64,000 nt of DNA from Nocardioides terrae (GTDB lineage: Bacteria > Actinomycetota > Actinomycetes > Propionibacteriales > Nocardioidaceae), in the NCBI RefSeq assembly GCF_900112345.1, contig NZ_FOLB01000008.1:62001-126000 (forward strand), written 5' to 3'. Under the pieces are notes generated by a model that saw nothing but the letters and a program-made list of their open reading frames with translations, was not told the DNA's origin and made no database searches. A program made the position numbers and the translations under genes. Numbering within the stretch: position 1 is the first letter of the stretch; each line of letters opens with the position of its first letter. Positions 1 to 64,000 of the stretch are shown here, piece by piece.

Positions 1-13
1 GACCGGTCTCGCC

Positions 14-1048
14 GTGAACGCCCGGCGGCGCCGGTGGCTCGTCCGCGGGGTGCTCCTCGTGGTGGCCGCCGTGGCCACCGTCGTCGCGGTCCGGCTCATC
101 GGACAGGTCGACTGGGCGGAGGTACGCCGCTCGCTGAACCGCCTGGACTGGTGGCAGGGCCCCGTGCTGATCGGCCTCCTGCTGCTCCGCCAGGTCATCA
201 ACGCGCTGCCGCTCTCGCTCTACATCGCCGGGGTCACGCCCTACCAGGCAACGCTCAACGACCAGGTCGCCATCCTGATGTCGACCGTCGCACCACCGCC
301 GAGCGACCTGGCCCTGCGGACCGCGATGTTCAGCTCCTGGGGCGTCTCCGTCGCCCGCGGCATGACGGGCACGCTGATGAACACCGTGACCTACTACATC
401 GTGCGGTTCAGTGCGCCCGGCGTCGGGCTGGTGATCCTCGTGCTGCGCGGCGATGCCATCGGGATCCGCCTCGTCGACCTGGCCAGCCTCGCCGTGGCCG
501 CCGGCATCGTGGCCATCCTCCTGATGGTGATGCACAGCGAGGCGCTCGCCGCGTCGATCGGAACCCGGGCCGGCAGGACCGCGCGACGGTTCCGTGACGT
601 CGACCCTGCGGCGTGGTCGGCGGCCTGCATCAGGTTCCGCGAGGACGTCGCCGCCCGCTTCGGCTACGGCTTCCCGCGCTCGCTCCTCGCGCTGAGCGGC
701 ATGTTGCTCGTCGACGTCGGCATGCTGATCCTCTGCCTCCGCTTCGTCGGGGTCGGAGCGACAGAGGCGCCGGCGATCGAGGTGGTCGCGGCCTACCTGA
801 TCGCCTACCCGCTCACGCTCTTCCCGTTCTACGGCCTCGGCCTCGTGGACGCCGTCGTCCTGGCCACGGTCACCGCGGTCGGCGGTCACGACGTCGAGGC
901 CACCGCTGTCGCCGGGCTGATCGTGTGGCGAATCTTCATCATCGGTGGGCCGCTGCTGCTCGGCGCCGCATCGCTCGTCCTCTGGCGCCGCGCAGCCGGA
1001 TCCTCGGATCGGATCGGCGGCTCGGCGGAAGGCTCACCCGACCGGTGA
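14..1048 (+). CDS. LPG-synthase-type flippase-like integral membrane protein (UPF0104)
   Basis: A 344-residue polytopic membrane protein of the lysylphosphatidylglycerol synthase transmembrane / UPF0104 family, whose members are thought to act as lipid or glycolipid flippases. Seen: basic N-terminus followed by a membrane segment at about residues 10-27, several more hydrophobic helices, the family-typical APPPSD-then-Arg loop near residue 95 and the PFYGLGLVDA segment near residue 275. The GTG start has an overlapping TGA at 15-17 that could end an upstream gene lying outside the window. The last 15 bases overlap the convergent gene on the other strand. The substrate cannot be deduced. Confidence 0.8.
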   Translation: MNARRRRWLVRGVLLVVAAVATVVAVRLIGQVDWAEVRRSLNRLDWWQGPVLIGLLLLRQVINALPLSLYIAGVTPYQATLNDQVAILMSTVAPPPSDLALRTAMFSSWGVSVARGMTGTLMNTVTYYIVRFSAPGVGLVILVLRGDAIGIRLVDLASLAVAAGIVAILLMVMHSEALAASIGTRAGRTARRFRDVDPAAWSAACIRFREDVAARFGYGFPRSLLALSGMLLVDVGMLILCLRFVGVGATEAPAIEVVAAYLIAYPLTLFPFYGLGLVDAVVLATVTAVGGHDVEATAVAGLIVWRIFIIGGPLLLGAASLVLWRRAAGSSDRIGGSAEGSPDR

Positions 1049-1693
1049 GCCGGCGGACCGGCCGTTCCAGCCGGCGTGCACCGGCGTCATCCAGCTGCGG
1101 AGGAGCCGGACCTGCATCATGGCGCCGATCAGCGCCAGGGCGACGTACGCCGTCCACCACCACCACCGGTCCTGCAGCACGCTGCTGGTGGACTCGTCGG
1201 CGAGGTCGCCAGGGGTCACTGTTCCCGTGAGGAAGACCAGGCCGGTCAGCGTCACGCTGCTGCCGGTGAAGGCGCTGAGCAGCACCAGCAGGATGATCGG
1301 CAGGTCCATCACGAGCGCCCCCAGGCCCAGGACCAGGCCGCTCAGGACCCCGACCAGGGCGACCAGCCACGACCACGACACCCCGAGAGCGACCATGGTG
1401 TCGGTCGCGAGGGTGAAGCCGAACGCGGCCATCGCGACCATGATCGCGACCTCGTAGACGGTGTAGGCGACGGTCGCGAAGAGGACGCCGACCACGACGG
1501 CGGCCAGGAACGCCACCGCGTCGGCCAGGAACCGCTCACCTGTGACGGCCGCGATGGACCCGGCGCCGACGAAGGCGCCGACGAGGCCGGCCCACAGGGC
1601 GATCAGGAGCCGCATCACGACCGCCCCACGCAGGCACAGGACGAGGCCGACCACCAGCGTGGCGAGGCCGATGACGAAGCCGGACCAGGTCAT
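1034..1693 (-). CDS. Small multi-pass membrane protein, DUF4203-like
   Basis: About 219 residues, almost entirely hydrophobic, with roughly seven predicted membrane helices and glycine-rich turns, resembling the DUF4203/TMEM198-type family. The ATG at 1693 is preferred because translation upstream of it (to 1843) is Arg/Pro/Ser-rich, unlike a membrane protein N-terminus, while the hydrophobic protein begins right after MTWSGF. It overlaps the convergent flippase-like gene by 15 bp at the 3' ends. Function unknown; only the membrane topology is secure. Confidence 0.65.
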   Translation of the reverse strand: MTWSGFVIGLATLVVGLVLCLRGAVVMRLLIALWAGLVGAFVGAGSIAAVTGERFLADAVAFLAAVVVGVLFATVAYTVYEVAIMVAMAAFGFTLATDTMVALGVSWSWLVALVGVLSGLVLGLGALVMDLPIILLVLLSAFTGSSVTLTGLVFLTGTVTPGDLADESTSSVLQDRWWWWTAYVALALIGAMMQVRLLRSWMTPVHAGWNGRSAGSPVG

Positions 1694-1856
1694 CGGAGCA
1701 CGAGCGGACCAGGACGGCCAGCGCCCGAGCCGACCCGGATGCGGACGAGTCGCATGTCCCACGTCCCTTCCGGCGCCCGGCCGGCACCCCGCCGTCACCC
1801 AACAGGTCACATCATCGGACCACCGCGGCCCGGGCGGGCACACCTGAAACGGGTGA

Positions 1857-1877
1857 TCGGCCGGCTCGAGCGGCCGA
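1857..1877 (-). terminator. Hairpin downstream of the FtsX-type ABC operon
   Basis: Perfect 7-bp inverted repeat TCGGCCG/CGGCCGA with a 7-nt loop, beginning 5 bp beyond the stop codon of the last permease gene. It has no long T tract, as is common in actinobacteria, so terminator function is inferred from position and stem strength. Confidence 0.45.
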
Positions 1878-1882
1878 GTCGG

Positions 1883-4561
1883 TCAGGCGCGCAGCAGCTG
1901 GGCCAGAGCCTGCCGGCGCAGCCGCCGCCACTCCACGAGGGCGAGGAGCAGAACGCCGACCAGCACGGTCGCGACGACCACGGCGAGGGACCACGGCAGG
2001 ACGAGCGCAGGTGTGCCGGTCCCACCGGTGATCGACCCGAGCGACATCAGACCGAACATCGCCGACGCGGCGCCGATCCCGAGGGCGAGCCCGGCGAGGA
2101 CGGCGACGACGGCAGGGATCAGCAGCTCGCCGACCAGGACCTTGCGCAGGTCGCCGCCGGCGAGCCCGAGGGAGCGGAGCCGACCGAGGGACGCACCCCG
2201 GGCGGGTCCCTGGGTGGCGGCCGCGAGCGACACCCCCAGGAGCGCGACGAGCATCAGCAGCACGGCGGAGGCGACGGCCAGCCGGACCAGGCCCGAGGAC
2301 AGCGGCGCGCGCCGCCGCTCCTGGAGGACATCGGTGTAGGTGACGACCGTGCCGGAGGGTCCGGCGTCGGCCTTCACCGCGGCCGCTGCGCCGGGCCCGA
2401 CCGCCCAGACCGTGTTCGGGTCCGCAACGGCGCCGGCGGCGGCGAACGCCTTCGAGTCCACGACCACCACCGGGCCGACCGACGCGTCGACCCTCGGCGC
2501 CTCACCGACCACGACGAGAGGGATCCGCGCCTTCTCCCACTGCACGGCGAGGCTGTCGCGCAGGTCGGCGTCGTCGCCGAGCAGCAACGCCGGCACGCGC
2601 GCGTCCTCCCTCGACGCGGCACGGAGGCGCTCGAGGTCGGTGCTGTCCGACGGTGCGAACGTGGCGACGATCCGTGCGTAGGCCGTCGCGTCGACGACGA
2701 CCAACCGCACCGGCTCCGCGCTGCGCTCCGAGGACGCGGGCACGTCGTCGGCGACTCGAGCGGCCACGGCGGCCTGGACGCCAGGTGCTGCGGCGACCGA
2801 TCGCGCGGTGTCCGCCACGGCAGGGTCGGGCGGGGCGGTCAGCCGGGCGTCGCCGCCGACGGCCAGCATCGCCCCAGCGGCCTGGCCCTCCCGCTCGCTC
2901 GCGGCGAGGACCAGGCCGAAGGTGAGCTGGGCGACGGCCACCGCCACCACGAGCAGCGGCAGCGCACGGGCACCGGCCTCCGCCAGTCGGGCCGCGACGA
3001 GGAAGCGGACGTCCCCGCTCGAGCGGCGCGTGGCTCGCAGCGTCAGCCGGATCGCCCGGGGCAGCAGCCGGACGACGACGACCGTGCCCGCCACCGCCCA
3101 CCACAGCGCAGCACTGGCGGCCGTGAGATCCCCGACGCCACGCTGGCGCAGGGCGACGAACGAGAGCACCGCGGCCCCCAGGACGGCGACCTCGGCCCCG
3201 AGTCGCTGCAGGCGTCGCGCACGGATGGCGATGCGGCGCGCCGACCGGTTGGCCGGGACCCGGCGCGCGCTCGTCGCGCGGGCAGCGGCGACGGCGCCCA
3301 GGATCGGCGTCGCCGTCGCCGCGACGACGAGCACCGGCACCGACCAGGCCCAGCTCGCGTCACCGACGAGCAGCCAGGTGGTCGCCAGGCCGACCGCGGC
3401 GCCGGCCACCGCCACCAGCAGCGCCTCGACGAGGAGCTCGAGCCCGACGCCGAGGAGGGACGCGCCTCGCTCGCGAGCCTGGATCACGGAGCCGCGGCGG
3501 CGGTCGACGAGCAGCTGGGCCGCGAGCACGAGCACCAGGAGCGCGGAGGCGAGCAGCCCGACGAGCAGCACCTGCGCCTGTCCCTGCGCCGCCGTGACCT
3601 GGGCGCGGCCGTCGTCCAGCACCCGGACGAGGAGGCTGTCCCAGGTGGGGGCGTCCTGGGACGTGCCCCGCGACGACTGCAACGCTCCGATCGCCCGCTG
3701 CACCGCCTCGGTGTCGTGCCACCGCAGCTGCGACGGCTCCGGGTCGAAGATCACCCGGTAGCTCAGGTCGTCCGCCGGTACGCCGACGCGCAGGTCCGGC
3801 AGCGACGCGACCGACACCAAGGCGGCCGCCGAGGCCGTCGGCACGCCGTCGGCCACGCCCACGGCCGGGTCCAGCAGCTGGGGGGAGGTCTGCCACGCAT
3901 CAGCTTCCGCATCGGTCGCGGTGTAGACGCCGGTGACGTGGACGGAGAAGCGGCGGTGGTGCTCGTCCTCGGCCGGCACCCGGTCGCCGGCATGAAGGCC
4001 GAGCGCCGTGGCCGCGGCCTGCGACAGGGCGACCTGCACCGGCCAGGGCTGGGCGCCGGGCCGGACGGTCAGGGAGGCGCGTGCGCGACCGACGCTCGCC
4101 TTCGGTGCACCGCCCGCACCGTAGGTCACCCCCGGCGGGCCGTGAGGCGTGTCGACGTACACCAGCCGCAGGTAGCGTCCGGGCCCGTCGTCGAGCAGCT
4201 GCAGGGGCGGCGTGCTGAGGGTGGCGACGCCCGGACGCAGCACGGACTCGAGGACAGGTGGCAGCAGGTACTGCGCATACTCGGCGTCCTGGCGCAGCTT
4301 CACGTCGGAGAGCGGGTCTCGCTGGGCGCCCCTCGGGTCGTCGTACCCCGTGGGCGCGGTGGCCACCACCTGGCTGCGCGTGCCGGCGTCGCGCACCGTC
4401 GCGGCGATCGCGCGGTCGGCGGTGCGCTCGCCCAGCGGCTCGACCGAGGCGGTCAGTGCGACCGTCACCGCCACCACGAGTCCGGTGAGGACGAGGAGCC
4501 CGGGGTCGCTCCGCATGCGTCCGCGGATCGTCGCCCCGTGCAGGTGCGATCGGAACCTCAT
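1883..4561 (-). CDS. FtsX-like ABC transporter permease (second permease of operon)
   Basis: An 892-residue permease of the MacB/FtsX superfamily. A first membrane helix lies at about residues 23-42, followed by a large extracytoplasmic domain, a central block of helices (about 330-560), a second extracytoplasmic domain and three C-terminal helices (about 770-885) ending in the usual basic tail. The duplicated plan (two FtsX modules in one chain) is typical of actinobacterial export or mechanotransmission ABC systems rather than solute importers. The ATG overlaps the TGA of the preceding permease by 4 bp, so the two are translationally coupled and probably form a heterodimer with the two upstream ATPases. 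The substrate is not predictable. Confidence 0.85.
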   Translation of the reverse strand: MRFRSHLHGATIRGRMRSDPGLLVLTGLVVAVTVALTASVEPLGERTADRAIAATVRDAGTRSQVVATAPTGYDDPRGAQRDPLSDVKLRQDAEYAQYLLPPVLESVLRPGVATLSTPPLQLLDDGPGRYLRLVYVDTPHGPPGVTYGAGGAPKASVGRARASLTVRPGAQPWPVQVALSQAAATALGLHAGDRVPAEDEHHRRFSVHVTGVYTATDAEADAWQTSPQLLDPAVGVADGVPTASAAALVSVASLPDLRVGVPADDLSYRVIFDPEPSQLRWHDTEAVQRAIGALQSSRGTSQDAPTWDSLLVRVLDDGRAQVTAAQGQAQVLLVGLLASALLVLVLAAQLLVDRRRGSVIQARERGASLLGVGLELLVEALLVAVAGAAVGLATTWLLVGDASWAWSVPVLVVAATATPILGAVAAARATSARRVPANRSARRIAIRARRLQRLGAEVAVLGAAVLSFVALRQRGVGDLTAASAALWWAVAGTVVVVRLLPRAIRLTLRATRRSSGDVRFLVAARLAEAGARALPLLVVAVAVAQLTFGLVLAASEREGQAAGAMLAVGGDARLTAPPDPAVADTARSVAAAPGVQAAVAARVADDVPASSERSAEPVRLVVVDATAYARIVATFAPSDSTDLERLRAASREDARVPALLLGDDADLRDSLAVQWEKARIPLVVVGEAPRVDASVGPVVVVDSKAFAAAGAVADPNTVWAVGPGAAAAVKADAGPSGTVVTYTDVLQERRRAPLSSGLVRLAVASAVLLMLVALLGVSLAAATQGPARGASLGRLRSLGLAGGDLRKVLVGELLIPAVVAVLAGLALGIGAASAMFGLMSLGSITGGTGTPALVLPWSLAVVVATVLVGVLLLALVEWRRLRRQALAQLLRA

Positions 4562-7500
4562 AGGTCACCCGCCCGGAGGTCGGCAGGGCCGGAGCGACTG
4601 ACCTGGCGCGCCGTGAGGACGGCGGTCACGACGAGCGCGGCGACCAGCAGCCCGCCTCCGAGCAGGGTCTCCGCCGCCCACGGCAGCGCGACGACCGCGC
4701 TGGGGACGGGGGCGGCGCCGACGTCGGACCGGATGAGCTGCGGACCGACCACGACGGCCCCCAGGATCCCGACGAGCGCGCCCACCAGCATCAGCGGCAC
4801 GATGAAGACGGCGTGCTCGACGAGCAGCACCCGTCGGGCCCCGCGGCGGGTCAGTCCGAGCGCGCGCAGACGGGCGACGTCGGCCGAGCGCCGCTGCGCG
4901 TCGGCGCTGAGCACGAGGCCGACGCCCGCCAGGAACATCAGCCCGGCGGCGACCACGAGCACCGCGAGCGCGGTGGGGACCGTGACGCGCAACGGCCCGT
5001 GGCTCATCTGCGCGGCGACCTGCTGCCGCGTCGTCACCTCACCCAGGTGGGTGCCACGCAACACGCGCACCAGGTCCGGCGCCGGACGGGCGAACCACCA
5101 GGCGTCCACGACCGGGTCGAGCCGGCCCGCGTCGATGAGCGACCGCGTGAGGGTGTCGATGTCGGCGAGCACGGCCACCCGTCCGGGAGCCGACGGCACG
5201 TCCGGCACGACCGCGACCACCCGCAGCGGCACGGCCGCGTCGCCGACGGTGGCCGCGAGGGTGCCGCCGACCTTCGTGCCGACGGCGTCGACGAGGTCCT
5301 GCGAGACGGCAACCGGCACGTCGGCCGGTGGCGCGAACGCCGTCGCCAGCACGGACGCGCCGGTGAAGGTGAAGTACTCGAGGTCGATCCCGGTCGTCGC
5401 GGTCAGTGCGACGCCACCGGTGCGCGACTCCACCGAGACCGTCGCACCGCGCACCGGGCTGTCGCGCTGGAGGCTCAGCAGCCTCCAGGCCGGGTCGGAG
5501 CCAGCCGTCGCGCCCGGGATGTCGAGGGTCACCGAGACCTCGCCCGTCGCGACGTTGCCGGCTCCCGAGTCGGGCACGGTGCCGGGGTCGCCGTCCAGGT
5601 CGAGGCGTACGGCGACCAGGCGGGCGCCCGCCCCGATCTGACCGCGCCAGTCCACCGGATGCGGGCGGCCGTCCAGCGGTAGCGTGGCGGCCACGACCGA
5701 GCTCCGGAACCCGGACGGGTCCTGGACCACGGCGGTCACGGACGCCGTGATCGAGGAGTGGTCCGGTGCCCGGCCGGTGGCCTCGATGCCCGCGCCGGCC
5801 TCGGGCAGCGGCAACCCCTCGACCGCAGCGTCAGGTGCCAGGTCGGCCCCGACCGACGCCCAGCTCCGACCGGGCTCGAGACGTCCACGGAGCAGCGCGC
5901 CCGCGTGCCTGGTGTCGAGGGCGACGAGCGCAGGTGGCGAGCCGGGATCGCCGAGGAAGCTGCCCAGCGCCAGCGGGGTGTCGACGACCGGGGAGGCGGC
6001 CGTGGTCGCCGCACCGCTCGCCGCACCGCTCGCCGCCACCGCCGCCGCCACCGCCATCGCGTCCTGCGGGACGGCCGGGGCGGGCAGGGCGAGCGACAGG
6101 TCGGTCCCCACGCGCAGCGCGGTCTGGTCCTCCTGCGAGCGTCCCCACGTCGATCGCAGGGCGAGCCCGAAGACCGCCGTCGCGACGGCGGCCGCGATCA
6201 GCACCATCGCGGTCCCGACGTGCGGGCGTCGCGCGGCCTGCTGGGCCGCCAGTGGCACGAGGAGGCCGCGCGACGCGCCGCCCGCCCGAGCCGAGCCGGA
6301 GAGCAGCAGGGGTACGAGACGCACCGCCATCACCGTGGCAGCGGCGAGGCAGAGGACCGGCGCCACCGTGAGCGTGACGTCACCGCGGGCGTCCGTCGAC
6401 GAGGGCTGGGTGTGCAGCTGCCACCAACCGACGACCGCCAGCGCCACCAGCAGCACGCCGCTGCCCGCGCGGACCACCGACCGGCCCCGTGGGTGCCGGT
6501 CGGTTGCGGTCTGCGAGTCCTGCACGGTGACCACCAGCGTCAGGGCAAGCACGAGGGCCCCGGCCACGACCGTGAGCACCAGCCCCCCGGTGACCGTCGG
6601 TGACTGGGTGAGCCCTGCTGCGCGCAGGCTCGCGAGCCGGCTGAGTCGGGCGTGGACCAGCGAGGCCGCGGGAACGGCCAGCACTGCCGCGACGGCCGCC
6701 ACCACCACCGCCTCGACCAGGGCGGCCACGATCTGCTGTCGCCGGCTCAGCCCGAAGGAGATCAGCAGCGCGCGCTCCTCGTCGCGGAGCGAGGCCAGCA
6801 GCCAACCGGCGAGCAGCGCGGCCGCGAGGGACAGCGTGGTGCTCAGCACGAGCAGCACCAGCACGGTGGACCGCGTGGTCGCCTGCTGCGCGTGGATCCG
6901 GTCGAGCGTCTCCGGGAGGTCCGAGGCCACCCGGGTGATGCGGGCCTCCCCGGTGAGCTGGGAGGTCAGCAGGCCGTCGGCGTGGTCGAGCGAGTCCACC
7001 GCGGTCCGCAGGGACGGCGCGTCGGCCAGCGACAGCCGGGGGTGGGCGGTGACGCGCATCCCCGTCACCGACGAGTCCGTGCTCGACAACGTCGCGTCGC
7101 TGACCAGGAACGGGCCGTAGGCCGGTGCGGTCAACGAACCGTCGCTGTAGGTCGCGTCGAAGCCCTCGCCGGAGAGCGGGTCACCCTGCCAGCCGGCGCG
7201 GTCCCGCGGACGGAAGGTGCCGACGACCCTGACGCTCACCGGGCGGTCGGTGCCCCCGAGGCCGACCTCCTGCCCGAGCGTCACCCGGTCGCCCGGTCGC
7301 AGGCCGAGGAGGCGTGCCGCGGTGTCGGGCACCACGGCCTCCGGCGGCCCGGTCGGGTCGTCGGTCGGCCAGCGCCCCGACATCAGCTCGGCCGCCCGCG
7401 TCAGGGCGTCGCCCGAAGCCAGGTAGGCCAGTCGGTCGCCGTCACCCAGCCGCCGCATCCGTGCGGTCACGGCGCTGGTCACGGTCGGACGCATCGGGGC

Positions 7501-7758
7501 GAGCAGCCCTGTGACGACGCCGTCGGCCTGTCGGCGGGCATGCGCCACGTCGGGGCCGGCGACGTCGACGACGTACGCCGTCACGTCCACGTCCCGCGGC
7601 TGCGAGCGCAGGATCTCGACGTGGAAGGCGCGCTCCTGCGTGACGCTCAGCAGCAGCGTGCAGACGCCGAGCAGGCTCGCGGCCACCGCGACGAGCACGA
7701 CCGCTGCCGCCAGCACCCGCCACTGGACGAGGGCACGCCGGCAGACCAGGGCTAGCAC
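4558..7758 (-). CDS. FtsX-like ABC transporter permease (first permease of operon)
   Basis: A very large permease (about 1066 residues from the chosen start) with the same two-module FtsX architecture as its partner. It has an N-terminal helix, a long extracytoplasmic domain (about 50-320), a helix cluster (about 320-560), a second periplasm-facing domain and a C-terminal helix trio with the FtsX-like hydrophobic LALGL-type motif. The GTG at 7758 is chosen because it lies 10 bp after the ATPase stop and directly precedes the membrane-targeting region. An in-frame GTG at 7806 would overlap the ATPase gene by 38 bp and add 16 hydrophilic residues. It is coupled to the next permease by ATGA. Confidence 0.82.
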   Translation of the reverse strand: MLALVCRRALVQWRVLAAAVVLVAVAASLLGVCTLLLSVTQERAFHVEILRSQPRDVDVTAYVVDVAGPDVAHARRQADGVVTGLLAPMRPTVTSAVTARMRRLGDGDRLAYLASGDALTRAAELMSGRWPTDDPTGPPEAVVPDTAARLLGLRPGDRVTLGQEVGLGGTDRPVSVRVVGTFRPRDRAGWQGDPLSGEGFDATYSDGSLTAPAYGPFLVSDATLSSTDSSVTGMRVTAHPRLSLADAPSLRTAVDSLDHADGLLTSQLTGEARITRVASDLPETLDRIHAQQATTRSTVLVLLVLSTTLSLAAALLAGWLLASLRDEERALLISFGLSRRQQIVAALVEAVVVAAVAAVLAVPAASLVHARLSRLASLRAAGLTQSPTVTGGLVLTVVAGALVLALTLVVTVQDSQTATDRHPRGRSVVRAGSGVLLVALAVVGWWQLHTQPSSTDARGDVTLTVAPVLCLAAATVMAVRLVPLLLSGSARAGGASRGLLVPLAAQQAARRPHVGTAMVLIAAAVATAVFGLALRSTWGRSQEDQTALRVGTDLSLALPAPAVPQDAMAVAAAVAASGAASGAATTAASPVVDTPLALGSFLGDPGSPPALVALDTRHAGALLRGRLEPGRSWASVGADLAPDAAVEGLPLPEAGAGIEATGRAPDHSSITASVTAVVQDPSGFRSSVVAATLPLDGRPHPVDWRGQIGAGARLVAVRLDLDGDPGTVPDSGAGNVATGEVSVTLDIPGATAGSDPAWRLLSLQRDSPVRGATVSVESRTGGVALTATTGIDLEYFTFTGASVLATAFAPPADVPVAVSQDLVDAVGTKVGGTLAATVGDAAVPLRVVAVVPDVPSAPGRVAVLADIDTLTRSLIDAGRLDPVVDAWWFARPAPDLVRVLRGTHLGEVTTRQQVAAQMSHGPLRVTVPTALAVLVVAAGLMFLAGVGLVLSADAQRRSADVARLRALGLTRRGARRVLLVEHAVFIVPLMLVGALVGILGAVVVGPQLIRSDVGAAPVPSAVVALPWAAETLLGGGLLVAALVVTAVLTARQVSRSGPADLRAGDL

Positions 7759-7768
7759 GCGGGTGCCA

Positions 7769-8455
7769 TCAGAGGTGGACCCGACCGTCCGCGATCCTGA
7801 GCACACGGTCGGCGAGCGACATCATCACGGGGTCGTGGGTCGCCACGACGGCGGTGACGCCCTCGGACTCGACGACGGCGCGCAGGAGCGCCATCACCGA
7901 GAGCCCGGTCTCGGCGTCGAGCTGCCCCGTCGGCTCGTCGGCCAGCAGCAGCCGCGGCGATCCGGCCAGGGCGCGGGCGATCCCGACCCGCTGCTGCTGG
8001 CCGCCGGACAGCTCCGACGGTCGCTGCAGCTCGTGGCCGCGCATCCCGACGAGGTCGAGCAGGAGGGCGACGCGCTGCTCGCGGTCGGCGACCGGCGTAC
8101 GACGCATGCGCAGCGGCACCCCGACGTTCTCGGCCGCGGTGAGCGCGGGGATCAGCCCGAAGGTCTGGAAGACGTAGGAGATCGAGTCGCGCCGCAGCCG
8201 GCTCAGGCCCTCGTCGTCGAGGGCGGTCACCTCGGTGCCGTCCAGGCGCACCGAGCCCTCGTCCGGTCGGTCGAGACCGCCGACCAGGTTGAGCAGCGTG
8301 GTCTTGCCCGAGCCCGAGCGGCCCACCACCGCGACCATCTCTCCCGGCGCCACGTCGAAGGAGACCTCGCGCAGAGCGTGCGTCGTCCCCGGGCCGGAGC
8401 CGTAGGTGCGCGACAGCCCGCGTACGGCGACCATCGGCTCGACGGGGGCGCTCAC
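7769..8455 (-). CDS. ABC transporter ATP-binding protein (LolD/MacB type)
   Basis: A 228-residue nucleotide-binding subunit. Walker A is GRSGSGKTT (about residues 45-53), the Q-loop lies in VFQTFGLIPALTA, the signature is LSGGQQQRVGIARAL, and Walker B is LLLADEPTG followed by the H-loop THD. The DEPTG and FQ..L.P.LTA..NV pattern places it in the LolD/MacB/FtsE class that works with FtsX-type permeases. The ATG overlaps the stop of the upstream ATPase by 4 bp. With that second, longer ATPase it probably forms an asymmetric NBD pair powering the two permeases encoded downstream. Confidence 0.92.
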   Translation of the reverse strand: MSAPVEPMVAVRGLSRTYGSGPGTTHALREVSFDVAPGEMVAVVGRSGSGKTTLLNLVGGLDRPDEGSVRLDGTEVTALDDEGLSRLRRDSISYVFQTFGLIPALTAAENVGVPLRMRRTPVADREQRVALLLDLVGMRGHELQRPSELSGGQQQRVGIARALAGSPRLLLADEPTGQLDAETGLSVMALLRAVVESEGVTAVVATHDPVMMSLADRVLRIADGRVHL

Positions 8456-9381
8456 TCCTCCTCGTCCCTGTCGGAGCGGATCTCGACATGGTCCTGGGCG
8501 AGCGCGATCCGCACCCGACGAGTGAGGTCGAGCGCCTCCCGGAACTCCCGCGGCACCTGCACCCGTCCCGCGCGGTCCATGACGGCGTACTCCTCGGCGG
8601 CGCCGGGCGCGCCCTCCGTGTCCGCGCTGCGCAGCACCTCGCTGCTGGTGCGGCCGTCCCGGATGGCGACCGTGCGTGCCACCTGGCCGCTCACCGCGGC
8701 GTCGTGGGTCACGACCACGACGGTGGCGCCGAGGTCGCGGTTGGCGGTGCGCAACGCGGCGAACACGTCGGAGGCGGTCTCGCTGTCCAGCTCGCCGGTC
8801 GGCTCGTCGGCCAGCAGCACCTTCGGCCGGTTGGCGAGCGCGACGGCGATCGCGACCCGCTGCTGCTCGCCGCCCGACATCTCCTGCGGCCGACGATGGG
8901 CGCAGTGGGCGACACCGAGGGTCTCGAGCAGCGTCTCCGTGCGCTCCCGCCGGTCCTTGCGGGCGGTGCCGGCGATCGTCATCGGGAGGTCCACAACCTG
9001 GCTCGCCGTCAGGTAGGGGACCAGGTTGCGGGCCGCCTGCTGCCGGACGAAGCCGACGACGTGCCGCCGGAACCGCACCCGGTCCGAACGTGACATGTCC
9101 ACCAGGTCGTGGCCCGCCACCCGCGCGCGGCCGGCCGTCGGCGCATCCACGCCGGCGAGGACCTGGAGCAGCGTCGACTTGCCCGAGCCCGACGCACCGA
9201 CGATGGCGACCATCTCGCCGTCATGGATCAGCAGGTCGAGTCCCTGCAGGGCCTGCACCTCGACGCTGTCCGTCTGATAGATGCGGACCAGGTTGTCGCA
9301 CACGACGAGGGCGTCGTGCCCGAACTCGGGAGCGTGCCGGGGACCGGCCGGAAGGGTCAGTACCGGATCGGTCATCCGCAT
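8452..9381 (-). CDS. ABC ATPase with a C-terminal AbrB/SpoVT-like domain
   Basis: First gene of the leftward four-gene ABC operon, 309 residues. The ATPase core carries Walker A GASGSGKST (62-70), signature MSGGEQQRV (168-175), Walker B VLLADEPTG (188-196) and H-loop VTHD. After the core (about residue 245) comes a short linker and an unusual tail (264-302) reading DRAGRVQVPREFREALDL then a short beta-like end. It matches the swapped-hairpin AbrB/MazE/SpoVT pattern, in which a Gly-Arg-hydrophobic strand is followed by the P.E.REAL helix. Such domains bind DNA in AbrB and MazE; here it may serve dimerisation or autoregulation instead. A TAGCAT minus-10-like box sits about 30 bp upstream of the ATG. 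Confidence 0.88.
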   Translation of the reverse strand: MRMTDPVLTLPAGPRHAPEFGHDALVVCDNLVRIYQTDSVEVQALQGLDLLIHDGEMVAIVGASGSGKSTLLQVLAGVDAPTAGRARVAGHDLVDMSRSDRVRFRRHVVGFVRQQAARNLVPYLTASQVVDLPMTIAGTARKDRRERTETLLETLGVAHCAHRRPQEMSGGEQQRVAIAVALANRPKVLLADEPTGELDSETASDVFAALRTANRDLGATVVVVTHDAAVSGQVARTVAIRDGRTSSEVLRSADTEGAPGAAEEYAVMDRAGRVQVPREFREALDLTRRVRIALAQDHVEIRSDRDEEE

Positions 9382-9594
9382 GTTCTCCGCCCTGGCGAGG
9401 TGTGCCTGCCGATGCTAGCCACTCCGGTCGTCGTGCGGATGCCGATTCCGGCGTCCGACGCGCGGGCTTTCGACCCCTGGCCGAGCCGAGTCGACGGCGC
9501 GGGCCGAGCAAGCACCCCACGAGCCAGGGCCGCCTCGGGGTGATCGGCGGGCGATCTCCTCGCGCCGCTCGCCCCGGTCCGCGAGGATCACCCC

Positions 9595-10779
9595 GTGAAG
9601 CGAACGTCCAGCAGCGCGATCAGGGAGTCCAACCGGTCGAGCGTCGTCGAGATGCTGCGGCGCCACGGGGCGATGACCCGGGCGGACCTGGCGGCCGCCA
9701 CGGGCCTGTCGCGGGCCACCATCTCCAGTCTCCTCACACAGCTGAGCACGGCCGGGATGATCACCGAGCACCGTCCCCCGACGGAGGGTGGGACGGGGCG
9801 GCCGTCCGCGCTCGTCTCGCTCGATCGGACGGCGGGGCTCGCGATCGCCGTGGACATCGGCGTGCGGCACGTCGCCGTCGCCGTCGGGGACCTGTCCCGC
9901 CGGGTGCTGGCCGAGCGGTGGGTGCCGCTCCCGCACGGTCACTCGGCGGACGCCGGGATCGCGACGGTCCTCGACTGCATCGACCAGACGACGGCCGAGG
10001 CCGACGCCCGCCGCGACCAGATCATGGGAGCGGCGATCAGCATCGCCGCACCGGTGCCTCGGACGGAGCGACGACTCGCGGTCCCGGGCGTGCTGCCGGG
10101 CTGGAACAGTGCGGCCCTGGCGTCCGCGGTGGGGGAGCGGTGGGACGTCCCGGTCGCCGTGGAGAACGATGCGAACGCCGGTGCGCTGGGCGAGTCGACG
10201 TTCGGGGTCCTGGCCGGCGCGCCGAGCCTGGTCTACGTCAAGCTCGCCAGTCGGGTGGGGCTCGGGTGCGTGCTCGAGGGGTCGCTCTACCGCGGCGGCG
10301 GCGGCTTCGCCGGCGAGCTCGGCCACATCACCGTCGACCTAGACGGGGAGCGGTGCTGGTGCGGCCTCCGCGGCTGCCTCGAGCTGTACGCCGGCGGGGA
10401 CGGCCTCCTGCGCCGGCTGGACCGCGCCGGCGCCCGGGTCGAGGACATCGCCGACCTGGTCCGACGGGCGCACGACGGGGACGCGGCCGTGCTGAGGGCG
10501 GTCGCCGACGGGGCCCGCATGCTGGCGGTCGGCCTGTCCAGCGTGGCGCTGCTCCTGAACCCGTCCGCCATCGTGATCGGCGGCGAGCTGGCCGAGCTGG
10601 GCGAGCTGCTGCTCGGGCCCATCCGACAGCAGCTCGCGGAGATTCCCTTCGGCCCTCCGACGGAGGTGGTGCGCTCGACGCTGGGCGACCGGGCGTCGAT
10701 GGTCGGCGCGCTCGCACTCGTGCTCACGGAGTCCCGTCGCTTCGGCGACCGTTCCGGCTCGGTCGCTCCGTCGGCCTGA
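9595..10779 (+). CDS. ROK-family transcriptional regulator
   Basis: A 394-residue NagC/XylR-type ROK repressor. An N-terminal winged HTH (about residues 10-70, with RADLAAATGLSRATISSLL) is followed by the ROK fold. The ROK zinc motif GHITV then CWCGLRGCLELYAGG (about 245-265) is intact, as is the phosphate-binding DIG motif of the ancestral kinase. It is divergent from the ABC operon and convergent with the GH31 gene, so it could control either or act on an unlinked sugar regulon; the latter cannot be decided here. The GTG start is preceded by a 213-bp intergenic region that may hold its operator, but I saw no convincing palindrome there. Confidence 0.88.
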   Translation: MKRTSSSAIRESNRSSVVEMLRRHGAMTRADLAAATGLSRATISSLLTQLSTAGMITEHRPPTEGGTGRPSALVSLDRTAGLAIAVDIGVRHVAVAVGDLSRRVLAERWVPLPHGHSADAGIATVLDCIDQTTAEADARRDQIMGAAISIAAPVPRTERRLAVPGVLPGWNSAALASAVGERWDVPVAVENDANAGALGESTFGVLAGAPSLVYVKLASRVGLGCVLEGSLYRGGGGFAGELGHITVDLDGERCWCGLRGCLELYAGGDGLLRRLDRAGARVEDIADLVRRAHDGDAAVLRAVADGARMLAVGLSSVALLLNPSAIVIGGELAELGELLLGPIRQQLAEIPFGPPTEVVRSTLGDRASMVGALALVLTESRRFGDRSGSVAPSA

Positions 10780-10799
10780 CCCCGGCCGGCGTACGCGAA

Positions 10800-10834
10800 G
10801 GGCGGCCCGGCCCCACCAGGGGACCGGACCGCCC
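10800..10834. terminator. Hairpin between the convergent ROK and GH31 genes
   Basis: Left arm GGGCGGCCCGGCCCC and right arm GGGGACCGGACCGCCC around a 4-5 nt loop. On the minus-strand transcript the two imperfect positions become G-U pairs, so the stem is fully paired for GH31 mRNA; on the plus strand it has two mismatches. Its placement between two convergent stops supports a terminator. Confidence 0.6.
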
Positions 10835-10859
10835 GTCGTTCGAGCTGCGCCTCAGGTGC

Positions 10860-13800
10860 TCAGACGCGCCTCGTCCTGCTGGCCGCCGTGGTGACCGGCC
10901 CCTGCTTGAGGGTGACGACCACCGTGTGCTTGCCGCGGGGCAGCTTCGACAGCTTCAGCGTGACCTTGTCGTGCTTCAGCCTGCCGTGGGCGACGACCCG
11001 CTTGCCGACCCTGACTGTCACGGTCGCCCTCCCGGCCGTCACGCCACCGTGGAGGAGCGCCCGCACCTTGAGCACGGCCGCCCGGCCGTGGCCGTGCCGC
11101 TTGACCGACAGGACCGGCGTCTGCCGGCCGACTGCCACCGTGACCGTGCGCGTGACCGCCTTCCCGAACGGGTCGCTCACCGTGTAGGTGAAGCTGTCCG
11201 TCCCGACGAACGTCGGCGCGGCGGCGTACCGCAGCGTGGCGCCGCCGCCGGTCACCGTGCCGTGCAGCGGCTGGCTGTGGCTGAAGGTCAGCGGGTCGCC
11301 GTCGACGTCGGTCCCGGTGAGCGTCAGGGCGACCGGGTAGCCGACCGTCGTCCGGGTGCTGACGTCGCCGGCGGTCGGGGCGTGGTTGGCGGCGACCGTC
11401 CGGTAGCTGACCGTGGTCGCCGTCGTGACCGACCGCGACGCCACCCGAGCGGTGATCGTGCGAGTGGCCGCGTCATAGCTCCACGCGCTCGCCGGCTGCT
11501 TGACGCCGTCGACCAGGACGGCCGTCGGCGCAGCGGCGTTGGTGAACTTCACCGTCCAGGCCCGGTCGGTGACCTGGCCCGTGAAGCCGCCCTGCGCCGC
11601 GCCGATCCGGAGCGAGGCCTGGCCGCCGTCCTCGGTGTAGTCGAGGGCGGTGGTCGCCGACTTCGTGCTGTCGTCGGTCTTGCCGTCGTCCTCGAAGAGC
11701 GAGGACGAGCCGGCCGCGCCACCGGCGACGGTCACCGTCACCTTGTCGAGCGGGTTCTGGACGTCGTTGGTGACGTCGTCCGTCCGCGTCGTCATGATGC
11801 CGCCCGAGCGCAGGAACACCGGCATGGTGGCCAGCGTCGTGGAGACCTGAGCGGTCGTGCCGCCGGCGTACGTCTTGCCGGTGAACACGTCGGTCCAGGA
11901 GCTGCCCTCGGGGAACCACACCCGCGTCTGGACGGTGTCCATGCCGGCGCTCGTCACCGGGGCGACGAGCACGTCCGGTCCGTAGAGGTACTCGGAGCCG
12001 GCGTTGGCGTAGGACTCCTGCGAGTTCGGGTAGGCGAGGTAGAGCGGACGGGTGACCGGGACGCCGGTCGCCGCGGCCTGCTGCGCGAGTGTGTAGGTGT
12101 AGGGCACCAGGTTCTCGCGCAGGTTGAGGAACGACTCCGCCGACTCCTTGGCCGCCGTGCCGTACTGCCAGGGCAGCCGGTCGCTGTGGTTGCCGTGCAG
12201 GCGCAGGATCGGCTGGAAGGCGCCCAGCTGCACCCAGCGTGCGTAGAGGTCGTCCGGGATCTTCCGCGAGCCCGGCTCCGACCCGGCCGGGTCGGAGGAG
12301 GAGTCGTTGAAGCCGCCGATGTCGTGGCTGACCGGGGACAGGCCGGTCGACGCACTCTCACCGGGGGTGTAGCCGACCTCCATGGCCAGCGTGCTCCAGC
12401 TCGACGTGCTGTCGCCGGTGAAGTGCACCGTGCTGCGCTTGTCCGCCCACGGGCCGGTCGGCACGGCTTGCTGGCCACCCGCCTGCAGCGAGCCGAACGC
12501 ACGGGCCAGGTTGAACCCGCGGCCGAGCGTGTCGTCGGTGTACCACTTGTAGTTCTGGTTGATCCACGCGTCCGGGGTGACGCCGGCCGACGACGAGACG
12601 GACTGCTCGCAGCACCAGTCGAGCCACCAGACGTCGTTGCCCTGCTGCTTCATCTGGTCGTGCAGGTCGAAGTACGCCTTGAGCTGGTTGGGGTCGCTCC
12701 AGTCGAAGACGTAGCAGTTGGCGGTGTGCGCGACGTCGCTGTAGCAGCCGGCGTTGTTCTGCGTCAGCGTGTTGCCGGCCGTCGCCTGCGCGGCGGCGTA
12801 CTGCGGGTCGGAGTCCAGCACGCTCGGGTGGATGTTGAGCGAGGTGTGGATGCCCTGCGCGTGCGCCCAGTCGAAGTAGGCCGTCGGGTCGGGGAACTTG
12901 TCGGTGTCGACCTGCCAGCCGTCCCACACGTCCGGCGCCTTGAAGTCGGTGTCGGTGACGAGCGCGTCCAGCGGCACGCCCTCGGAGCGGAACTTCGGCA
13001 CGATGACGTCCTGGTAGTCGGACGCGGTGCGGTTGTAGTACTCCGAGTACCAGACCCCGTAGGCCCAGCGGGGCAGCAGCTCCGAGGGGCCGGTGAGGGT
13101 GGCGAGGTCACCCAGCGCGCGGTCGTAGTCGGTGCCGTAGGCGAAGACGTAGCCGTCCTGGTAGGTCCCGGACTGCTGGGGACGGGCGGTGACCGTCTTG
13201 GCGGAGCTGTCGAAGATCGACGAGGCGGTGTCGTTCAGCAGGTACCAGCCGTCGGCGTACAGCAGGCCGGGCACGGTCGGAGCCGCGCCGTTGACGCCGT
13301 CGACACCACGGCGGTAGCCGCCGAGCGGCGCGTGCGCCGCGAGCAGCGGCGCGTCGGGCGCGGTGATGGCGACGGTGTCGACGTTGATGCCACAGCTCGC
13401 GGCGTTCGGGCACTGGAGGGCGACGTCGTTGTCACCGGCCGAAAGGGTCACGGGGTACGACGCGGTCCGCCAGCTGTCCCACGTGCTCGTCGAGCCGAGC
13501 GAGACGGTGGTCGGCTGCTGTGTGCCGACCCGGATCGACACCGGTCGGTCGCCCTGGCCCGCGGCGCTGGCGAAGCGCAGCTGCAGCGCGTACGTGCCGT
13601 CAGCCGGTACGCCGGTCACGTGGACCGTGTCGGAGGCCAGCGTGCCGAGCCCCGCGACGAAGGAGGTGCCGGAGTAGCCGTTGTGGTCGGTCGCCGGGAA
13701 GGCGCCGCCGCCGAGCGTGCCCGACTCCGCCTCGCAGACCTCGCCGAACGCGCACGTCGACGCGGCCGGCGGCGCAGCGGTCGGGAACTCCGCGCCCGTC

Positions 13801-14615
13801 TCCAGGACGGCGACGCTGTCCATGTTGATGTCGGCGGTGTCCGACGGTCCGTGGGAGAGGGTGACGACGTGCTTGCCGGCCGGCAGCGTGATCGCCGTCC
13901 GGGCCAGGCCCCAGGTGTCCCAGTTCGCCGTGACCGGCAGGCTGAGGGTCTGTGCGGCGCCGCCGTCGACCGAGACGCTCAGGGTGCGGGTCGTCCCGTC
14001 CTTGGCGTTGGCGTAGCGCGCGGCGAAGTCGTAGGTCCCGGCGGTGGCGGCGTCGACGGTCATCGAGGCCGACGAGCCGCCGCCCTCGAAGCCGGCCGCG
14101 AAGCCGGAGCCGGTGTAGCCGCTGTGGTCCTTCGCAGTGCCGAGACCGGAGAGCAGCATGCTCTCCGCCTCGCACAGGGCGCCGATGTCACACGTGGGCG
14201 GCGTCTGTCCGGCCCAGGGCGACGCGGTCACCTTCTGCTGACCCGCCTGCTCGGTCAGGATGAGGTTGGAGCCGGTGAACTCCCCGGAGCCCACCTTGTA
14301 CTTCAACGTGGCCTTCGGGGTGGTGATGACGAACCAGCCCTCGTCCTCCTCGCCGGTCGAGGTGGTCGACCCGAAGGAGTCCCGGCCGATCGCGTTGAAC
14401 GTCGGCGCGTCGGTGAACGACCCGTCCGCGGAGTACTCCGTGCGGATCAGGGTCGAGGACAGCACCTCGAACCGGGCATGGCCCGACGTGTAGACGTTCG
14501 ACCCCGGGGTGTCGGCCCGGGCTGGGCTGCCGCTCGTGCTGAGGACCGAGGTGACGACAGCGGCGGCGCTGACGGCAGCGACCCCCGCCCGCGTCCATCG
14601 TGCTCTTGTACTCAC
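10860..14615 (-). CDS. Secreted GH31 alpha-glycosidase with two CBM35 modules and C-terminal Ig-like domains
   Basis: A 1251-residue exported enzyme. It has a signal peptide (about 1-34, ending before ADTPGS), the GH31 N-terminal beta-sandwich (about 40-125), two tandem CBM35-like modules (about 130-265 and 275-415, each starting C..G..CEAES), the rest of the N-domain (LGGYRRGVDG) and the GH31 barrel. The catalytic nucleophile is predicted as Asp666 in WWLDWCCE and the acid/base as Asp735 in FTGDSTSSW. It ends with a cadherin-like Ig domain (about 1060-1150, VDGDPLTF and TDSFTYTVSD) and a basic Big-type domain. GH31 members hydrolyse alpha-glucosides, xylosides or galactosides; the exact specificity is open. 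The GTG start follows AGGAG at 5 nt. Confidence 0.88.
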   Translation of the reverse strand: MSTRARWTRAGVAAVSAAAVVTSVLSTSGSPARADTPGSNVYTSGHARFEVLSSTLIRTEYSADGSFTDAPTFNAIGRDSFGSTTSTGEEDEGWFVITTPKATLKYKVGSGEFTGSNLILTEQAGQQKVTASPWAGQTPPTCDIGALCEAESMLLSGLGTAKDHSGYTGSGFAAGFEGGGSSASMTVDAATAGTYDFAARYANAKDGTTRTLSVSVDGGAAQTLSLPVTANWDTWGLARTAITLPAGKHVVTLSHGPSDTADINMDSVAVLETGAEFPTAAPPAASTCAFGEVCEAESGTLGGGAFPATDHNGYSGTSFVAGLGTLASDTVHVTGVPADGTYALQLRFASAAGQGDRPVSIRVGTQQPTTVSLGSTSTWDSWRTASYPVTLSAGDNDVALQCPNAASCGINVDTVAITAPDAPLLAAHAPLGGYRRGVDGVNGAAPTVPGLLYADGWYLLNDTASSIFDSSAKTVTARPQQSGTYQDGYVFAYGTDYDRALGDLATLTGPSELLPRWAYGVWYSEYYNRTASDYQDVIVPKFRSEGVPLDALVTDTDFKAPDVWDGWQVDTDKFPDPTAYFDWAHAQGIHTSLNIHPSVLDSDPQYAAAQATAGNTLTQNNAGCYSDVAHTANCYVFDWSDPNQLKAYFDLHDQMKQQGNDVWWLDWCCEQSVSSSAGVTPDAWINQNYKWYTDDTLGRGFNLARAFGSLQAGGQQAVPTGPWADKRSTVHFTGDSTSSWSTLAMEVGYTPGESASTGLSPVSHDIGGFNDSSSDPAGSEPGSRKIPDDLYARWVQLGAFQPILRLHGNHSDRLPWQYGTAAKESAESFLNLRENLVPYTYTLAQQAAATGVPVTRPLYLAYPNSQESYANAGSEYLYGPDVLVAPVTSAGMDTVQTRVWFPEGSSWTDVFTGKTYAGGTTAQVSTTLATMPVFLRSGGIMTTRTDDVTNDVQNPLDKVTVTVAGGAAGSSSLFEDDGKTDDSTKSATTALDYTEDGGQASLRIGAAQGGFTGQVTDRAWTVKFTNAAAPTAVLVDGVKQPASAWSYDAATRTITARVASRSVTTATTVSYRTVAANHAPTAGDVSTRTTVGYPVALTLTGTDVDGDPLTFSHSQPLHGTVTGGGATLRYAAAPTFVGTDSFTYTVSDPFGKAVTRTVTVAVGRQTPVLSVKRHGHGRAAVLKVRALLHGGVTAGRATVTVRVGKRVVAHGRLKHDKVTLKLSKLPRGKHTVVVTLKQGPVTTAASRTRRV

Positions 14616-14671
14616 TCATGCTCCTATCCGAGGAATCGAGGTGATCGGCCTCACACTGGCGGGCCGGGCAA

Positions 14672-14695
14672 CTTCTGTCAATACTTCGACAAAAG
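14672..14695. promoter_or_regulatory. Interrupted palindrome upstream of the GH31 gene
   Basis: CTT-c-TGTC-N8-GACA-a-AAG, an inverted repeat with one mismatched pair, about 60 bp upstream of the GH31 GTG in a 209-bp divergent region. On the minus strand it contains a perfect TTGACA (complement of 14676-14681), so a protein bound here would cover the minus-35 box. The operator role is inferred. Confidence 0.45.
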
Positions 14696-14824
14696 GCCTG
14701 ACTTCTGATGAGGAACGGCTCGTGGAGGCTTGCGGCCGGGCCGGGCCGGCCCGCCTGCCCGAGGTCCGGCGTCGCACCGGTAGGTTGGTGCCCTCCGGCT
14801 CCGGAGGGATGGACGGTCAGAACC

Positions 14825-15517
14825 ATGGACGACAACACCGACAAGGCACTGGACGCCATCGGTCGCTTGGCCGAGTCGCTCAGTCCGGGCGACCTGGACA
14901 GGACGATCGCGTCCCTGACGACGGCGGCGGTCGAGATCCTGCCGGGCGTGGACCACGCCAGCATCACCATCCGCCACAGTGACGGCGCGATCCGGTCCTA
15001 TGCGATGACGGACCCCGTCCTCCGGGAGCTCGACGACTACCAGTTCTCCATGAAGGAGGGCCCCTGCTACGACGGGGTCACGAGCGACGCGTTCACCGTC
15101 TGCGGGGACCTGCTCGCCGACTCCCGCTACCCCGGCTACGGACGACTGGCATGGGATGCCGGGATCAAGTCGCAGGCCGGCCTCCGTCTCTTCGAGTCGC
15201 CGACGTCCATCGGCGGCCTGAACCTCTACTCGACCTCGGTGGGCGCGCTCGCGGACATCACCTTCCTCGCCGGGCTGTTCGCCAGCCACGCGCGCACGGC
15301 GCTCACCTACGCCGCGCAGATCGACCAGCTGGGCGAAGCCATGCTGTCCCGCCAGAAGATCGGTCAGGCCGTCGGCGTCATCATGGAGCGCTACCAGCTC
15401 CCCGAGGAGCGGGCGTTCGGCTACCTCAGCCGCCTCTCCCAGGACCGCAACATCAAGGTCCGCGAGATCGCCGAGGAGATCATCGGCGGGACCGACCCGG
15501 TCCGGTCGATGCAGTAG
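14825..15517 (+). CDS. GAF and ANTAR domain-containing regulator
   Basis: A 230-residue cytosolic sensor-antiterminator. The N-terminal GAF domain spans about residues 15-155 (MKEGPCYDG and the GGLNLYS strand), and the C-terminal three-helix ANTAR RNA-binding domain about 165-220 (QKIGQAVGVIMERY, AFGYLSRLSQ, IKVREIAEEII). In actinobacteria this pairing is typical of stress- or redox-linked regulators that bind two-hexaloop RNA terminators. The ATG at 14825 is used because the upstream frame is Arg/Pro-rich noise. It sits beside a STAS gene on the opposite strand, another general-stress type component. Confidence 0.88.
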   Translation: MDDNTDKALDAIGRLAESLSPGDLDRTIASLTTAAVEILPGVDHASITIRHSDGAIRSYAMTDPVLRELDDYQFSMKEGPCYDGVTSDAFTVCGDLLADSRYPGYGRLAWDAGIKSQAGLRLFESPTSIGGLNLYSTSVGALADITFLAGLFASHARTALTYAAQIDQLGEAMLSRQKIGQAVGVIMERYQLPEERAFGYLSRLSQDRNIKVREIAEEIIGGTDPVRSMQ

Positions 15518-15550
15518 GGCCGGCCGGCCCCACCGCACCGCGGCGCTCGA

Positions 15551-15928
15551 TCACCCCGACAGCGTCCGCCTCCCGGTGCTCAGGGGCGCGGTGCTCATGA
15601 TGGTGGCCGGCGGGACCGGAGCCCTTGCCGGCAGGAGCGTGTCGTAGTGGGCGAGCCGGCAGACCTGGATGTACCGGTCGGACGCGGCGACGACCTCGAC
15701 GTACCCGTCGTCGGCCATGAGCCGTCGCTGGATGCCTCGGAGGAGGCCGAGGCCGTAGGCGTCGACGAAGGTGACGCCGGTGAGGTCGGCCCGGATGCGT
15801 GAGGCCCCACAGATCTGGAGTGACTCGAAGGCGGCCGCGACGGCGTCACCGCTGCTGAAGTCGAGGTCGCCGTCGATGCGGATGTCGCCGTAGGGCAACG
15901 CGAACGTGAGTTGGAACTGAGGTCGCAA
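15551..15928 (-). CDS. STAS-domain protein lacking the usual phospho-serine
   Basis: A 125-residue protein with one STAS domain (about residues 5-100), the fold of SpoIIAA/RsbV anti-sigma factor antagonists. The loop that normally reads D-S-S-G-L carries D56-A57-Y58-G-L, so the serine phosphorylated by the anti-sigma kinase in SpoIIAA (position 58 there) is a tyrosine. This suggests regulation without phosphorylation or a different partner. The C-terminal 25 residues are Pro/Ser/Thr-rich. The predicted start is TTG (15928), preceded by AGGGG at 6 nt. No anti-sigma factor gene is adjacent. Confidence 0.75.
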   Translation of the reverse strand: MRPQFQLTFALPYGDIRIDGDLDFSSGDAVAAAFESLQICGASRIRADLTGVTFVDAYGLGLLRGIQRRLMADDGYVEVVAASDRYIQVCRLAHYDTLLPARAPVPPATIMSTAPLSTGRRTLSG

Positions 15929-16039
15929 GGCGGGCCCCTGTCACCGAGGACGGCTGCACCCCGGTTCTAGAGGCGCCGTCATCGAGAACGGTACCCCACG
16001 CCCGACTCGGCGACCTCGGGCGCGAAGCCCGCACCACGG

Positions 16040-16513
16040 TCACAGACAGACGAGCACCAGGCACAGCAGCAGCACGGCGCCGCCCTGGAGGGTGGCGCGC
16101 AGCGTGATGATCGACTCCCACCGGTCCTGCAGCGCCCGTGCGTCCGCCGGCACCTCGTCGGCCAGCGCGGCAGCGCTCAACCGCACGTTGACCGGCTTGG
16201 CGATGCGCATGAAGAGCACCAGCCACACCACGAGCAGCAGCAGGGCGCCGCTCGCGGAGCTGCCGGCGGCCGGCATCGCTCCGATGAACGCGAGGACGGC
16301 CGCGAGCCCCGTGCAGGCGACACCGGCGATGCCCGCGACCGGGAGCCGGCGGTCTCCGAAGTGGTGGCCGCGGCCGACGGACTGGACGAGCGTGCGCTCG
16401 TCGACGCCCGCGTACGCCGGCCGCAGGACGACGGCGGCGAGGACGTCGGCGCCGAAGATCACGGCGACTCCGAGGATGGCGACGATGGTGCTGATCGCGA
16501 TGACGACGTCCAT
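16040..16513 (-). CDS. DUF1772 family membrane protein
   Basis: A 157-residue protein with four predicted membrane helices and a central GHHFGDRRLPVAG stretch plus a C-terminal RWESIITLRATLQGG, the pattern of the DUF1772 (anthrone-oxygenase-like) family. The ATG at 16513 has GGAG 4 nt upstream; the longer reading frame to 16945 runs through the divergent TetR gene and is rejected. It is divergent from a TetR regulator with palindromes between the starts, so it is the probable target of that repressor. Confidence 0.78.
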   Translation of the reverse strand: MDVVIAISTIVAILGVAVIFGADVLAAVVLRPAYAGVDERTLVQSVGRGHHFGDRRLPVAGIAGVACTGLAAVLAFIGAMPAAGSSASGALLLLVVWLVLFMRIAKPVNVRLSAAALADEVPADARALQDRWESIITLRATLQGGAVLLLCLVLVCL

Positions 16514-16549
16514 CAGGCTCCGACTCTCTGCGCGGGATGCGGCGGGTCC

Positions 16550-16594
16550 GATCTGTGAAGATGATTCACAGATCCCGACGTTATAGTGAACGTC
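16550..16594. promoter_or_regulatory. Two palindromes and a TATAGT minus-10 in the TetR/DUF1772 divergent promoter
   Basis: A perfect 10-bp inverted repeat GATCTGTGAA-N5-TTCACAGATC (16550-16574) is followed by GACGTT-N6-AACGTC (16577-16594). A TATAGT box at 16582-16587 lies inside the second palindrome. Its spacing puts the transcription start on or next to the ATG at 16595, implying a leaderless mRNA for the regulator. Confidence 0.65.
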
Positions 16595-17245
16595 ATGCAC
16601 AGTCAACCGGACCGCGCGCTCCGGCAGCTCTGGGGCCTCGACGCCCCGGCCGTCCGCGGTCCGAAGGCGCGCTGGAGTCCCGAGCAGCTCGCCGCCGCCG
16701 CCGTCGAGCTGGCCGACCGGCACGGCCTCGAGGGCATCTCGCTCGCCAAGGTGGCCGAGCGTGTCGGCATGACCACGACGGCCGTCTACCGGTACGTCGA
16801 CTCGAAGGCCGCGCTCGTCGAGCTGATGGTCGACGGCGCGATCGGCGATCCGCCGCGCATCACCGGCAGGGACTGGCGACAGCGCTGCCGGTCCTGGGCC
16901 TCGCTGCTCGCCGACCGGTATGCGGAGCATCCGTGGCTCTGCCACGTCACGCCGAGGAGGATGCCGACCCAGCCGCGGGCGTACGCCTGGATCGACGCCC
17001 TCGTGGGTGCGATCGCGGACCAGGCGGGCGTGGACGCCCTGCGGGTGGCGCTGCTGCTCGACAGCCTGGTGCGCACGTACGCCGCCCTCGAGGTGGGTCT
17101 GCGTGACGCGATCCCCGCGCCCTGGCTCGACCAGGCCGTCGCCGAGCGCTATCCGCGGCTCGCGGCGACGGCCGGGCAGGACGTCTCGGACGCCCGGGGG
17201 GAGCTGACGTTCGCCGTCGACACCGTGCTGCGCGGACTGGGCTGA
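16595..17245 (+). CDS. TetR family transcriptional regulator
   Basis: A 216-residue repressor. The N-terminal HTH (about residues 30-75, ISLAKVAERVGMTTTAVYRYV) is followed by an all-helical ligand-binding domain. The ATG at 16595 is preferred over GTG 16586 because the minus-10 box predicts transcription starting at about 16594-16595; GTG 16586 would lie within the core promoter. It is divergent from a DUF1772 membrane protein across two palindromes, so autorepression and control of that gene are likely. The ligand is unknown. Confidence 0.87.
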   Translation: MHSQPDRALRQLWGLDAPAVRGPKARWSPEQLAAAAVELADRHGLEGISLAKVAERVGMTTTAVYRYVDSKAALVELMVDGAIGDPPRITGRDWRQRCRSWASLLADRYAEHPWLCHVTPRRMPTQPRAYAWIDALVGAIADQAGVDALRVALLLDSLVRTYAALEVGLRDAIPAPWLDQAVAERYPRLAATAGQDVSDARGELTFAVDTVLRGLG

Positions 17246-17253
17246 CCGGCCAT

Positions 17254-17274
17254 CTGAGCCCCCCGGGGGGTCAG
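17254..17274. terminator. GC hairpin between convergent TetR and TRIC-type genes
   Basis: CTGA, then CCCCCC directly abutting GGGGGG, then TCAG, a compact inverted repeat ending on the stop codon of the TRIC-type gene. Its position between convergent stops supports bidirectional termination; no T tract is present. Confidence 0.35.
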
Positions 17275-17906
17275 GCTTCGCGCGCGTCTCCCGGCGGTCG
17301 TGGCGCCTGGACGTCGAAGCGGACGCCGATGAGGCGGATGACGAAGCAGACGACGGCGCCGACCGTCGCGGAGGGCAGGTCCCCGAGGCCGGCCCGGTCG
17401 CCGGCCACCAGGAGGAGAGCGCCCACCAGCGCCGGGATCGCGTAGAGGCCGCTGGTCAGCACGGAGGGGACCTCCCGGATGAGAACGTCGCGCAGCGTCC
17501 CGCCGCCGACGGCCGTGATCGCCCCCAGGATGACGGCCTGCCCGAACCCGACGCCGAGGTCGAGCCCCTTGAGGGCACCGCTGACCGCGAACAGGCTCAG
17601 TCCTGCGGCGTCGAGCACGAGGATCGGCCGGGCGAGCCGGTCCAGGCTGAGGCCGGCCACGAAGGCGACCAGGCCGCCGGCGGCCGCGACGGTCAGGTAG
17701 CGCCAGTCCCGGAAGGTCGTCGGCGGAAGCGCGTCGAGCAGGATGTCGCGGACCATGCCGCCGCCCAGGGCGGTGAGCATGCCGAGCGTCACCACGCCGA
17801 CGATGTCGAGGCGCGCGACGCGGATCGCCGTGAGCGCGCCGTTGAGGGCGAACGCGAAGACGCCCAGGAGGTCCAGCGCCACGAAGGTCGGCGACGTCGT
17901 GTCCAC
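17271..17906 (-). CDS. TRIC/UPF0126 family membrane channel protein
   Basis: A 211-residue, seven-helix membrane protein made of two inverted UPF0126 repeats. Each repeat carries the hallmark glycine run: ALGGGMVRDIL near residue 48 and AVGGGTLRDVL near residue 133. Prokaryotic members of this family (YicG-like) form trimeric intracellular-cation-type channels. The GTG start has AAGG a few bases upstream. It follows the histidine kinase gene in the same direction across a 33-bp gap, but a functional link is not evident. Confidence 0.87.
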   Translation of the reverse strand: MDTTSPTFVALDLLGVFAFALNGALTAIRVARLDIVGVVTLGMLTALGGGMVRDILLDALPPTTFRDWRYLTVAAAGGLVAFVAGLSLDRLARPILVLDAAGLSLFAVSGALKGLDLGVGFGQAVILGAITAVGGGTLRDVLIREVPSVLTSGLYAIPALVGALLLVAGDRAGLGDLPSATVGAVVCFVIRLIGVRFDVQAPRPPGDAREA

Positions 17907-17939
17907 GCGCCTTGTCTACCCCACCGCGCGTGCCCCGCG

Positions 17940-19325
17940 TCAGCCGCCGGCAGGCTCGAGCGGGAGCCGTACGGCGACCGTGGTCCCCGTCGGCCGGGGC
18001 TCGATCGTGATCGTCCCGCCGTGGCGCTCCACCACGATGCGGCGGGCGATGTCGAGGCCGAGCCCCGTGCCCTTGCCGACCTCCTTGGTGGTGAAGAACG
18101 GCTCGAACGCGTGCGCCGCGACCTCGGCGGGCATCCCCGGCCCGGTGTCGGAGATCTCGACGAGCACGTCGGACTCGTCGCCGTCGAGGCGCACGGTGAG
18201 CACGCCGCGGCCCTCCATCGCGTCGACGGCGTTGTCGATGAGGTTGGTCCACACCTGGTTGAGCTCGCCGGGGAACGCGTCGAGCAGTCGCGGGTCGCCG
18301 TACTCCCGGACGACGGTCACGTCGGTGAGCTTGTGGCCGAGGATCGTCAGGGTGCTCTCCAGACCGTCCCGCGGGTCGATCCGCTGCCGGGAGGCCCGGT
18401 CGAGCTGGGAGTAGGAGCGCACCGCACCGACCAGGTCGGAGATCCGCCGGGTGGACTCGCCCACCTCGGCCAGCAGCGTGCGGGCGTCGTACGTCGCCGC
18501 GACCCAGGTCAGACCCGGTTCCAGACCCGGCCCGCCGAGGGCATCGGCGGCCCGCTCGCACCAGGCGGCGTCGACCCCTGCCGGTGCCAGGGAGGCCGCC
18601 AGCCGCCACGGCTCGCCGACCCCGTGTCGCTGCAGCCAGGATGCCACCGCATCCTCGCGGTCGGCTCGGGTCATCGCGTCCTCGTGCGGGTCGGGCGCGG
18701 CGACGCCGCGGCGGAGGGCGTCGAGCTCGGCGAACTGGCCGGCGGTGATGTCGTCCCCGGCGAGCCTGGTGAGGGCGCCGAGCAGTGTGTCGCAGGCGAC
18801 GGTGAGCTCCTGCTGGGCCCTGATGGCTGCGGCCGCCGGGTTGTTGAGCTCGTGCGCCAGGCCGGCCGCGAGGGTGCCGAGCGTGACCAGCGCGTCCCGC
18901 TGCCGTGCGGTCGACTCGATGGACCGGGCGGTCCGGTGCAACCCGCCGATGATGTGGCCGGCCAGCGGGAACCAGTGGCCGACCAGCTCGCGCAGGCGCG
19001 GCGCGGGCAGCCGCAGCAGCCGTCCTTCGGTCACGCCGCGCCCGGTCGCCAGGTAGACGCCGTCGACGTCCCAGGCACGGAAGCCGCCCGCCCACTGGCC
19101 CGGCGTGGCCATCCGCGCGACCTCGACGTCCTCCCGGTCGATGCGACGGACCAGCCCGATCACGCCCTCGAGCAGGACCCACCAGTCGTCGGCGTACCCG
19201 CCCTCGGCGAAGACGACCTCGCCGGGCGCGAAGCGCGTCTCGGTGGCCCCGGCGGCAAGCTCGGCGAGCTGCTCGTCGCCCAGGCCGGCGAACAGCTCGA
19301 TCCTGCTCAGCTCGGTGGTGTCCAT
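17940..19325 (-). CDS. Sensor histidine kinase with N-terminal cyclic-nucleotide-binding domain
   Basis: A 461-residue cytosolic kinase. The N-terminal cNMP-binding fold (about residues 5-115, with FAPGEVVFAEG) lacks any membrane segment. The HisKA H-box AHELNNPAA places the phospho-acceptor at His158. The ATPase N-box (NLIDNAVDAM), G1 (DTGPGM) and G2 (GKGTGLGL) are all intact. It lies 7 bp downstream of, and in the same direction as, a gene for a receiver-domain flavoprotein with a conserved receiver Asp. The two are therefore probably a dedicated two-component pair, with the kinase reading a nucleotide or redox-linked signal and phosphorylating the oxidoreductase. The ATG has GAGG at 5 nt. 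Confidence 0.87.
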   Translation of the reverse strand: MDTTELSRIELFAGLGDEQLAELAAGATETRFAPGEVVFAEGGYADDWWVLLEGVIGLVRRIDREDVEVARMATPGQWAGGFRAWDVDGVYLATGRGVTEGRLLRLPAPRLRELVGHWFPLAGHIIGGLHRTARSIESTARQRDALVTLGTLAAGLAHELNNPAAAAIRAQQELTVACDTLLGALTRLAGDDITAGQFAELDALRRGVAAPDPHEDAMTRADREDAVASWLQRHGVGEPWRLAASLAPAGVDAAWCERAADALGGPGLEPGLTWVAATYDARTLLAEVGESTRRISDLVGAVRSYSQLDRASRQRIDPRDGLESTLTILGHKLTDVTVVREYGDPRLLDAFPGELNQVWTNLIDNAVDAMEGRGVLTVRLDGDESDVLVEISDTGPGMPAEVAAHAFEPFFTTKEVGKGTGLGLDIARRIVVERHGGTITIEPRPTGTTVAVRLPLEPAGG

Positions 19326-19332
19326 GCGGGCC

Positions 19333-20991
19333 TCAGGTCATCGCCAGGTAGCGGTGGGTGAGGTAGATCGACATCGCCCCGTCGCCGACCGCCGACGCCA
19401 CCCGCTTCATCGACTCGAGCCGGACGTCGCCCGCCGCGAAGACGCCCGGCATGCTCGTCTCGAGCGGCAGCGGGGGCCGCGCGAGCGGCCACATCGGTGG
19501 GTCCGAGAGGCCGGCGAGGTCCGGCCCGGTCAGCACGAACCCTCGCTCGTCGCAGGCGATCCCGGCGTCCAGCCAGCCGGTGCGCGGCGTGGCGCCGATG
19601 AAGATGAACAGCCAGGACGCGGGCACCTCCTCCGCCTCGTCCGTGACGCGGTTGCGGATCGTCAGCGTCTCCAGGTGGCCGTCGCCGGCCGCCTCGAGGA
19701 CCTCGCTGTCGCAGCGCACCGTGACGTTGTCGGCGGCGGTGATCCGGTTGACCAGATAGCTCGACATCGTCGCGGCCAGCGCGGGCCCGCGGACGACGAG
19801 CACCACCTGCTTGGCGAAGCGGGCGAGGTTGAGGGCGGCCTGGCCGGCCGAGTTGGCACCGCCGACGACGTAGACGACATCGTCGCTGCACTGCGCGGCG
19901 TCGCTGGCGTTGGCGCCGTAGTAGACGCCGCGCCCCTGCAGCCGGTCGATGCCGTCGACGTCCAGCCGCCGGTAGGACACTCCCGTCGCGAGCACCACCG
20001 AGCGGGCCTCGATGGCGTCGGCGCCGTCGAGCAGCAGGGCGCGCGCGGGCCCGCGCTGCTCCAGGCCGCTGACGTCGCGGGCGAGCACGAGCTCGGCGCC
20101 GAACCGCGAGACCTGGGCCAGCGCGCGCTGGGCCAGGTCTGATCCGCTCAACCCGCGGGGGAAGCCCAGGTAGTTCTCGATCGCCGCGCTCTGGCCGGCC
20201 TGCCCGCCGGGCGCCTCGCGCTCCACGATCACGGTGCGGAGGCCCTCCGAGGCGGCATAGACGCCGGCGGCGAGACCGGCAGGGCCGGCCCCCACGATGC
20301 ACACATCGTAGAGGGCGTGGCGCGCGTCGGTGTGCAGGTGCAGCGCGGCCGCCAGCTCGCGTACCGCGGGGGAGCGGAGCGGCTCGGCGTCGGGCGGCAG
20401 CACCAGCGGCAGGTCCTCCGCACTGCTCCCGGCCAGGTCGTAGAGCCGGCGGCCCTCGTCGTCGCGCTCGACGTCATACCACTGGTAGGGCACGTGGTTG
20501 CGGGCGAGGAACGTCTTGAGCTCGTGGGCGCGGTCGGACCAGCGGTCGCCGACGATCCGCAGGTCGCTGGTCACCTCCGGATGCGCGCGCTGCCAGTCGC
20601 CGAGCAGGTCGTCGACGACCGGGAACAGTCGCTCCTGCGGCGGGTCCCACGGCTTGAGCAGGTAGTAGTCGAGGCCGATCTCATTGATCGCGACGATCGC
20701 GACGTCGGTGTCGGCGTAAGCGGTGAGCAGCAGCGCCTTGGCATCCGGTGCGTCCTCGCGAGCCTTGGCGAGCAGCTCGACGCCGGTCATCTGAGGCATC
20801 CGCTGGTCGGTGACGATGAGCGCCACCGGCTCTCCGCGCAGCGCGAGCGAGCCCAGCAGTGACAGGGCCTCGGCGCCGGACGTCGCCGCCATGACGCGGT
20901 ACTGGCCGCCGTACTGGCGCTTGAGGTCCCGCGACAGCGCAGCGGAGACCTGCTCGTCGTCGTCGACGGTGAGAATGGTCGGTCGGCTCAC
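19333..20991 (-). CDS. Receiver-domain / thioredoxin-reductase-like FAD oxidoreductase fusion
   Basis: A 552-residue fusion. The N-terminal response-regulator receiver (about 1-125) has the acidic DDD pocket at residues 10-12, phospho-acceptor Asp62 (IVTDQRMP) and the conserved Lys in LLKPWDPP. A short thioredoxin-like linker (about 145-200) follows. The TrxR-fold flavoprotein (about 225-550) has FAD site GAGPAGLAAG and NAD(P) site GGANSAGQAAL. The CxxC redox pair of true thioredoxin reductases is absent, so it probably reduces another acceptor or acts as a flavin sensor. The GTG at 20991 is preferred over 21027 because it starts directly at the receiver strand and has an AAGG-type site upstream. 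It is coupled to the histidine kinase 7 bp downstream. Confidence 0.87.
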   Translation of the reverse strand: MSRPTILTVDDDEQVSAALSRDLKRQYGGQYRVMAATSGAEALSLLGSLALRGEPVALIVTDQRMPQMTGVELLAKAREDAPDAKALLLTAYADTDVAIVAINEIGLDYYLLKPWDPPQERLFPVVDDLLGDWQRAHPEVTSDLRIVGDRWSDRAHELKTFLARNHVPYQWYDVERDDEGRRLYDLAGSSAEDLPLVLPPDAEPLRSPAVRELAAALHLHTDARHALYDVCIVGAGPAGLAAGVYAASEGLRTVIVEREAPGGQAGQSAAIENYLGFPRGLSGSDLAQRALAQVSRFGAELVLARDVSGLEQRGPARALLLDGADAIEARSVVLATGVSYRRLDVDGIDRLQGRGVYYGANASDAAQCSDDVVYVVGGANSAGQAALNLARFAKQVVLVVRGPALAATMSSYLVNRITAADNVTVRCDSEVLEAAGDGHLETLTIRNRVTDEAEEVPASWLFIFIGATPRTGWLDAGIACDERGFVLTGPDLAGLSDPPMWPLARPPLPLETSMPGVFAAGDVRLESMKRVASAVGDGAMSIYLTHRYLAMT

Positions 20992-21084
20992 GGGCGTCGC
21001 CTTCGCATGAGGATGTCCAGCGCCCACCGTGCCGAGAATGGGAGGCGCTCGCAGTATAGGGCGGCCGCTGGGTACCGGCGGGTC

Positions 21085-21234
21085 GTGAAGCTGATGCGAA
21101 TGGCCGTCCTGCTCGGTGCGGCGAAGAAGGCGTACGACGTGGCGAGCCGGCCCGAGAACCAGAAGCGCATCAAGGACGCCGTGGCCGGCCTGCAGGCGCG
21201 CCGGGCCCGGCGAGCGGGGAGTCGCGGCCGATGA
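21085..21234 (+). CDS. Small basic hypothetical protein
   Basis: A 49-residue protein from GTG 21085: a short hydrophobic start (MKLMRMAVLLGAAKKAYD) followed by a charged helix rich in Lys and Arg ending RARRAGSRGR. Its stop overlaps the ATG of the phosphatase gene by 4 bp, which supports real translation. A TATAGG box at 21055-21060 could be its promoter, in the divergent region with the receiver-flavoprotein gene. ATG 21094 is an alternative start. No known family was recognised. Confidence 0.5.
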   Translation: MKLMRMAVLLGAAKKAYDVASRPENQKRIKDAVAGLQARRARRAGSRGR

Positions 21235-21758
21235 GCCAGGTCAACTGGACGACCGATCCCGTCGAGCTGCCGGGCGTCGAGCCGGCTGACCCGCCGACCG
21301 AGCTGGTGCGTCACCGCCTGTGGCACGGCGGCTGCCCCGTGGACTTCGCGTGGGTGCGAGGCGCCGGCATCGACGTGGTGCTCGACGTGGCCGACGCGGA
21401 CAGCTATCCACCGGCGCCCGAGATCGAGGGACTGATCTACCTCAAGTCGCCGCTGGTCGACCACGGCACGCTGCCCGACGAGGGGCTGACCCTCCGGCTG
21501 GCGCAGCTGGTCGCGGGGCTGGTCGACGACGGTCACCGGGCCCTGGTGCACTGCACGTTCGGGCGCAACCGCTCGGGACTCATGGCGACCTTGATCGTGC
21601 GAGAGCTGCTGGGGGTCAGCGGCACGGAGGCGCTCGCGCACGTGCGATCGCTGCGCGACGGCGCGGCGAACAACGAGGTGTTCAGCGACTGGCTGGAGAC
21701 CCTGCCGCCGCCGAGCCCGCCGGGGAGAGGCGCGACGCCGGACCGCGTGACGCTCTAG
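21231..21758 (+). CDS. Dual-specificity / tyrosine-type protein phosphatase
   Basis: A 175-residue cytosolic phosphatase of the Cys-based superfamily. The signature VHCTFGRNRSG gives the C-x5-R loop with nucleophile Cys108 and Arg114, and an Asp-rich stretch before it (DVADADSYPP) may supply the general acid. The ATG overlaps the stop of the small basic protein gene. The 3' end overlaps the convergent phosphotransferase gene by 4 bp. Whether the substrate is a protein or a phospho-metabolite is not decidable. Confidence 0.8.
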   Translation: MSQVNWTTDPVELPGVEPADPPTELVRHRLWHGGCPVDFAWVRGAGIDVVLDVADADSYPPAPEIEGLIYLKSPLVDHGTLPDEGLTLRLAQLVAGLVDDGHRALVHCTFGRNRSGLMATLIVRELLGVSGTEALAHVRSLRDGAANNEVFSDWLETLPPPSPPGRGATPDRVTL

Positions 21759-22663
21759 ACGGGCCGGCGCCAGCGGTCCAGCGCGGCCGGCAGCCAGTCC
21801 AGGTCGCGCCCGTGGTGGCGGCAGTCCCAGATGCGGAACGCCACGCCCCCGAGCTCCGCGATCCGGTCGAGCAGCTCGAGACCGGCCCAGCCGCTCACGT
21901 CGTGTCCGTAGGCACGGCAGAAGTCGGCGTACGTCGACCGGTCGATCTCACCGGCGCGGAACCGCCGCGCCACCGGCGCCAGGTCGAGCTCCCGCGGGCC
22001 GGTGACCGACCAGTCGAGGTCGATGAGCCGGGCACCCGACTCGTCGGCCATCGCGTTCTCCAGCGACACGTCGCCGTGCACCGCGCCCCAGCCGAGCTCC
22101 GACCAGGTCTCCGCGGCCGCTGCGACCAATCGATCGCGGGCGCCCAGCAGCACCGCGGCGTCGACGTCCGGCAGACCGCTGACCTGGGAGGCGATCCGGG
22201 TGAGCGGCTGCCAGACGGGCAGCGGGGCGGCGGCGTGCTCGGCGTGGAACCGCGCGAGCACCCGCCCGACGTCGGCCCATCCCGGAGCGCTGGTGGGAGT
22301 GAGCCACCTGCTCACGGTGACGACGCCGTGCTCGGTCTGCACCGGGTCGGTGACCGGCAGATGGGCCGTCGCCGACCCGGCAAGACCGGCGGCGACGCTG
22401 GCTACGTGCGCCAGGTCGGTGCCGGGCGGGTACACCTTGACGGCCCAGGGCCCGACCCGGAGCACCACGGTGGTGAGAGCACTGACCCGGACCACGTCGT
22501 GGTCGACCGCCAAAGCGGCCAGCACGTCGGCCGGCAAGGAGGGGAGTGCGGCGCGCCAGGCCGCCTCGGCCTGCGCCAGGCCCCAGCCGTGGGCCGGCAG
22601 TGGCAGCGGCTCGGCGATGACCGCTGGTGCGGGGTCCGCTGAGCGGACGGGCATCGACGTCAT
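21755..22663 (-). CDS. Aminoglycoside-phosphotransferase-fold (APH) protein
   Basis: A 302-residue kinase-fold protein of the phosphotransferase (APH/choline kinase) family. The catalytic loop VHGDVSLENAM carries the catalytic Asp and metal-binding Asn (about residues 195-205). The DFG-equivalent LIDLDWS follows, and AVKVYPPG near residue 75 provides the ATP-site Lys. This fold covers aminoglycoside resistance kinases, homoserine kinase-like enzymes and sugar kinases; nothing here indicates a resistance function. It is monocistronic and convergent with the phosphatase gene. Confidence 0.8.
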   Translation of the reverse strand: MTSMPVRSADPAPAVIAEPLPLPAHGWGLAQAEAAWRAALPSLPADVLAALAVDHDVVRVSALTTVVLRVGPWAVKVYPPGTDLAHVASVAAGLAGSATAHLPVTDPVQTEHGVVTVSRWLTPTSAPGWADVGRVLARFHAEHAAAPLPVWQPLTRIASQVSGLPDVDAAVLLGARDRLVAAAAETWSELGWGAVHGDVSLENAMADESGARLIDLDWSVTGPRELDLAPVARRFRAGEIDRSTYADFCRAYGHDVSGWAGLELLDRIAELGGVAFRIWDCRHHGRDLDWLPAALDRWRRPV

Positions 22664-22842
22664 GGATCCTCGGGTCGGGAAGGTGGACTCCCGGCCAGCC
22701 CGCGGAGCGCTGCGAAATCATGCACCAACGGCGAGGACTTCACCGCCTTTCCGCAGGTGGGACCGACCTCTCGACGTGGGTCCTGGCCGACCTTGCGGAA
22801 TCCCGCCACCCGGGCGGTCCGACGCCCCTAGGATCCTGGCCC

Positions 22843-23577
22843 ATGCGCCGAACCTCCCGTGTCCTCGTCACCGCCTTCGCCGGCCTCGCCCTGACAGCAC
22901 CTGCGGCTGCGGCCCACGCGGCCCAGGCGAACCCCTGGTCGGCGTACTTCCCGGCCAAGGGCGTCACGTGCACCATGACGAGCACGCACGGCGACGGCAC
23001 GACCGAGACCAAGCGGGAGACCGTGCTGGTGAAGTCGGCCAAGAAGGTGGTGACCCGGGTCTCGGGCGGGGGCCGCTCGACCTCGATGCTCCTTCCGGGC
23101 GGGAAGCTGAGCTCGACTTTCGCGTTCACGGAACGTAGCTCCGACATCAGCATGCGCGTCGTCGTCGCCTCGACCTATCCGTCGCCCACCAAGCTGGAGC
23201 ACCATCGACCCGGTAGCGGGAAGGTCACCATGACGGCGACGCTGCCTGCCAAGTACGCGAAGGTGGCGGTCAAGCACGGCAGGACCCTCACGATGACGGG
23301 CACCTACCGCATCACCGGCGTCGGCTCGCGGACCGTCACGCTCGGCGACCCGGCGGCCACCCGGGTCGACGCCATCGGCATCCGGACGAAGCTGCGGTCC
23401 TTCACGATGACGAACGCCACCTCGATCTTCGCCAAGGTCATCAGGGGTGAGATGCGAGGCCTCTTCGCGTCGCTCGGTGACACCGAGTGGGTCGCCCGCG
23501 GTCGTGGCACCGTCCAGGTCCAGTCGACCGAGGCCGACGGCACGCCGACGACCGCGACGCAGGTGGGCTGCAGCTGA
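22843..23577 (+). CDS. Secreted hypothetical protein
   Basis: A 244-residue exported protein. The signal peptide (about residues 1-27, MRRTSRV then a hydrophobic stretch and AHA-AQA) is followed by a Thr/Ser/Val-rich, probably all-beta mature domain. It has two cysteines, one in GVTCTM and one at the penultimate residue, which could form a disulfide closing the domain. The ATG at 22843 is chosen because the signal peptide begins there; the upstream frame is not protein-like. No family recognised, no obvious partner in the neighbourhood. Confidence 0.68.
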   Translation: MRRTSRVLVTAFAGLALTAPAAAAHAAQANPWSAYFPAKGVTCTMTSTHGDGTTETKRETVLVKSAKKVVTRVSGGGRSTSMLLPGGKLSSTFAFTERSSDISMRVVVASTYPSPTKLEHHRPGSGKVTMTATLPAKYAKVAVKHGRTLTMTGTYRITGVGSRTVTLGDPAATRVDAIGIRTKLRSFTMTNATSIFAKVIRGEMRGLFASLGDTEWVARGRGTVQVQSTEADGTPTTATQVGCS

Positions 23578-23589
23578 GACTGCCTGACG

Positions 23590-23739
23590 TCAGACGATGA
23601 CGCCGCCGGAGTCGCTGGCCGGGTGCCGGGCGAAGGTCCGCAGGCTCGGGTAGGTGTGCATCATGCAGACGACGTCGCCGGGCGCCTGACGGACGTCGCT
23701 CGGCTCGCCTTCCCAGTCGCCGCAGTGGCCGGTGAACAT
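23590..23739 (-). CDS. Short conserved-looking ORF, 49 residues
   Basis: A small reading frame (MFTGHCGDWEG... to ...SDSGGVIV) on the minus strand of a 290-bp gap. About 47 of its 49 codons end in G or C, and its composition is balanced (Trp, Cys, Met, His, Tyr present) rather than the Arg/Pro/Ala mix of antisense shadow frames. There is no overlapping gene on the other strand to produce this bias by accident. A weak GGACG precedes the ATG. Function unknown; it could be a tiny protein or the remnant of a longer gene. Confidence 0.45.
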   Translation of the reverse strand: MFTGHCGDWEGEPSDVRQAPGDVVCMMHTYPSLRTFARHPASDSGGVIV

Positions 23740-23827
23740 CGGGGCGTCCGGTACGCCGCCCGTCGGTCGGCGTCGGGCGAAGGTCGGGCGAGGGGGTTGA
23801 CGTGACCGCGCTCACGTGACAACATCC

Positions 23828-23854
23828 TGTAATCCATTACTGTAAACGATTACA
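23828..23854. promoter_or_regulatory. Two overlapping LacI-type operators
   Basis: TGTAATCCATTACT (23828-23841) and TGTAAACGATTACA (23841-23854) share one base. The second is the classic LacI-family TGTAA-N4-TTACA palindrome with central CG; the outer arms also form CTGTAATC/GATTACAG. They lie 13 bp before the LacI gene start, so the regulator most likely controls itself and the downstream importer operon. Confidence 0.75.
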
Positions 23855-23866
23855 GACGGAGTCGAT

Positions 23867-24883
23867 GTGCCCCACGACCGCCCCACCGTCGCCCAGGTCG
23901 CGCGCCATGCCGGCGTGTCGGTCGCTTCGGTCTCACGTGTCCTCAACGACCTGCCGGCGACCGAGCAGACCCGGGCCAAGGTGCTGGCAGCCGTCGATGA
24001 GCTGGGTTACCGGCCGAACGCGCACGCGCGCTCGCTGAAGGTGCGCCGCTCCCAGCAGCTCGCCTTCGCCGTCGCCGACGTCGGCAACCCTGTCTACGTC
24101 GAGATGATGCGCGCGGTCGAGGACGAGGCTCGTGCCCGCGGCTACCGGCTCCTCGTGTCGTCGACGGCGCACCCGGACGACATGCTGGGCCTGCTCGACA
24201 GCCTCGAGCACGGCTACGCCGACGGCCTGGTCATCAGCCCGGTCCGGGTGAACGCCGAGCTGGTCGACGCGTTGCGACGGGTGAGCTACCCGGTCGTCGT
24301 GGTCGGCTCCGTCCCCGACGACCTGGACGTCGACAACGTCCGGACGAACTCGGCGGCCGGCGTACGGCTCGCTCTCGAGCACCTGGCCGGGCAGGGGTGT
24401 CGCAGGGTCGGGTTCGTGAACGGTCCGCGGGACACCGTTCCGGGTGCCACTCGCGCCGAGGCGTTCGAGGAGCTCGCCGGGTCGCTCGGTCTCGACCTCG
24501 ACCCCGACCTCCGCGTCGAGGCCGAGGACTTCACGCTCGCCCAGGGCCGCAAGGCCGCGAGCACGCTGTTGGACCGCACGGTCCCCGACGCCGTCCTGGG
24601 CGCGAACGACCTCCTTGCCATCGCCACCATGCACCTGCTCACCGAGCGCGGGCTGCGCGTCCCCCAGGACGTCGCCGTGGTCGGCATGGACGACACCGAG
24701 CTCGCCGACGTCACCTCTCCATCACTGACCAGCGTCGATCTGGCCGCCCACGACCGTGGCGGCGCCGCCGCACGCCTGCTGCTCGACCGGCTCGAGGGCC
24801 CCGAGCGTCCGGCCCAGCGCGTGACGATCCAGCCGCGCCTCAGCGTGCGGGGCTCGTCCGACCTCGGAGGTGGCCGCCGATGA
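23867..24883 (+). CDS. LacI family transcriptional regulator of the sugar/ADP-ribosylglycohydrolase operon
   Basis: A 338-residue repressor. The N-terminal HTH (residues 6-26, TVAQVARHAGVSVASVSRVL) and hinge helix are followed by a periplasmic-binding-protein-like effector domain (about 60-335). GTG start. Two overlapping palindromic operators lie immediately upstream, arguing for autoregulation. Its stop overlaps the first permease ATG by 4 bp, so it is the first gene of a ten-gene operon and presumably senses the imported sugar or its product. Confidence 0.92.
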   Translation: MPHDRPTVAQVARHAGVSVASVSRVLNDLPATEQTRAKVLAAVDELGYRPNAHARSLKVRRSQQLAFAVADVGNPVYVEMMRAVEDEARARGYRLLVSSTAHPDDMLGLLDSLEHGYADGLVISPVRVNAELVDALRRVSYPVVVVGSVPDDLDVDNVRTNSAAGVRLALEHLAGQGCRRVGFVNGPRDTVPGATRAEAFEELAGSLGLDLDPDLRVEAEDFTLAQGRKAASTLLDRTVPDAVLGANDLLAIATMHLLTERGLRVPQDVAVVGMDDTELADVTSPSLTSVDLAAHDRGGAAARLLLDRLEGPERPAQRVTIQPRLSVRGSSDLGGGRR

Positions 24884-25827
24884 AGACCGGCAACGTCGCC
24901 ACGATCGCGCCGACGCCGGACAACCCGACCACCTCCCGCTCGCGTCGCTCGCACCGCCCCGGGAGAAGTGGGCGCGACGCCTGGTTCCTGCTGCTGCCCG
25001 CGCTCCTCCCCATCCTCGTCTTCAACGTCTACCCCTTGCTGCGCGGCATCTACCTGGGCTTCACCGACGCCCGCGCCGGCCTCAACCAGGACATCCACTT
25101 CACGGGACTGGAGAACTACTCCGACCTGCTCAGCAACGACCTCTTCTGGAGCTCGTTCCGGATCGGCCTGATCTGGGCGTTCGGCGTCACGTTCCTCCAG
25201 TTCGTCGCCGCGCTCGGGCTCGCACTCCTGCTCAACGAGAACCTGCGTCTGCGCTGGCTCGCCCGGACCCTCTCGCTGGTGCCGTGGGCGATGCCGCCGG
25301 TGGTGGTCGCGATCGTCTGGCGCCTCGTCTACGACCCGAACTCAGGGCCGATCAGCGGCCTGTCCCAGACGCTCGGGTTCGGTCAGCTCAACCTGCTCGG
25401 CGACTTCAGCACGGCGCTGCCGGCCGTGATCGTCGTCGGCGTCTGGGTGGGCATGCCGCAGACCACCATCACGCTGCTCGCCGGTCTACAGGGCGTCGAC
25501 GGCACCCTGCACGAGGCGGCCGCCGTCGACGGCGCCGGTTCGTGGCGTCGCTTCCTCCACATCACGCTGCCCGAGCTGCGCACCGTCATCGTCGCGATCA
25601 CGTCGCTGAACTTCATCTGGAACATGAACTCGTTCGACCTGATCTATGTCCTGACCAACGGCGGGCCGGGTGGTCGCACGATGCTGCCGACGCTCTTCGC
25701 CTACAACGAGGGCTTCCGCTACGGCCACTTCGGCGTCGCCGCGGCCATGGGCAACGTCCTGGTCGTCATCATCTGCGGGATCCTGCTGTTCTATCTGCGC
25801 TCCCGGCTGAAGGGAGCGGACAAGTGA
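24880..25827 (+). CDS. Carbohydrate ABC transporter permease (MalF/UgpA-like)
   Basis: A 315-residue CUT1 importer permease. A hydrophilic N-terminal tail of about 40 residues is followed by six membrane helices. The EAA loop EAAAVDGAGSWRRFLHITLP lies near residue 215, and the family-typical NGGPGGRT motif near residue 262. ATGA overlap with the regulator and GTGA overlap with the next permease. It pairs with the second permease and the lipoprotein downstream. No ATPase is encoded in the operon, so a shared MsiK-type ATPase elsewhere in the genome is probably used, as in other actinobacterial CUT1 systems. Confidence 0.92.
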   Translation: MKTGNVATIAPTPDNPTTSRSRRSHRPGRSGRDAWFLLLPALLPILVFNVYPLLRGIYLGFTDARAGLNQDIHFTGLENYSDLLSNDLFWSSFRIGLIWAFGVTFLQFVAALGLALLLNENLRLRWLARTLSLVPWAMPPVVVAIVWRLVYDPNSGPISGLSQTLGFGQLNLLGDFSTALPAVIVVGVWVGMPQTTITLLAGLQGVDGTLHEAAAVDGAGSWRRFLHITLPELRTVIVAITSLNFIWNMNSFDLIYVLTNGGPGGRTMLPTLFAYNEGFRYGHFGVAAAMGNVLVVIICGILLFYLRSRLKGADK

Positions 25828-26666
25828 GCCTGCAACGTCCCAGCACCGCCGTCCGGACCGGGCAGTACGTCGCCCTCCTCGGCTACGTCGTGTTCCTCGG
25901 CTTCCCGCTCATCTGGCTGCTGTCCACCGCGCTGAAGAGCACCAAGGAGATCGCCCTCGGCTCGATCAGGCTCATCCCCGACGCGCCGACCCTCGACAAC
26001 TTCTCCGCTGCCGTGGCCAAGGCGAACCTGTGGCAGGCCGGCTTCAACAGCCTCGTCGTGGCGGTGGCGACCACGGTGCTGACCGTCGTCATCGCCCTGC
26101 CGGCGGCGTACGGCCTGGCTCGCTATCGCACGATCCTGCGGCCGATCACGCTCGGCTGGGTCCTGGTCAGCCAGATGTTCCCGACCATCCTCGTGATCAT
26201 CCCGCTGTTCATGATCCTGAAGACCCTGCACCTGCTCGACCAGCTGCCCGGCCTCGTCGTGGTCTACGTCGTCTACGTGCTGCCGTTCTGCCTCTGGATG
26301 CTCTTCGGCTTCGTGCAGACGGTGCCGCCCGACATCGAGGAGGCGGCCGCGATCGACGGGGCCGGCCGGATCCGCACCCTGGTCAGCATCGTCCTGCCGC
26401 TGCTGCGTCCGGGCATCGTGGCGACGGCGCTGTTCGCGTTCATCTCCTCCTGGAACGAGTTCATGTTCGCCCTGGTCCTCATCCAGACGCCGGACAAGGT
26501 GACCCTGCCACTCACGCTGTCGCGGTTCGTCGGAGCGGAGGGCCAGGTGCAGCTCGGCCCGCTCGCCGCCGCCGCCCTGCTCGCCACGATCCCGAGCCTC
26601 GTCTTCTTCGCCCTCATCCAGCGTCGCCTCTCCGGCGGCCTCCTCTCCGGTGCCGTCAAGGGCTGA
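25824..26666 (+). CDS. Carbohydrate ABC transporter permease (MalG/UgpE-like)
   Basis: A 280-residue second CUT1 permease with six membrane helices and the EAA loop EEAAAIDGAGRIRTLVSIVLP near residue 180. The characteristic SSWNEFMFALVL stretch follows. The GTG start overlaps the preceding stop (GTGA) and has AAGGGAG about 8 nt upstream; the much longer open frame upstream is antisense-type noise over the first permease. The lipoprotein gene follows after 27 bp with its own strong ribosome binding site. Confidence 0.92.
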   Translation: MSLQRPSTAVRTGQYVALLGYVVFLGFPLIWLLSTALKSTKEIALGSIRLIPDAPTLDNFSAAVAKANLWQAGFNSLVVAVATTVLTVVIALPAAYGLARYRTILRPITLGWVLVSQMFPTILVIIPLFMILKTLHLLDQLPGLVVVYVVYVLPFCLWMLFGFVQTVPPDIEEAAAIDGAGRIRTLVSIVLPLLRPGIVATALFAFISSWNEFMFALVLIQTPDKVTLPLTLSRFVGAEGQVQLGPLAAAALLATIPSLVFFALIQRRLSGGLLSGAVKG

Positions 26667-26693
26667 CCGGTCTCACGAAAAGGAATCCCTCGC

Positions 26694-27974
26694 ATGAAGA
26701 TCACGCGCATCGCCGCCGTCACCGCGAGCGTCGCCGTCGCCCTGGCACTGACGGGCTGCGGCGCCGGATCCGACGACAGCGGGGACAAGGGTGGCAAGGT
26801 CACCCTCAAGTTCCAGAGCCTCGCCTTCCAGGACACGACCGTGAAGGCCACCAAGGACATCGTCGCGGCCTGGAACCAGGCCCACCCGGACGTCCACGTG
26901 GACTACGTCCAGGGCAGCTGGGACTCGGTCCAGGACCAGCTGACCACGCAGTTCCAGGGCGGCACCGCGCCCGACATCATCCAGTACGAGTCGGCCGGGA
27001 TCACCGGCTTCGCCCAGCAGGGCTACCTGGCCGACCTCGGCGACAAGCTCGGCGACGTCAAGTCCGACGTCCCGGACCCGATCTGGAAGACCGTCACCGT
27101 CGACGACAAGATCGTCGCCGCTCCGACCCTGCTCCAGAGCTACATCGTCTTCGCCAACACCGACCTCCTGAAGAAGGCCGGCGTCACCGTGCCGACCGGT
27201 GACACCTGGTCGTGGGACGACCTGCGCGCCGCGGCCAAGGCGGCCACCAAGGACGGCACCTACGGCCTCGGGTTCGGCCTGTCCCAGCCCACCGCGTCGA
27301 TGCTCAGCTTCGGCCTCAACTTCGGCGGCACCTACTTCACCGGCAGCGGCGACGACGCCGACGTGAAGGTCGGCGACGCCGAGCTCGCCGTCCCCGAGCG
27401 CATCCACCAGATGGCCTACGACGACAAGTCGCTCGACCCCGTCACCCTCACCCAGTCGGGCTCCGACGTGATGACGGCGTTCCTCAAGGGCAAGTACGCG
27501 CTCACGGTCCAGGGCAGCTACGCCGCCCAGACCCTCGCCGAGAGCGCCCCGGCCGACTTCCACTGGGCCGCGCTCCCGGTCCTCGCCGGCGACTCCGCCG
27601 ACCAGTCCGCGAACCCGCAGACCATGTCGGTGGCCGCCGAGAGCAAGCACGTCGACGACGCGGCCGACTTCATCGACTTCTACATGAAGGCCGAGAACCT
27701 CGCCAAGGTCGCCGAGGGCGACTGGCTGATCCCGGCCTCCACGTCCGCCGCCGAGCAGGTCAAGACCGACACGAAGGACGCCAACGGCTGGCCGACCATC
27801 CTCGCCAGCCTCGACCACCTGGTCGCGGCGCCGTTCCAGAGCGTGACGAACTACCCGCAGTGGAAGGACCAGATCGCCACCCCGGCCTTCCAGAAGTACC
27901 TCGGCAACGACATCAGCGCCGACGAGCTCGCCAAGGAGCTCGAGGACGGCTGGAAGTCGGTCAACGGCGGCTGA
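26694..27974 (+). CDS. Extracellular sugar-binding lipoprotein (CUT1)
   Basis: A 426-residue solute-binding protein. The lipoprotein signal ends in LTGC with the lipidated Cys22, followed by a Gly/Asp/Ser linker and a two-lobed SBP_bac_1 domain (about 40-420). AAAAGGAA precedes the ATG by 8 nt, giving the strongest ribosome binding site in the operon, as expected for a binding protein needed in excess over the permeases. The 100-bp gap after it is the widest in the operon and might hold a processing hairpin. The ligand is presumably the glycoside processed by the downstream hydrolases. Confidence 0.92.
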   Translation: MKITRIAAVTASVAVALALTGCGAGSDDSGDKGGKVTLKFQSLAFQDTTVKATKDIVAAWNQAHPDVHVDYVQGSWDSVQDQLTTQFQGGTAPDIIQYESAGITGFAQQGYLADLGDKLGDVKSDVPDPIWKTVTVDDKIVAAPTLLQSYIVFANTDLLKKAGVTVPTGDTWSWDDLRAAAKAATKDGTYGLGFGLSQPTASMLSFGLNFGGTYFTGSGDDADVKVGDAELAVPERIHQMAYDDKSLDPVTLTQSGSDVMTAFLKGKYALTVQGSYAAQTLAESAPADFHWAALPVLAGDSADQSANPQTMSVAAESKHVDDAADFIDFYMKAENLAKVAEGDWLIPASTSAAEQVKTDTKDANGWPTILASLDHLVAAPFQSVTNYPQWKDQIATPAFQKYLGNDISADELAKELEDGWKSVNGG

Positions 27975-28074
27975 CCCGTCGTCGTACGCGACGCACGGCC
28001 GGCCGCGCGGACGGCACCCGTCCCAGCACTCGGCAAGACCTGAGCACGACCCTCAGCAAGACAAGGAGAGCAGC

Positions 28075-29220
28075 GTGGAGCTGCGCGACAAGGCCATCGG
28101 GACCCTGGTCGGATCGGCCGTCGGTGACGCCCTCGGGGGCGCCACCGAGGGCTGGACGCCCGAGCAGATCCGGGAGCGGTACGACGGCTACGTGACCGGC
28201 ATCGTGCCGCCGTTCAACGCGGACTGGCGCCACGCGCGTCCGATCGCGCCGTACCACAAGGGCGACGGGCACATCACCGACGACACCCTCATGACGCACG
28301 CGCTGGTCGACGTCTATGCCAAGCACCGTGACCACCTCGATGCCTACGCGGTCGCCGACCACCTCGTCCCGCTGCTGATCGGCGAGCGTCGCTGGGTGCC
28401 GGAGCTGGAGGCTGAGGCGCTGCTGCTGCAGCGCATCTTCCTCGCCGAGAAGTGGCTGGTCGCGCGCCTGCACTACGGGCACGTCGACCCGCGTGAGGCC
28501 GGTGTGGGCAACATCGTGAACTGCGGTGCGGCGATGTACATGGCGCCCGTCGGGGTCGTGAACGCCGGCGACCCGGTAGCCGCGTACGCCGAGGGGATCG
28601 AGGTCGCCTCGGCCCACCAGTCCAGCTACGGCAAGGAGGCGGCCGGGGTGTTCGCGGCGGCTGTCGCTGCCGCCTTCGTGCCGGGGGCGACACCGGCGTC
28701 GGTCGTCGAGGCCGCGCTCGGCGTCGCCCGGGACGGCACCCGCGCGGCCGTCGCCGCGGTCGCCGACGCCGCCGCCGGGGTGACCGACTGGCGGGCGGCC
28801 ATCCCGGTCCTCCGCGAGGCGATCACGCCGTTCGACACCGTCGGCGAGGAGTACCGGCAACCGGCGATGGACGCCCGTCGTCCGAGCCGCACCAAGGCGA
28901 TCGAGGAGCTGCCCGTCGCCCTCGGCTTCGTGCTGGCGACCGGCGGCGCCTACGAGGAGGCCGTGCTCGGGGCGGTGAACTACGGTCGCGACGCGGACTC
29001 GATCGCCAGCATGGCCGGCGCGATCTGCGGTGCGCTCGGTGGCGCTCGGGTCGTGCCGGACACCTGGGCGGAGCCGATCGCCGAGGCGAGCCGGACGCCA
29101 CTGGTGCCTGCGGGGGAGACCATCGCCGAGGTGGCCGTCGAGGTCTTCGCGCTCGACAGCGAGCGGGCCCGCCAGCGCGAGCAGCGTCGGGCGGACCTGC
29201 TCGGCGGGGCGGTCCGATGA
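28075..29220 (+). CDS. ADP-ribosylglycohydrolase family protein (first copy)
   Basis: A 381-residue all-alpha DraG-family hydrolase. Conserved metal-site motifs are kept: GSAVGDALGG near residues 13-22, HITDDT with the TDD triad at 68-70, and GRDADS near residues 305-310, whose acidic residues complete the binuclear Mg site. DraG/ARH enzymes cleave the N- or O-glycosidic bond of ADP-ribosylated groups. In this sugar-import operon beside a ribokinase, the likely role is cleavage of a small imported riboside or related glycoside, which is inference. GTG start with AAGGAG at 7 nt; its stop overlaps the second copy by 4 bp. Confidence 0.88.
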   Translation: MELRDKAIGTLVGSAVGDALGGATEGWTPEQIRERYDGYVTGIVPPFNADWRHARPIAPYHKGDGHITDDTLMTHALVDVYAKHRDHLDAYAVADHLVPLLIGERRWVPELEAEALLLQRIFLAEKWLVARLHYGHVDPREAGVGNIVNCGAAMYMAPVGVVNAGDPVAAYAEGIEVASAHQSSYGKEAAGVFAAAVAAAFVPGATPASVVEAALGVARDGTRAAVAAVADAAAGVTDWRAAIPVLREAITPFDTVGEEYRQPAMDARRPSRTKAIEELPVALGFVLATGGAYEEAVLGAVNYGRDADSIASMAGAICGALGGARVVPDTWAEPIAEASRTPLVPAGETIAEVAVEVFALDSERARQREQRRADLLGGAVR

Positions 29221-30575
29221 GCCGGTTGAGCTGGGTGCAGTCGCCCGACCTGCTCAGCCACGAGCTCGTCGCGAGCGCGCACGAGGGCAAGCCGACCGAG
29301 GACGTCCGAGCCCGCTGGGAGGCGGCCGGCGGCCTGCTCGAGGCGCCCGTCAGCGGGCTCGCCCAGGAGGGTGACGAGGAGCTGCGCCGGCTCGCCGAGG
29401 AGCTCCTCGACGAGCTGGAGAGCCGCCCGGTCGGCGCGGAGATCGCCGCCGCCGAGCCGGACGACCTCGCCGCCATCGAGGTGGTGGCACCGGGGCTGCC
29501 CGCCTCCCGGGGCGGCCGGGACCCGGAGGACCTGGCCGACCGGGTGCTCGGTGCCTGGACCGGGCGCGCCGCCGGCTGCCTGCTGGGCAAGCCGGTCGAG
29601 AAGATCCCGCGGGAGGGGATCGAGGAGATCCTGCGGAGCCAGGACCGCTGGCCGCTCGACGGCTGGTTCACCGAGGTCGGCCTCACCGACGACATCGCCC
29701 TCCGGTGGCCGTGGAACCGGCGCAGCCGGCCGACCAGCCTGGCCGAGAACATCGACGGCATGCCGGAGGACGACGACCTCAACTTCCCGATGCTGGGGCT
29801 CGCCCTCCTCGAGCAGCACGGCCGCGACTTCACCACCGAGGACGTCGCCGACCTCTGGCTGGCCAACCTCCCGGGAGGTCGGGTCTTCACCGCCGAGCGG
29901 GTCGCCTACCGCAACCTGCTGCTCGGCGACTCCGCTCCCCGCACCGCGACGCGGCGCAACCCCTACCGCGAGTGGATCGGCGCGCTCATCCGGGCCGACG
30001 TCTACGGCTGGGCCTGCCCCGGCGACCCGGTGGCCGCGGCCCGGCTCGCCTGGACCGACGCCCGGCTCAGCCATGTCCGCAACGGCGTCTACGGCGCCAT
30101 GTCCGCCGCCGCGATGTGCGCCCAGGCGCTCGTCGCCGGCGATGTCGAGGAGGTGCTCGGGGCCGGGCTCGCGGTGGTGCCGCCCGAGAGCAGGTACGCC
30201 GAGGCGCTGGCCTTCGGAGCCGAGGTCGGCCGGTCGGGCGACGCGCTCGAGGTCGCCCTCGACCGGCTCCACGAGCGCTACGGGGACCTGCACTGGGTCC
30301 ACGTCCTCAACAACGCCGCCATCACGGCGTACGCCCTGACCAGCAGCGAGGGCGACTTCTCCTCCGCCATCTGCGCCGCCGTCATGGGCGGCTGGGACAC
30401 CGACTCGGTCGGCGCGACCGTCGGCTCGATCGCCGGAGCGCTCGCCGGAGCCCGGGCGCTCCCGAAGCGCTGGGTCGCGCCGATGCGCAACCGGGTCGCG
30501 AGCAGCATGCCCGGCTTCGACGGCATCGGCTTCGACGAGCTCACCCGGCGGACGCTGGCGGTGATCGGCCGATGA
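29217..30575 (+). CDS. ADP-ribosylglycohydrolase family protein (second, extended copy)
   Basis: A 452-residue paralogue of the preceding gene with an extra N-terminal region of about 100 residues, rich in Glu and Leu and probably helical. The catalytic domain follows from about residue 105 (GAWTGRAAGCLLGKPVE). The metal motifs are GLTDDIA near residues 157-162 and GWDTDSVGAT near 393-402; both acidic clusters are intact. The canonical GDA in motif 1 is replaced by GCLLG, so substrate contacts differ from the first copy. ATGA overlaps at both ends. Two diverged DraG-type proteins in one catabolic operon suggest a heteromer or two successive cleavages. Confidence 0.87.
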   Translation: MSRLSWVQSPDLLSHELVASAHEGKPTEDVRARWEAAGGLLEAPVSGLAQEGDEELRRLAEELLDELESRPVGAEIAAAEPDDLAAIEVVAPGLPASRGGRDPEDLADRVLGAWTGRAAGCLLGKPVEKIPREGIEEILRSQDRWPLDGWFTEVGLTDDIALRWPWNRRSRPTSLAENIDGMPEDDDLNFPMLGLALLEQHGRDFTTEDVADLWLANLPGGRVFTAERVAYRNLLLGDSAPRTATRRNPYREWIGALIRADVYGWACPGDPVAAARLAWTDARLSHVRNGVYGAMSAAAMCAQALVAGDVEEVLGAGLAVVPPESRYAEALAFGAEVGRSGDALEVALDRLHERYGDLHWVHVLNNAAITAYALTSSEGDFSSAICAAVMGGWDTDSVGATVGSIAGALAGARALPKRWVAPMRNRVASSMPGFDGIGFDELTRRTLAVIGR

Positions 30576-31528
30576 CGGAGGGCACCGGCGACGCCGTCGA
30601 GGTCGTCGTGCTCGGCAGCGCCAACCTGGACGTCTTCGCCGCCGTCCCGGTGATCCCGCCGGCCGGCCAGACCGTGCTCGCCGACGGCCCCGAGCAGCGA
30701 CCGGGCGGCAAGGGGCTCAACCAGGCCGTCGCCTCGGCGCGGGCCGGTGCGGCCACCCGGCTGCTCGCCGCGGTCGGCCACGACGACGCCGCCGCGATCC
30801 TGCTCGCCGCCGCCGCCGACGCGGGCGTCGACACGGCGCTGGTGCGGCGGGTGGACACCACCAGCGGCACCGCCTGGATCACGGTCCAGCCCGACGGTGA
30901 GAACGCCATCGTCGTGCTCGGCGCCGCCAACCGGACCCTCACCTCGATCGAGCCCGCCGAGCGGGACGCGATCGCCGCGTCGCGAGTGCTCGTCACCCAG
31001 CTCGAGACGCCGCTGAGCGCCGTCCGCGAGGCCGCCGCCGTCGCCCGCGCGGCCGGCACCACGGTGCTGCTCAACGCCTCACCGCTGACCTCGCTCGACG
31101 CCGACGACCGGGAGGCCGTCCTCGGTCTGGCGGACATCCTCGTCGTCAACCAGCACGAGGCGGCCCAGCTCGCCGGAGCCGGCGGCGACCGCGCCGGCAC
31201 TACCGAGATCGCCCGGGCCCTCGCGTCGTCGGTGCCCACCGTCGTCGTCACCCTCGGCGGTGACGGAGCCCTGCTGGCCGACCGGACCGGGTTGCGGCAG
31301 GTGCCCGGGGTCCCCGCCGAGGTCGTCGACACCACCGGCGCCGGCGACACCTTCGCCGGCGTCCTGGCCGCCGCGCTCGCGGCCGGCGACGACATCGACG
31401 CCGCCGCCCAGAGCGCGGTGATCGCCGGTGCGCTCGCGGTCGAGCGCTCGGGCGCCGTCACCTCCATCCCCAGCCGCGACCAGATCGAGCGGCGCCGCGC
31501 GCAGCTCGCCGAAGGAGCCGCCCGATGA
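30572..31528 (+). CDS. rbsK: Ribokinase-like PfkB family sugar kinase
   Basis: A 318-residue PfkB-fold kinase. The N-terminal substrate motif GGKGLNQAVA (about residues 45-54) and the C-terminal signature DTTGAGDTFAG (about 250-262) with its catalytic Asp are intact. The Gly-Lys-Gly-x-Asn-Gln form is typical of ribokinases rather than fructokinases. It overlaps both neighbours by ATGA. It would phosphorylate the pentose freed by the two upstream glycohydrolases, which fits the operon logic; the exact sugar is inferred. Confidence 0.85.
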   Translation: MTEGTGDAVEVVVLGSANLDVFAAVPVIPPAGQTVLADGPEQRPGGKGLNQAVASARAGAATRLLAAVGHDDAAAILLAAAADAGVDTALVRRVDTTSGTAWITVQPDGENAIVVLGAANRTLTSIEPAERDAIAASRVLVTQLETPLSAVREAAAVARAAGTTVLLNASPLTSLDADDREAVLGLADILVVNQHEAAQLAGAGGDRAGTTEIARALASSVPTVVVTLGGDGALLADRTGLRQVPGVPAEVVDTTGAGDTFAGVLAAALAAGDDIDAAAQSAVIAGALAVERSGAVTSIPSRDQIERRRAQLAEGAAR

Positions 31529-34302
31529 TCCCCGCCGACCCGAGCCGGGACCCCTTCGCACCGCGACCGATCGACCTGCCGGCGCAGGTGCCCCTCGAGC
31601 CCGACGCGGACCTGTCGGTCCTCGACGAGGCGAAGATCCTCGCCGCGCCCGCAGACCCGGCGGACCGCGACGCCTGGCGGGCCGCGCTGCACCGGTGGCG
31701 GGCCGAGGCGCGCGCCCGGACGGCGTACGACGACGCCTCCTACCGCGACGCCACGACCGGGTGGGCCACCACGGCGTGGAACGTGGCGATGGTGTGGATC
31801 TGGGACGAGGTCGTCCGCGACTGGAACGCCGAGCGCTTCGACGCCGACCGGCTGCTGGCGGCGTACGACGGCTTCGGCGGCCTCGACGCGGTGGTGCTCT
31901 GGCACGCCTACCCGGTCATCGGCGTCGACCCCCGCAACCAGTTCGACTGGTACGACGTCCCGGGTATCGAGGACCTCGTGCGCGACCTGCACGCCCGCGG
32001 CGTCCGGGTCTTCCTCGACTACAACCCCTGGGACGTCGGCACCCGACGGACCGAGCACAGCGACGCCGCCCGCGTCGTCGAGGTCGTCACCCGGCTCGGC
32101 GCCGACGGCGTCTTCCTCGACACCCTCAAGGAGGGTGACCCCGAGCTCCTCGGCGCCCTCGGCGGCCTCGAGCCGCGTCCGGTGCTGGAGGGCGAGTCGC
32201 GGGTCCCGCTCGTCCGGATCGCCGACCACCAGGCGTCCTGGGCGCAGTGGTTCGCCGACAGCCCGACCCCCGGCGTGCTGCGGGCCCGCTGGTTCGAGCA
32301 GCGTCACATGATGCACCACACCCGCCGCTGGAACCGCGACCACTCCGAGGAGCTGCGCAGCGCCTGGGTCAACGGCGCCGGCGTGCTGCTCTGGGACGTC
32401 GTCTTCGGCGTCCGGGTGGACTGGACCGAGCGCGACCGCGCCACCCTGCGCGCGATGCGGGCGACCTACCGCGAGCACGAGGCGGTCTTCACGGACGGCG
32501 ATTGGGAGCCGCTCACCCCGCTCGCCGCAGAGGCGACGAGCGCGGGCATCGCCGGCTCGCGGTGGAGCCTCGACGGGCGCGAGGTGCTCACGCTCGTCAA
32601 CCCGACCGAGCAGGACTACGGCGGCCCACTGCTCCCGGGCGTGGACGCCGAGGTCGCCGCCGGTGGCCTCGTGGGCGTGCTGCGCGGGAGCGACGGGGCC
32701 GTCACCGTGCTGCCGATCTCGGCCCCCGCCGGCGAGGCAGGACCGCCTCCCGTGCCGGCGCGGCAGCCGGTCGCGCCGGCGTACGGAATCCCCGCCGCGG
32801 AGGCCGTGCGGCCGACCCCGGGGGAGCGGACGCTCATGACCCGGTGGCGCCAGCGCGAGACCGGGCTCTACGAGGCCGCGCCCTACGTCGACGACTGGAA
32901 GCCGCTCCCTCCGCGCCTGCACCAGCTGCGCGAGGAGGAGCGGGCCGTCCGCATCCGACCCGTCGCCGTCGACCGCTCGCCGGTCACCAACGGCGACTTC
33001 GCGGCCTTCGTGGGGGCCACCGGCTACCGGCCGGCGACCACCTCGCGCCTGCTCACGCACTGGTCGGACGGCCGGCCGGTCCCGGGCACCGAGTCCGAGG
33101 CGGTCCGCCACGTCGACCTCGCCGACGCCCGCGCGTACGCCGCCTGGCGCGGCGCCCGCCTCCCCACCGAGGACGAGTGGCAGGCCGCTGCCGGCGAGGC
33201 CGGATGGACCCGCGGCGACCCGCTGGTGTGGGAGTGGACCGAGAGCGAGCACCGCGACGGCCGCACCCGCTGGGTCGTCCTCAAGGGCGGCTCGTGGTTC
33301 GCCGCCGAGGGGTCCGAGTGGTACGTCGACGGCGGGCCGCAGCCGCCGGAGTGGTCGGTGCGCTACCTGCTGACCCAGGCCGGCACCTCCCGCTCGGAAT
33401 GCATCGGCTTCCGGTGCGCGGTCGACCTCCCCGAGGTCACGCCCATGAGCGCGCCCATGAGCGCGCCCACGACGGCGCCGTCGACCGCGTCGTCGACCGG
33501 GACGGCCGGGACGGCGGCCGACGTGGTCGCCGTGGCCCCGTCCGGAGCGCTCGGCGAGACGATCACCTACCGGCTGCACCGGACCTCCGGCCCCGACGGC
33601 CCGCGCGCGACCCTCTACCTGCTGCACGGCCGCGGCGCCGACCTCCACGAGCCGACACCACTGCTCGAGGCGATCGACACGCTGGTCGAGGCCGGTGCCG
33701 TGCCGCCGCTGCTGGTGGTCGTCCCCGACGCACCCTGGTCCGATCGCGCGAGCTTCTACGTCGACTCGGCGTTCAGCGGCACCCCCGTGGGCCGGCCGGT
33801 CGAGACGGCGCTCACCCGCGATCTGGTCGAGCACGTGGACGCGACGTACGCGGCCCTCGCCGACCGCGACCACCGGTTCGTCGGCGGCTATTCCATGGGC
33901 GGCGCCGGCGCGGTGCGCTACGTGCTGGGCCGGCCGGACCTCTTCTCCGGCTGCGTCGCGCTCAGCCCCGCCGTCTTCGACCCGCTCCCGTGGAAGGAAA
34001 GCTCGACGCGTGAGTTCGGCGCGTTCGGCCGGGGTGTGGAGGCGTTCGTGCCCGAGGTCTACGAGGCGCTCGGCTACGCGCGCCAGCTGGCCGCCTTCGA
34101 CGCGGCCCGGCCGGTCCGGCTCTTCGTCGCCGCCGGTGACCGCGAGGACCTCGCGCTCGAGGCGGCGCGGCTGCACGACCGGGCCCGCCGGGTCGACGGC
34201 ATCGAGTCGCAGCTGCGCATCCTCGGCGGCGACCACGACCTCGACCTGTGGACCCGAGCCCTCCTCGAGGGGATGGCCTTCGTGGCAGGGGCGGGCCGAT
34301 GA
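31525..34302 (+). CDS. Three-domain fusion: glycosidase-like barrel, FGE-fold domain, esterase
   Basis: A 925-residue cytosolic protein without signal peptide. Part 1 (about 1-420) resembles a TIM-barrel glycosidase, with VFLDYNPWDVGTRR and GVFLDTLKEG (Asp near 199) as putative active-site strands. Part 2 (about 437-637) is a formylglycine-enzyme/SUMF1 fold (SPVTNGDFAAFV, RLPTEDEWQAAAG, LKGGSWF, CIGFRCAV) but lacks the C-x4-C pair of real FGE. A low-complexity linker starting MSAPMSAPTTAP (641-665) leads to part 3 (about 670-925), an esterase-D-like alpha/beta hydrolase with nucleophile Ser790 in GGYSMGG and a His near 904. ATGA overlaps on both sides. It probably combines glycoside and ester hydrolysis of one imported molecule. 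I know no characterised protein with this layout. Confidence 0.85.
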   Translation: MIPADPSRDPFAPRPIDLPAQVPLEPDADLSVLDEAKILAAPADPADRDAWRAALHRWRAEARARTAYDDASYRDATTGWATTAWNVAMVWIWDEVVRDWNAERFDADRLLAAYDGFGGLDAVVLWHAYPVIGVDPRNQFDWYDVPGIEDLVRDLHARGVRVFLDYNPWDVGTRRTEHSDAARVVEVVTRLGADGVFLDTLKEGDPELLGALGGLEPRPVLEGESRVPLVRIADHQASWAQWFADSPTPGVLRARWFEQRHMMHHTRRWNRDHSEELRSAWVNGAGVLLWDVVFGVRVDWTERDRATLRAMRATYREHEAVFTDGDWEPLTPLAAEATSAGIAGSRWSLDGREVLTLVNPTEQDYGGPLLPGVDAEVAAGGLVGVLRGSDGAVTVLPISAPAGEAGPPPVPARQPVAPAYGIPAAEAVRPTPGERTLMTRWRQRETGLYEAAPYVDDWKPLPPRLHQLREEERAVRIRPVAVDRSPVTNGDFAAFVGATGYRPATTSRLLTHWSDGRPVPGTESEAVRHVDLADARAYAAWRGARLPTEDEWQAAAGEAGWTRGDPLVWEWTESEHRDGRTRWVVLKGGSWFAAEGSEWYVDGGPQPPEWSVRYLLTQAGTSRSECIGFRCAVDLPEVTPMSAPMSAPTTAPSTASSTGTAGTAADVVAVAPSGALGETITYRLHRTSGPDGPRATLYLLHGRGADLHEPTPLLEAIDTLVEAGAVPPLLVVVPDAPWSDRASFYVDSAFSGTPVGRPVETALTRDLVEHVDATYAALADRDHRFVGGYSMGGAGAVRYVLGRPDLFSGCVALSPAVFDPLPWKESSTREFGAFGRGVEAFVPEVYEALGYARQLAAFDAARPVRLFVAAGDREDLALEAARLHDRARRVDGIESQLRILGGDHDLDLWTRALLEGMAFVAGAGR

Positions 34303-35522
34303 CCGGGCCGATGAGCGGGCCGATGAGCGGGCCGACGACCGGCCCGCTGGCCGGACTGCGGGTCGTCGACGCGGCCACGCTGTTCGCCGGTCCGCTCGCC
34401 GCCACCTACCTCGGCGACTTCGGAGCCGACGTGGTGAAGGTCGAGCACCCCCGCCGACCCGACGCGGCCCGGACCCACGGGCAGGCCAAGGACGGCGTCG
34501 GGCTCTGGTGGAAGACGCTCGGCCGCAACAAGCGGACCGTCACGATCGACCTCAAGCACCCCGACGGCGCGGCCACCATGCGCCGTCTCCTCGCCGACAC
34601 CGACGTGCTCGTGGAGAACTTCCGGCCGGGCACGCTCGAACGCTGGGGCCTCGGCCCGGAGGTGCTGCTCGAGGAGAACCCGCGGCTCGTCATCGCCCGG
34701 GTGACCGCCTTCGGCCAGGACGGCCCCTACGCCGGCCGACCCGGCTTCGGGTCGCTGGCCGAAGCGATGAGCGGCTTCGCCGCGGTGACGGGTGAGCCCG
34801 ACGGGCCGCCGACGCTGCCGCCCTTCGGACTGGCCGACGGGATCGCGGGCCTCGCGACGGCGTACGCCGTCATGGCCGCGCTCCGGCACCGCGACGCCAC
34901 CGGCCGCGGCCAGGTCGTCGACCTGGCCATCATCGAGCCGATCCTGATGATGCTCGGCGCGCCGCTGACCTGGTACGACCAGCTCGGCTACGTCCAGCCG
35001 CGCACCGGGAACCGCTCGGTCAACAACGCGCCGCGCAACGTCTACCGCACGAAGGACGACGGGTGGGTGGCGGTCTCGACCAGCTCGCAAAGCATCGCCG
35101 AGCGCGTCCTGCGCCTGGTCGGTCGCGGCGACCTGGTCGAGCAGCCCTGGTTCGGTACGGGACGCGAGCGCGCCGAGCACGCCGACGAGCTGGACGCCGC
35201 CGTCGGCGGCTGGATCGCGGAGCGGAGCCAGGACGAGGTGGTCACGGCGTTCGAGGCCGCGGAGGCCGCGGTCAGTGCGGTGTACGACGTGCGCGGGGTC
35301 CTCTCCGACCCGCAGTACCAGGCCCGCGGCACCGCGGTGACCGTCCCGGACGACGAGCTCGGCCCGATGGTGATGCAGAACGTCCTGTTCCGCCTGTCGG
35401 AGACGCCTGGGGAGATCCGCTGGACGGGACGTCGCCCCGGCGCGGACACCGACGATGTGCTGGCCGAGCTCGGCATCACCGCCGAGGAGATCGCTCGGCT
35501 CCGGGAGGAGGGGGCGGTGTGA
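34299..35522 (+). CDS. CaiB/BaiF family III CoA-transferase
   Basis: A 407-residue enzyme with the family III fold: GLRVVDAATLFAGPLAA and FGADVVKVEHP at the N-terminus, catalytic Asp180 in FGLADGIAG, and RHRDATGRGQ after it. These enzymes move CoA between carboxylic acids. ATG 34299 overlaps the preceding stop (ATGA). The first 17 residues are a repeat (MTGP, MSGP, MSGP, TTGP) encoded by near-identical 12-bp units that offer three in-frame ATGs, so the exact start is uncertain. With the CitE-type lyase next door it would activate and then split an acid derived from the imported compound. Confidence 0.88.
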   Translation: MTGPMSGPMSGPTTGPLAGLRVVDAATLFAGPLAATYLGDFGADVVKVEHPRRPDAARTHGQAKDGVGLWWKTLGRNKRTVTIDLKHPDGAATMRRLLADTDVLVENFRPGTLERWGLGPEVLLEENPRLVIARVTAFGQDGPYAGRPGFGSLAEAMSGFAAVTGEPDGPPTLPPFGLADGIAGLATAYAVMAALRHRDATGRGQVVDLAIIEPILMMLGAPLTWYDQLGYVQPRTGNRSVNNAPRNVYRTKDDGWVAVSTSSQSIAERVLRLVGRGDLVEQPWFGTGRERAEHADELDAAVGGWIAERSQDEVVTAFEAAEAAVSAVYDVRGVLSDPQYQARGTAVTVPDDELGPMVMQNVLFRLSETPGEIRWTGRRPGADTDDVLAELGITAEEIARLREEGAV

Positions 35523-36283
35523 TCGTCGCGCTGTATGTCCCGGGCTCCCGCCCGGACCGCTTCGACAAGGCGGCCGCGACCGGTGCGACGGTGATCCTCG
35601 ACCTCGAGGACTCCGTCGCTGCCGACGACAAGGCCCAGGCTCGCGAGCACGTCGCCGCGTGGCTGCGCGACGCCGGCCGAGGAGTCCCCGTACAGGTGCG
35701 GGTCAATGCCCCCCGCACTCCGGAGCTGGCCGCCGACCTGGCGGCGCTCCCGCCTGGTGTCGAGCTGCGGATCCCGAAGGTCGAGGACCCCGAGGACCTC
35801 GTCGCGTTCGGTGGGCGCCCGGTGCACGTGCTGGTCGAGACCGCGCGCGGTGTCGAGCGGCTGCTCGCCATCGCCACCGCCGAGGGCGTCCGTTCGATCG
35901 GCCTCGGTGAGGCCGACCTGGCCGCCGAGCTCGGTCTCGAGGGAGAGGACGCCCTCGGCTGGATCCGCTCCCGGACCGTGGTCGCCGCCAAGGCGGCGCA
36001 GCTGCCGCCGCCCATGATGGCCGCGTACCCCGCGATCGCCGACCTCGACGGGCTCGCCGAGTCGTGTGCGAGCGGGCGCCGCCTGGGGATGCGTGGTCGC
36101 ACCGCGATCCACCCGCGCCAGCTGCCGGTGATCCGGTCGACGTTCGCGCCCCGCGACGACGAGCTGGCCTGGGCCGAGGAGGTGCTCGCCGTGCTGGGGG
36201 AGAGCGGCGTCGGCGTCCTCGCCGACGGATCGATGGTCGACGCCGCGATGGCACGCCGCGCCCGCGCGATCCTCGGGCGGTGA
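35519..36283 (+). CDS. CoA ester lyase, HpcH/HpaI (CitE-like) family
   Basis: A 254-residue TIM-barrel lyase resembling the citrate-lyase beta subunit and malyl/citramalyl-CoA lyases. ILDLEDSVA near residue 25, the substrate Arg in QVRVNAPRTPE, and the Mg ligands Glu (VLVETARG, about 107) and Asp (GLGEADLA, about 133) are in place. It is shorter than the usual 270-300 residues, as in CitE-like proteins. GTG start overlapping the CoA-transferase stop (GTGA). It is the last gene of the operon and would cleave a hydroxyacyl-CoA to acetyl- or propionyl-CoA plus an oxoacid. Confidence 0.87.
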   Translation: MIVALYVPGSRPDRFDKAAATGATVILDLEDSVAADDKAQAREHVAAWLRDAGRGVPVQVRVNAPRTPELAADLAALPPGVELRIPKVEDPEDLVAFGGRPVHVLVETARGVERLLAIATAEGVRSIGLGEADLAAELGLEGEDALGWIRSRTVVAAKAAQLPPPMMAAYPAIADLDGLAESCASGRRLGMRGRTAIHPRQLPVIRSTFAPRDDELAWAEEVLAVLGESGVGVLADGSMVDAAMARRARAILGR

Positions 36284-36303
36284 CGTCGGGGCCATCTCGC
36301 GGA

Positions 36304-36450
36304 GTCCCGCCACTCGGCCCGGCCGCGGGTCTCGTTCTCGAGCGACCCGCGGAAGGGGAAGTCGTCGGTCAGCAGGGTGTCGACGGCCGCGTTGTCCCAC
36401 CTGTTCCACAGGTCGGCGTAGAAGGCAGCCACCAGGTCGGCTGTCGTCAT
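36304..36450 (-). pseudogene. Truncated SnoaL/NTF2-like (ester cyclase) gene remnant
   Basis: The first 49 codons on the minus strand read MTTADLVAAFYADLWNRWD then TLLTDDFPFRGSLENETRGR, the recognisable N-terminus of a SnoaL-like polyketide-cyclase/NTF2-fold protein (normally about 130-150 residues). Beyond EWRD the frame becomes Arg/Pro-rich and runs antisense through the CoA lyase gene, so the other two thirds are missing. It lies in the 365-bp gap between the catabolic operon and the first DUF222-HNH copy, consistent with a deletion or insertion breakpoint. Apart from this remnant, a DnaA-box-like site and the start of the long repeat, I see nothing else in that gap. Confidence 0.6.
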
Positions 36451-36551
36451 GGCCGGCTAGCGGCATGCCGCACGACCCCTGCTCGGGTTCACCCTGCTCA
36501 CCAGCCCCACTAGGGGCCGCTTGTCGTCCACAGGCGCGCCTTCGATCTGCG

Positions 36552-36560
36552 TTGTCCACA
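36552..36560. other. DnaA-box-like TTGTCCACA upstream of DUF222-HNH copy 1
   Basis: TTGTCCACA is the preferred DnaA 9-mer in high-GC actinobacteria. It starts exactly 97 bp before the ATG of the DUF222-HNH gene, the same distance as a TTATCCACA before copy 2. A related GTCCACA lies about 25 bp upstream. A single box does not make an origin. Confidence 0.45.
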
Positions 36561-36594
36561 GACCTACGAGCTGTGTGCTCCGGGGGTCCGGGAC

Positions 36595-37935
36595 TGTCGG
36601 TGGTGGGCGGGATCATCGGCGGTATCGGATCTTCTCTCGGGAGTGCTGATGAGTGCAGCGGACATGGAGCCACCACGCCGGCCGGGACTTGCGCGTGCGC
36701 ATCAGGTGCATCGGTTCCTGGGCCGGTTGCATGAGGTGCTGGACACGGTGGACTCCGACCGGGTGTGGTCGTTGTCGGCGGTGGAGTTGGGTGAGTGTCT
36801 GCGGGAGGCGTACGCCGCCCAGGCCCGGCTGTCCGAGCTGACCCTGGCCCTGCTCGCGCAGGCCGGGTCGTCGGGTCTGGCCGCCCACGACGGAGCCGTG
36901 TCCCTACCCGCGTGGTTGCGGGAGCAGGTGCGTCTCGCTCCGGGGGTGGCGAAGCGGGAGGTCACGCTCGCCGGCGGCCTGGCCGAGCGGCGGCTGGTCC
37001 GCGAGGGCCTGGCCGCGGGCGCGTTCCCGCCCGCGTCGGCAGCGGTGGTCGTCTCCGCATTGGATGCCCTCCCGCCCGAGGTGGACGCGGAGGTGGTGGT
37101 GCGCGCGGAGCAGCACCTGGTCGGGGAGGCGCATGCTCACGACACTGGTGTGCTGCGTCGGGTCGCTGACCATCTCGACGAGGTGCTCGACCCCGACGGC
37201 GCCGACCGCCGGTTGGCGGTCCAGCTGGCCAGGGCTGAAGCCCGGGCGGCGCGGCGGGCGTTCTGCCGGCTGCGGCACGACGAGACCACGCAGACCACCG
37301 ACGGGATGTTTCGGGTCCCGCTGGTGCAGGGGGTGCGGTTGCAGCGGATGTTGGAGGCACTGCTCAACCCCGGCCGACCCGACCCGATCGACCCGATCGA
37401 CCCCGGCACCGGTCTCAGGCTCAGTGGTGAGGAGCTGCGGGGGCGGGCGCTGGCCGAGCTGGTCGACCGGATCCCGAAGGGCACGCTGCCCCGGACGGGT
37501 GGGTGTGACCCGGTCGTGGTGGTGACCATGGACTTGGCGACCCTGCTCGGCGGGCTCCAGGCCGCCCACTTGGATACCGGGGACGCGGTCAGTCCCGGCA
37601 CGGCCCGCCGCCTCGCCGCCCGCTGCGGGATCATCCCCGCGGTCCTGGGTTCGAGCAGCGAGGTCCTCGACCTGGGCCGTAGAGCCAGGTTCTTCACCGT
37701 CAAGCAGCGTCTGGCGATGACCGTGCAGCAGGGTGGGGTGTGTGCGGTCGAGGGCTGCGGACGCCCCGCCGCCTCGGCGGACGCCCACCACCTCCACCAG
37801 TGGCGGCACGGCGGGCGGACCGACCTCAAGGACGGCGTGCTGGTCTGCCGGCCCCACCACACCTACGCCGACCACCCCGACTACCGGGTCGAACGCCTAC
37901 GCCCCGGCCACATCCGCCTCCACCGACGCCAATAG
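36595..37935. repeat. Long direct repeat, copy 1 (DUF222-HNH gene plus 54 bp leader)
   Basis: Collinear with 50890-52231: identity begins at TGTCGGTGGTGGGCGGG, 54 bp upstream of each start codon, and runs to the stop codon. Both copies are in the same orientation, about 14.3 kb apart, enclosing the GH43/sulfatase module. Confidence 0.85.
36649..37935 (+). CDS. DUF222 and HNH endonuclease domain protein (13E12 repeat family)
   Basis: A 428-residue protein. The N-terminal DUF222 domain (about 30-330) is all-helical with many Arg and Glu. The C-terminal HNH nuclease domain has CAVEGCGRP (zinc Cys pair), DAHHLHQW and LVCRPHHTYAD, the standard HNH metal residues. It belongs to the multi-copy 13E12 family of actinobacteria, whose M. 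tuberculosis members (REP13E12) are used as phiRv1 prophage attachment sites. ATG 36649 has GGGAG at 5 nt. A near-identical but frameshifted copy lies 14 kb downstream. The biological role of the family is not established; mobility or phage association is likely. Confidence 0.9.
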   Translation: MSAADMEPPRRPGLARAHQVHRFLGRLHEVLDTVDSDRVWSLSAVELGECLREAYAAQARLSELTLALLAQAGSSGLAAHDGAVSLPAWLREQVRLAPGVAKREVTLAGGLAERRLVREGLAAGAFPPASAAVVVSALDALPPEVDAEVVVRAEQHLVGEAHAHDTGVLRRVADHLDEVLDPDGADRRLAVQLARAEARAARRAFCRLRHDETTQTTDGMFRVPLVQGVRLQRMLEALLNPGRPDPIDPIDPGTGLRLSGEELRGRALAELVDRIPKGTLPRTGGCDPVVVVTMDLATLLGGLQAAHLDTGDAVSPGTARRLAARCGIIPAVLGSSSEVLDLGRRARFFTVKQRLAMTVQQGGVCAVEGCGRPAASADAHHLHQWRHGGRTDLKDGVLVCRPHHTYADHPDYRVERLRPGHIRLHRRQ

Positions 37936-38012
37936 GCAGTCGTGCATGCCGCCGAGCCGGCCGGTTCTGCGTCGCGAGCCGACGCTCGAGGCAACGCCTT
38001 TCGGCCGCCTCC

Positions 38013-38024
38013 TTGACGGAAAAA
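38013..38024 (+). promoter_or_regulatory. TTGACG box with ROK-operator-like half-site before the GH43 gene
   Basis: TTGACG (38013-38018) resembles a minus-35 element and overlaps GACGGAAAA (38015-38023). That 9-mer is identical to one arm of the palindrome in front of the ROK gene 3.7 kb downstream. No clear minus-10 was found and only one arm is present, so this is a weak candidate site. Confidence 0.3.
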
Positions 38025-38124
38025 TCCGCCCTCTCTTCCATGAACTCGGAAGTGCGACCCGGCCATCGCGGCGATCCTCCCCGCTGCCCGGCGCAGGTTC
38101 TCGGACGGAAGGAAAGGCGTGACC

Positions 38125-41100
38125 ATGCGACGAGCACGGTGGGCGGCAGCGGTCTCCGCAGCTGCGATCCTGGCGGCGGGCCTCGTGCCCATGACCGAAG
38201 GGGATGCCGACGAGGCGACCCCACGGACCGCCACGACGGCGACGTACAGCAATCCGGTGACGGCGGGCGTGGTCGACACGTTCCCGGACCCGTCGATGAT
38301 CCGCGGCAAGGACGGTGCGTGGTACGCCTACGGCACCACCAACCCGATCCTCAACAGCTCCGGCGAGACGGGCGAGCACCTCCTGCCGATACTGCGCTCC
38401 GCGGACATGGTGCACTGGTCCTACGTGGGTGACGCCGTGTCCGCCGACGCGATCCCGGCGTCGTGGACTCCCTCGTCCCGCGCGTGGGCGCCGGACATCC
38501 GGTACGTCGACGGCGAGTACCACCTCACCTACTCACTCTCGACCGGCGGCGTGGTGCTGGCCACCGCCCCCACGCCGACCGGGCCCTGGACCGACCACGG
38601 CCTGATCGTCCCGCGCCAGGCGGTGGCGGGCTGCCCGACCGGCAACATCGACCAGGCGATGTTCACCGACTCCGACGGTGCGCACTACCTGTACTGGGGG
38701 AGCTACGACGTCATCTGCGTCTCGCGGATGACCGCCGACGCCACCGCCCTGACCGGCCCCGTGACCCAGGTCGCCCAGGGACGGCGCATGGAGGGCGGGT
38801 TCGTGGTCAAGCGGAACGGCCTCTACTACCTCATGTACTCCGACGCCGGCTGCTGCGACGGCGCGTTCAGCGGTTACACGGTCAAGGTCGGCCGCAGCCA
38901 CAGCCCCTTCGGACCGTTCGTCGACGACGCGGGCGTCGACCTGATGAGCCTGTCGAGCAAGGGCGGCTTCGTCCTCGCGCCGAACGGGAACGGGTTCACC
39001 GGCCTGGGGCACAACGCGGTCCAGACGGACCTCTCCGGCCAGGACTGGCTCGTCTACCACGGGATCGACGACGCCGACCCCGACTTCCCGCCCGTCCAGA
39101 CGCGGGCAGGTCGGCTGCAGCTGTCCAAGCGCCCGATGATGATCGACCGGCTCGACTGGATCGACGGTTGGCCAGTGGTCAACGCCGGCGCCGGCGCGAC
39201 CGTCTCGGGTGGAACGGCTCCGGTGACCACCGGCCCGGTGGACGACGACTTCGCCGCCGGTCTCGGGTCCTGGACGACCCACGGCCGGGTGGCGCTGGGG
39301 AACGAGACCGACGCCAAGGCGTTCGCGCACCTGAGCGACGGGGCGACGCTCACCAGCCACGACCGGGTCACCGGCGACCTTCGTGCCCAGGCGGACGTGC
39401 GGGTCACGAGCGGTGGTGGCGCTGTCGGACTCCGGGCCGGCGTCCGCGGGATCAACGGGGCCGTCGCGTGGCTGGACACCACGTCGCACGAGCTGCGCGT
39501 CGAGGTGAGGCACGGCTCGACGACGGCCGACTCCTCGTCACCACTGCCGGCTGACTTCGACGCCCGGACCTGGAAGGTCCTCGCCCTCGACTGGCGGGGC
39601 GACCAGGTGGCGGCCACCGTGTCGAGCGACAACCTGATCGACCCGCTCGCCACGACGACGGTGACCGCACCGAGGAACGCCGCCCCCGACGGCACGGTCG
39701 GCGTGGTCGCCCGCGGTGGCGGCGACGCCGACAACGTCAGCGAGGTGCCGGCGTCCCGGCCCGTGACGCAGCGGGTCGCCGACCCGCAGCCGGGCGCGCT
39801 GCTCGACGACTACTCCGACGAGTTCGACGGGACGGGCATGCCGGGCACCGGCGACGCCGGGGACACCGCAGGCACAGGGTGGTCGTGGGTACGCCGGCCG
39901 GCGAGCGGCCCCCGCCTCGAGGGCGGTGGGCTGACGTGGCCGACCCAGGCCGCCGAGCTGTTCGGCAGCAACAACACCGCCTCCGTGCTGCTGCGGGAAG
40001 CCCCCCGCAACGACTTCCTCGTCGAGACCAAGCTGACCTTCGACGGCAGCAGGGCCTCGCAGCAGGCGGGCCTGGTCCTCTACGAGAACGACGACCGGTA
40101 CCTCAAGCTCGCCCACTCCGTCCTGCCGCTGAACCGGAAGGCCGGTCAGTTCCTGCACCAGACGGAGTTCGGCAAGGAGGCCGAGCGGCCGACCACGACG
40201 CCGCCGACAGCTGTCGCGGACGGCCCGATGTTCGGCGCCGCCCCGGCCGCGACCACGTGGCTGCGGCTCTACGCCCAGCTCGACGAGGAGCACGACGAGT
40301 ACGACGTCCGGATGGCGTCCAGCACCGACGGCGAGCGCTGGCAGTGGGGCGGCACGTGGTCCCTGTCGATGCGTGGCGACCTGCGGATCGGCCTCGTCTC
40401 GATGAACGCCACCGGGGCCACCGCCCGGTTCGACTACCTGCGGACCTACGACATGGGCGGGGAGTCGGCTCGGTTCCCCCGCAGCTGGCCGGCCGCGACG
40501 CCGTACGGAACGGCCGACGGTCGTGACGAGCTGGCGATGACGCCCGAGAACTCGCAGGTCCTCGACCTGCAGCTGCGTCCTCAGGACGAGGCGCTCGGAC
40601 GGGTGTGGATGCGCGACACCTACGTCAACCGCTTCGAGGTCGCGGGGAAGTCCCTCTACGTCGCCACGGGCACGACCCGCGTCCCGGGGCTCGACGCGGC
40701 GGCTCCGTGGAACGACGGCATCTACGTGTGGACCGCGCCGTCGCTGAACGGCCCCTGGACGCTGACCGACACGACGGGCATCCGGCCCGGCCAGCCGCGC
40801 GGCAAGGTGTGGTCGCCGGAGTTCGTCGGCGAGAACACGGCGACACGCACGGTGGTGGCTCCCTGGCAGGAGTACTGGTACGACAGCCAGTTCGGCAAGC
40901 GCGGTGAGGTCTGGGCGCCGGAGGTCCACTACTTCGGCGGCAAGTGGTACATCGTGGCCTGCATGGGGGACCACTCCCGGAAGGTCGGCTCCTTCATGCT
41001 GGTCAGCGACGGCGGGGTCGAGGGCCCCTACCGGCTCATCAAGGGCAACGAGGACAAGCCGTTCGGCGAGCCGATCGCCGGCGGGCCGGCAGTCGTCGCG

Positions 41101-41670
41101 CCCGGCGCCTACTTCCACATCGACGGCGGCCTCTACACCGAGGGCGACGACGCGTGGCTGGTGCTGCACAACAACCTGTTCGCGAAGTTCCGGGACGACA
41201 TGGAGGACCTCGAGACGCCCGTCGACCTGCCGGCGTTCACGCAGCGGAAGTACTCGCCCGAGCCCTACCTCGAGGGCGCCTCCGTGACGAAGGTCGGCAG
41301 CAAGTACTACCTGATGCAGTCGGCGTGGGCGAACAAGACCGGCACCCAGGCGCAGCCGACGTGGTCCTACCTCGCCGGCACCGGGCCCAAGGACCAGTAC
41401 GACGCGGTCGTCGCGGTCGCCGACCGGCTCGAGGGCCCGTACTCCGCGCGATGGACCCTCGGCGTCGGAGCCGGCCACAACAACATGTTCGTCGACGACA
41501 ACGGCGATCTCTGGGCGACGTTCTTCCGCAACCCCGCGCACGGCTACTGGGCGTCGCCCGAGCGGGTCGACGACACGGCGGTCCCGGGGATCGTCCGGCT
41601 CGAACGGGCCGGGCCGAGCGGAGCGATGCTCTACGTCCAGCGGCCCGCGTCGGCCGGCGCCGGCGGATGA
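38125..41670 (+). CDS. Secreted double-GH43 glycosidase
   Basis: A 1181-residue exported protein. The signal peptide covers about residues 1-30. A first GH43 five-bladed propeller (about 40-355) has base Asp55 (FPDPSM), modulator Asp176 (NIDQAM) and acid Glu223 (RMEGGF). A concanavalin-like sandwich follows (about 365-545), then a second beta-sandwich of DUF1349 type (about 570-785). A second GH43-like propeller (about 815-1175) has WAPEVHYFGGKWY, HIDGGLYTEGD and PEPYLEGASV. GH43 enzymes are mostly arabinanases, xylosidases and galactosidases. The ATG at 38125 has AAAGG at 7 nt; GTG 38119 is too close to that site. A 16-bp terminator hairpin follows. It probably releases the sugar handled by the sulfatase operon downstream. 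Confidence 0.88.
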   Translation: MRRARWAAAVSAAAILAAGLVPMTEGDADEATPRTATTATYSNPVTAGVVDTFPDPSMIRGKDGAWYAYGTTNPILNSSGETGEHLLPILRSADMVHWSYVGDAVSADAIPASWTPSSRAWAPDIRYVDGEYHLTYSLSTGGVVLATAPTPTGPWTDHGLIVPRQAVAGCPTGNIDQAMFTDSDGAHYLYWGSYDVICVSRMTADATALTGPVTQVAQGRRMEGGFVVKRNGLYYLMYSDAGCCDGAFSGYTVKVGRSHSPFGPFVDDAGVDLMSLSSKGGFVLAPNGNGFTGLGHNAVQTDLSGQDWLVYHGIDDADPDFPPVQTRAGRLQLSKRPMMIDRLDWIDGWPVVNAGAGATVSGGTAPVTTGPVDDDFAAGLGSWTTHGRVALGNETDAKAFAHLSDGATLTSHDRVTGDLRAQADVRVTSGGGAVGLRAGVRGINGAVAWLDTTSHELRVEVRHGSTTADSSSPLPADFDARTWKVLALDWRGDQVAATVSSDNLIDPLATTTVTAPRNAAPDGTVGVVARGGGDADNVSEVPASRPVTQRVADPQPGALLDDYSDEFDGTGMPGTGDAGDTAGTGWSWVRRPASGPRLEGGGLTWPTQAAELFGSNNTASVLLREAPRNDFLVETKLTFDGSRASQQAGLVLYENDDRYLKLAHSVLPLNRKAGQFLHQTEFGKEAERPTTTPPTAVADGPMFGAAPAATTWLRLYAQLDEEHDEYDVRMASSTDGERWQWGGTWSLSMRGDLRIGLVSMNATGATARFDYLRTYDMGGESARFPRSWPAATPYGTADGRDELAMTPENSQVLDLQLRPQDEALGRVWMRDTYVNRFEVAGKSLYVATGTTRVPGLDAAAPWNDGIYVWTAPSLNGPWTLTDTTGIRPGQPRGKVWSPEFVGENTATRTVVAPWQEYWYDSQFGKRGEVWAPEVHYFGGKWYIVACMGDHSRKVGSFMLVSDGGVEGPYRLIKGNEDKPFGEPIAGGPAVVAPGAYFHIDGGLYTEGDDAWLVLHNNLFAKFRDDMEDLETPVDLPAFTQRKYSPEPYLEGASVTKVGSKYYLMQSAWANKTGTQAQPTWSYLAGTGPKDQYDAVVAVADRLEGPYSARWTLGVGAGHNNMFVDDNGDLWATFFRNPAHGYWASPERVDDTAVPGIVRLERAGPSGAMLYVQRPASAGAGG

Positions 41671-41698
41671 GCGGGGGCAGCTGAGCGCGCGAAGGGTC

Positions 41699-41736
41699 GC
41701 ACGAAGGGGGACACCGTCCGGTGTCCCCCTTCGTGC
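41699..41736. terminator. Strong 16-bp hairpin after the double-GH43 gene
   Basis: GCACGAAGGGGGACAC and GTGTCCCCCTTCGTGC form a perfect 16-bp stem with a 6-nt loop, 28 bp after the GH43 stop. A short TTCC tail replaces a T run. It isolates the GH43 transcript from the ROK-controlled operon. Confidence 0.8.
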
Positions 41737-41754
41737 TTCCGTGGTGGAGAGCCG

Positions 41755-41795
41755 TTTCTGTCGCCTCTGAGACGGAAAACACAATCTTTTCTGTC
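41755..41795. promoter_or_regulatory. Three-half-site palindrome, putative ROK operator
   Basis: TTTCTGTC (41755-41762), GACGGAAAA (41771-41779) and TTTTCTGTC (41787-41795) form two overlapping inverted repeats with 8- and 7-bp spacers and one mismatch each. They lie in an AT-rich 165-bp gap just before the ROK gene. The A/T-rich arms fit NagC/Mlc/XylR-type operators; autoregulation is inferred. Confidence 0.6.
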
Positions 41796-41836
41796 GGAGC
41801 GTTGCCGGAATAATCTGCCCTTCTTACGCTCCTCGG

Positions 41837-43051
41837 GTGTCCACGACGACCCACACCCCGCTCGGGGCTCGCACCCTGCACGAGCAGCGCGTCCTTGCGG
41901 CGCTCCGCGCCGGTGGAGCGATGAGCCGAGGGGAGCTCGCCCGCAGGGTCGGGCTGTCCCGCACCACGCTGTCGGAGATCACGACGAGCCTCCTGGAGCG
42001 ACGTGCGATCGTCGTGGCCGACACCGACGCCGCCACGCGGGTGGGCTCGGGCCGCCCGGCCGAGCGACTGACGCTCGACCCGGCGTCGGGCCAGTTCCTC
42101 GGGGTCGACTTCGGCCACCGGCGCGTGCACGTCGCCGTGGCCGACGCCTCCCACGAGATCATCGCCGCGGGCGTCGAGCGCTACACCGCGACCACCCCGT
42201 GGACGGAGCGGCTCGACCTCGCGTTCGCCCTCATCGACCGCGTGTGCGGGACGTCCGGGGCCCACTTCGGTGCGCTGCAGGGGATCGGGATCGGCGTACC
42301 CGGCCCCTACTCCGGTGTCCGCGCCGGCGCCGCGCAGGTCCCGTGGACGCGTCACCCGGCCGCCGCGGGTGTCGACGAGGCGTTCGCCGAGCGGTTCGGT
42401 GCGCCCGTCGTCGTCGACAACAACATGAGGCTCGCCGCGCTCGCCGAGGCGATCTCGGGCCCGGGCAACCCGGACAACCTGATCTACGTCCGCCTCGCCG
42501 ACGGGGTGGGCGGTGGCCTGGTCGTCGCCGGCCGGCTCGTGACCGGCTCGGGCGGGTTCGCCGGCGAGCTGGGGCACGTGACCGTCGACCCCTCCGGCCG
42601 GACCTGCCAGTGCGGCAAGCGTGGGTGCCTCGAGACGATCGCCTCCGTGCCGGCCGTCCTGCAGGCATGCCGGGACGCCGGATCCTCCCTGGAGACGCTC
42701 GAGGACCTCGCCATGGCGGTCGAGCGACGCGACCCCGCGGTGGACGTCGTCCTCCGTGACGTCGGGACGACGCTCGGGCGGGTGCTGGGCGCCGCGGCGA
42801 TGGCGCTGGATCCCGACGAGGTCGTCATCGGGGGCGAGCTGGTGCACGTCGCCCCGGTGATCGTCGAGCAGGCGGCCGCGACCCTCCGCTACGAGCTCTA
42901 CCCCCTCCCGGCGTCGGCGCCCCTCGCGGTGCGAGCAGGCGTGCTGAGGGACGGCGACGGAGCGATCGGCGCCATCGCCGCGCTCTTCCACCAGTCACCG
43001 CTCCTCGCCGAGTACCCGACGCCCACGGGCGCCGGCGAGCAGGACTTCTGA
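41837..43051 (+). CDS. ROK-family transcriptional regulator of the sulfatase operon
   Basis: A 404-residue repressor. The winged HTH (about 15-75, [19 protein letters not shown]) is followed by the ROK domain with the zinc motif GHVTV then [13 protein letters not shown] (about 252-275). GTG start. It sits at the head of the TauABC-like transporter, sulfatase and FGE genes and 42 bp after a palindromic operator, so it most likely represses this operon until a sugar appears. A ROK regulator points to a sugar inducer, which favours sulfated sugars over alkyl sulfonates as the operon's substrate. Confidence 0.88.
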
Positions 43052-43067
43052 AGTGAAGGAGAACGAC

Positions 43068-43976
43068 GTGACAGCACCTCTCACCAACGAGGTCGACACC
43101 GGTCCCGAAGCGGCCGGCGCCGCGACCCCGGGCGACGTGCCCGGCGCCTCCGCGGGATCCACGGTGGCTCCGGCGACCACCACGTCCCCCCGGGGCGCGA
43201 ACGCCCGTCGGGGTGGCCGCTCCGACCGACGCTCCCGCAACCGGACCCGGGTCCTGAACCTCGTCGCGATCGCCGGTGGGGTCGGCATCTGGTGGGCGCT
43301 GGCGGCCGCGGGCTTCGAGTTCCCCACACCGCCGGCGGTCGTGCGGAAGGCCGGTGAGCTGTGGTCCGACGGCATCCTGCAGGACGACATCCTGGCGAGC
43401 CTCACCCGGGTGCTGATCGGCTTCCTGCTGGGTTCGGCGGTAGCGATCCCGGTCGGGTTCCTCATGGGTTGGTACGCCGTGGCGCGCGGCCTCCTCGAGC
43501 CGTGGATCCAGTTCTTCCGGACGATCCCGCCCCTCGCCCTCCTCCCGCTCGTCCTGGTCATGCTCGGCATCGGGGAGGTGCCGAAGATCTTCGTGATCTT
43601 CCTCGCCGCGTTCCTCGCCTGTGTGATCTCGACCTACCAGGGCGTGGTCACCGTCGACCGGACGCTGATCAACGCCGCCCGGGTGCTCGGCGCCAAGGAC
43701 GGCACGATCTTCCTCCGGGTCGTGGTGCCCGCCTCCACACCGTTCATCCTCGTCGGCATGCGCACGGGCCTCGGCTCGGCGTGGGCGACCCTCGTCGCCG
43801 CCGAGCTGCTGGCCGCGCAGGCCGGACTCGGCTACCGCATGCAGCAGGCCCAGCTCTACTACGACCTGCCGACGATCTTCGTCGGCATCGCCACCATCGG
43901 CATCCTCGGTCTCGTCATGGATCGGATGCTGCTGATGGCCGAGACCAGGCTCACCAGATGGCAGGAGCGCCGATGA
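43068..43976 (+). CDS. ABC transporter permease (SsuC/TauC/NitT type)
   Basis: A 302-residue inner-membrane permease with a long hydrophilic Ala/Thr/Pro/Arg-rich N-terminal tail (about 60 residues) and six helices. The family stretch [21 protein letters not shown] lies near residue 155, with the EAA-like [12 protein letters not shown] near 205. GTG 43068 is preferred over GTG 43053 because AAGGAG lies 6 nt upstream. Its stop overlaps the ATPase start by ATGA. Related AtsBC/TauC/SsuC systems import sulfate esters, taurine or sulfonates, which suits the sulfatases encoded downstream. Confidence 0.9.
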
Positions 43977-44776
43977 CCACGACGGCAACCAGCAAGATCT
44001 CCGTGCAGGCGGTGCACAAGGTCTTCCCGCTCAAGAACGACGACTTCGTCGCCCTCGACCGGGTCTCCCTCGACATCGCCGACAACGAGTTCGTGACCGT
44101 CGTCGGCCCGTCCGGCTGCGGCAAGTCCACGCTGATGAACATCCTGGCCGGCCTGGAGACCCCGACAGATGGGGTCGCGCTGGTCGACGGCATCCGCGTG
44201 GACGGCCCGGGCCCGGAGCGCGGCGTCATCTTCCAGCAGTACGCGCTCTTCCCCTGGCTGACGGTGCGCAAGAACATCGAGTTCGGTCTCAAGCTCGCCG
44301 GCCTCGGCCGGGAGGAGCGGCGGGAGCGCGCCGAGTACTTCATCCGGATCGTCGGGCTCGAGCAGTTCGCCGACGCGCTGCCCAAGATGCTCTCGGGCGG
44401 GATGAAGCAGCGCTGCGCGATCGCCCGGGCGTACGCCGTCAACCCCTCGATCCTGCTCATGGACGAGCCCTTCGGGGCGCTCGACGCGCTCACCCGGGTG
44501 ACGCTGCAGGAGCAGCTGCTGGAGACCTGGAGCCGCGAGAAGCGCACGGTCATGTTCATCACGCACGACGTCGACGAGGCCGTGTTCCTCGCCAACCGCG
44601 TCGTCGTGATGGCCGCCCGACCGGGCCGCGTCTACGACGTCATCGACGTCGACCTGCCCTATCCGCGCACCGAGGAGGTGCGCCTGAGCCCGGAGTTCGG
44701 CGAGCTGCGCAATCGCGTGTGGCACGCCGTCTACCACCAGACCGCCGGCACCCACGCCGGGCCGCCGTCGCACTGA
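43973..44776 (+). CDS. ABC transporter ATP-binding protein (SsuB/TauB type)
   Basis: A 267-residue ATPase. Walker A is GPSGCGKST (about 47-55), the Q-loop [13 protein letters not shown], the signature [15 protein letters not shown] and Walker [13 protein letters not shown]. The FPWLTV and DEPFGALD variants are diagnostic of the nitrate/sulfonate/taurine importer class. It partners the permease upstream and the binding lipoprotein downstream, 28 bp away. Confidence 0.92.
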
Positions 44777-44804
44777 CGGCCACGACCACAGAAGAGGACA
44801 CGTA

Positions 44805-45833
44805 ATGCGCAGACTCACCAGGTTCGCCGGCGCGGTCGCGGCCGCCGTAGCTCTGACCCTCGCAGTCGCGGGCTGCTCCAGCGACGACGGCGCCAGCAGC
44901 GGCAAGGACACGATCCACGTCAACTTCGGCTACATCGCCGACTTCAACGGCACCAGCCTCCTGGCCATCGCCAAGGACCAGGGGCTGTGGGAGAAGCACG
45001 GGGTGGACGTCAGCGCGAAGCCGTTCACCAACGGCCCGCTGCAGATCCAGGCCCTGAGCACCGGGGACCTCGACTTCGGCTACATCGGCCCCGGAGCCTT
45101 CTGGCTGCCCGCGTCCGGGCAGGCCAAGCTCGTTGCGATGAACACGCTCGGACGGGCCGACCGCGTCGTCGCCCAGCCGGGGATCGACTCCATGCAGGAG
45201 CTGAAGGGGAAGACCGTCGCCGTGCCGGAGGGCACGTCCGGGGACATGATCCTCACGCTCGCCCTCCAGAAGGCCGGGATGACCAAGGACGACATCAAGG
45301 TCGTGCCGATGGACCCGGCGGCGATGGTGGCCGCCCTCGCATCGAAGAAGGTCGACGGCGCCGGGTTCTGGTATCCCGCGCTGGCGACGGTGAAGCAGCA
45401 GGTGCCCGACCTGGTCGAGCTCGCCAAGAACACCGACTTCGAGGACACCGTGGCCTTCCCGACGGCGTTCGTGGCCGGCAACGACGTCGTCGCGAAGAAG
45501 AAGGACGAGCTCCAGCGGGTGCTCGCCGCGCTCCGCGACGCCATCGCCTACCGCGCCGCCCACACCGACGAGGCGATCAAGCTGACCGCCGAGTTCAACA
45601 AGCTCGACCCCGAGATGGTCAAGGCCGATGCCGCGAACGTGGAGGTCCTGAGCCTCGAGCAGATCGACCAGATGACCAAGGACGGCACCGTCAACAAGTG
45701 GCTGTCCGGGATGAACGACTACTTCGTGCAGGCCGGCAAGCTCGATGCGCCGGTCGACCCCACCGAGTACTACACCGGCGACCAGTTCCTCGCCGCTGCC
45801 GACGCGACCGCGGGGGAGAGCGCGGGTGAGTGA
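44805..45833 (+). CDS. Substrate-binding lipoprotein (SsuA/TauA/NMT1-like)
   Basis: A 342-residue lipoprotein. The signal ends VAGC with Cys24, followed by a two-lobe periplasmic-binding fold (NFGYIADFNGTSLLAIA, QIQALSTGDLDFGYIGPG) of the ABC sulfonate/nitrate class. AGAGGA precedes the ATG at 8 nt. The last 8 bp overlap the first sulfatase gene, which ties import to desulfation. The ligand is predicted to be an anionic sulfate ester, possibly a sulfated sugar. Confidence 0.9.
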   Translation: MRRLTRFAGAVAAAVALTLAVAGCSSDDGASSGKDTIHVNFGYIADFNGTSLLAIAKDQGLWEKHGVDVSAKPFTNGPLQIQALSTGDLDFGYIGPGAFWLPASGQAKLVAMNTLGRADRVVAQPGIDSMQELKGKTVAVPEGTSGDMILTLALQKAGMTKDDIKVVPMDPAAMVAALASKKVDGAGFWYPALATVKQQVPDLVELAKNTDFEDTVAFPTAFVAGNDVVAKKKDELQRVLAALRDAIAYRAAHTDEAIKLTAEFNKLDPEMVKADAANVEVLSLEQIDQMTKDGTVNKWLSGMNDYFVQAGKLDAPVDPTEYYTGDQFLAAADATAGESAGE

Positions 45834-47346
45834 CGCAGCCCCACGCACCAACATCCTGTTCCTCATGACCGACCAGCACCGGGCGGACACGCTCGGTTCG
45901 TACGGCAGCGACCTGGCCTCCACGCCGGTGCTGGACGCGCTGGCGGCGAGCGGCACCCGCTTCGACCGGTGGTACACCCCGACGGCGATCTGTACGCCGG
46001 CGCGGGCGAGCCTCCTCACCGGACAGGCGCCGTTCCGGCACCGCGTGCTCGCCAACCACGAGCGCAACGTCGGCTACCTGGAGGACCTGGCGGACGGGAC
46101 GTTCACCTTCGTCGAGGCCCTGCGCGAGCACGGCTACAACACCGGCCTGGTCGGGAAGTGGCACGCCGGCACCGACAAGAACGCCAAGTACTTCGGGTTC
46201 GACGGTCCGGACCTGCCCGGGTGGCACAACCCGGTCGACCACGAGGACTACCAGGCCTACCTCGCCGAGCGTGACCTGCCGCCGTACGAGATCAGCGACC
46301 GGATCCGCGGCACGCTGCCCAACGGGGGTCCCGGGAACCTCCTCGCCGCTCGCCTCCACCAGCCGGTGGAGGCGACGTTCGAGGCCTACCTCGCCACCCG
46401 CACCATCGAGCTGCTGGAGCGGTACGCGAAGGAGCTGCGGGAGGGCAGCAGGCCGTTCTTCCTGCAGCTCAACTTCTTCGGGCCGCACCTGCCCTACGTG
46501 ATCCCGAACGAGTACTTCGACATGTTCGACCCGTCGGAGGTGGAGCTGCCGCGGTCGGTGGCGGAGACGTTCGAGGGCAAGCCGCCGGTCCAGCGCAACT
46601 ACAGCGCGCACTGGACCTTCGACACGATGCCCATCGAGACCACCCGCAAGCTCATCGCGGTCTACCGCGGCTACGTCGCCATGATCGACGAGCAGATCGG
46701 CCGCGTCATGGAGGCGCTGCAGAGGCTCGGCCTGGTGGACGACACGGCTGTCTTCTTCACCTGCGACCACGGCGAGTTCACCGGGTCCCACCGCCTCCAC
46801 GACAAGGGACCGGCGATGTACGAGGACATCTACCGCACGCCCGGGCTGGTGCGGGTGCCTGGTGGACCGGCCGGGCAGGTGCGGAACGAGTTCGTGTCGC
46901 TGCTCGACTGCACCGCGACGATCCTGGACCTGGCGGGCATCGACCCGGCGCCGGCGGTGGACTCGCGCAGCCTGCTGCCGCTCGCCACCGGTGCGGAGCC
47001 CGAGTGGCAGGAGGACATCGTCTGCGAGTTCCACGGCCACCACTTCCCGTATCCCCAGCGCATGCTGCGGGAGGACCGTTACAAGCTCGTCGTCAATCCG
47101 GACTCCACCAACGAGCTGTACGACTTCGTCACCGACCCCGACGAGCTGCTCAACGTCTACAACCACCCGGAGATGGAGCCGGTCAAGAAGCGGATGATGC
47201 AGCGTCTCTACCGACTCCTGCGCGAGCGCGGCGACAACTTCTACCACTGGATGACGACGATGTACGACGTCGGCGAGGTCGACCACGACCCGACCCAGTC
47301 GGGCCTCGACGAGACGACGTACGTCTCGGGGGAGGACGTGGCTTGA
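45826..47346 (+). CDS. Type I (formylglycine-dependent) sulfatase, first copy
   Basis: A 506-residue alkaline-phosphatase-superfamily sulfatase with no signal peptide, hence cytosolic. The metal site starts with FLMTDQHRADTLG. The maturation motif C56-T-P-A-R leads into ASLLTG, so Cys56 would become formylglycine. The second metal cluster is TCDHGEFTGSH (about 307-316), and VGKWHAG supplies active-site Lys and His. GTG 45826 overlaps the lipoprotein gene by 8 bp with a GGGGGAGAG site upstream. Cytosolic location needs a cytosolic FGE, which the last gene of the operon supplies. The substrate is unknown. Confidence 0.9.
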   Translation: MSDAAPRTNILFLMTDQHRADTLGSYGSDLASTPVLDALAASGTRFDRWYTPTAICTPARASLLTGQAPFRHRVLANHERNVGYLEDLADGTFTFVEALREHGYNTGLVGKWHAGTDKNAKYFGFDGPDLPGWHNPVDHEDYQAYLAERDLPPYEISDRIRGTLPNGGPGNLLAARLHQPVEATFEAYLATRTIELLERYAKELREGSRPFFLQLNFFGPHLPYVIPNEYFDMFDPSEVELPRSVAETFEGKPPVQRNYSAHWTFDTMPIETTRKLIAVYRGYVAMIDEQIGRVMEALQRLGLVDDTAVFFTCDHGEFTGSHRLHDKGPAMYEDIYRTPGLVRVPGGPAGQVRNEFVSLLDCTATILDLAGIDPAPAVDSRSLLPLATGAEPEWQEDIVCEFHGHHFPYPQRMLREDRYKLVVNPDSTNELYDFVTDPDELLNVYNHPEMEPVKKRMMQRLYRLLRERGDNFYHWMTTMYDVGEVDHDPTQSGLDETTYVSGEDVA

Positions 47347-48761
47347 GACGACCCAATGTCGTCATGATCCTCACCGACGACCACGCCTCGCACGCGATCG
47401 GCGCCTACGGCTCCGTCGTGAACACGACGCCGTGGATCGATGAGATCGCACGGACCGGCGTGAGGTTCGACAACTGCTTCGCGACGAACGCGCTGTGCTC
47501 GCCCAGCCGGGCAAGCATCCTCACCGGCACCTACAGCCACGTCAACGGCGTCTCGACGCTGGTGACGCCGATCGACGCGAGCCAGCCGACCTTCGTCTCC
47601 CAGCTCAAGGCGGCCGGCTATCGGACCGCGATGATCGGCAAGTGGCACATGGGGGACGGGCCCGGGCACGACCCGCACGGCTTCGACTACTGGGACGTCC
47701 TCATCGAGCAGGGGGAGTACGTCGACCCGCGGTTCCTCTCCGAGGACGGGCTGCGCACGGTCCCGGGTTACGCCACCGACGTCATCACGGACCTGGCGCT
47801 GGAGTGGGTCGAGAGCCTCGACGACTCGGCTCCGTGGTGCGTGCTGATCTACCACAAGGCGCCGCACCGCCCGTGGATCCCGGACGCGGCTCACGCCGAG
47901 CTCTACTCCGACCCGGTCCCCGTACCGGCGACGTTCGACGACGACTACGCGACCCGGACGTCGTCCGCGCGCCGGGCGGCGATGCGCATCGCCGAGCACC
48001 TCAACGCCGAGGACCTCAAGGTCGACCCGCCCGCCGGGCTGACCTACGATCAGGAGGCGCTCTGGAAGTACCAGCGGTTCATGGAGGACTACCTGCGCTG
48101 CGTGGCGTCGGTGGACGACAACGTCGGCCGGGTGATCAACTTCCTGCGCGCGCGGGGCGAGATCGACGACACCCTCCTGATGTACGCCTCCGACCAGGGG
48201 TTCTTCCTCGGCGACCACGGCTGGTTCGACAAGCGGTTCATGTACGAGGAGTCGCTGCGCATGCCGTTGGTGCTCAGCTATCCGCGGTGCATCCCGGCGG
48301 GTGACGAGCACACCGGCATCGTGACCAACGTGGACCTGGCGCAGACGATCCTCGACGCGGCCGGCGTCGACCACCACCCGCGCATGCAGGGCCGGAGCTT
48401 CTGGGGCGACATCGCCACCGGGGCCGAGCCGGTTCCGCCGGCCGAGGGCATGTACTACCGGTACTGGGAGCACGACGACGTGTTCCACAAGGCGCCCGCG
48501 CACTACGGCTACCGGACGGACCGCTACAAGATCATCTACTTCTACAACGACGGGCTCGGCCTGCCGGGCACCGGAGGGTTCACCTACCCCGGCGAGTGGG
48601 AGCTCTACGACCTGGTCGAGGACCCGGAGGAGCTGCGCAACGTCTACCAGGACCCGCTCTACAAGGACGTGCGTGAGGAAATGACGCGGCGGATGTGGCT
48701 CGCCCAGGCCGAGCTCGGCGACTCCCCGCACCCCAGCCAGCCCCGACCGGCGGGCGTGTGA
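47343..48761 (+). CDS. Type I (formylglycine-dependent) sulfatase, second copy (TTG start)
   Basis: A 472-residue cytosolic sulfatase distinct from the first. The metal site is ILTDDHASHAIGAYG, the FGly motif is C52-S-P-S-R followed by ASILTG, then IGKWHMG, and YASDQGFFLGDHGWFDK forms the second metal cluster. It resembles choline-sulfatase/heparan-type 6-S clades with long C-terminal tails. The start must be TTG at 47343: it overlaps the previous stop as TTGA, has GGAGG at 7 nt, and the next Met would remove the first catalytic strand. Two different sulfatases suggest a substrate with two sulfate positions or two sequential substrates. Confidence 0.88.
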   Translation: MRRPNVVMILTDDHASHAIGAYGSVVNTTPWIDEIARTGVRFDNCFATNALCSPSRASILTGTYSHVNGVSTLVTPIDASQPTFVSQLKAAGYRTAMIGKWHMGDGPGHDPHGFDYWDVLIEQGEYVDPRFLSEDGLRTVPGYATDVITDLALEWVESLDDSAPWCVLIYHKAPHRPWIPDAAHAELYSDPVPVPATFDDDYATRTSSARRAAMRIAEHLNAEDLKVDPPAGLTYDQEALWKYQRFMEDYLRCVASVDDNVGRVINFLRARGEIDDTLLMYASDQGFFLGDHGWFDKRFMYEESLRMPLVLSYPRCIPAGDEHTGIVTNVDLAQTILDAAGVDHHPRMQGRSFWGDIATGAEPVPPAEGMYYRYWEHDDVFHKAPAHYGYRTDRYKIIYFYNDGLGLPGTGGFTYPGEWELYDLVEDPEELRNVYQDPLYKDVREEMTRRMWLAQAELGDSPHPSQPRPAGV

Positions 48762-48763
48762 CC

Positions 48764-49117
48764 ATGCGGCGGTTCCCCAACCAGGTCTACGCGAAGGGTG
48801 ATGAGCCCGACCCGCGCTTCAGCCTCGCGAACGAGCGCACCTTCCTCGCCTGGGTGCGGACGGCCCTCGCGCTCTTCGCGGCGGGCGTGGCGCTCGAGGC
48901 CCTCGATCTCCCGGCCCATGCCGGGCTGAGGGCCGCGGCGGCGCTGACGTTCGTGGTGGTCGGCTTCGTCGCGACGATGCAGGCCTGGATCGGGTGGAGC
49001 CGCACCGAGCGGGCGCTCCGGCTGTCCCGTCCGCTGCCGGGGCCGACCGCCGGGATCGTCGTCGTGGGCGGTGCGTGCGCGGCCATGGTCGTGCTCGCCG
49101 TCGGGTTCGCGCTGTGA
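48764..49117 (+). CDS. DUF202 family membrane protein (YidH-like), first of a pair
   Basis: A 117-residue protein. The charged N-terminus carries the family motif NERTFLAWVRTALAL, leading into the first of three membrane helices. GTG 48758, which overlaps the sulfatase stop, is an equally possible start, two codons longer. It overlaps a second DUF202 gene by GTGA. Function of DUF202 proteins is unknown, but here the pair is embedded between the sulfatases and the FGE, so the two may form a heteromeric membrane complex serving this pathway. Confidence 0.8.
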   Translation: MRRFPNQVYAKGDEPDPRFSLANERTFLAWVRTALALFAAGVALEALDLPAHAGLRAAAALTFVVVGFVATMQAWIGWSRTERALRLSRPLPGPTAGIVVVGGACAAMVVLAVGFAL

Positions 49118-49464
49118 GCGGCGACGGGACCTCGGACCGGACGGCGGCCGATCAGGGCCTGCAGCCGGAGCGAACGGCGCTGGCGTGGTACCGCACCTGC
49201 CTGTCTCTGGCCGCCGGCGCAGCGGTCGCGGCTCGGTACGGAGGCAGCATCGGCGTCGGCTGGGCCGTCGTCCTGGGGGTGACCGGTCCGGTCCTCGCCC
49301 TGGCTGCAGCTCTCGCCGCCCGGCAGAGGTACGCGTCCGCACGCCGGTCGTTGGCCTCGGGGCTGCTGGCCACCGACGGAGTCCTTCCGGCCCTCGCGGC
49401 CGCGACGCTGGGTGTCGTCGGACTCGGCTGCGCGACGTACGTCGTCGGTACGGTGGTGTCGTGA
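49114..49464 (+). CDS. DUF202 family membrane protein, second of a pair
   Basis: A 116-residue protein. QPERTALAWYRTCLSL reproduces the DUF202 entry motif, followed by three helices. The GTG start overlaps the first DUF202 stop, and its own stop overlaps the FGE ATG (TGATG). It is shorter at the N-terminus and more divergent than its partner; tandem DUF202 pairs are common in actinobacteria. Confidence 0.78.
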   Translation: MSGDGTSDRTAADQGLQPERTALAWYRTCLSLAAGAAVAARYGGSIGVGWAVVLGVTGPVLALAAALAARQRYASARRSLASGLLATDGVLPALAAATLGVVGLGCATYVVGTVVS

Positions 49465-50369
49465 TGAAGGCGGTCGAGCCCGGGCTCGTCGAGATCGAGG
49501 GCGGCACGTTCCGCATGGGATCCGACGACTTCTACCCGGAGGAAGGGCCCGTCGTCGAGGTCCATGTCGACTCCTTCCGGCTGGCCCGCCACGCGGTGAC
49601 CAACGAGCAGTTCGCGGCCTTCGTCGCGGACGCGGGATACATCACCACGGCCGAGCGCCCGCTGGACCCGGCCAGCTTTCCGGACGGGACGCTGGAGAGT
49701 CTCGAGCCGGGGTCCCTCGTCTTCACTCCGACGACCGCCCCCGTCGACCTGCGTGACTGGCGGCAGTGGTGGCGTTGGGTGCCGGGGGCGTCCTGGCGGC
49801 ACCCGTTCGGCCCGGACAGCAGCATCGAGGGGCGCGACGGCCACCCCGTCGTCCAGGTCTCGTTCGAGGACGCGAACGCCTACGCCGAGTGGGCGGGGCT
49901 GCGCCTGCCGACCGAGGCGGAGTGGGAGTACGCCGCCAGGGGAGGGCTGGACGGGGCGACGTACGTCTGGGGCGAGGAGCCGAACGACGGCACCCGCGCG
50001 AACACCTGGCAGGGCCGGTTCCCCTATCTCAACGAGGGTGCACAGGGGTGGGTCGGCACCGCGCCGACCGGGTCGTTCCCGCCCAACGGCTTCGGCCTCC
50101 ACGAGATGACCGGGAACACCTGGGAGTGGACCTCGGACGTCTGGACCGACCGGCACCAGCCACGCCCGGCGACGGCGTTGCCCCTGGCCTCGTCCTGCGG
50201 TTGCGGTCCCGCGGCGCCGGAGGGCGGCGGGGACGCGTCCGTCCGCGTCCTCAAGGGGGGCTCGCACCTCTGCTCGCCGGAGTACTGCCTCCGTTACCGG
50301 CCCGCGGCCCGGTCCCCGCAGTCCACGGACTCCGCGACGACGCACATCGGTTTCCGCTGCGCCGGGTGA
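49464..50369 (+). CDS. Formylglycine-generating enzyme (sulfatase-maturating factor)
   Basis: A 301-residue FGE/SUMF1 domain protein that converts the Cys of C-x-P-x-R motifs in sulfatases into formylglycine. EIEGGTFRMGS opens the domain, followed by RLPTEAEWEYAARGG, EMTGNTWEWTSD and LKGGSHLC270-SPEY-C275-LRYRPAARS. The two cysteines five apart are the copper-binding active-site pair of aerobic FGE. No signal peptide, so it acts on the cytosolic sulfatases encoded just upstream. ATG overlaps the DUF202 stop. It is the last gene of the ROK-controlled module. Confidence 0.92.
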   Translation: MKAVEPGLVEIEGGTFRMGSDDFYPEEGPVVEVHVDSFRLARHAVTNEQFAAFVADAGYITTAERPLDPASFPDGTLESLEPGSLVFTPTTAPVDLRDWRQWWRWVPGASWRHPFGPDSSIEGRDGHPVVQVSFEDANAYAEWAGLRLPTEAEWEYAARGGLDGATYVWGEEPNDGTRANTWQGRFPYLNEGAQGWVGTAPTGSFPPNGFGLHEMTGNTWEWTSDVWTDRHQPRPATALPLASSCGCGPAAPEGGGDASVRVLKGGSHLCSPEYCLRYRPAARSPQSTDSATTHIGFRCAG

Positions 50370-50390
50370 GGTAGGGCTGGTCCGCGGGCT

Positions 50391-50714
50391 TTGTCGAAGT
50401 CTGCGGACCTCGCGGGGACTTGGCGTACCCCTGAGGACAAGGAGGAGGCGTTCAAGGCGACCATCTCCGAGAACCACGTCACGATCGTCATTCCCGATGA
50501 TGACTCGGACAGCGAGTCGCTCTACCGGGACGGCACCTTCCCCTACGAGGCGGGCGACAAGACGATCGTGTCGGCTGCGGACAGGGGGCAGCTGGACGCC
50601 TCTCTGCTCGGGTCTGAGGACAGCGAGAAGACCCTCACCCTCGACGGGGACCGGATCAAGTTCGACTTCAGCATGATGGGCACGACGCTTCACGTAACGC
50701 TCGAGAAGAGCTGA
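50391..50714 (+). CDS. 5'-truncated small lipoprotein-like protein
   Basis: A 107-residue frame beginning at a TTG: DLAGTWRTPEDKEEAFKATI, then SLYRDGTFPYEAGDK, GSEDSEKTLTL and FDFSMMGTTLHVTL. This strongly resembles the mature part of small actinobacterial lipoproteins (GTW...F.A.I...LYW.GTF...FDFSMMG.T) that normally start with a signal and lipobox Cys. Both are missing here, and only 21 bp separate the TTG from the FGE stop, so the 5' end seems lost. It may be an untranslated remnant. It lies just outside the second DUF222-HNH repeat. The 229 bp after it hold only the DnaA-box-like site and the start of the long repeat. Confidence 0.45.
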   Translation: MSKSADLAGTWRTPEDKEEAFKATISENHVTIVIPDDDSDSESLYRDGTFPYEAGDKTIVSAADRGQLDASLLGSEDSEKTLTLDGDRIKFDFSMMGTTLHVTLEKS

Positions 50715-50846
50715 ACCGGCGCTCGCCGGGATTCGATCCTCAGCGCGCCGAACACGTGGTTCCGGATGCGGACACAAGCGTGACTGATCGCGCCGATCGC
50801 GATCGTCCGCCTGCCCCTCCGCTGACGAGGGCGTTCCGCGGCTCGG

Positions 50847-50855
50847 TTATCCACA
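50847..50855. other. DnaA-box-like TTATCCACA upstream of DUF222-HNH copy 2
   Basis: An exact E. coli-type DnaA 9-mer, 97 bp before the ATG of the second DUF222-HNH copy, the same offset as TTGTCCACA before copy 1. Sequence around the two boxes has otherwise diverged. Confidence 0.45.
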
Positions 50856-50889
50856 GAGCGTCGCTCGGGCCCGTTCGGCCGCCCAGAAA

Positions 50890-52231
50890 TGTCGGTGGTG
50901 GGCGGGATCATCCTGGGTATCGGATCTTCTCTCGGGAGTGCTGATGAGTGCAGCGGACATGGAGCCACCACGCCGGCCGGCGCTGTCGCGTGCGCATCAG
51001 GTGCACCGGTTCCTGGGCCGGTTGCATGAGGTGCTGGACACGGTGGACTCCGACCGGGTGTGGTCGTTGTCGTCGGTGGAGTTGGGTGAGTGTCTGCGGG
51101 AGGCGTACGCCGCCCAGGCCCGCCTCGCCGAGCTCACCCTGGCCTTGCTCGCCCAGGCGGGGTCGTCCGGTTTGGCCGCCCATGACGGAGTGGTGTCGAT
51201 GCCCGCCTGGCTGCGCGACCAGGTGCGTCTCGCGCCGGGGGCGGCGAAGCGGGAGGTCACGCTCGCCGACGCGCTGGCCGAGCGGCGGCTGGTCCGCGAG
51301 GGCCTGGCCGCGGGCGCGTTCCCGGCCGCCTCCGCCGCGGTGGTCGTGGACGCGCTCGACGCCCTCCCGCCCGAGGTGGACGCCGACGTGGCGGTGCGCG
51401 CCGAGCAGCACCTGGTCGGGGAGGCCCATGCTCACGACACCGGTGTGCTGCGTCGGGATCGCTGACCATCTCGACGAGGTCCTCGACCCCCACGGCGCCG
51501 ACCGGCGCCTGGCCGTCCAGCTGGCCCGCGCCGAAGCAACCGCGGCCCGGCGGGCGTTCCCCCGGCTGCGGCACGACGAGACCACGCAGACCACCGACGG
51601 GGTCTTTCGGATCCCGCTGGTGCAGGGGGTGCGGTTGCAGCGGATGTTGGAGGCGCTGCTCAACCCCGGCCGCCCCGACCCCATCGACCCGATCGACCCC
51701 GACACCGGCCTCAGACTCACGGCCGAGGAGCTGCGCGGGCGGGCGCTGGCCGAGCTGGTCGACCGCATCCCGAAGGCCAAGCTCCCCCGGACAGGTGGGT
51801 GTGACCCGGTCGTGGTCGTCACCCTGGACCTGGCGACCCTCCTCGGCGGCCTCAAGGCCGCCCCCCTCGACACCGGGGACGCGATCAGCCCCGGCACCGC
51901 CCGCCGCCTCGCCGCCCGCTACGGGATCATCCCCGCCGTCCTCGGCTCCAGCAGCGAGGTCCTCGACCTGGGCCGCAAGGCCAGGCTCTACACCGGCAAG
52001 CAGCGTCTGGCCATGAACGTGCAGCAGGGCGGCGTGTGCGCGGTCGAGGGCTGCGCACGACCCGCCGCCTGGGCGGACGCCCACCACCTCCACCAGTGGC
52101 AGCACGGCGGGCGGACCGACCTGAAGGACGGGGTGCTGGTCTGCCGACCCCACCACACCTACGCCGACCACCCCGACTACCAGGTCGAACGCCTACGCCC
52201 CGGCCGCATCCGCCTCCACCGACGCCACTAG
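50890..52231. repeat. Long direct repeat, copy 2
   Basis: Collinear with 36595-37935 apart from a 1-bp insertion and scattered substitutions concentrated at third codon positions. It is in the same orientation, so recombination between copies would excise the intervening 14 kb as a circle. Confidence 0.85.
50944..52231 (+). pseudogene. Frameshifted DUF222-HNH gene (13E12 family), copy 2
   Basis: Reads MSAADMEPPRRP as in copy 1 up to GVLRR, where one extra A at 51458 (CGGGATCGC against CGGGTCGC in copy 1) gives a premature TGA at 51463-51465. The rest of DUF222 and the HNH domain (CAVEGCARP, DAHHLHQW, LVCRPHHTYAD) continues intact in the next frame to 52231. All other codons are conserved or synonymously changed, so the break looks recent. 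A sequencing error is possible but the context is not a long homopolymer. Confidence 0.85.
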
Positions 52232-52236
52232 ACCAG

Positions 52237-52264
52237 CTGAGGACCGCGGCCCGCGCGGACTCAG
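52237..52264. terminator. Hairpin between DUF222-HNH copy 2 and the convergent FAD oxidase gene
   Basis: CTGAG-GA-CCGCG, a 5-nt loop, CGCGG-A-CTCAG: ten base pairs with a small internal bulge, between convergent stops and overlapping the FAD oxidase stop codon. Confidence 0.5.
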
Positions 52265-53661
52265 GGCAGCACCTTGCCCGGATTCATCAGCGCCCCGGGG
52301 TCGAGCGCCCGCTTGACCGCGCGCATCAGGTCCAGCTCCACCTCGGACTTGTACGTCGCCGCGGCACCGCGCTTGAGCACGCCGAGCCCGTGCTCCGCGC
52401 TGATGCTGCCGCCGCGCTCGGCGACCGCGTCGTAGATCAGGCCGGTCAGCTCGCCGGCGGCCGCTCGCAGCGCCGCCTCGTCACCGACAGGCGCGCTCAG
52501 GTTGTAGTGCAGGTTGCCGTCGCCGACGTGGCCGTAGGTGACCAGGCGGAGCCCGGGAAGGAGTGCGCGCAGGCGGGGACCCACCTCGGCGACGAAGCCG
52601 GCCAACGACGAGATCGGCACCGTGATGTCGTGCTTCACGGACAGACCGTCGAGCTTCTGCGCCTCCGCGAGGCCTTCCCGCAGCGTCCACAGCGACGTGC
52701 GCTGCGCGGGGTTGCCGGCGATCACGGCGTCGAGCAGGAGCCCCTGAGCTGCGGCGGCATGCAGCGCGGCCTCCAGTCGCTCGCCGACGTCGTCCGACCC
52801 GGCGGCCAGCTCCACGAGTCCGTACCACTCGTGTGTCGAGTCGAACGGGTCCCTCGCGCCGGGCACGTGCGTGAGCACCAGCTCCATGGCCTGCCGGCCG
52901 AGCAGCTCCCAGGTGGTCAGCGTCCCGCCGCACTCCTGTCGGAGCAGCGGCAGCAGCTCCGTCGCTGCGTCGGCCGAGGCCAGCGCGACGAGCGCGGTCG
53001 CCCGCCGCGGCGTCGCGGGGAACAGCCGGAGCACCGCCGCGGTGACGATCCCGAGCGTGCCCTCGGCGCCGATGAAGAGCTGCTTGAGGTCGTAGCCGGT
53101 GTTGTCCTTGCGTAGCGCCCGCAGGCCGTCCCACACCCGCCCGTCGGGCAGGACGACCTCCAACCCGAGGACCAGTTCGCGCATCATCCCGTAACGCAGC
53201 ACCGCCGTTCCGCCGGCGTTGGTCGAGACGGTGCCGCCGACCGTGCAGGACCCCTCCGACCCGAGCGACAGTGGGAAGAGCCGCCCGGCGGCCTCGGCGC
53301 GCTCCTGCACCGCTCGCAGCACGACGCCCGCCTCCACGGTGATGGTGTCGCCGACCGGGTCGAGCCCGCGGACCCGCCGCATCCGCTCGAGGGACAGCAC
53401 GACGTCGCCACCCGAACCGTCCGGCACGGCACCCCCGACGAGCCCGGTGTTGCCACCTTGGGGGACGACCGCGACACCCGCTTGCGCACACAGCCGCACC
53501 GTGTCGGCCACGCCCGCGGTGTCGGCGGGTCGGACCACGGCCAGCGCGGCTCCGGCGAAGGCGCCGGTCCAGTCGGTGACGTAGCCGGCGGTGTCCGCCG
53601 CGTCCGTGAGGACGGCGTCGTCGCCCAGGGTGCGGCGCAAGGTCGGGAGCAAGGAGTGCAT
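52261..53661 (-). CDS. FAD-binding oxidoreductase (GlcD / D-2-hydroxyacid dehydrogenase type)
   Basis: A 466-residue VAO/PCMH-family flavoenzyme. The FAD domain carries VVPQGGNTGLVGG (about 75-90), GSEGSCTVGGTVSTNAGG and GYDLKQLFIGAEGTLGIVT. The C-terminal FAD-oxidase cap has GHVGDGNLHYN (metal-site His) and EHGLGVLKR. Family members oxidise D-lactate, glycolate or D-2-hydroxyglutarate. ATG 53661 has GGAGGA at 5 nt; the frame upstream is noise. It follows the truncated AEC transporter and an FMN-dependent hydroxyacid oxidase on the same strand, so both D- and L-hydroxyacids could be handled here. Confidence 0.9.
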   Translation of the reverse strand: MHSLLPTLRRTLGDDAVLTDAADTAGYVTDWTGAFAGAALAVVRPADTAGVADTVRLCAQAGVAVVPQGGNTGLVGGAVPDGSGGDVVLSLERMRRVRGLDPVGDTITVEAGVVLRAVQERAEAAGRLFPLSLGSEGSCTVGGTVSTNAGGTAVLRYGMMRELVLGLEVVLPDGRVWDGLRALRKDNTGYDLKQLFIGAEGTLGIVTAAVLRLFPATPRRATALVALASADAATELLPLLRQECGGTLTTWELLGRQAMELVLTHVPGARDPFDSTHEWYGLVELAAGSDDVGERLEAALHAAAAQGLLLDAVIAGNPAQRTSLWTLREGLAEAQKLDGLSVKHDITVPISSLAGFVAEVGPRLRALLPGLRLVTYGHVGDGNLHYNLSAPVGDEAALRAAAGELTGLIYDAVAERGGSISAEHGLGVLKRGAAATYKSEVELDLMRAVKRALDPGALMNPGKVLP

Positions 53662-53677
53662 CGGTTCCTCCGAGGAG

Positions 53678-54094
53678 TCAGCTGAGCAGGAGCGCGACGA
53701 GAAGGGCCAGGGGGAGGCTGCACACCGTGGTGATGAGGATGCTCTCGCGGGCGACGGTCTCTCCGACCCGGTAACGGGTCGCGTGCAGGAAGATGTTCTG
53801 CGCGGTGGGCAGCGCCGCGGTGAGGACGACACCGAGCAGCACCGGCCCCTCGAGCCCGAGTGCCGTGGCGACCAGCCAGGCGACGATCGGCATGACGACC
53901 AGGTTGAGCGCCGAGACCGTCAGCACCTCTCGGTTCTGACCGGCACGGCCCGGCGGCGGGCTCAGCCCCAGGGCGGCGCCGTAGGACATCAGCATCAGCG
54001 GGATCGCCGCCCCGCCCATCAGGCGCAGTGGCTGGTCGACGGCCACGGGGAGCTTCCAGCCGGTGATCGTGGTGAAGCCGGTCAGCAGACCCAT
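53678..54094 (-). pseudogene. N-terminally truncated AEC family transporter
   Basis: 138 residues corresponding to the C-terminal half of an auxin-efflux-carrier-type permease: PLRLMGGAAIPLMLMSYGAALG, NLVVMPIVAWLVATALGL and TAALPTAQNIFLHATRY, with five membrane helices. Intact family members have about ten helices and 300 residues. Only 55 bp separate its apparent ATG from the neighbouring oxidase stop, so the N-terminal half is absent, not hidden in another frame. It might still be made as a half-transporter but is more likely a deletion remnant. Its neighbours suggest it once carried a hydroxy- or sugar acid. Confidence 0.6.
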
Positions 54095-54149
54095 GCCGCC
54101 CCGGCTCGACCCCTCAGCCGGGGCCGCACGTCCCGATGTGACCCGATGG

Positions 54150-55373
54150 TCACGACGCCCGCAGCCGCACGTGCTCGGTGCCGATGTCGGCGATCGTCGG
54201 CGTGCCGAGCAGGCACATCGCCCGGCGCAGCTCGTCGACGAGCAGGTCGAGCGTCGCGCTCACACCCCGCTGCCCGCCCACCATCAGACCGTAGAGATAG
54301 GCGCGGCCGACCAGCGCCCCACGGGCGCCGAGGCCGACCGCAGCGGCGATGTCGCCGCCGGACCGCACGCCGGAGTCGACGTACACCTCGGCCCGGTCGC
54401 CGACCGCCTCGACCACGGCGGGCAGCAGCTCCAGTGGCACCGGCGCCCGGTCGAGCTGGCGGCCGCCGTGGTTGGACAGCACGATCGCATCGGCGCCCGC
54501 GTCCACGGCCCGGACCGAGTCGCCGACGGACTGCAGCCCCTTCACGACGACCGGCCCGCGCCACTGCGACTTCAGCCACGAGATGTCGGCCGGGCGGATC
54601 GCCTGCTCGCGCAGCTCGTTCGACATGCCCCATCGGCCGTAGGTCGAGCCCTCGGGGAAGGTCGCGAACCGCAGCGGCTCGGTGGTGAGGATGTTGCCGA
54701 CCCAGCCGGGATGGCCCGCCAGTCCTGCGAGCGTCCGGGCCGTCAGCTGCGGCGGGATCGCGAACCCGTTGCGCTTGTCCTTGCGCTTGAGCCCGGTGAC
54801 GGTGGTGTCGACGGTCAGCATGATGGCCTCGTAGCCCTGCTCCGAGGCCTCGGCGAGATGGGCGAGGCTGACCGCCCGATCCTTCATCAGGTAGAGCTGG
54901 AACCAGTTGCGGCCGCCGGGAGCCGCCCGCGCGACGTCGGTGATCGACGTCGTGGCGTACGTCGACAGGGCGTAGGGGACCCCCGCCCGTTCCGCGGCCG
55001 CCGCGACCGCCCGCTCGCCCGAGTGGTGGCTGAGCCGGGTGTAGCCGGTCGGCGCGAGCACGATCGGCGCGGTCGCCGGCCGGCCGAGGATCGTCGTGGA
55101 CACGTCGGGGGAGGCGACCTGGCCGAAGGCCGTCGGCCGCAGCTCGACGCGGTCGAAGGCGGCGCGGTTGCGCGCCATCGCGATCTCGCCGTCGGAGCCG
55201 CCGTAGACGTAGTCCCACACCGCGCCCGGCACCCGGCGCCGGGCCATCCTCTCGAGGTCGTCGACGCTGAGGCAGCGGCCGAGCCGGCGCTCGGTCGCGT
55301 TGCGCGCCATCGGACGGGTCTTGAGGAACGGCTCGAGGTCCCGCCACCGCGGCACCTGTCGGATCGTCTGCAC
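54150..55373 (-). CDS. FMN-dependent alpha-hydroxy-acid oxidase/dehydrogenase
   Basis: A 407-residue TIM-barrel flavoenzyme of the L-lactate dehydrogenase/glycolate oxidase/mandelate dehydrogenase family. YVYGGSDGE opens the barrel, VVVKGLQS gives the FMN-site Lys, and the catalytic base is His302 in LSNHGGRQLD. VDSGVRSGGDIA and GRAYLYGL form the FMN phosphate site. GTG start. It is divergent from the dehydratase gene across a GntR-type operator, so it is probably co-regulated with sugar-acid catabolism. Confidence 0.9.
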   Translation of the reverse strand: MQTIRQVPRWRDLEPFLKTRPMARNATERRLGRCLSVDDLERMARRRVPGAVWDYVYGGSDGEIAMARNRAAFDRVELRPTAFGQVASPDVSTTILGRPATAPIVLAPTGYTRLSHHSGERAVAAAAERAGVPYALSTYATTSITDVARAAPGGRNWFQLYLMKDRAVSLAHLAEASEQGYEAIMLTVDTTVTGLKRKDKRNGFAIPPQLTARTLAGLAGHPGWVGNILTTEPLRFATFPEGSTYGRWGMSNELREQAIRPADISWLKSQWRGPVVVKGLQSVGDSVRAVDAGADAIVLSNHGGRQLDRAPVPLELLPAVVEAVGDRAEVYVDSGVRSGGDIAAAVGLGARGALVGRAYLYGLMVGGQRGVSATLDLLVDELRRAMCLLGTPTIADIGTEHVRLRAS

Positions 55374-55407
55374 TCGCTGGACTCCACATCACTCGTGCTA
55401 TAACTTC

Positions 55408-55428
55408 ATAACTCGTCATACAAGTTAT
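55408..55428. promoter_or_regulatory. FCD/GntR-type operator in the divergent promoter
   Basis: ATAACT and AGTTAT arms (perfect 6-bp inverted repeat) enclose CGTCATACA; the centre gives the FadR-like T-x-GT-N3-AC-x-A core. It overlaps a TATAAC box (55399-55404) for the rightward gene and a TATGAC box (complement of 55415-55420) for the leftward one, so one bound dimer could block both. Confidence 0.65.
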
Positions 55429-55449
55429 CGCATCGAGGGAGATCCCGCC

Positions 55450-56571
55450 ATGGGCGCCGACCGCATCCGTTCACTGACCCTGTCCCACGTCGTGCTGCCA
55501 CTGGCGAACCCGGTGAGCGACGCCAAGGTGCTCACCGGCCGCCAGAAGCCGTTGACCGAGACCGTTCTGCTCTTCTGCGAGGTCCGGACCGAGCAGGGGC
55601 GCGAGGGGATGGGCTTCAGCTACTCGAAGCGCGCGGGCGGGCCGGCCCAGTTCACCCACCTCTCGGAGGTGGCCCAGGTCGCCATCGGCCAGGACCCCTC
55701 CGACATCGCGAAGATCTACGAGTCGCTGATGTGGGCCGGCGCATCCGTCGGCCGCAGCGGCGTGGCGACCCAAGCGGTGGCCGCCCTCGACGTCGCGCTC
55801 TGGGACCTCAAGGCCCGGCGCGCCGATCTGCCGCTGGCGAAGCTGCTCGGCGCCCATCGCGACTCGTGCCGGGTCTACAACACCTCCGGCGGCTTCCTCC
55901 AGGCGTCGGTCGACGAGATCAAGGAGAAGGCGACCGCGTCCCTCGAGGCGGGCATCGGCGGTATCAAGATCAAGGTCGGTCAGCCTGACTGGGCCGAGGA
56001 CCTCCGCCGCGTCGCCGCCCTGCGGGACCACCTCGGCGACGCGCCCTTGATGGTCGATGCCAACCAGCAGTGGGACCGGGCCCGCGCCCGTCGGATGTGC
56101 CGTGCGCTGGAGGAGTTCGACCTGATCTGGATCGAGGAGCCGCTGGACGCGTGGGACGCGGTCGGTCATGCCGACCTCTCACGCACCTTCGACACCCCGA
56201 TCGCCACGGGCGAGATGCTGACGTCCGTGCCCGAGCACATGGCGCTGATCGACGCCGGCTACCGCGGCATCGTCCAGCCGGACGCGCCCCGGATCGGCGG
56301 CATCACACCGTTCCTCCGGTTCGCGACCCTCGCCTCGCACGCCGGCCTCGCCCTCGCCCCCCACTACGCGATGGAGATCCACCTGCACCTGGCCGCCGCC
56401 TACCCGACCGAGCCGTGGGTGGAGCACTTCGAGTGGCTCGACCCGCTCTTCGAGGAGCGGATCGAGATCCACGACGGCCAGATGTGGGTCCCGGACCGCC
56501 CTGGCCTCGGTTTCACGCTCAGCGAGCGGATGCGCTCGCTGACGAAGGAGACCGCTACCTTCACCGCGTGA
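55450..56571 (+). CDS. Enolase-superfamily sugar-acid dehydratase (talarate/galactarate dehydratase-like)
   Basis: A 373-residue mandelate-racemase-subgroup enzyme. GFSYSKRAGGP and WAGASVGRSGVATQAVAALDVALWD resemble L-talarate/galactarate dehydratase. Catalytic Lys pair is in GIKIKVG (about 172-178), metal ligands Asp (VDANQQW, about 202), Glu (IWIEEPLD, about 228) and Glu (ATGEMLTS, about 254), and the His base in LAPHYAME (about 305). It is cytosolic and dehydrates an aldarate to a 3-deoxy-2-oxo acid. Its stop overlaps the GntR start (GTGA). GGGAGA lies 7 nt before the ATG. Confidence 0.88.
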   Translation: MGADRIRSLTLSHVVLPLANPVSDAKVLTGRQKPLTETVLLFCEVRTEQGREGMGFSYSKRAGGPAQFTHLSEVAQVAIGQDPSDIAKIYESLMWAGASVGRSGVATQAVAALDVALWDLKARRADLPLAKLLGAHRDSCRVYNTSGGFLQASVDEIKEKATASLEAGIGGIKIKVGQPDWAEDLRRVAALRDHLGDAPLMVDANQQWDRARARRMCRALEEFDLIWIEEPLDAWDAVGHADLSRTFDTPIATGEMLTSVPEHMALIDAGYRGIVQPDAPRIGGITPFLRFATLASHAGLALAPHYAMEIHLHLAAAYPTEPWVEHFEWLDPLFEERIEIHDGQMWVPDRPGLGFTLSERMRSLTKETATFTA

Positions 56572-57245
56572 GCACCTCACTCGCCCAGACCGTCGTCACC
56601 GGGCTGAAGTCGCGCATCCTCGACGGCTCGCTCGGGCCCGGGACGAAGCTCCCGTCCGAGGCCGAGCTCATCGAGGAGTACGCCGTCTCGCGGACCGTCA
56701 TCCGCGAGGCGGTCACCCGGCTCCGCGCCGAGGGGCTGGTGGAGACGTTCCAGGGCCGCGGGTCCTTCGTCCTGGCGATGCCCGAGCCGACCTCGTTCAC
56801 CGTCGAGGCCTCGGCCATCCGCAGCCAGGCGGACGTGCTCGCGATGATCGACTTCCGGCTGGGGGTCGAGAGCGAGGCGGCGTACCTCGCCGCGGCGAAC
56901 CGCACGACACAGGCGGCCGAGGCGGTGAGGGCGGCTCTGGATGCCTTCACGACCGCCGAGCCGGAGGCGGCCGTCGAGGCCGACTTCACGTTCCACCGGG
57001 CGGTGGCCGCGGCGAGCGGCAACCGCTTCTACCTCGACCTGCTCGACTCGCTCGGGCCGATGATGATCATGCTGCCGCGCACCAGGCTGCCGGAGGAGTT
57101 CTCACTCACCGACGCCGCCCACGTCGACAGGGTGCGCCGCGAGCACGACAGCGTCGGGGCGGCGGTCATCGCCGGCGATGCCGAGACGGCGCGGGCCGCG
57201 ATGCGCGTCCACCTGGGCAACACGCGGCGACGGTTGCAGTCCTAG
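56568..57245 (+). CDS. FadR-type (FCD domain) GntR transcriptional regulator
   Basis: A 225-residue regulator. The winged HTH (about 1-75, LPSEAELIEEYAVSRTVIREAV) is followed by an FCD helical domain whose three metal-binding His (FTFHRAVAAASGN, RREHDSV, RVHLGN) are present. Such domains bind metal plus an organic-acid ligand. It is coupled to the dehydratase gene by GTGA. Its operator candidate lies between the dehydratase and the divergent hydroxyacid oxidase. Confidence 0.9.
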   Translation: MSTSLAQTVVTGLKSRILDGSLGPGTKLPSEAELIEEYAVSRTVIREAVTRLRAEGLVETFQGRGSFVLAMPEPTSFTVEASAIRSQADVLAMIDFRLGVESEAAYLAAANRTTQAAEAVRAALDAFTTAEPEAAVEADFTFHRAVAAASGNRFYLDLLDSLGPMMIMLPRTRLPEEFSLTDAAHVDRVRREHDSVGAAVIAGDAETARAAMRVHLGNTRRRLQS

Positions 57246-57340
57246 GCCGCGGCCTGGCCCACGACCGTCTCGTGGCACGGATCCCAAGATCGGGCGGGCG
57301 CGTCCCTCAGGCCGGACTCCACCTTGCCGATGAGGGCGTC

Positions 57341-58567
57341 ATGACCGCTCCAGCAGTCAACGACCAGAGCGCAGCCGCGCAGGTGCACATCGGGCGCCAG
57401 CCGATCTATCACGGCGACCGTGTGTATGCCTACGAGCTCCTCTTCCGCTCGCACGCGGACGCTCGGATCGCCTCGTCCCGGGGCGCCTCCGCCACCGGAA
57501 CGATCATCCACAACGCCTTCGCCGAGTTCGGCCTGGAGAGCCTGGTCGGCCCTCGACGCTGCTTCATCAACGTGACCCGGGAGTACCTCACCGGCCAGCT
57601 GCCGATGCCGTTCGAGCCGGGGCAGGTCATCCTCGAGGTGCTCGAGACGGTCCACGTCGACGACGAGGTCGTGGCGTCGGTGATCCGCCTGGTCGAGTCC
57701 GGCTTCGACGTCGCGCTGGACGACTTCGTGATCGGCAGCGACCACGAGCGCCTGCTCGACGTCGCGTCCTACGTGAAGATCGACCTGGCCTCGGCGCCGG
57801 AGTCCGTGCTCCGCCCGGAGGTCGCGCGCCTGCGCGAGCGTGGCCTGACCCTCGTGGCCGAGCGGGTCGAGACGGAGGAGGACGTCGCCTACGCGCAGGA
57901 CCTCGGGTTCCACCTGATGCAGGGCTACGCCCTCGGCCGGCCCCAGACCCTGTCGATGCGGACGCTCGGCATCTCGCAGACGCGGCGCCTGGAGCTCTTC
58001 GGCGCCCTGAGCGCCGCCGACCTCGACCTCCCGCGCGTGGTCTCCCTGATCTCGACCGACCCCGCGCTCGCCCTGCGTGTCCTGCAGGCCACCAACTCGG
58101 CCCAGACCGGCCTCAAGCGCCGGGTGTCGTCCTTGAACGAGGCCGTCACCATGCTCGGGGTGAACCGGATCCGGCAGTGGGTGTCGCTGATGGTCCTCAC
58201 CGACGTCACGGGCGTCGACCAGGAGACGCTGTCCGGTCTCGTGACGCGCGCCCGGCTCTGCCAGACCGTCACGGACTCGTTGGGAGGACCCGGCGAGTCG
58301 GGCTTCATGGTCGGGCTCGTCGCGGGCATCGCGGACCTGATGAAGGAGGACGTCCAGGACGTCGTCCGACGCCTCCCGCTCGACATGTCGGTCGCCGCGG
58401 CACTCGTCGAGTACGACGGGGTGCTCGGTCACGCCCTCCAGAGCGTCCGAGCCTACGAGAACTGGACCACCACGCCCTACGTCGGCGGTCTCAACGACCG
58501 TCTCGCCGAGGCGCACCTCGCGGCGATGGTGTGGTCAAACCGGCTCGTCGCCGAGCAGGCCGGCTGA
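57341..58567 (+). CDS. EAL-HDOD signalling protein (YuxH-like)
   Basis: A 408-residue cytosolic protein. An N-terminal EAL-like domain (about 15-205, starting HIGRQPIY and YELLFRS) is followed by an HDOD domain (about 210-400, LPRVVSLISTDPALALRVLQ). The EAL signature is degenerate: EVLETVHV replaces E-A/L-L with its metal Glu context, and DFVIG is changed from the DDFG..S loop of active phosphodiesterases. It probably senses rather than cleaves cyclic di-GMP. ATG 57341 has GAGGG at 4 nt; the longer upstream frame looks non-coding. Confidence 0.85.
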   Translation: MTAPAVNDQSAAAQVHIGRQPIYHGDRVYAYELLFRSHADARIASSRGASATGTIIHNAFAEFGLESLVGPRRCFINVTREYLTGQLPMPFEPGQVILEVLETVHVDDEVVASVIRLVESGFDVALDDFVIGSDHERLLDVASYVKIDLASAPESVLRPEVARLRERGLTLVAERVETEEDVAYAQDLGFHLMQGYALGRPQTLSMRTLGISQTRRLELFGALSAADLDLPRVVSLISTDPALALRVLQATNSAQTGLKRRVSSLNEAVTMLGVNRIRQWVSLMVLTDVTGVDQETLSGLVTRARLCQTVTDSLGGPGESGFMVGLVAGIADLMKEDVQDVVRRLPLDMSVAAALVEYDGVLGHALQSVRAYENWTTTPYVGGLNDRLAEAHLAAMVWSNRLVAEQAG

Positions 58568-58606
58568 CGCCGACTCCGTCGCAGGCGACCGGCGAGCGGT
58601 CAGCCG
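58561..58606. terminator. 8-bp inverted repeat spanning the EAL-HDOD and amine-oxidase-like stops
   Basis: CGGCTGAC and GTCAGCCG are perfectly complementary, 30 bp apart, and each contains a stop codon of one convergent gene. The long loop makes terminator function tentative. Confidence 0.35.
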
Positions 58607-59880
58607 TCCTTGCGCTGCAGGGAGCGGAGCACGTCGTGAGCGGCGCGCGCGCCGCCGACGAGCGCGCCCTGCTGGGAGGCCGTGTCGCGGTGGTCACCGC
58701 ACACCCAGGTCGCCTCGTCCACCCGCTGCTCCCGCCGCGCCTGCAGCGGCGCCGGCTGTGCGGGCAGGGCACGGGGGACCTCGTGCCGGAGGATCAGGTC
58801 CCAGCCGCGACCTGAGGTGCCGAGCATCGCGGCGGCGTGCCGGCGGGTCTCCGGCTCGGGAGCGGGGCTGCCGCCCGCGGGCAGCAGGCTGGTGACCTGG
58901 ATGAGGTGCCGGCCGGCGGGCGCGTAGGACGGCGCGGTCACCGAGACGACGCACGTGTTGATCGCCGGGCCCGACCCGTCGCGCACGTCGAGGTGGAGCA
59001 TCCCGCTGGTCGTGGGCGGCTCGCCGACGGCGTACCAGTCGGTCACCACGCCCTTCGGACGAGGCGCGACGACGCGCGAGTCGAGCAGCGACTCAGCCGT
59101 CCACGGATCGGTGGCGACCACGAGCCGGCGGGCGGCGTACGTCGCGCCGCTGGACGTGACGCGGACGCCGTCGTCGGTCCGCTCCGACCGCTCGACCGCC
59201 TCCCCGAGCCGGACGCGCTCGCCCAGCGGCACGGCGATCGCGCGCGGGAGGGCGTCGGCGCCGTCGCGGGGCAGACCGGGCGTCCCGCGGACGAAGCTCC
59301 GGACGAGCAGCATCGCGAAGGCGGCGGACGTCTCACCGGCGTCCTCGAGCACCACCCCGGCGAGGTAGCGCTGGAGGGTCGCTCGCAGCAGACCGTGCGC
59401 GCCCGCCCGGTCGAGCGACTCCTGCAGCGAGGTGTCCGGCCGCGCCCGGAGGAGATGGTCGATCAGGCCGTGGTCGCGGCGCATCCCGGTCAGCAGCGGT
59501 GTGGCCCAGCGCGCGAGCGCCCACAGCTCCGTCGGCCGGGGCGCGGTGTTGCGGAGGGTCGCGAGGATGTCCGTCGGCACGCGCAGCGGGTCGGCCAGCG
59601 TGCGCAGTCCGTCGTCGGTGAGGACCCGGGCTCCGGCGGCGAAGCGCTGGAGGCCGAGCGCGTCGACGTCGACGGCCGCCCGCAGGGCGGGGTACCAGGG
59701 ATTCACCACCTGGAACCCGCGGTCCAGCAGGAAGCCGTCGACGCGGTCGGTGCGCACTCGCCCGCCCACCCCGTCGGAGGACTCCAGCACGACCACGTCG
59801 AGACCGGCGTCGTGCAGGATCGAGGCGCAGCGCAGGCCGGCGAGGCCGGCGCCCGCCACGACGACGTCGACAGTCTCCAT
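58600..59880 (-). CDS. FAD-dependent oxidoreductase (amine oxidase/protoporphyrinogen oxidase-like)
   Basis: A 426-residue flavoprotein. The dinucleotide site VVVAGAGLAGLRCASIL (about 5-21) is followed by the adenine-ribose Glu (VVLES) and the GG doublet GVGGRVRTD, which together define the amine-oxidase/PPO superfamily. The C-terminal FAD motif WVCGDHRDTASQQGALVGG is intact. Substrates in this family range from amines to carotenoids and protoporphyrinogen. It lies 108 bp downstream of the Gfo/Idh/MocA gene on the same strand. No membrane anchor. Confidence 0.85.
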   Translation of the reverse strand: METVDVVVAGAGLAGLRCASILHDAGLDVVVLESSDGVGGRVRTDRVDGFLLDRGFQVVNPWYPALRAAVDVDALGLQRFAAGARVLTDDGLRTLADPLRVPTDILATLRNTAPRPTELWALARWATPLLTGMRRDHGLIDHLLRARPDTSLQESLDRAGAHGLLRATLQRYLAGVVLEDAGETSAAFAMLLVRSFVRGTPGLPRDGADALPRAIAVPLGERVRLGEAVERSERTDDGVRVTSSGATYAARRLVVATDPWTAESLLDSRVVAPRPKGVVTDWYAVGEPPTTSGMLHLDVRDGSGPAINTCVVSVTAPSYAPAGRHLIQVTSLLPAGGSPAPEPETRRHAAAMLGTSGRGWDLILRHEVPRALPAQPAPLQARREQRVDEATWVCGDHRDTASQQGALVGGARAAHDVLRSLQRKDG

Positions 59881-59988
59881 GAGAACGGGTGCCCGGCGAC
59901 GCGGTCGGCCACACCCGGGCCGCGAGCCGGGAGGTCCTGCGATCTGGCTGCTAGAGCGACCGGTGCGCCTGACGTCTCGCCGACGGGG

Positions 59989-60882
59989 TCAGCCGGACGC
60001 GGCGGCGTCCAGCTGGGCCTGCGCGTCGGCGATGAGCTCCACCACCCGGGCGCCGAAGGCGACGTCGAGCGGGTGAGGGTCGCCGGAGGCGGCCCCGACC
60101 AGCTCGGCGACAGCGGTGGGGAAGGCCTGCGGGAAGGCGCTGTCCGGCCGAGGAGGCATGAGGGACAGTCCCGACTCGCCCCAGACCGCAGCCTCATAGC
60201 CTTCCGCCGCGCGCGGGGCGAACTGGGTCAGCGTCGCGGTGCTGAGCGCGCCGCTCTCGTGGCGGAGCGCGAGGTTGACGAGGTCTCCCCGGCCACCGAA
60301 CGCGCTCACCGAGACGATCGGGCCCAGGCAGGCGCTCAGGGTCGACAAGGCGTGCGGGCCGAGGTCCCACAGCGCACCGCGCTCGTGGCGCCAGGGCGAT
60401 GCGCCGAACGGGTTGTCGGGCTCCTGCAGCGAGCTGAACCAGCGCATCCAGCCGCCCTGCCAGCCGCCGGTCTCGACGACCCGGTCGAACCACGCACGCG
60501 ACTCCGCGACGAACCGGTCGGTGAAGAAGACCACGGAGGCCACCTCGGCGTCCTGGACGGCCTCGCGGAGCGCCCGGGCCCCCTCGACGTCAGCGGCGAT
60601 CGGCTTCTCGAGCAGGAGGTGCTTCCCGGCCCGAGCGGCGCGCAGCGCCAGGTCGGCCTGCACCGCGGGTGGGACGGCGAAGGCCACCGCGTCCACGTGG
60701 TCGAGCAGGTCGTCGTAGGTGTCGAACGCGGTCGTCCCGAGCCGCGCGGCCAGCGTGGCCGCCTTCTCGGCGTCCCGCCCCCAGACGCCGACGAGCTCCG
60801 CCTCACGCACACTGCCGGCGGCCAGGCCCGGGCCGTGCGTCATCGTCGCCCACGGACCAGTGCCGACCAGACCGAACCGCAT
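59989..60882 (-). CDS. Gfo/Idh/MocA family oxidoreductase
   Basis: A 297-residue NAD(P)-dependent dehydrogenase. The Rossmann domain begins MRFGLVGTGPWA, with the conserved LLLEKPIAAD (about residues 89-98, Lys-Pro of the active site) and an alpha/beta C-terminal domain with WDLGPHALSTL, where the His aligns with the catalytic H of the family. It is somewhat short for the family (330-380). Such enzymes oxidise sugar or inositol hydroxyls. It lies 74 bp after the TrxR-methyltransferase gene, separated by a 13-bp tandem repeat. Confidence 0.87.
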   Translation of the reverse strand: MRFGLVGTGPWATMTHGPGLAAGSVREAELVGVWGRDAEKAATLAARLGTTAFDTYDDLLDHVDAVAFAVPPAVQADLALRAARAGKHLLLEKPIAADVEGARALREAVQDAEVASVVFFTDRFVAESRAWFDRVVETGGWQGGWMRWFSSLQEPDNPFGASPWRHERGALWDLGPHALSTLSACLGPIVSVSAFGGRGDLVNLALRHESGALSTATLTQFAPRAAEGYEAAVWGESGLSLMPPRPDSAFPQAFPTAVAELVGAASGDPHPLDVAFGARVVELIADAQAQLDAAASG

Positions 60883-60911
60883 GGCGGCACGCTACCCCGG
60901 GCGGTCCAGCC

Positions 60912-60963
60912 GATGGCTCAGCCCGACGGCTCACCCCCACCGCTCACCCCGACGGCTCACCCA
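60912..60963. repeat. 13-bp tandem repeat, four copies
   Basis: Units begin at 60912, 60925, 60938 and 60951: GATGGCTCAGCCC, GACGGCTCACCCC, CACCGCTCACCCC and GACGGCTCACCCA. The exact 13-bp period is not a multiple of three. The array fills most of the gap between two same-strand genes, and its last unit contains the stop codon of the upstream one. Confidence 0.7.
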
Positions 60964-62561
60964 GCTCGACGGGCGCGCAGCACGCGGTCCTCGGCGTGAT
61001 GCGCGGCGCTGGCCGAGCCGGCGGGCCGGGCCCGCCGATCGTCGACCTCCACGGTCCAACCGGGGGCGGATCCGAGCACGGCGGCGAAGTCGTCGACGTG
61101 GACGTAGGCCTCGGGGTCGAACGGACGGTGCTGGTGCTGCGGGTGGCGCATCGCCTCGAGGTCGTGGCTGAGGACGATGAGCGTCCCCCCGGGGGCGACC
61201 GCGTCGAGGATGGTGTGGACGCCGCGCAGGTCGGGTGTGCGGGGGATCGACGCGTACGCCGCCGAGACGAGGTCGAACCCGCCCGGGGTGAACGGTTCCC
61301 ACGCGTTGGCGTCGGCGAGCTCGCACGTGACGTCCAGGTCGCGGCGCTCGGCCTCGGCCCGGATCCTGTCCAGCGCGCGCGAGGAGATGTCGCTCGCGGT
61401 CACCGTCCAGCCCTGCTCGGCCAGCCAGATCGCATCACCGCCCTCGCCGGCGCCGACGTCGAGCGCCCGGCCGGGGGTCAGGCCGGCCACCTCCGCGACC
61501 AGCGAGCCGTTCGGGTTGCCGCTCCACACCGGGTCGCCGGAGTAGCGGTGGTCCCAGTCAGCGACCGAGCCGGACGGCCGAGCGGCGGCCCGGACGTCCT
61601 CCCCGGCGAGACTCATGGCCACGGCGCCACCGACACGGCTGCCGTGCGCGGCGGCGGGCAGCACCTGCATGCTCGGGTCGGTGATGTTGCCGGCCGCGAA
61701 GACCCCCTCGACGGCAGTGGCACCCATCGGATCGACCTCCACGACGTCGCCCAGCCCGCTGGCGTGCGGGGTGGGACGGAGTCCGAGCTCGGCGAACGGC
61801 TCCGCCCGTGGGCGGAACCGCGGCCCCACGAGCATCGCATCGGCCTCGATCCGCGTGCCGTCGGCCAGCTCGACCCCGGTCAGCCGGTCCTCGTCGCTCA
61901 GAACCCGCCGCGCGGTGGCGCCGACCCGTACGTCGACACCGGCGGCCGTCAGGGTCCCCACCTCGGTCTCGTCGACCGCGACGCCGTCGGCGACCAGCAC
62001 GACCAGGCGGCTCGTCAGCTGGCGGAGCAGAGGCACGACGTGGAACCCCATGGGATGGGTGACGAGATGGACCAGCCGCTGGTCGCGCACCTCGTAGCCG
62101 TGGCAGAACGGGCAGTGGATCACCGAGCGACCCCAGTGCTCGGCCAGCCCCTCGACGTGCGGCAGCTCGTCCACCAAGCCGGTCGCGACGACGATGCGCC
62201 GGGCGACCACGCTGTCCCCGGTGGCGAGCTCGACAACGAAGCGCCCGCCGTCCCGGGCCACCCGCACGGCCCGGCCGGACAGCACCTCGCCGCCGTAGCT
62301 GCGCACCTCCGTCCGGCCCGCGACGAGCAGGTCCGCCGGGTCGGTGCCGTCACGGCCCAGGAAGCTGTGCATGCGAGCGGCCGGGGCGTTGCGCGGCTCG
62401 CCGGAGTCGACCACGATCACCGACCGACGCTGACGGCCGACCTGCAGAGCGGCAGCGAGACCGGCCGACGATCCTCCGACGACGGCGACGTCGCAGTGAC
62501 GGACGACGGCAGGAGTCGCAGCGGCTGTGGGGTGCGTGGGGGACGGGTGGTGATGGCTCAT
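60957..62561 (-). CDS. Thioredoxin-reductase-like flavoprotein fused to a SAM methyltransferase
   Basis: A 534-residue bifunctional protein. The N-terminal half (about 20-325) has the FAD site VAVVGGSSAGLAAAL and a redox-active C150-P-F-C153 in HCPFCHGYEV, then the FAD-closing AAGNITDPSMQVLPAA. The C-terminal half (about 330-534) is a class I methyltransferase with motif I ALDVGAGEGGDAIWLA (366-380) and the acidic TASDIS loop. Fusions of this kind are known in actinobacteria but their substrate is not; coupled redox and methylation of a thiol or metalloid is plausible. The ATG at 62561 precedes a His/Pro-rich leader. It is divergent from an XRE-cupin regulator. Confidence 0.88.
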   Translation of the reverse strand: MSHHHPSPTHPTAAATPAVVRHCDVAVVGGSSAGLAAALQVGRQRRSVIVVDSGEPRNAPAARMHSFLGRDGTDPADLLVAGRTEVRSYGGEVLSGRAVRVARDGGRFVVELATGDSVVARRIVVATGLVDELPHVEGLAEHWGRSVIHCPFCHGYEVRDQRLVHLVTHPMGFHVVPLLRQLTSRLVVLVADGVAVDETEVGTLTAAGVDVRVGATARRVLSDEDRLTGVELADGTRIEADAMLVGPRFRPRAEPFAELGLRPTPHASGLGDVVEVDPMGATAVEGVFAAGNITDPSMQVLPAAAHGSRVGGAVAMSLAGEDVRAAARPSGSVADWDHRYSGDPVWSGNPNGSLVAEVAGLTPGRALDVGAGEGGDAIWLAEQGWTVTASDISSRALDRIRAEAERRDLDVTCELADANAWEPFTPGGFDLVSAAYASIPRTPDLRGVHTILDAVAPGGTLIVLSHDLEAMRHPQHQHRPFDPEAYVHVDDFAAVLGSAPGWTVEVDDRRARPAGSASAAHHAEDRVLRARRAG

Positions 62562-62580
62562 GGCATCGACGGTAGGAGCA

Positions 62581-62622
62581 TCTGGCGTTATATGCCAGAC
62601 TCCTTGCAACATTCGCAAGGAG
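62581..62622. promoter_or_regulatory. Two palindromes in the TrxR-methyltransferase / XRE-cupin divergent promoter
   Basis: TCTGGC-N7-GCCAGA (62581-62599), containing TATA-like minus-10 boxes on both strands, is directly followed by CTCCTTGC-N7-GCAAGGAG (62600-62622). The right arm of the second includes most of the AAGGAGG ribosome binding site of the XRE gene. In mRNA the arms could sequester that site; as DNA it could be an operator. Confidence 0.6.
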
Positions 62623-62627
62623 GATCG

Positions 62628-63194
62628 ATGACCGAGCTCGCCGATATCGAGCACATCGTGCGCACCCGACTGCGGAGCCTGCGCACCACGCTAGGCCTGT
62701 CCCTCGACGACCTCGCCGCCCGCACGAACCTCAGCCCCTCGACGATCAGCCGCGTCGAGACGGGCAAGCGGACGATCAGCCTCGACGTGCTCCTGCCGCT
62801 CGCCACCGGGCTCCAGGTCGGCCTGGACGCCCTGCTCGACGTGAGCGGCGATGACGACGTGGTCATCCGTCCGACGGCGAGCCGGGTCGAAGGCCGCACG
62901 ACCTGGACGCTGAGCCGGCCCGAGAGCAGCACGGTCGCGGTGAAGGTGCTGGTCGAGCCGACGGCGTCGATGCCGCGGCAGCGCGTCCACCCGGGCCACG
63001 ACTGGCTGTTCGTCCTCAGCGGCCGGATCCGGCTCCTGCTCGGTGACCGCGAGATCATGGTGGAGGCGGGGGAGGCGGCCGAGTTCGCCACCATGACCCC
63101 CCACGCGTTCGCGGCGGTCGACGGACCGGCCGAGCTGTTGATGATCTTCGACCGCGACGGTCAGCTCGCGCACGTCCATCGCGGCAAGGAGTGA
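62628..63194 (+). CDS. XRE-family regulator with C-terminal cupin domain
   Basis: A 188-residue regulator. The HTH (about 10-65, LRTTLGLSLDDLAARTNLSPSTISRVETGKR) is followed by a cupin sensor domain (about 100-180, HPGHDWLFVLSGRIRLLLGDRE, then AGEAAEFATMTPHAF). AAGGAGG lies 5 nt before the ATG; the long open frame upstream is antisense to other genes. It is divergent from the TrxR-methyltransferase fusion with paired palindromes between them, so it most likely represses that gene and senses a small molecule through the cupin. Confidence 0.9.
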   Translation: MTELADIEHIVRTRLRSLRTTLGLSLDDLAARTNLSPSTISRVETGKRTISLDVLLPLATGLQVGLDALLDVSGDDDVVIRPTASRVEGRTTWTLSRPESSTVAVKVLVEPTASMPRQRVHPGHDWLFVLSGRIRLLLGDREIMVEAGEAAEFATMTPHAFAAVDGPAELLMIFDRDGQLAHVHRGKE

Positions 63195-63224
63195 CCCGCC
63201 GTCGGCGGAAGTCCTCCGCCCGGG

Positions 63225-63617
63225 TCAGGTCCGGGCCGGCTGGACCGGTGCCTTCACGGCAGTGACGGGGCAGCCGGCGGCGAGCAGCACCTGCTGGGAG
63301 GTCGACCCCATCACGAGCTTCCCGGCGGGGGACCGCCGCCGGAGACCGATGACGAGCAGGTCGGTCGTGTCCTCGTAGGAGAGGTCGATCAGCTCCGACG
63401 CCGCGTTGTTGTCGGAGCCGACCGTGCGGACCTCGACGCCCCGTTGGCGGAGCGAGGCCTCCGCGAGCGCCAGGTCGGCGGCGAACTCCGCGGTCGCGGC
63501 CACCTCCTCGGTCACGACCACCAGGAGCTGGTCGGATCGGACGGTGCACTCGCGGATAGCGAACCCGAGTGCCGCGCGCCCCTCACCGGTCCGGACGTAG
63601 CCGACGCAGACGGTCAT
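63225..63617 (-). CDS. Universal stress protein family (UspA-like)
   Basis: A 130-residue single-domain Usp. The first strand (VCVGYVRTGEGRAAL) lacks the Asp of classic ATP binders, but the C-terminal nucleotide loop is present as VIGLRRRSPAGKLVMGSTSQQVL, fitting the G-x2-G-x9-G-S/T class with one changed position. Its ATG overlaps the stop of the hydroxyacid dehydrogenase gene by 4 bp, so the two are co-expressed. ATP binding is plausible but uncertain. Confidence 0.85.
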   Translation of the reverse strand: MTVCVGYVRTGEGRAALGFAIRECTVRSDQLLVVVTEEVAATAEFAADLALAEASLRQRGVEVRTVGSDNNAASELIDLSYEDTTDLLVIGLRRRSPAGKLVMGSTSQQVLLAAGCPVTAVKAPVQPART

Positions 63618-64000
63618 GACACGACCTCCGGCACGGGGGTGAGGACGCGTCCGTCGGCGAGGAATGCGGCGAGGTTGTCCAAGGTGAGCCGCTCCATGGC
63701 GGCGCGTGTCTCGACGGTGCCGCTCCCGACGTGGGGGAGGAGGACCACGTTGTCGAGGCCGAGCAGCTCCTCCGGCACCTTCGGCTCGTCGGCGAAGACG
63801 TCGAGCCCGGCACCGGCCAACCGGCCGCTGACGAGCAGGTCGACGAGGGCAGGCTGGTCGACGACGGAGCCGCGCGCGATGTTCACGAGGTAGCCGTCGG
63901 ACCCGAGCGCCTCGAGCACGTCCCGGCTCACCAACCCACGGGTGCCGGAGCCGCCGGCCGTCGCGACGACGAGGATGTCCACCGCCGCGGCCAGCTCTTG
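63614..64000 (-). CDS. D-isomer-specific 2-hydroxyacid dehydrogenase (C-terminal part)
   Basis: Partial: 128 residues, continuing past the window end. The visible part is the NAD-binding domain's second half with catalytic Arg in NIARGSVVDQ, Glu in GLDVFADEP and His in LLPHVGSGT, the Arg-Glu-His triad of the family. Full-length members are about 310-330 residues. These enzymes reduce 2-oxoacids such as glyoxylate, hydroxypyruvate or phenylpyruvate. It overlaps the universal stress gene by ATGA. Confidence 0.88.
   Translation of the reverse strand, partial: QELAAAVDILVVATAGGSGTRGLVSRDVLEALGSDGYLVNIARGSVVDQPALVDLLVSGRLAGAGLDVFADEPKVPEELLGLDNVVLLPHVGSGTVETRAAMERLTLDNLAAFLADGRVLTPVPEVVS

Follow-up and report, generated by a model that had tools for sequence, protein, structure and literature searches.

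The window, a stretch of 64,000 nucleotides of Nocardioides terrae (contig NZ_FOLB01000008.1, positions 62,001 to 126,000), carries near its start genes for two ABC ATPases, here termed ATP1 and ATP2, followed on the same strand by genes for two FtsX-type permeases, a and b:

9412–9417, minus strand: TAGCAT, resembling a −10 hexamer and lying upstream of ATP1; by eye, 9 of 18 Nocardioidaceae upstream regions contain it.
8452–9381, minus strand: ATP1, an ABC ATPase of 309 amino acids with a predicted AbrB/MraZ-type C-terminal tail; ATG start.
8650–9306, minus strand: nucleotide-binding domain of ATP1 (residues 26–244), MacB/LolD-like.
8593–8646, minus strand: variable linker of ATP1 (residues 246–263), mean column entropy 1.18 bits.
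8467–8592, minus strand: predicted AbrB/MraZ-type tail of ATP1 (residues 264–305, 42 residues), mean column entropy 0.64 bits.
7769–8455, minus strand: ATP2, the tail-less ABC ATPase partner; its GTG start overlaps the ATP1 stop by 4 nt.
4558–7806, minus strand: FtsX-type permease a, 1082 amino acids, 10 hydrophobic segments, two FtsX matches; its start codon is uncertain and it overlaps ATP2.
1883–4561, minus strand: FtsX-type permease b, 892 amino acids, 10 hydrophobic segments, two FtsX matches; its ATG overlaps the stop of permease a by 4 nt.

Judged from its sequence, ATP1 is a complete MacB/LolD-like ABC ATPase carrying an AbrB/MraZ-type C-terminal domain. It matches the Pfam ABC_tran model at 7.4e-34, and by eye its Walker A, signature and Walker B motifs and its switch histidine are all intact. 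The top NCBIfam models are MacB, LolD, DarD, YbbA and FtsE, each scoring below that model's own cut-off; with the FtsX permease partners, these models place ATP1 among the MacB/LolD/FtsE-type ATPases of type VII systems. Such systems use two identical ATPases per complex, whereas the cluster described here has two different ones, and ATP1 bears its additional tail. The permeases also differ in having two FtsX matches each and hydrophobic segments spaced, in both proteins, as one, a long gap, six, a long gap and three; the two large gaps probably correspond to outer domains. A 10-TM permease is likewise found in BceAB-type transporters; PMC5985334 interprets BceB as two MacB architectures fused together, the first outer domain having been lost. 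BceB, however, works with a single ATPase, BceA, in contrast to the two ATPases and the two putative outer domains here.

Other reading frames flank these genes. Downstream of permease b, a 269-residue frame (1034–1843, minus strand) matches the Pfam TM7S3/TM198-like family at 7.8e-07, just above the cut-off, and may form the end of the operon. A 344-residue frame (14–1048, plus strand) resembles the membrane region of lysylphosphatidylglycerol synthase, below the Pfam cut-off. Divergent from ATP1 lies a gene for a ROK-family regulator with a winged helix (9595–10779, plus strand). It was considered as a partner of ATP1 and rejected: a match was found in one of 80 loci, more than 4 kb away and not adjoining ATP1.

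The tail of ATP1 resembles the AbrB/MazE/SpoVT and MraZ domains (Pfam PF04014 and PF02381) in its length of about 42 residues, in a D-x-x-G-R-x-x-x-P motif and in profile–profile matches. It fits the pattern D-x-x-G-[RQ]-x-x-[VIL]-P, which we take to be the hairpin–helix motif of the AbrB/MraZ swapped-hairpin superfamily. The Pfam MraZ model has a cut-off (gathering score) of 23 bits; the isolated tail exceeds it at three lengths (23.9 bits for 63 amino acids, 24.6 for 52 and 23.8 for 42), while within full-length ATP1 the tail scores 19.8 bits and falls below it. When the bacterium's own genome was scanned with this model, the two halves of a genuine MraZ were followed by the ATP1 tail, which falls short of the cut-off at 22.3 bits; in a scan of the same genome with the MazE model, the tail was not among the matches at E ≤ 1. 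MraZ is matched at E ≤ 0.1 by 43 of 43 tails of A2, the wider clade around the window's ATP1, and by 13 of 15 tails of the more diverse A1. Distant tails generally score below Pfam cut-offs: that of Streptomyces clavuligerus matches MraZ at 0.011, that of locus L124 matches it weakly (0.028), a Paenibacillus tail narrowly misses the MazE cut-off at 1.3e-4, and the most distant actinobacterial tail, L126, matches no Pfam family at E ≤ 1. Ten shuffled tails were made and eight of them scanned; none of the eight matched MraZ or MazE at E ≤ 0.1, and two gave weak matches to unrelated families.

A profile of the tail matched in 18 of 396 genomes, a lower bound because the best 18 first-look candidates per genome were scored. 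ABC tails were found in 14 of these genomes (the window and L115 included), and the other four had only MraZ/AbrB-type proteins. The profile also gave six weaker matches to other proteins, which Pfam calls MraZ (three) or MazE (three). The ATP1 tail nevertheless differs from these domains: it is fused to an ABC ATPase and consists of one AbrB-like half only, where MraZ has two halves per chain, and the tails have an invariant glutamine at β2 and, outside the window's clade, have lost the helix arginine.

Profile–profile comparison with HHalign gave a similar picture. A set of 18 diverse tails aligned to full-length MraZ with a probability of 95.6% (over 38 columns of its second half) and to the first half of MraZ with 91.1%; the MraZ set comprised 34 sequences from 35 loci, three loci having come from the tail profile and two lying on one gene. 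The same tails matched an AbrB/MazE set found by Pfam at 94.9%, although this set, being the 18 of 29 loci with the motif near the centre by motif scan, is biased towards the motif. Column shuffles reached at most 1.3% (n = 50, full MraZ) and 9.6% (n = 100, AbrB/MazE), and the reversed profile 6.2%. A five-sequence AbrB set gave 97.4%, but its shuffles reached 46.3% (n = 50) and its members had been picked by the tail profile or the tail itself, so it was set aside as evidence. An AbrB/MraZ identity for the tail is, in our estimation, highly probable.

It had been predicted that a swapped-hairpin fold would be found in a structure model of the tail, and here the results are mixed. AlphaFold2 gave a poor model of full ATP1 (47-row alignment; mean pLDDT 59.8), in which the tail has a helix at 278–284 and strands at 290–294 and 299–303, with block pLDDT of only 25–39. 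The tail alone (43 rows) was modelled with a mean pLDDT of 75.5, a pTM of 0.42 and middle blocks at 81–88, as a single helix over residues 278–295, where AbrB has its helix and then a strand. Both models are weak; the tail-alone model does not reproduce the helix-then-strands order of the full model and, putting helix where a strand is expected, speaks against an AbrB fold so far as such a prediction goes. A Foldseek search with this weak model gave no significant match (best E 3.3; SpoVT E 5.2). The helix over 278–295 would suit a tail that is an unrelated extension of the ATPase, as would the failure of phmmer and hmmsearch to match the tail protein among solved-structure sequences, and the L126 tail without a Pfam match. 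Such a reading is very improbable, however, given profile–profile scores far above shuffles and reversal, the MraZ matches of nearly all A2 and A1 tails and the MazE match of the Paenibacillus tail.

The tail is as well conserved as the ATPase (0.64 and 0.71 bits per column, respectively, against 1.18 for the linker, over 96 distinct rows). This alignment excludes the L016 ATPase, which reads out of frame before its middle; L016 is the tail-bearing ATPase of genome G061, and its out-of-frame first half reflects a frameshift in the gene or the assembly. Among 260 relatives from a scan of species genomes, the best 80 were kept, all Actinomycetota by record title, with identities of 65–89%, and the tail is present in 80 of these 80, one of the six relative-search patterns having lain within it. 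The window's family has matches in 22 of 149 genomes, two of which (L029 and L030) are AbrB-type proteins and not ABC tails. Outside Actinomycetota, a single plasmid record showed the fusion, that of Paenibacillus cellulosilyticus, where a 291-residue ATPase has the same tail (46.9% identity over residues 25–301). In an ATPase tree of 53 rows, 27 of them with the tail, the tail label changes once (support 94/78), as recovered in 94% of 200 bootstrap trees. This tree, which lacks ATPases missed by the motif filter (for example L003, L005 and L006 of the own genome), and in which both G381 rows have very long branches and both Paenibacillus rows were flagged for odd composition, needs a single origin of the tail.

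The fusion is real and, within its family, ordinary. The original prediction of a complete ATPase with an AbrB-like tail in an FtsX-type system is borne out by the profiles, the conservation and the one-origin tree; its boundaries for the tail (264–302) were correct to within a few residues, and the search that it proposed for the same fusion succeeded both in the kept relatives and in the Paenibacillus plasmid. Here the motor of a membrane machine has acquired an AbrB/MraZ-type domain, which actinobacteria of many genera have retained. Among the top matches in the open-licence literature, by title and abstract opening, no description of an AbrB- or MraZ-tailed ABC ATPase was found.

In all of the 80 loci ATP2 adjoins ATP1, downstream on the same strand, and permeases a and b are present in 74 of 74 and 72 of 72 loci with enough flank; beyond those 80 loci gene order varies, and at L172, L174 and L178 no ATP2 orthologue lies inside the fetched stretch. 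At the level of genomes, an ATP2 orthologue was found in all 15 tail-bearing genomes tested and in none of 18 tail-less ones. All of an initial eight tail-bearing genomes had one (best match 56–66% identity); a further 25 genomes comprised 7 with the tail, all of which had the orthologue, and 18 lacking the tail, none of which had it (E ≤ 1e-62, a cut-off chosen after the eight-genome result, with at most 116 first-look candidates scored per genome), the absence of the tail in 10 out-of-genus genomes resting on the scan of 396. In two genomes the genes are unlinked: ATP1 and ATP2 are separated by about 2.9 Mb in G481 and sit on different contigs in G516, and in neither genome does a match to FtsX or the window's permeases adjoin ATP2. 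The reading frames with 10 TM segments found some kilobases from the unlinked ATP2 encode amino-acid permeases. In G381 and Paenibacillus, one permease accompanies both ATPases in the stretch seen. These findings suggest that some FtsX/MacB-type systems employ two different ATPases.

The original prediction had also suggested autoregulation, with the tail binding DNA so that the ATPase could repress or sense its own promoter. Known members of the family bind DNA, which speaks for the idea. Positions of DNA contact are named in PMC4022651, and AbrB residue numbers (R8, R15, R23 and R24) were mapped onto the tails by the G-R anchor. The equivalent of Arg15 is present in 53 of 53 distinct tails. 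That of Arg23 is present in 39 of 53 distinct tails and in 42 of 43 A2 tails, but outside A2 none of 13 distinct tails has it, compared with 18 of 18 AbrB/MazE and 59 of 60 MraZ domains, and position 9 is basic in none of 43 and none of 18 tails, compared with 5 of 18 AbrB/MazE and 30 of 60 MraZ domains. Hardly any tail has equivalents of R8 and R24, but these are rare in the control sets too, and their absence was dropped as an argument. Two residues after Arg15, all 53 distinct tails have a glutamine, which none of 78 AbrB/MraZ domains has there. By strand alternation, this glutamine should lie on the outer face of β2, close to where AbrB is proposed to contact DNA, suggesting that this face is conserved for something other than DNA. 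The upstream regions point the same way. Pairs of TGGG (MraZ-type) boxes occur in 0 of 80 (the window and 79 loci; shuffles mean 3.8), and no shared operator was seen upstream of ATP1, where within Nocardioidaceae no 10-mer is common beyond the level of shuffles. Across all 80 regions, whose limits depend on script-guessed start codons, 10-mers are common to up to 20 of 80 (shuffles at most 5); this set holds many close relatives, and its 10-mers could hide a site in another clade. In the window, scans for promoters by consensus, repeats and terminators upstream of ATP1 gave no promoter and no operator, and 9382–9594 contains a single, distant 10-nt inverted pair. Autoregulation through its own promoter thus finds no support, and promoter binding by the tail is disfavoured by these sequence comparisons; we regard it as decidedly improbable, although within A2, which keeps the Arg23 equivalent, DNA binding retains some likelihood.

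A role in joining proteins appears more promising. An AbrB-type half makes a barrel only together with a second copy, and in our tentatively preferred reading the tail, as one half of an AbrB/MraZ swapped-hairpin barrel, would serve as a protein-joining module. ATP1 would be one of two different ATPases driving large FtsX/MacB-type (type VII-like) permeases, and ATP1 and ATP2 would form a mixed pair beneath a permease that already contains two FtsX modules; retention of both ATPases in the one-permease clusters of Paenibacillus and G381, and the occurrence of ATP2 in tail-bearing genomes even where it is unlinked, argue indirectly for such a pair. Each mixed motor pair would then carry one half-barrel, and since the fold needs two copies, the partner would have to come from another complex. 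That partner would be the tail of another ATP1, so that a complex built on permease a meets one built on permease b or, in clusters with a single permease, two copies of one complex meet; this would tether, and possibly synchronise, the two transporters and so provide a simple physical link between them. Two separate homodimers, serving two permeases, would also explain the co-occurrence of ATP1 and ATP2. As a whole, the picture of a two-phylum type VII-like ABC family in which mixed ATPase pairs, their half-barrels closing across complexes, couple two different FtsX permeases is on the doubtful side.

Two other roles for the tail are close rivals to joining complexes, whereas promoter binding is less likely. 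The MalK C-terminal regulatory domain joins ATPases and can bind a regulator (MalT); like the ATP1 tail it is a C-terminal domain on an ABC ATPase, although its fold is unrelated and it belongs to an importer family. By analogy, two copies of ATP1 might sit under one permease, their tails closing below them to lock or gate the ATPase dimer, with ATP2 serving the other permease. A linker of about 18 residues would fit such local pairing, two ATPases and two permeases are present in the 72 loci long enough for both, and the fold is a dimer in known members (a dimer and a tetramer are spoken of in PMC4022651). One-permease clusters that retain both ATPases, and the two genomes in which ATP2 persists without an adjoining FtsX permease, speak against the idea, which we consider unlikely. 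Dimer locking, also raised in the original prediction, thus keeps some plausibility, but the constant presence of a second ATPase without a tail makes a link between two complexes likelier than one between the halves of a single complex. Alternatively, the tail may be a docking site for another protein, perhaps the cell's own AbrB/MraZ-type regulator, so that the transporter would control transcription by holding the regulator, as MalK does with MalT; envelope transport would then be linked to transcription. The invariant β2 glutamine suggests a specific partner and a normal two-half MraZ is encoded elsewhere in the genome, but the neighbouring ROK gene has a match in just 1 of 80 loci, not beside ATP1, and the probability of docking is, in our judgement, low.

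The Paenibacillus cluster (L177:4317–11444) encodes a tail-less ATPase, an HlyD-type adaptor, an FtsX/MacB permease, the AbrB-tailed ATPase and a solute-binding protein, and so combines an exporter-type motor with a binding protein of importer type. L210 and L211, from two genomes of one genus, are lone ATP2 orthologues with a similar neighbourhood away from ATP1, comprising sensor-like and TrkA-like reading frames (by eye) and an amino-acid permease (by Pfam).
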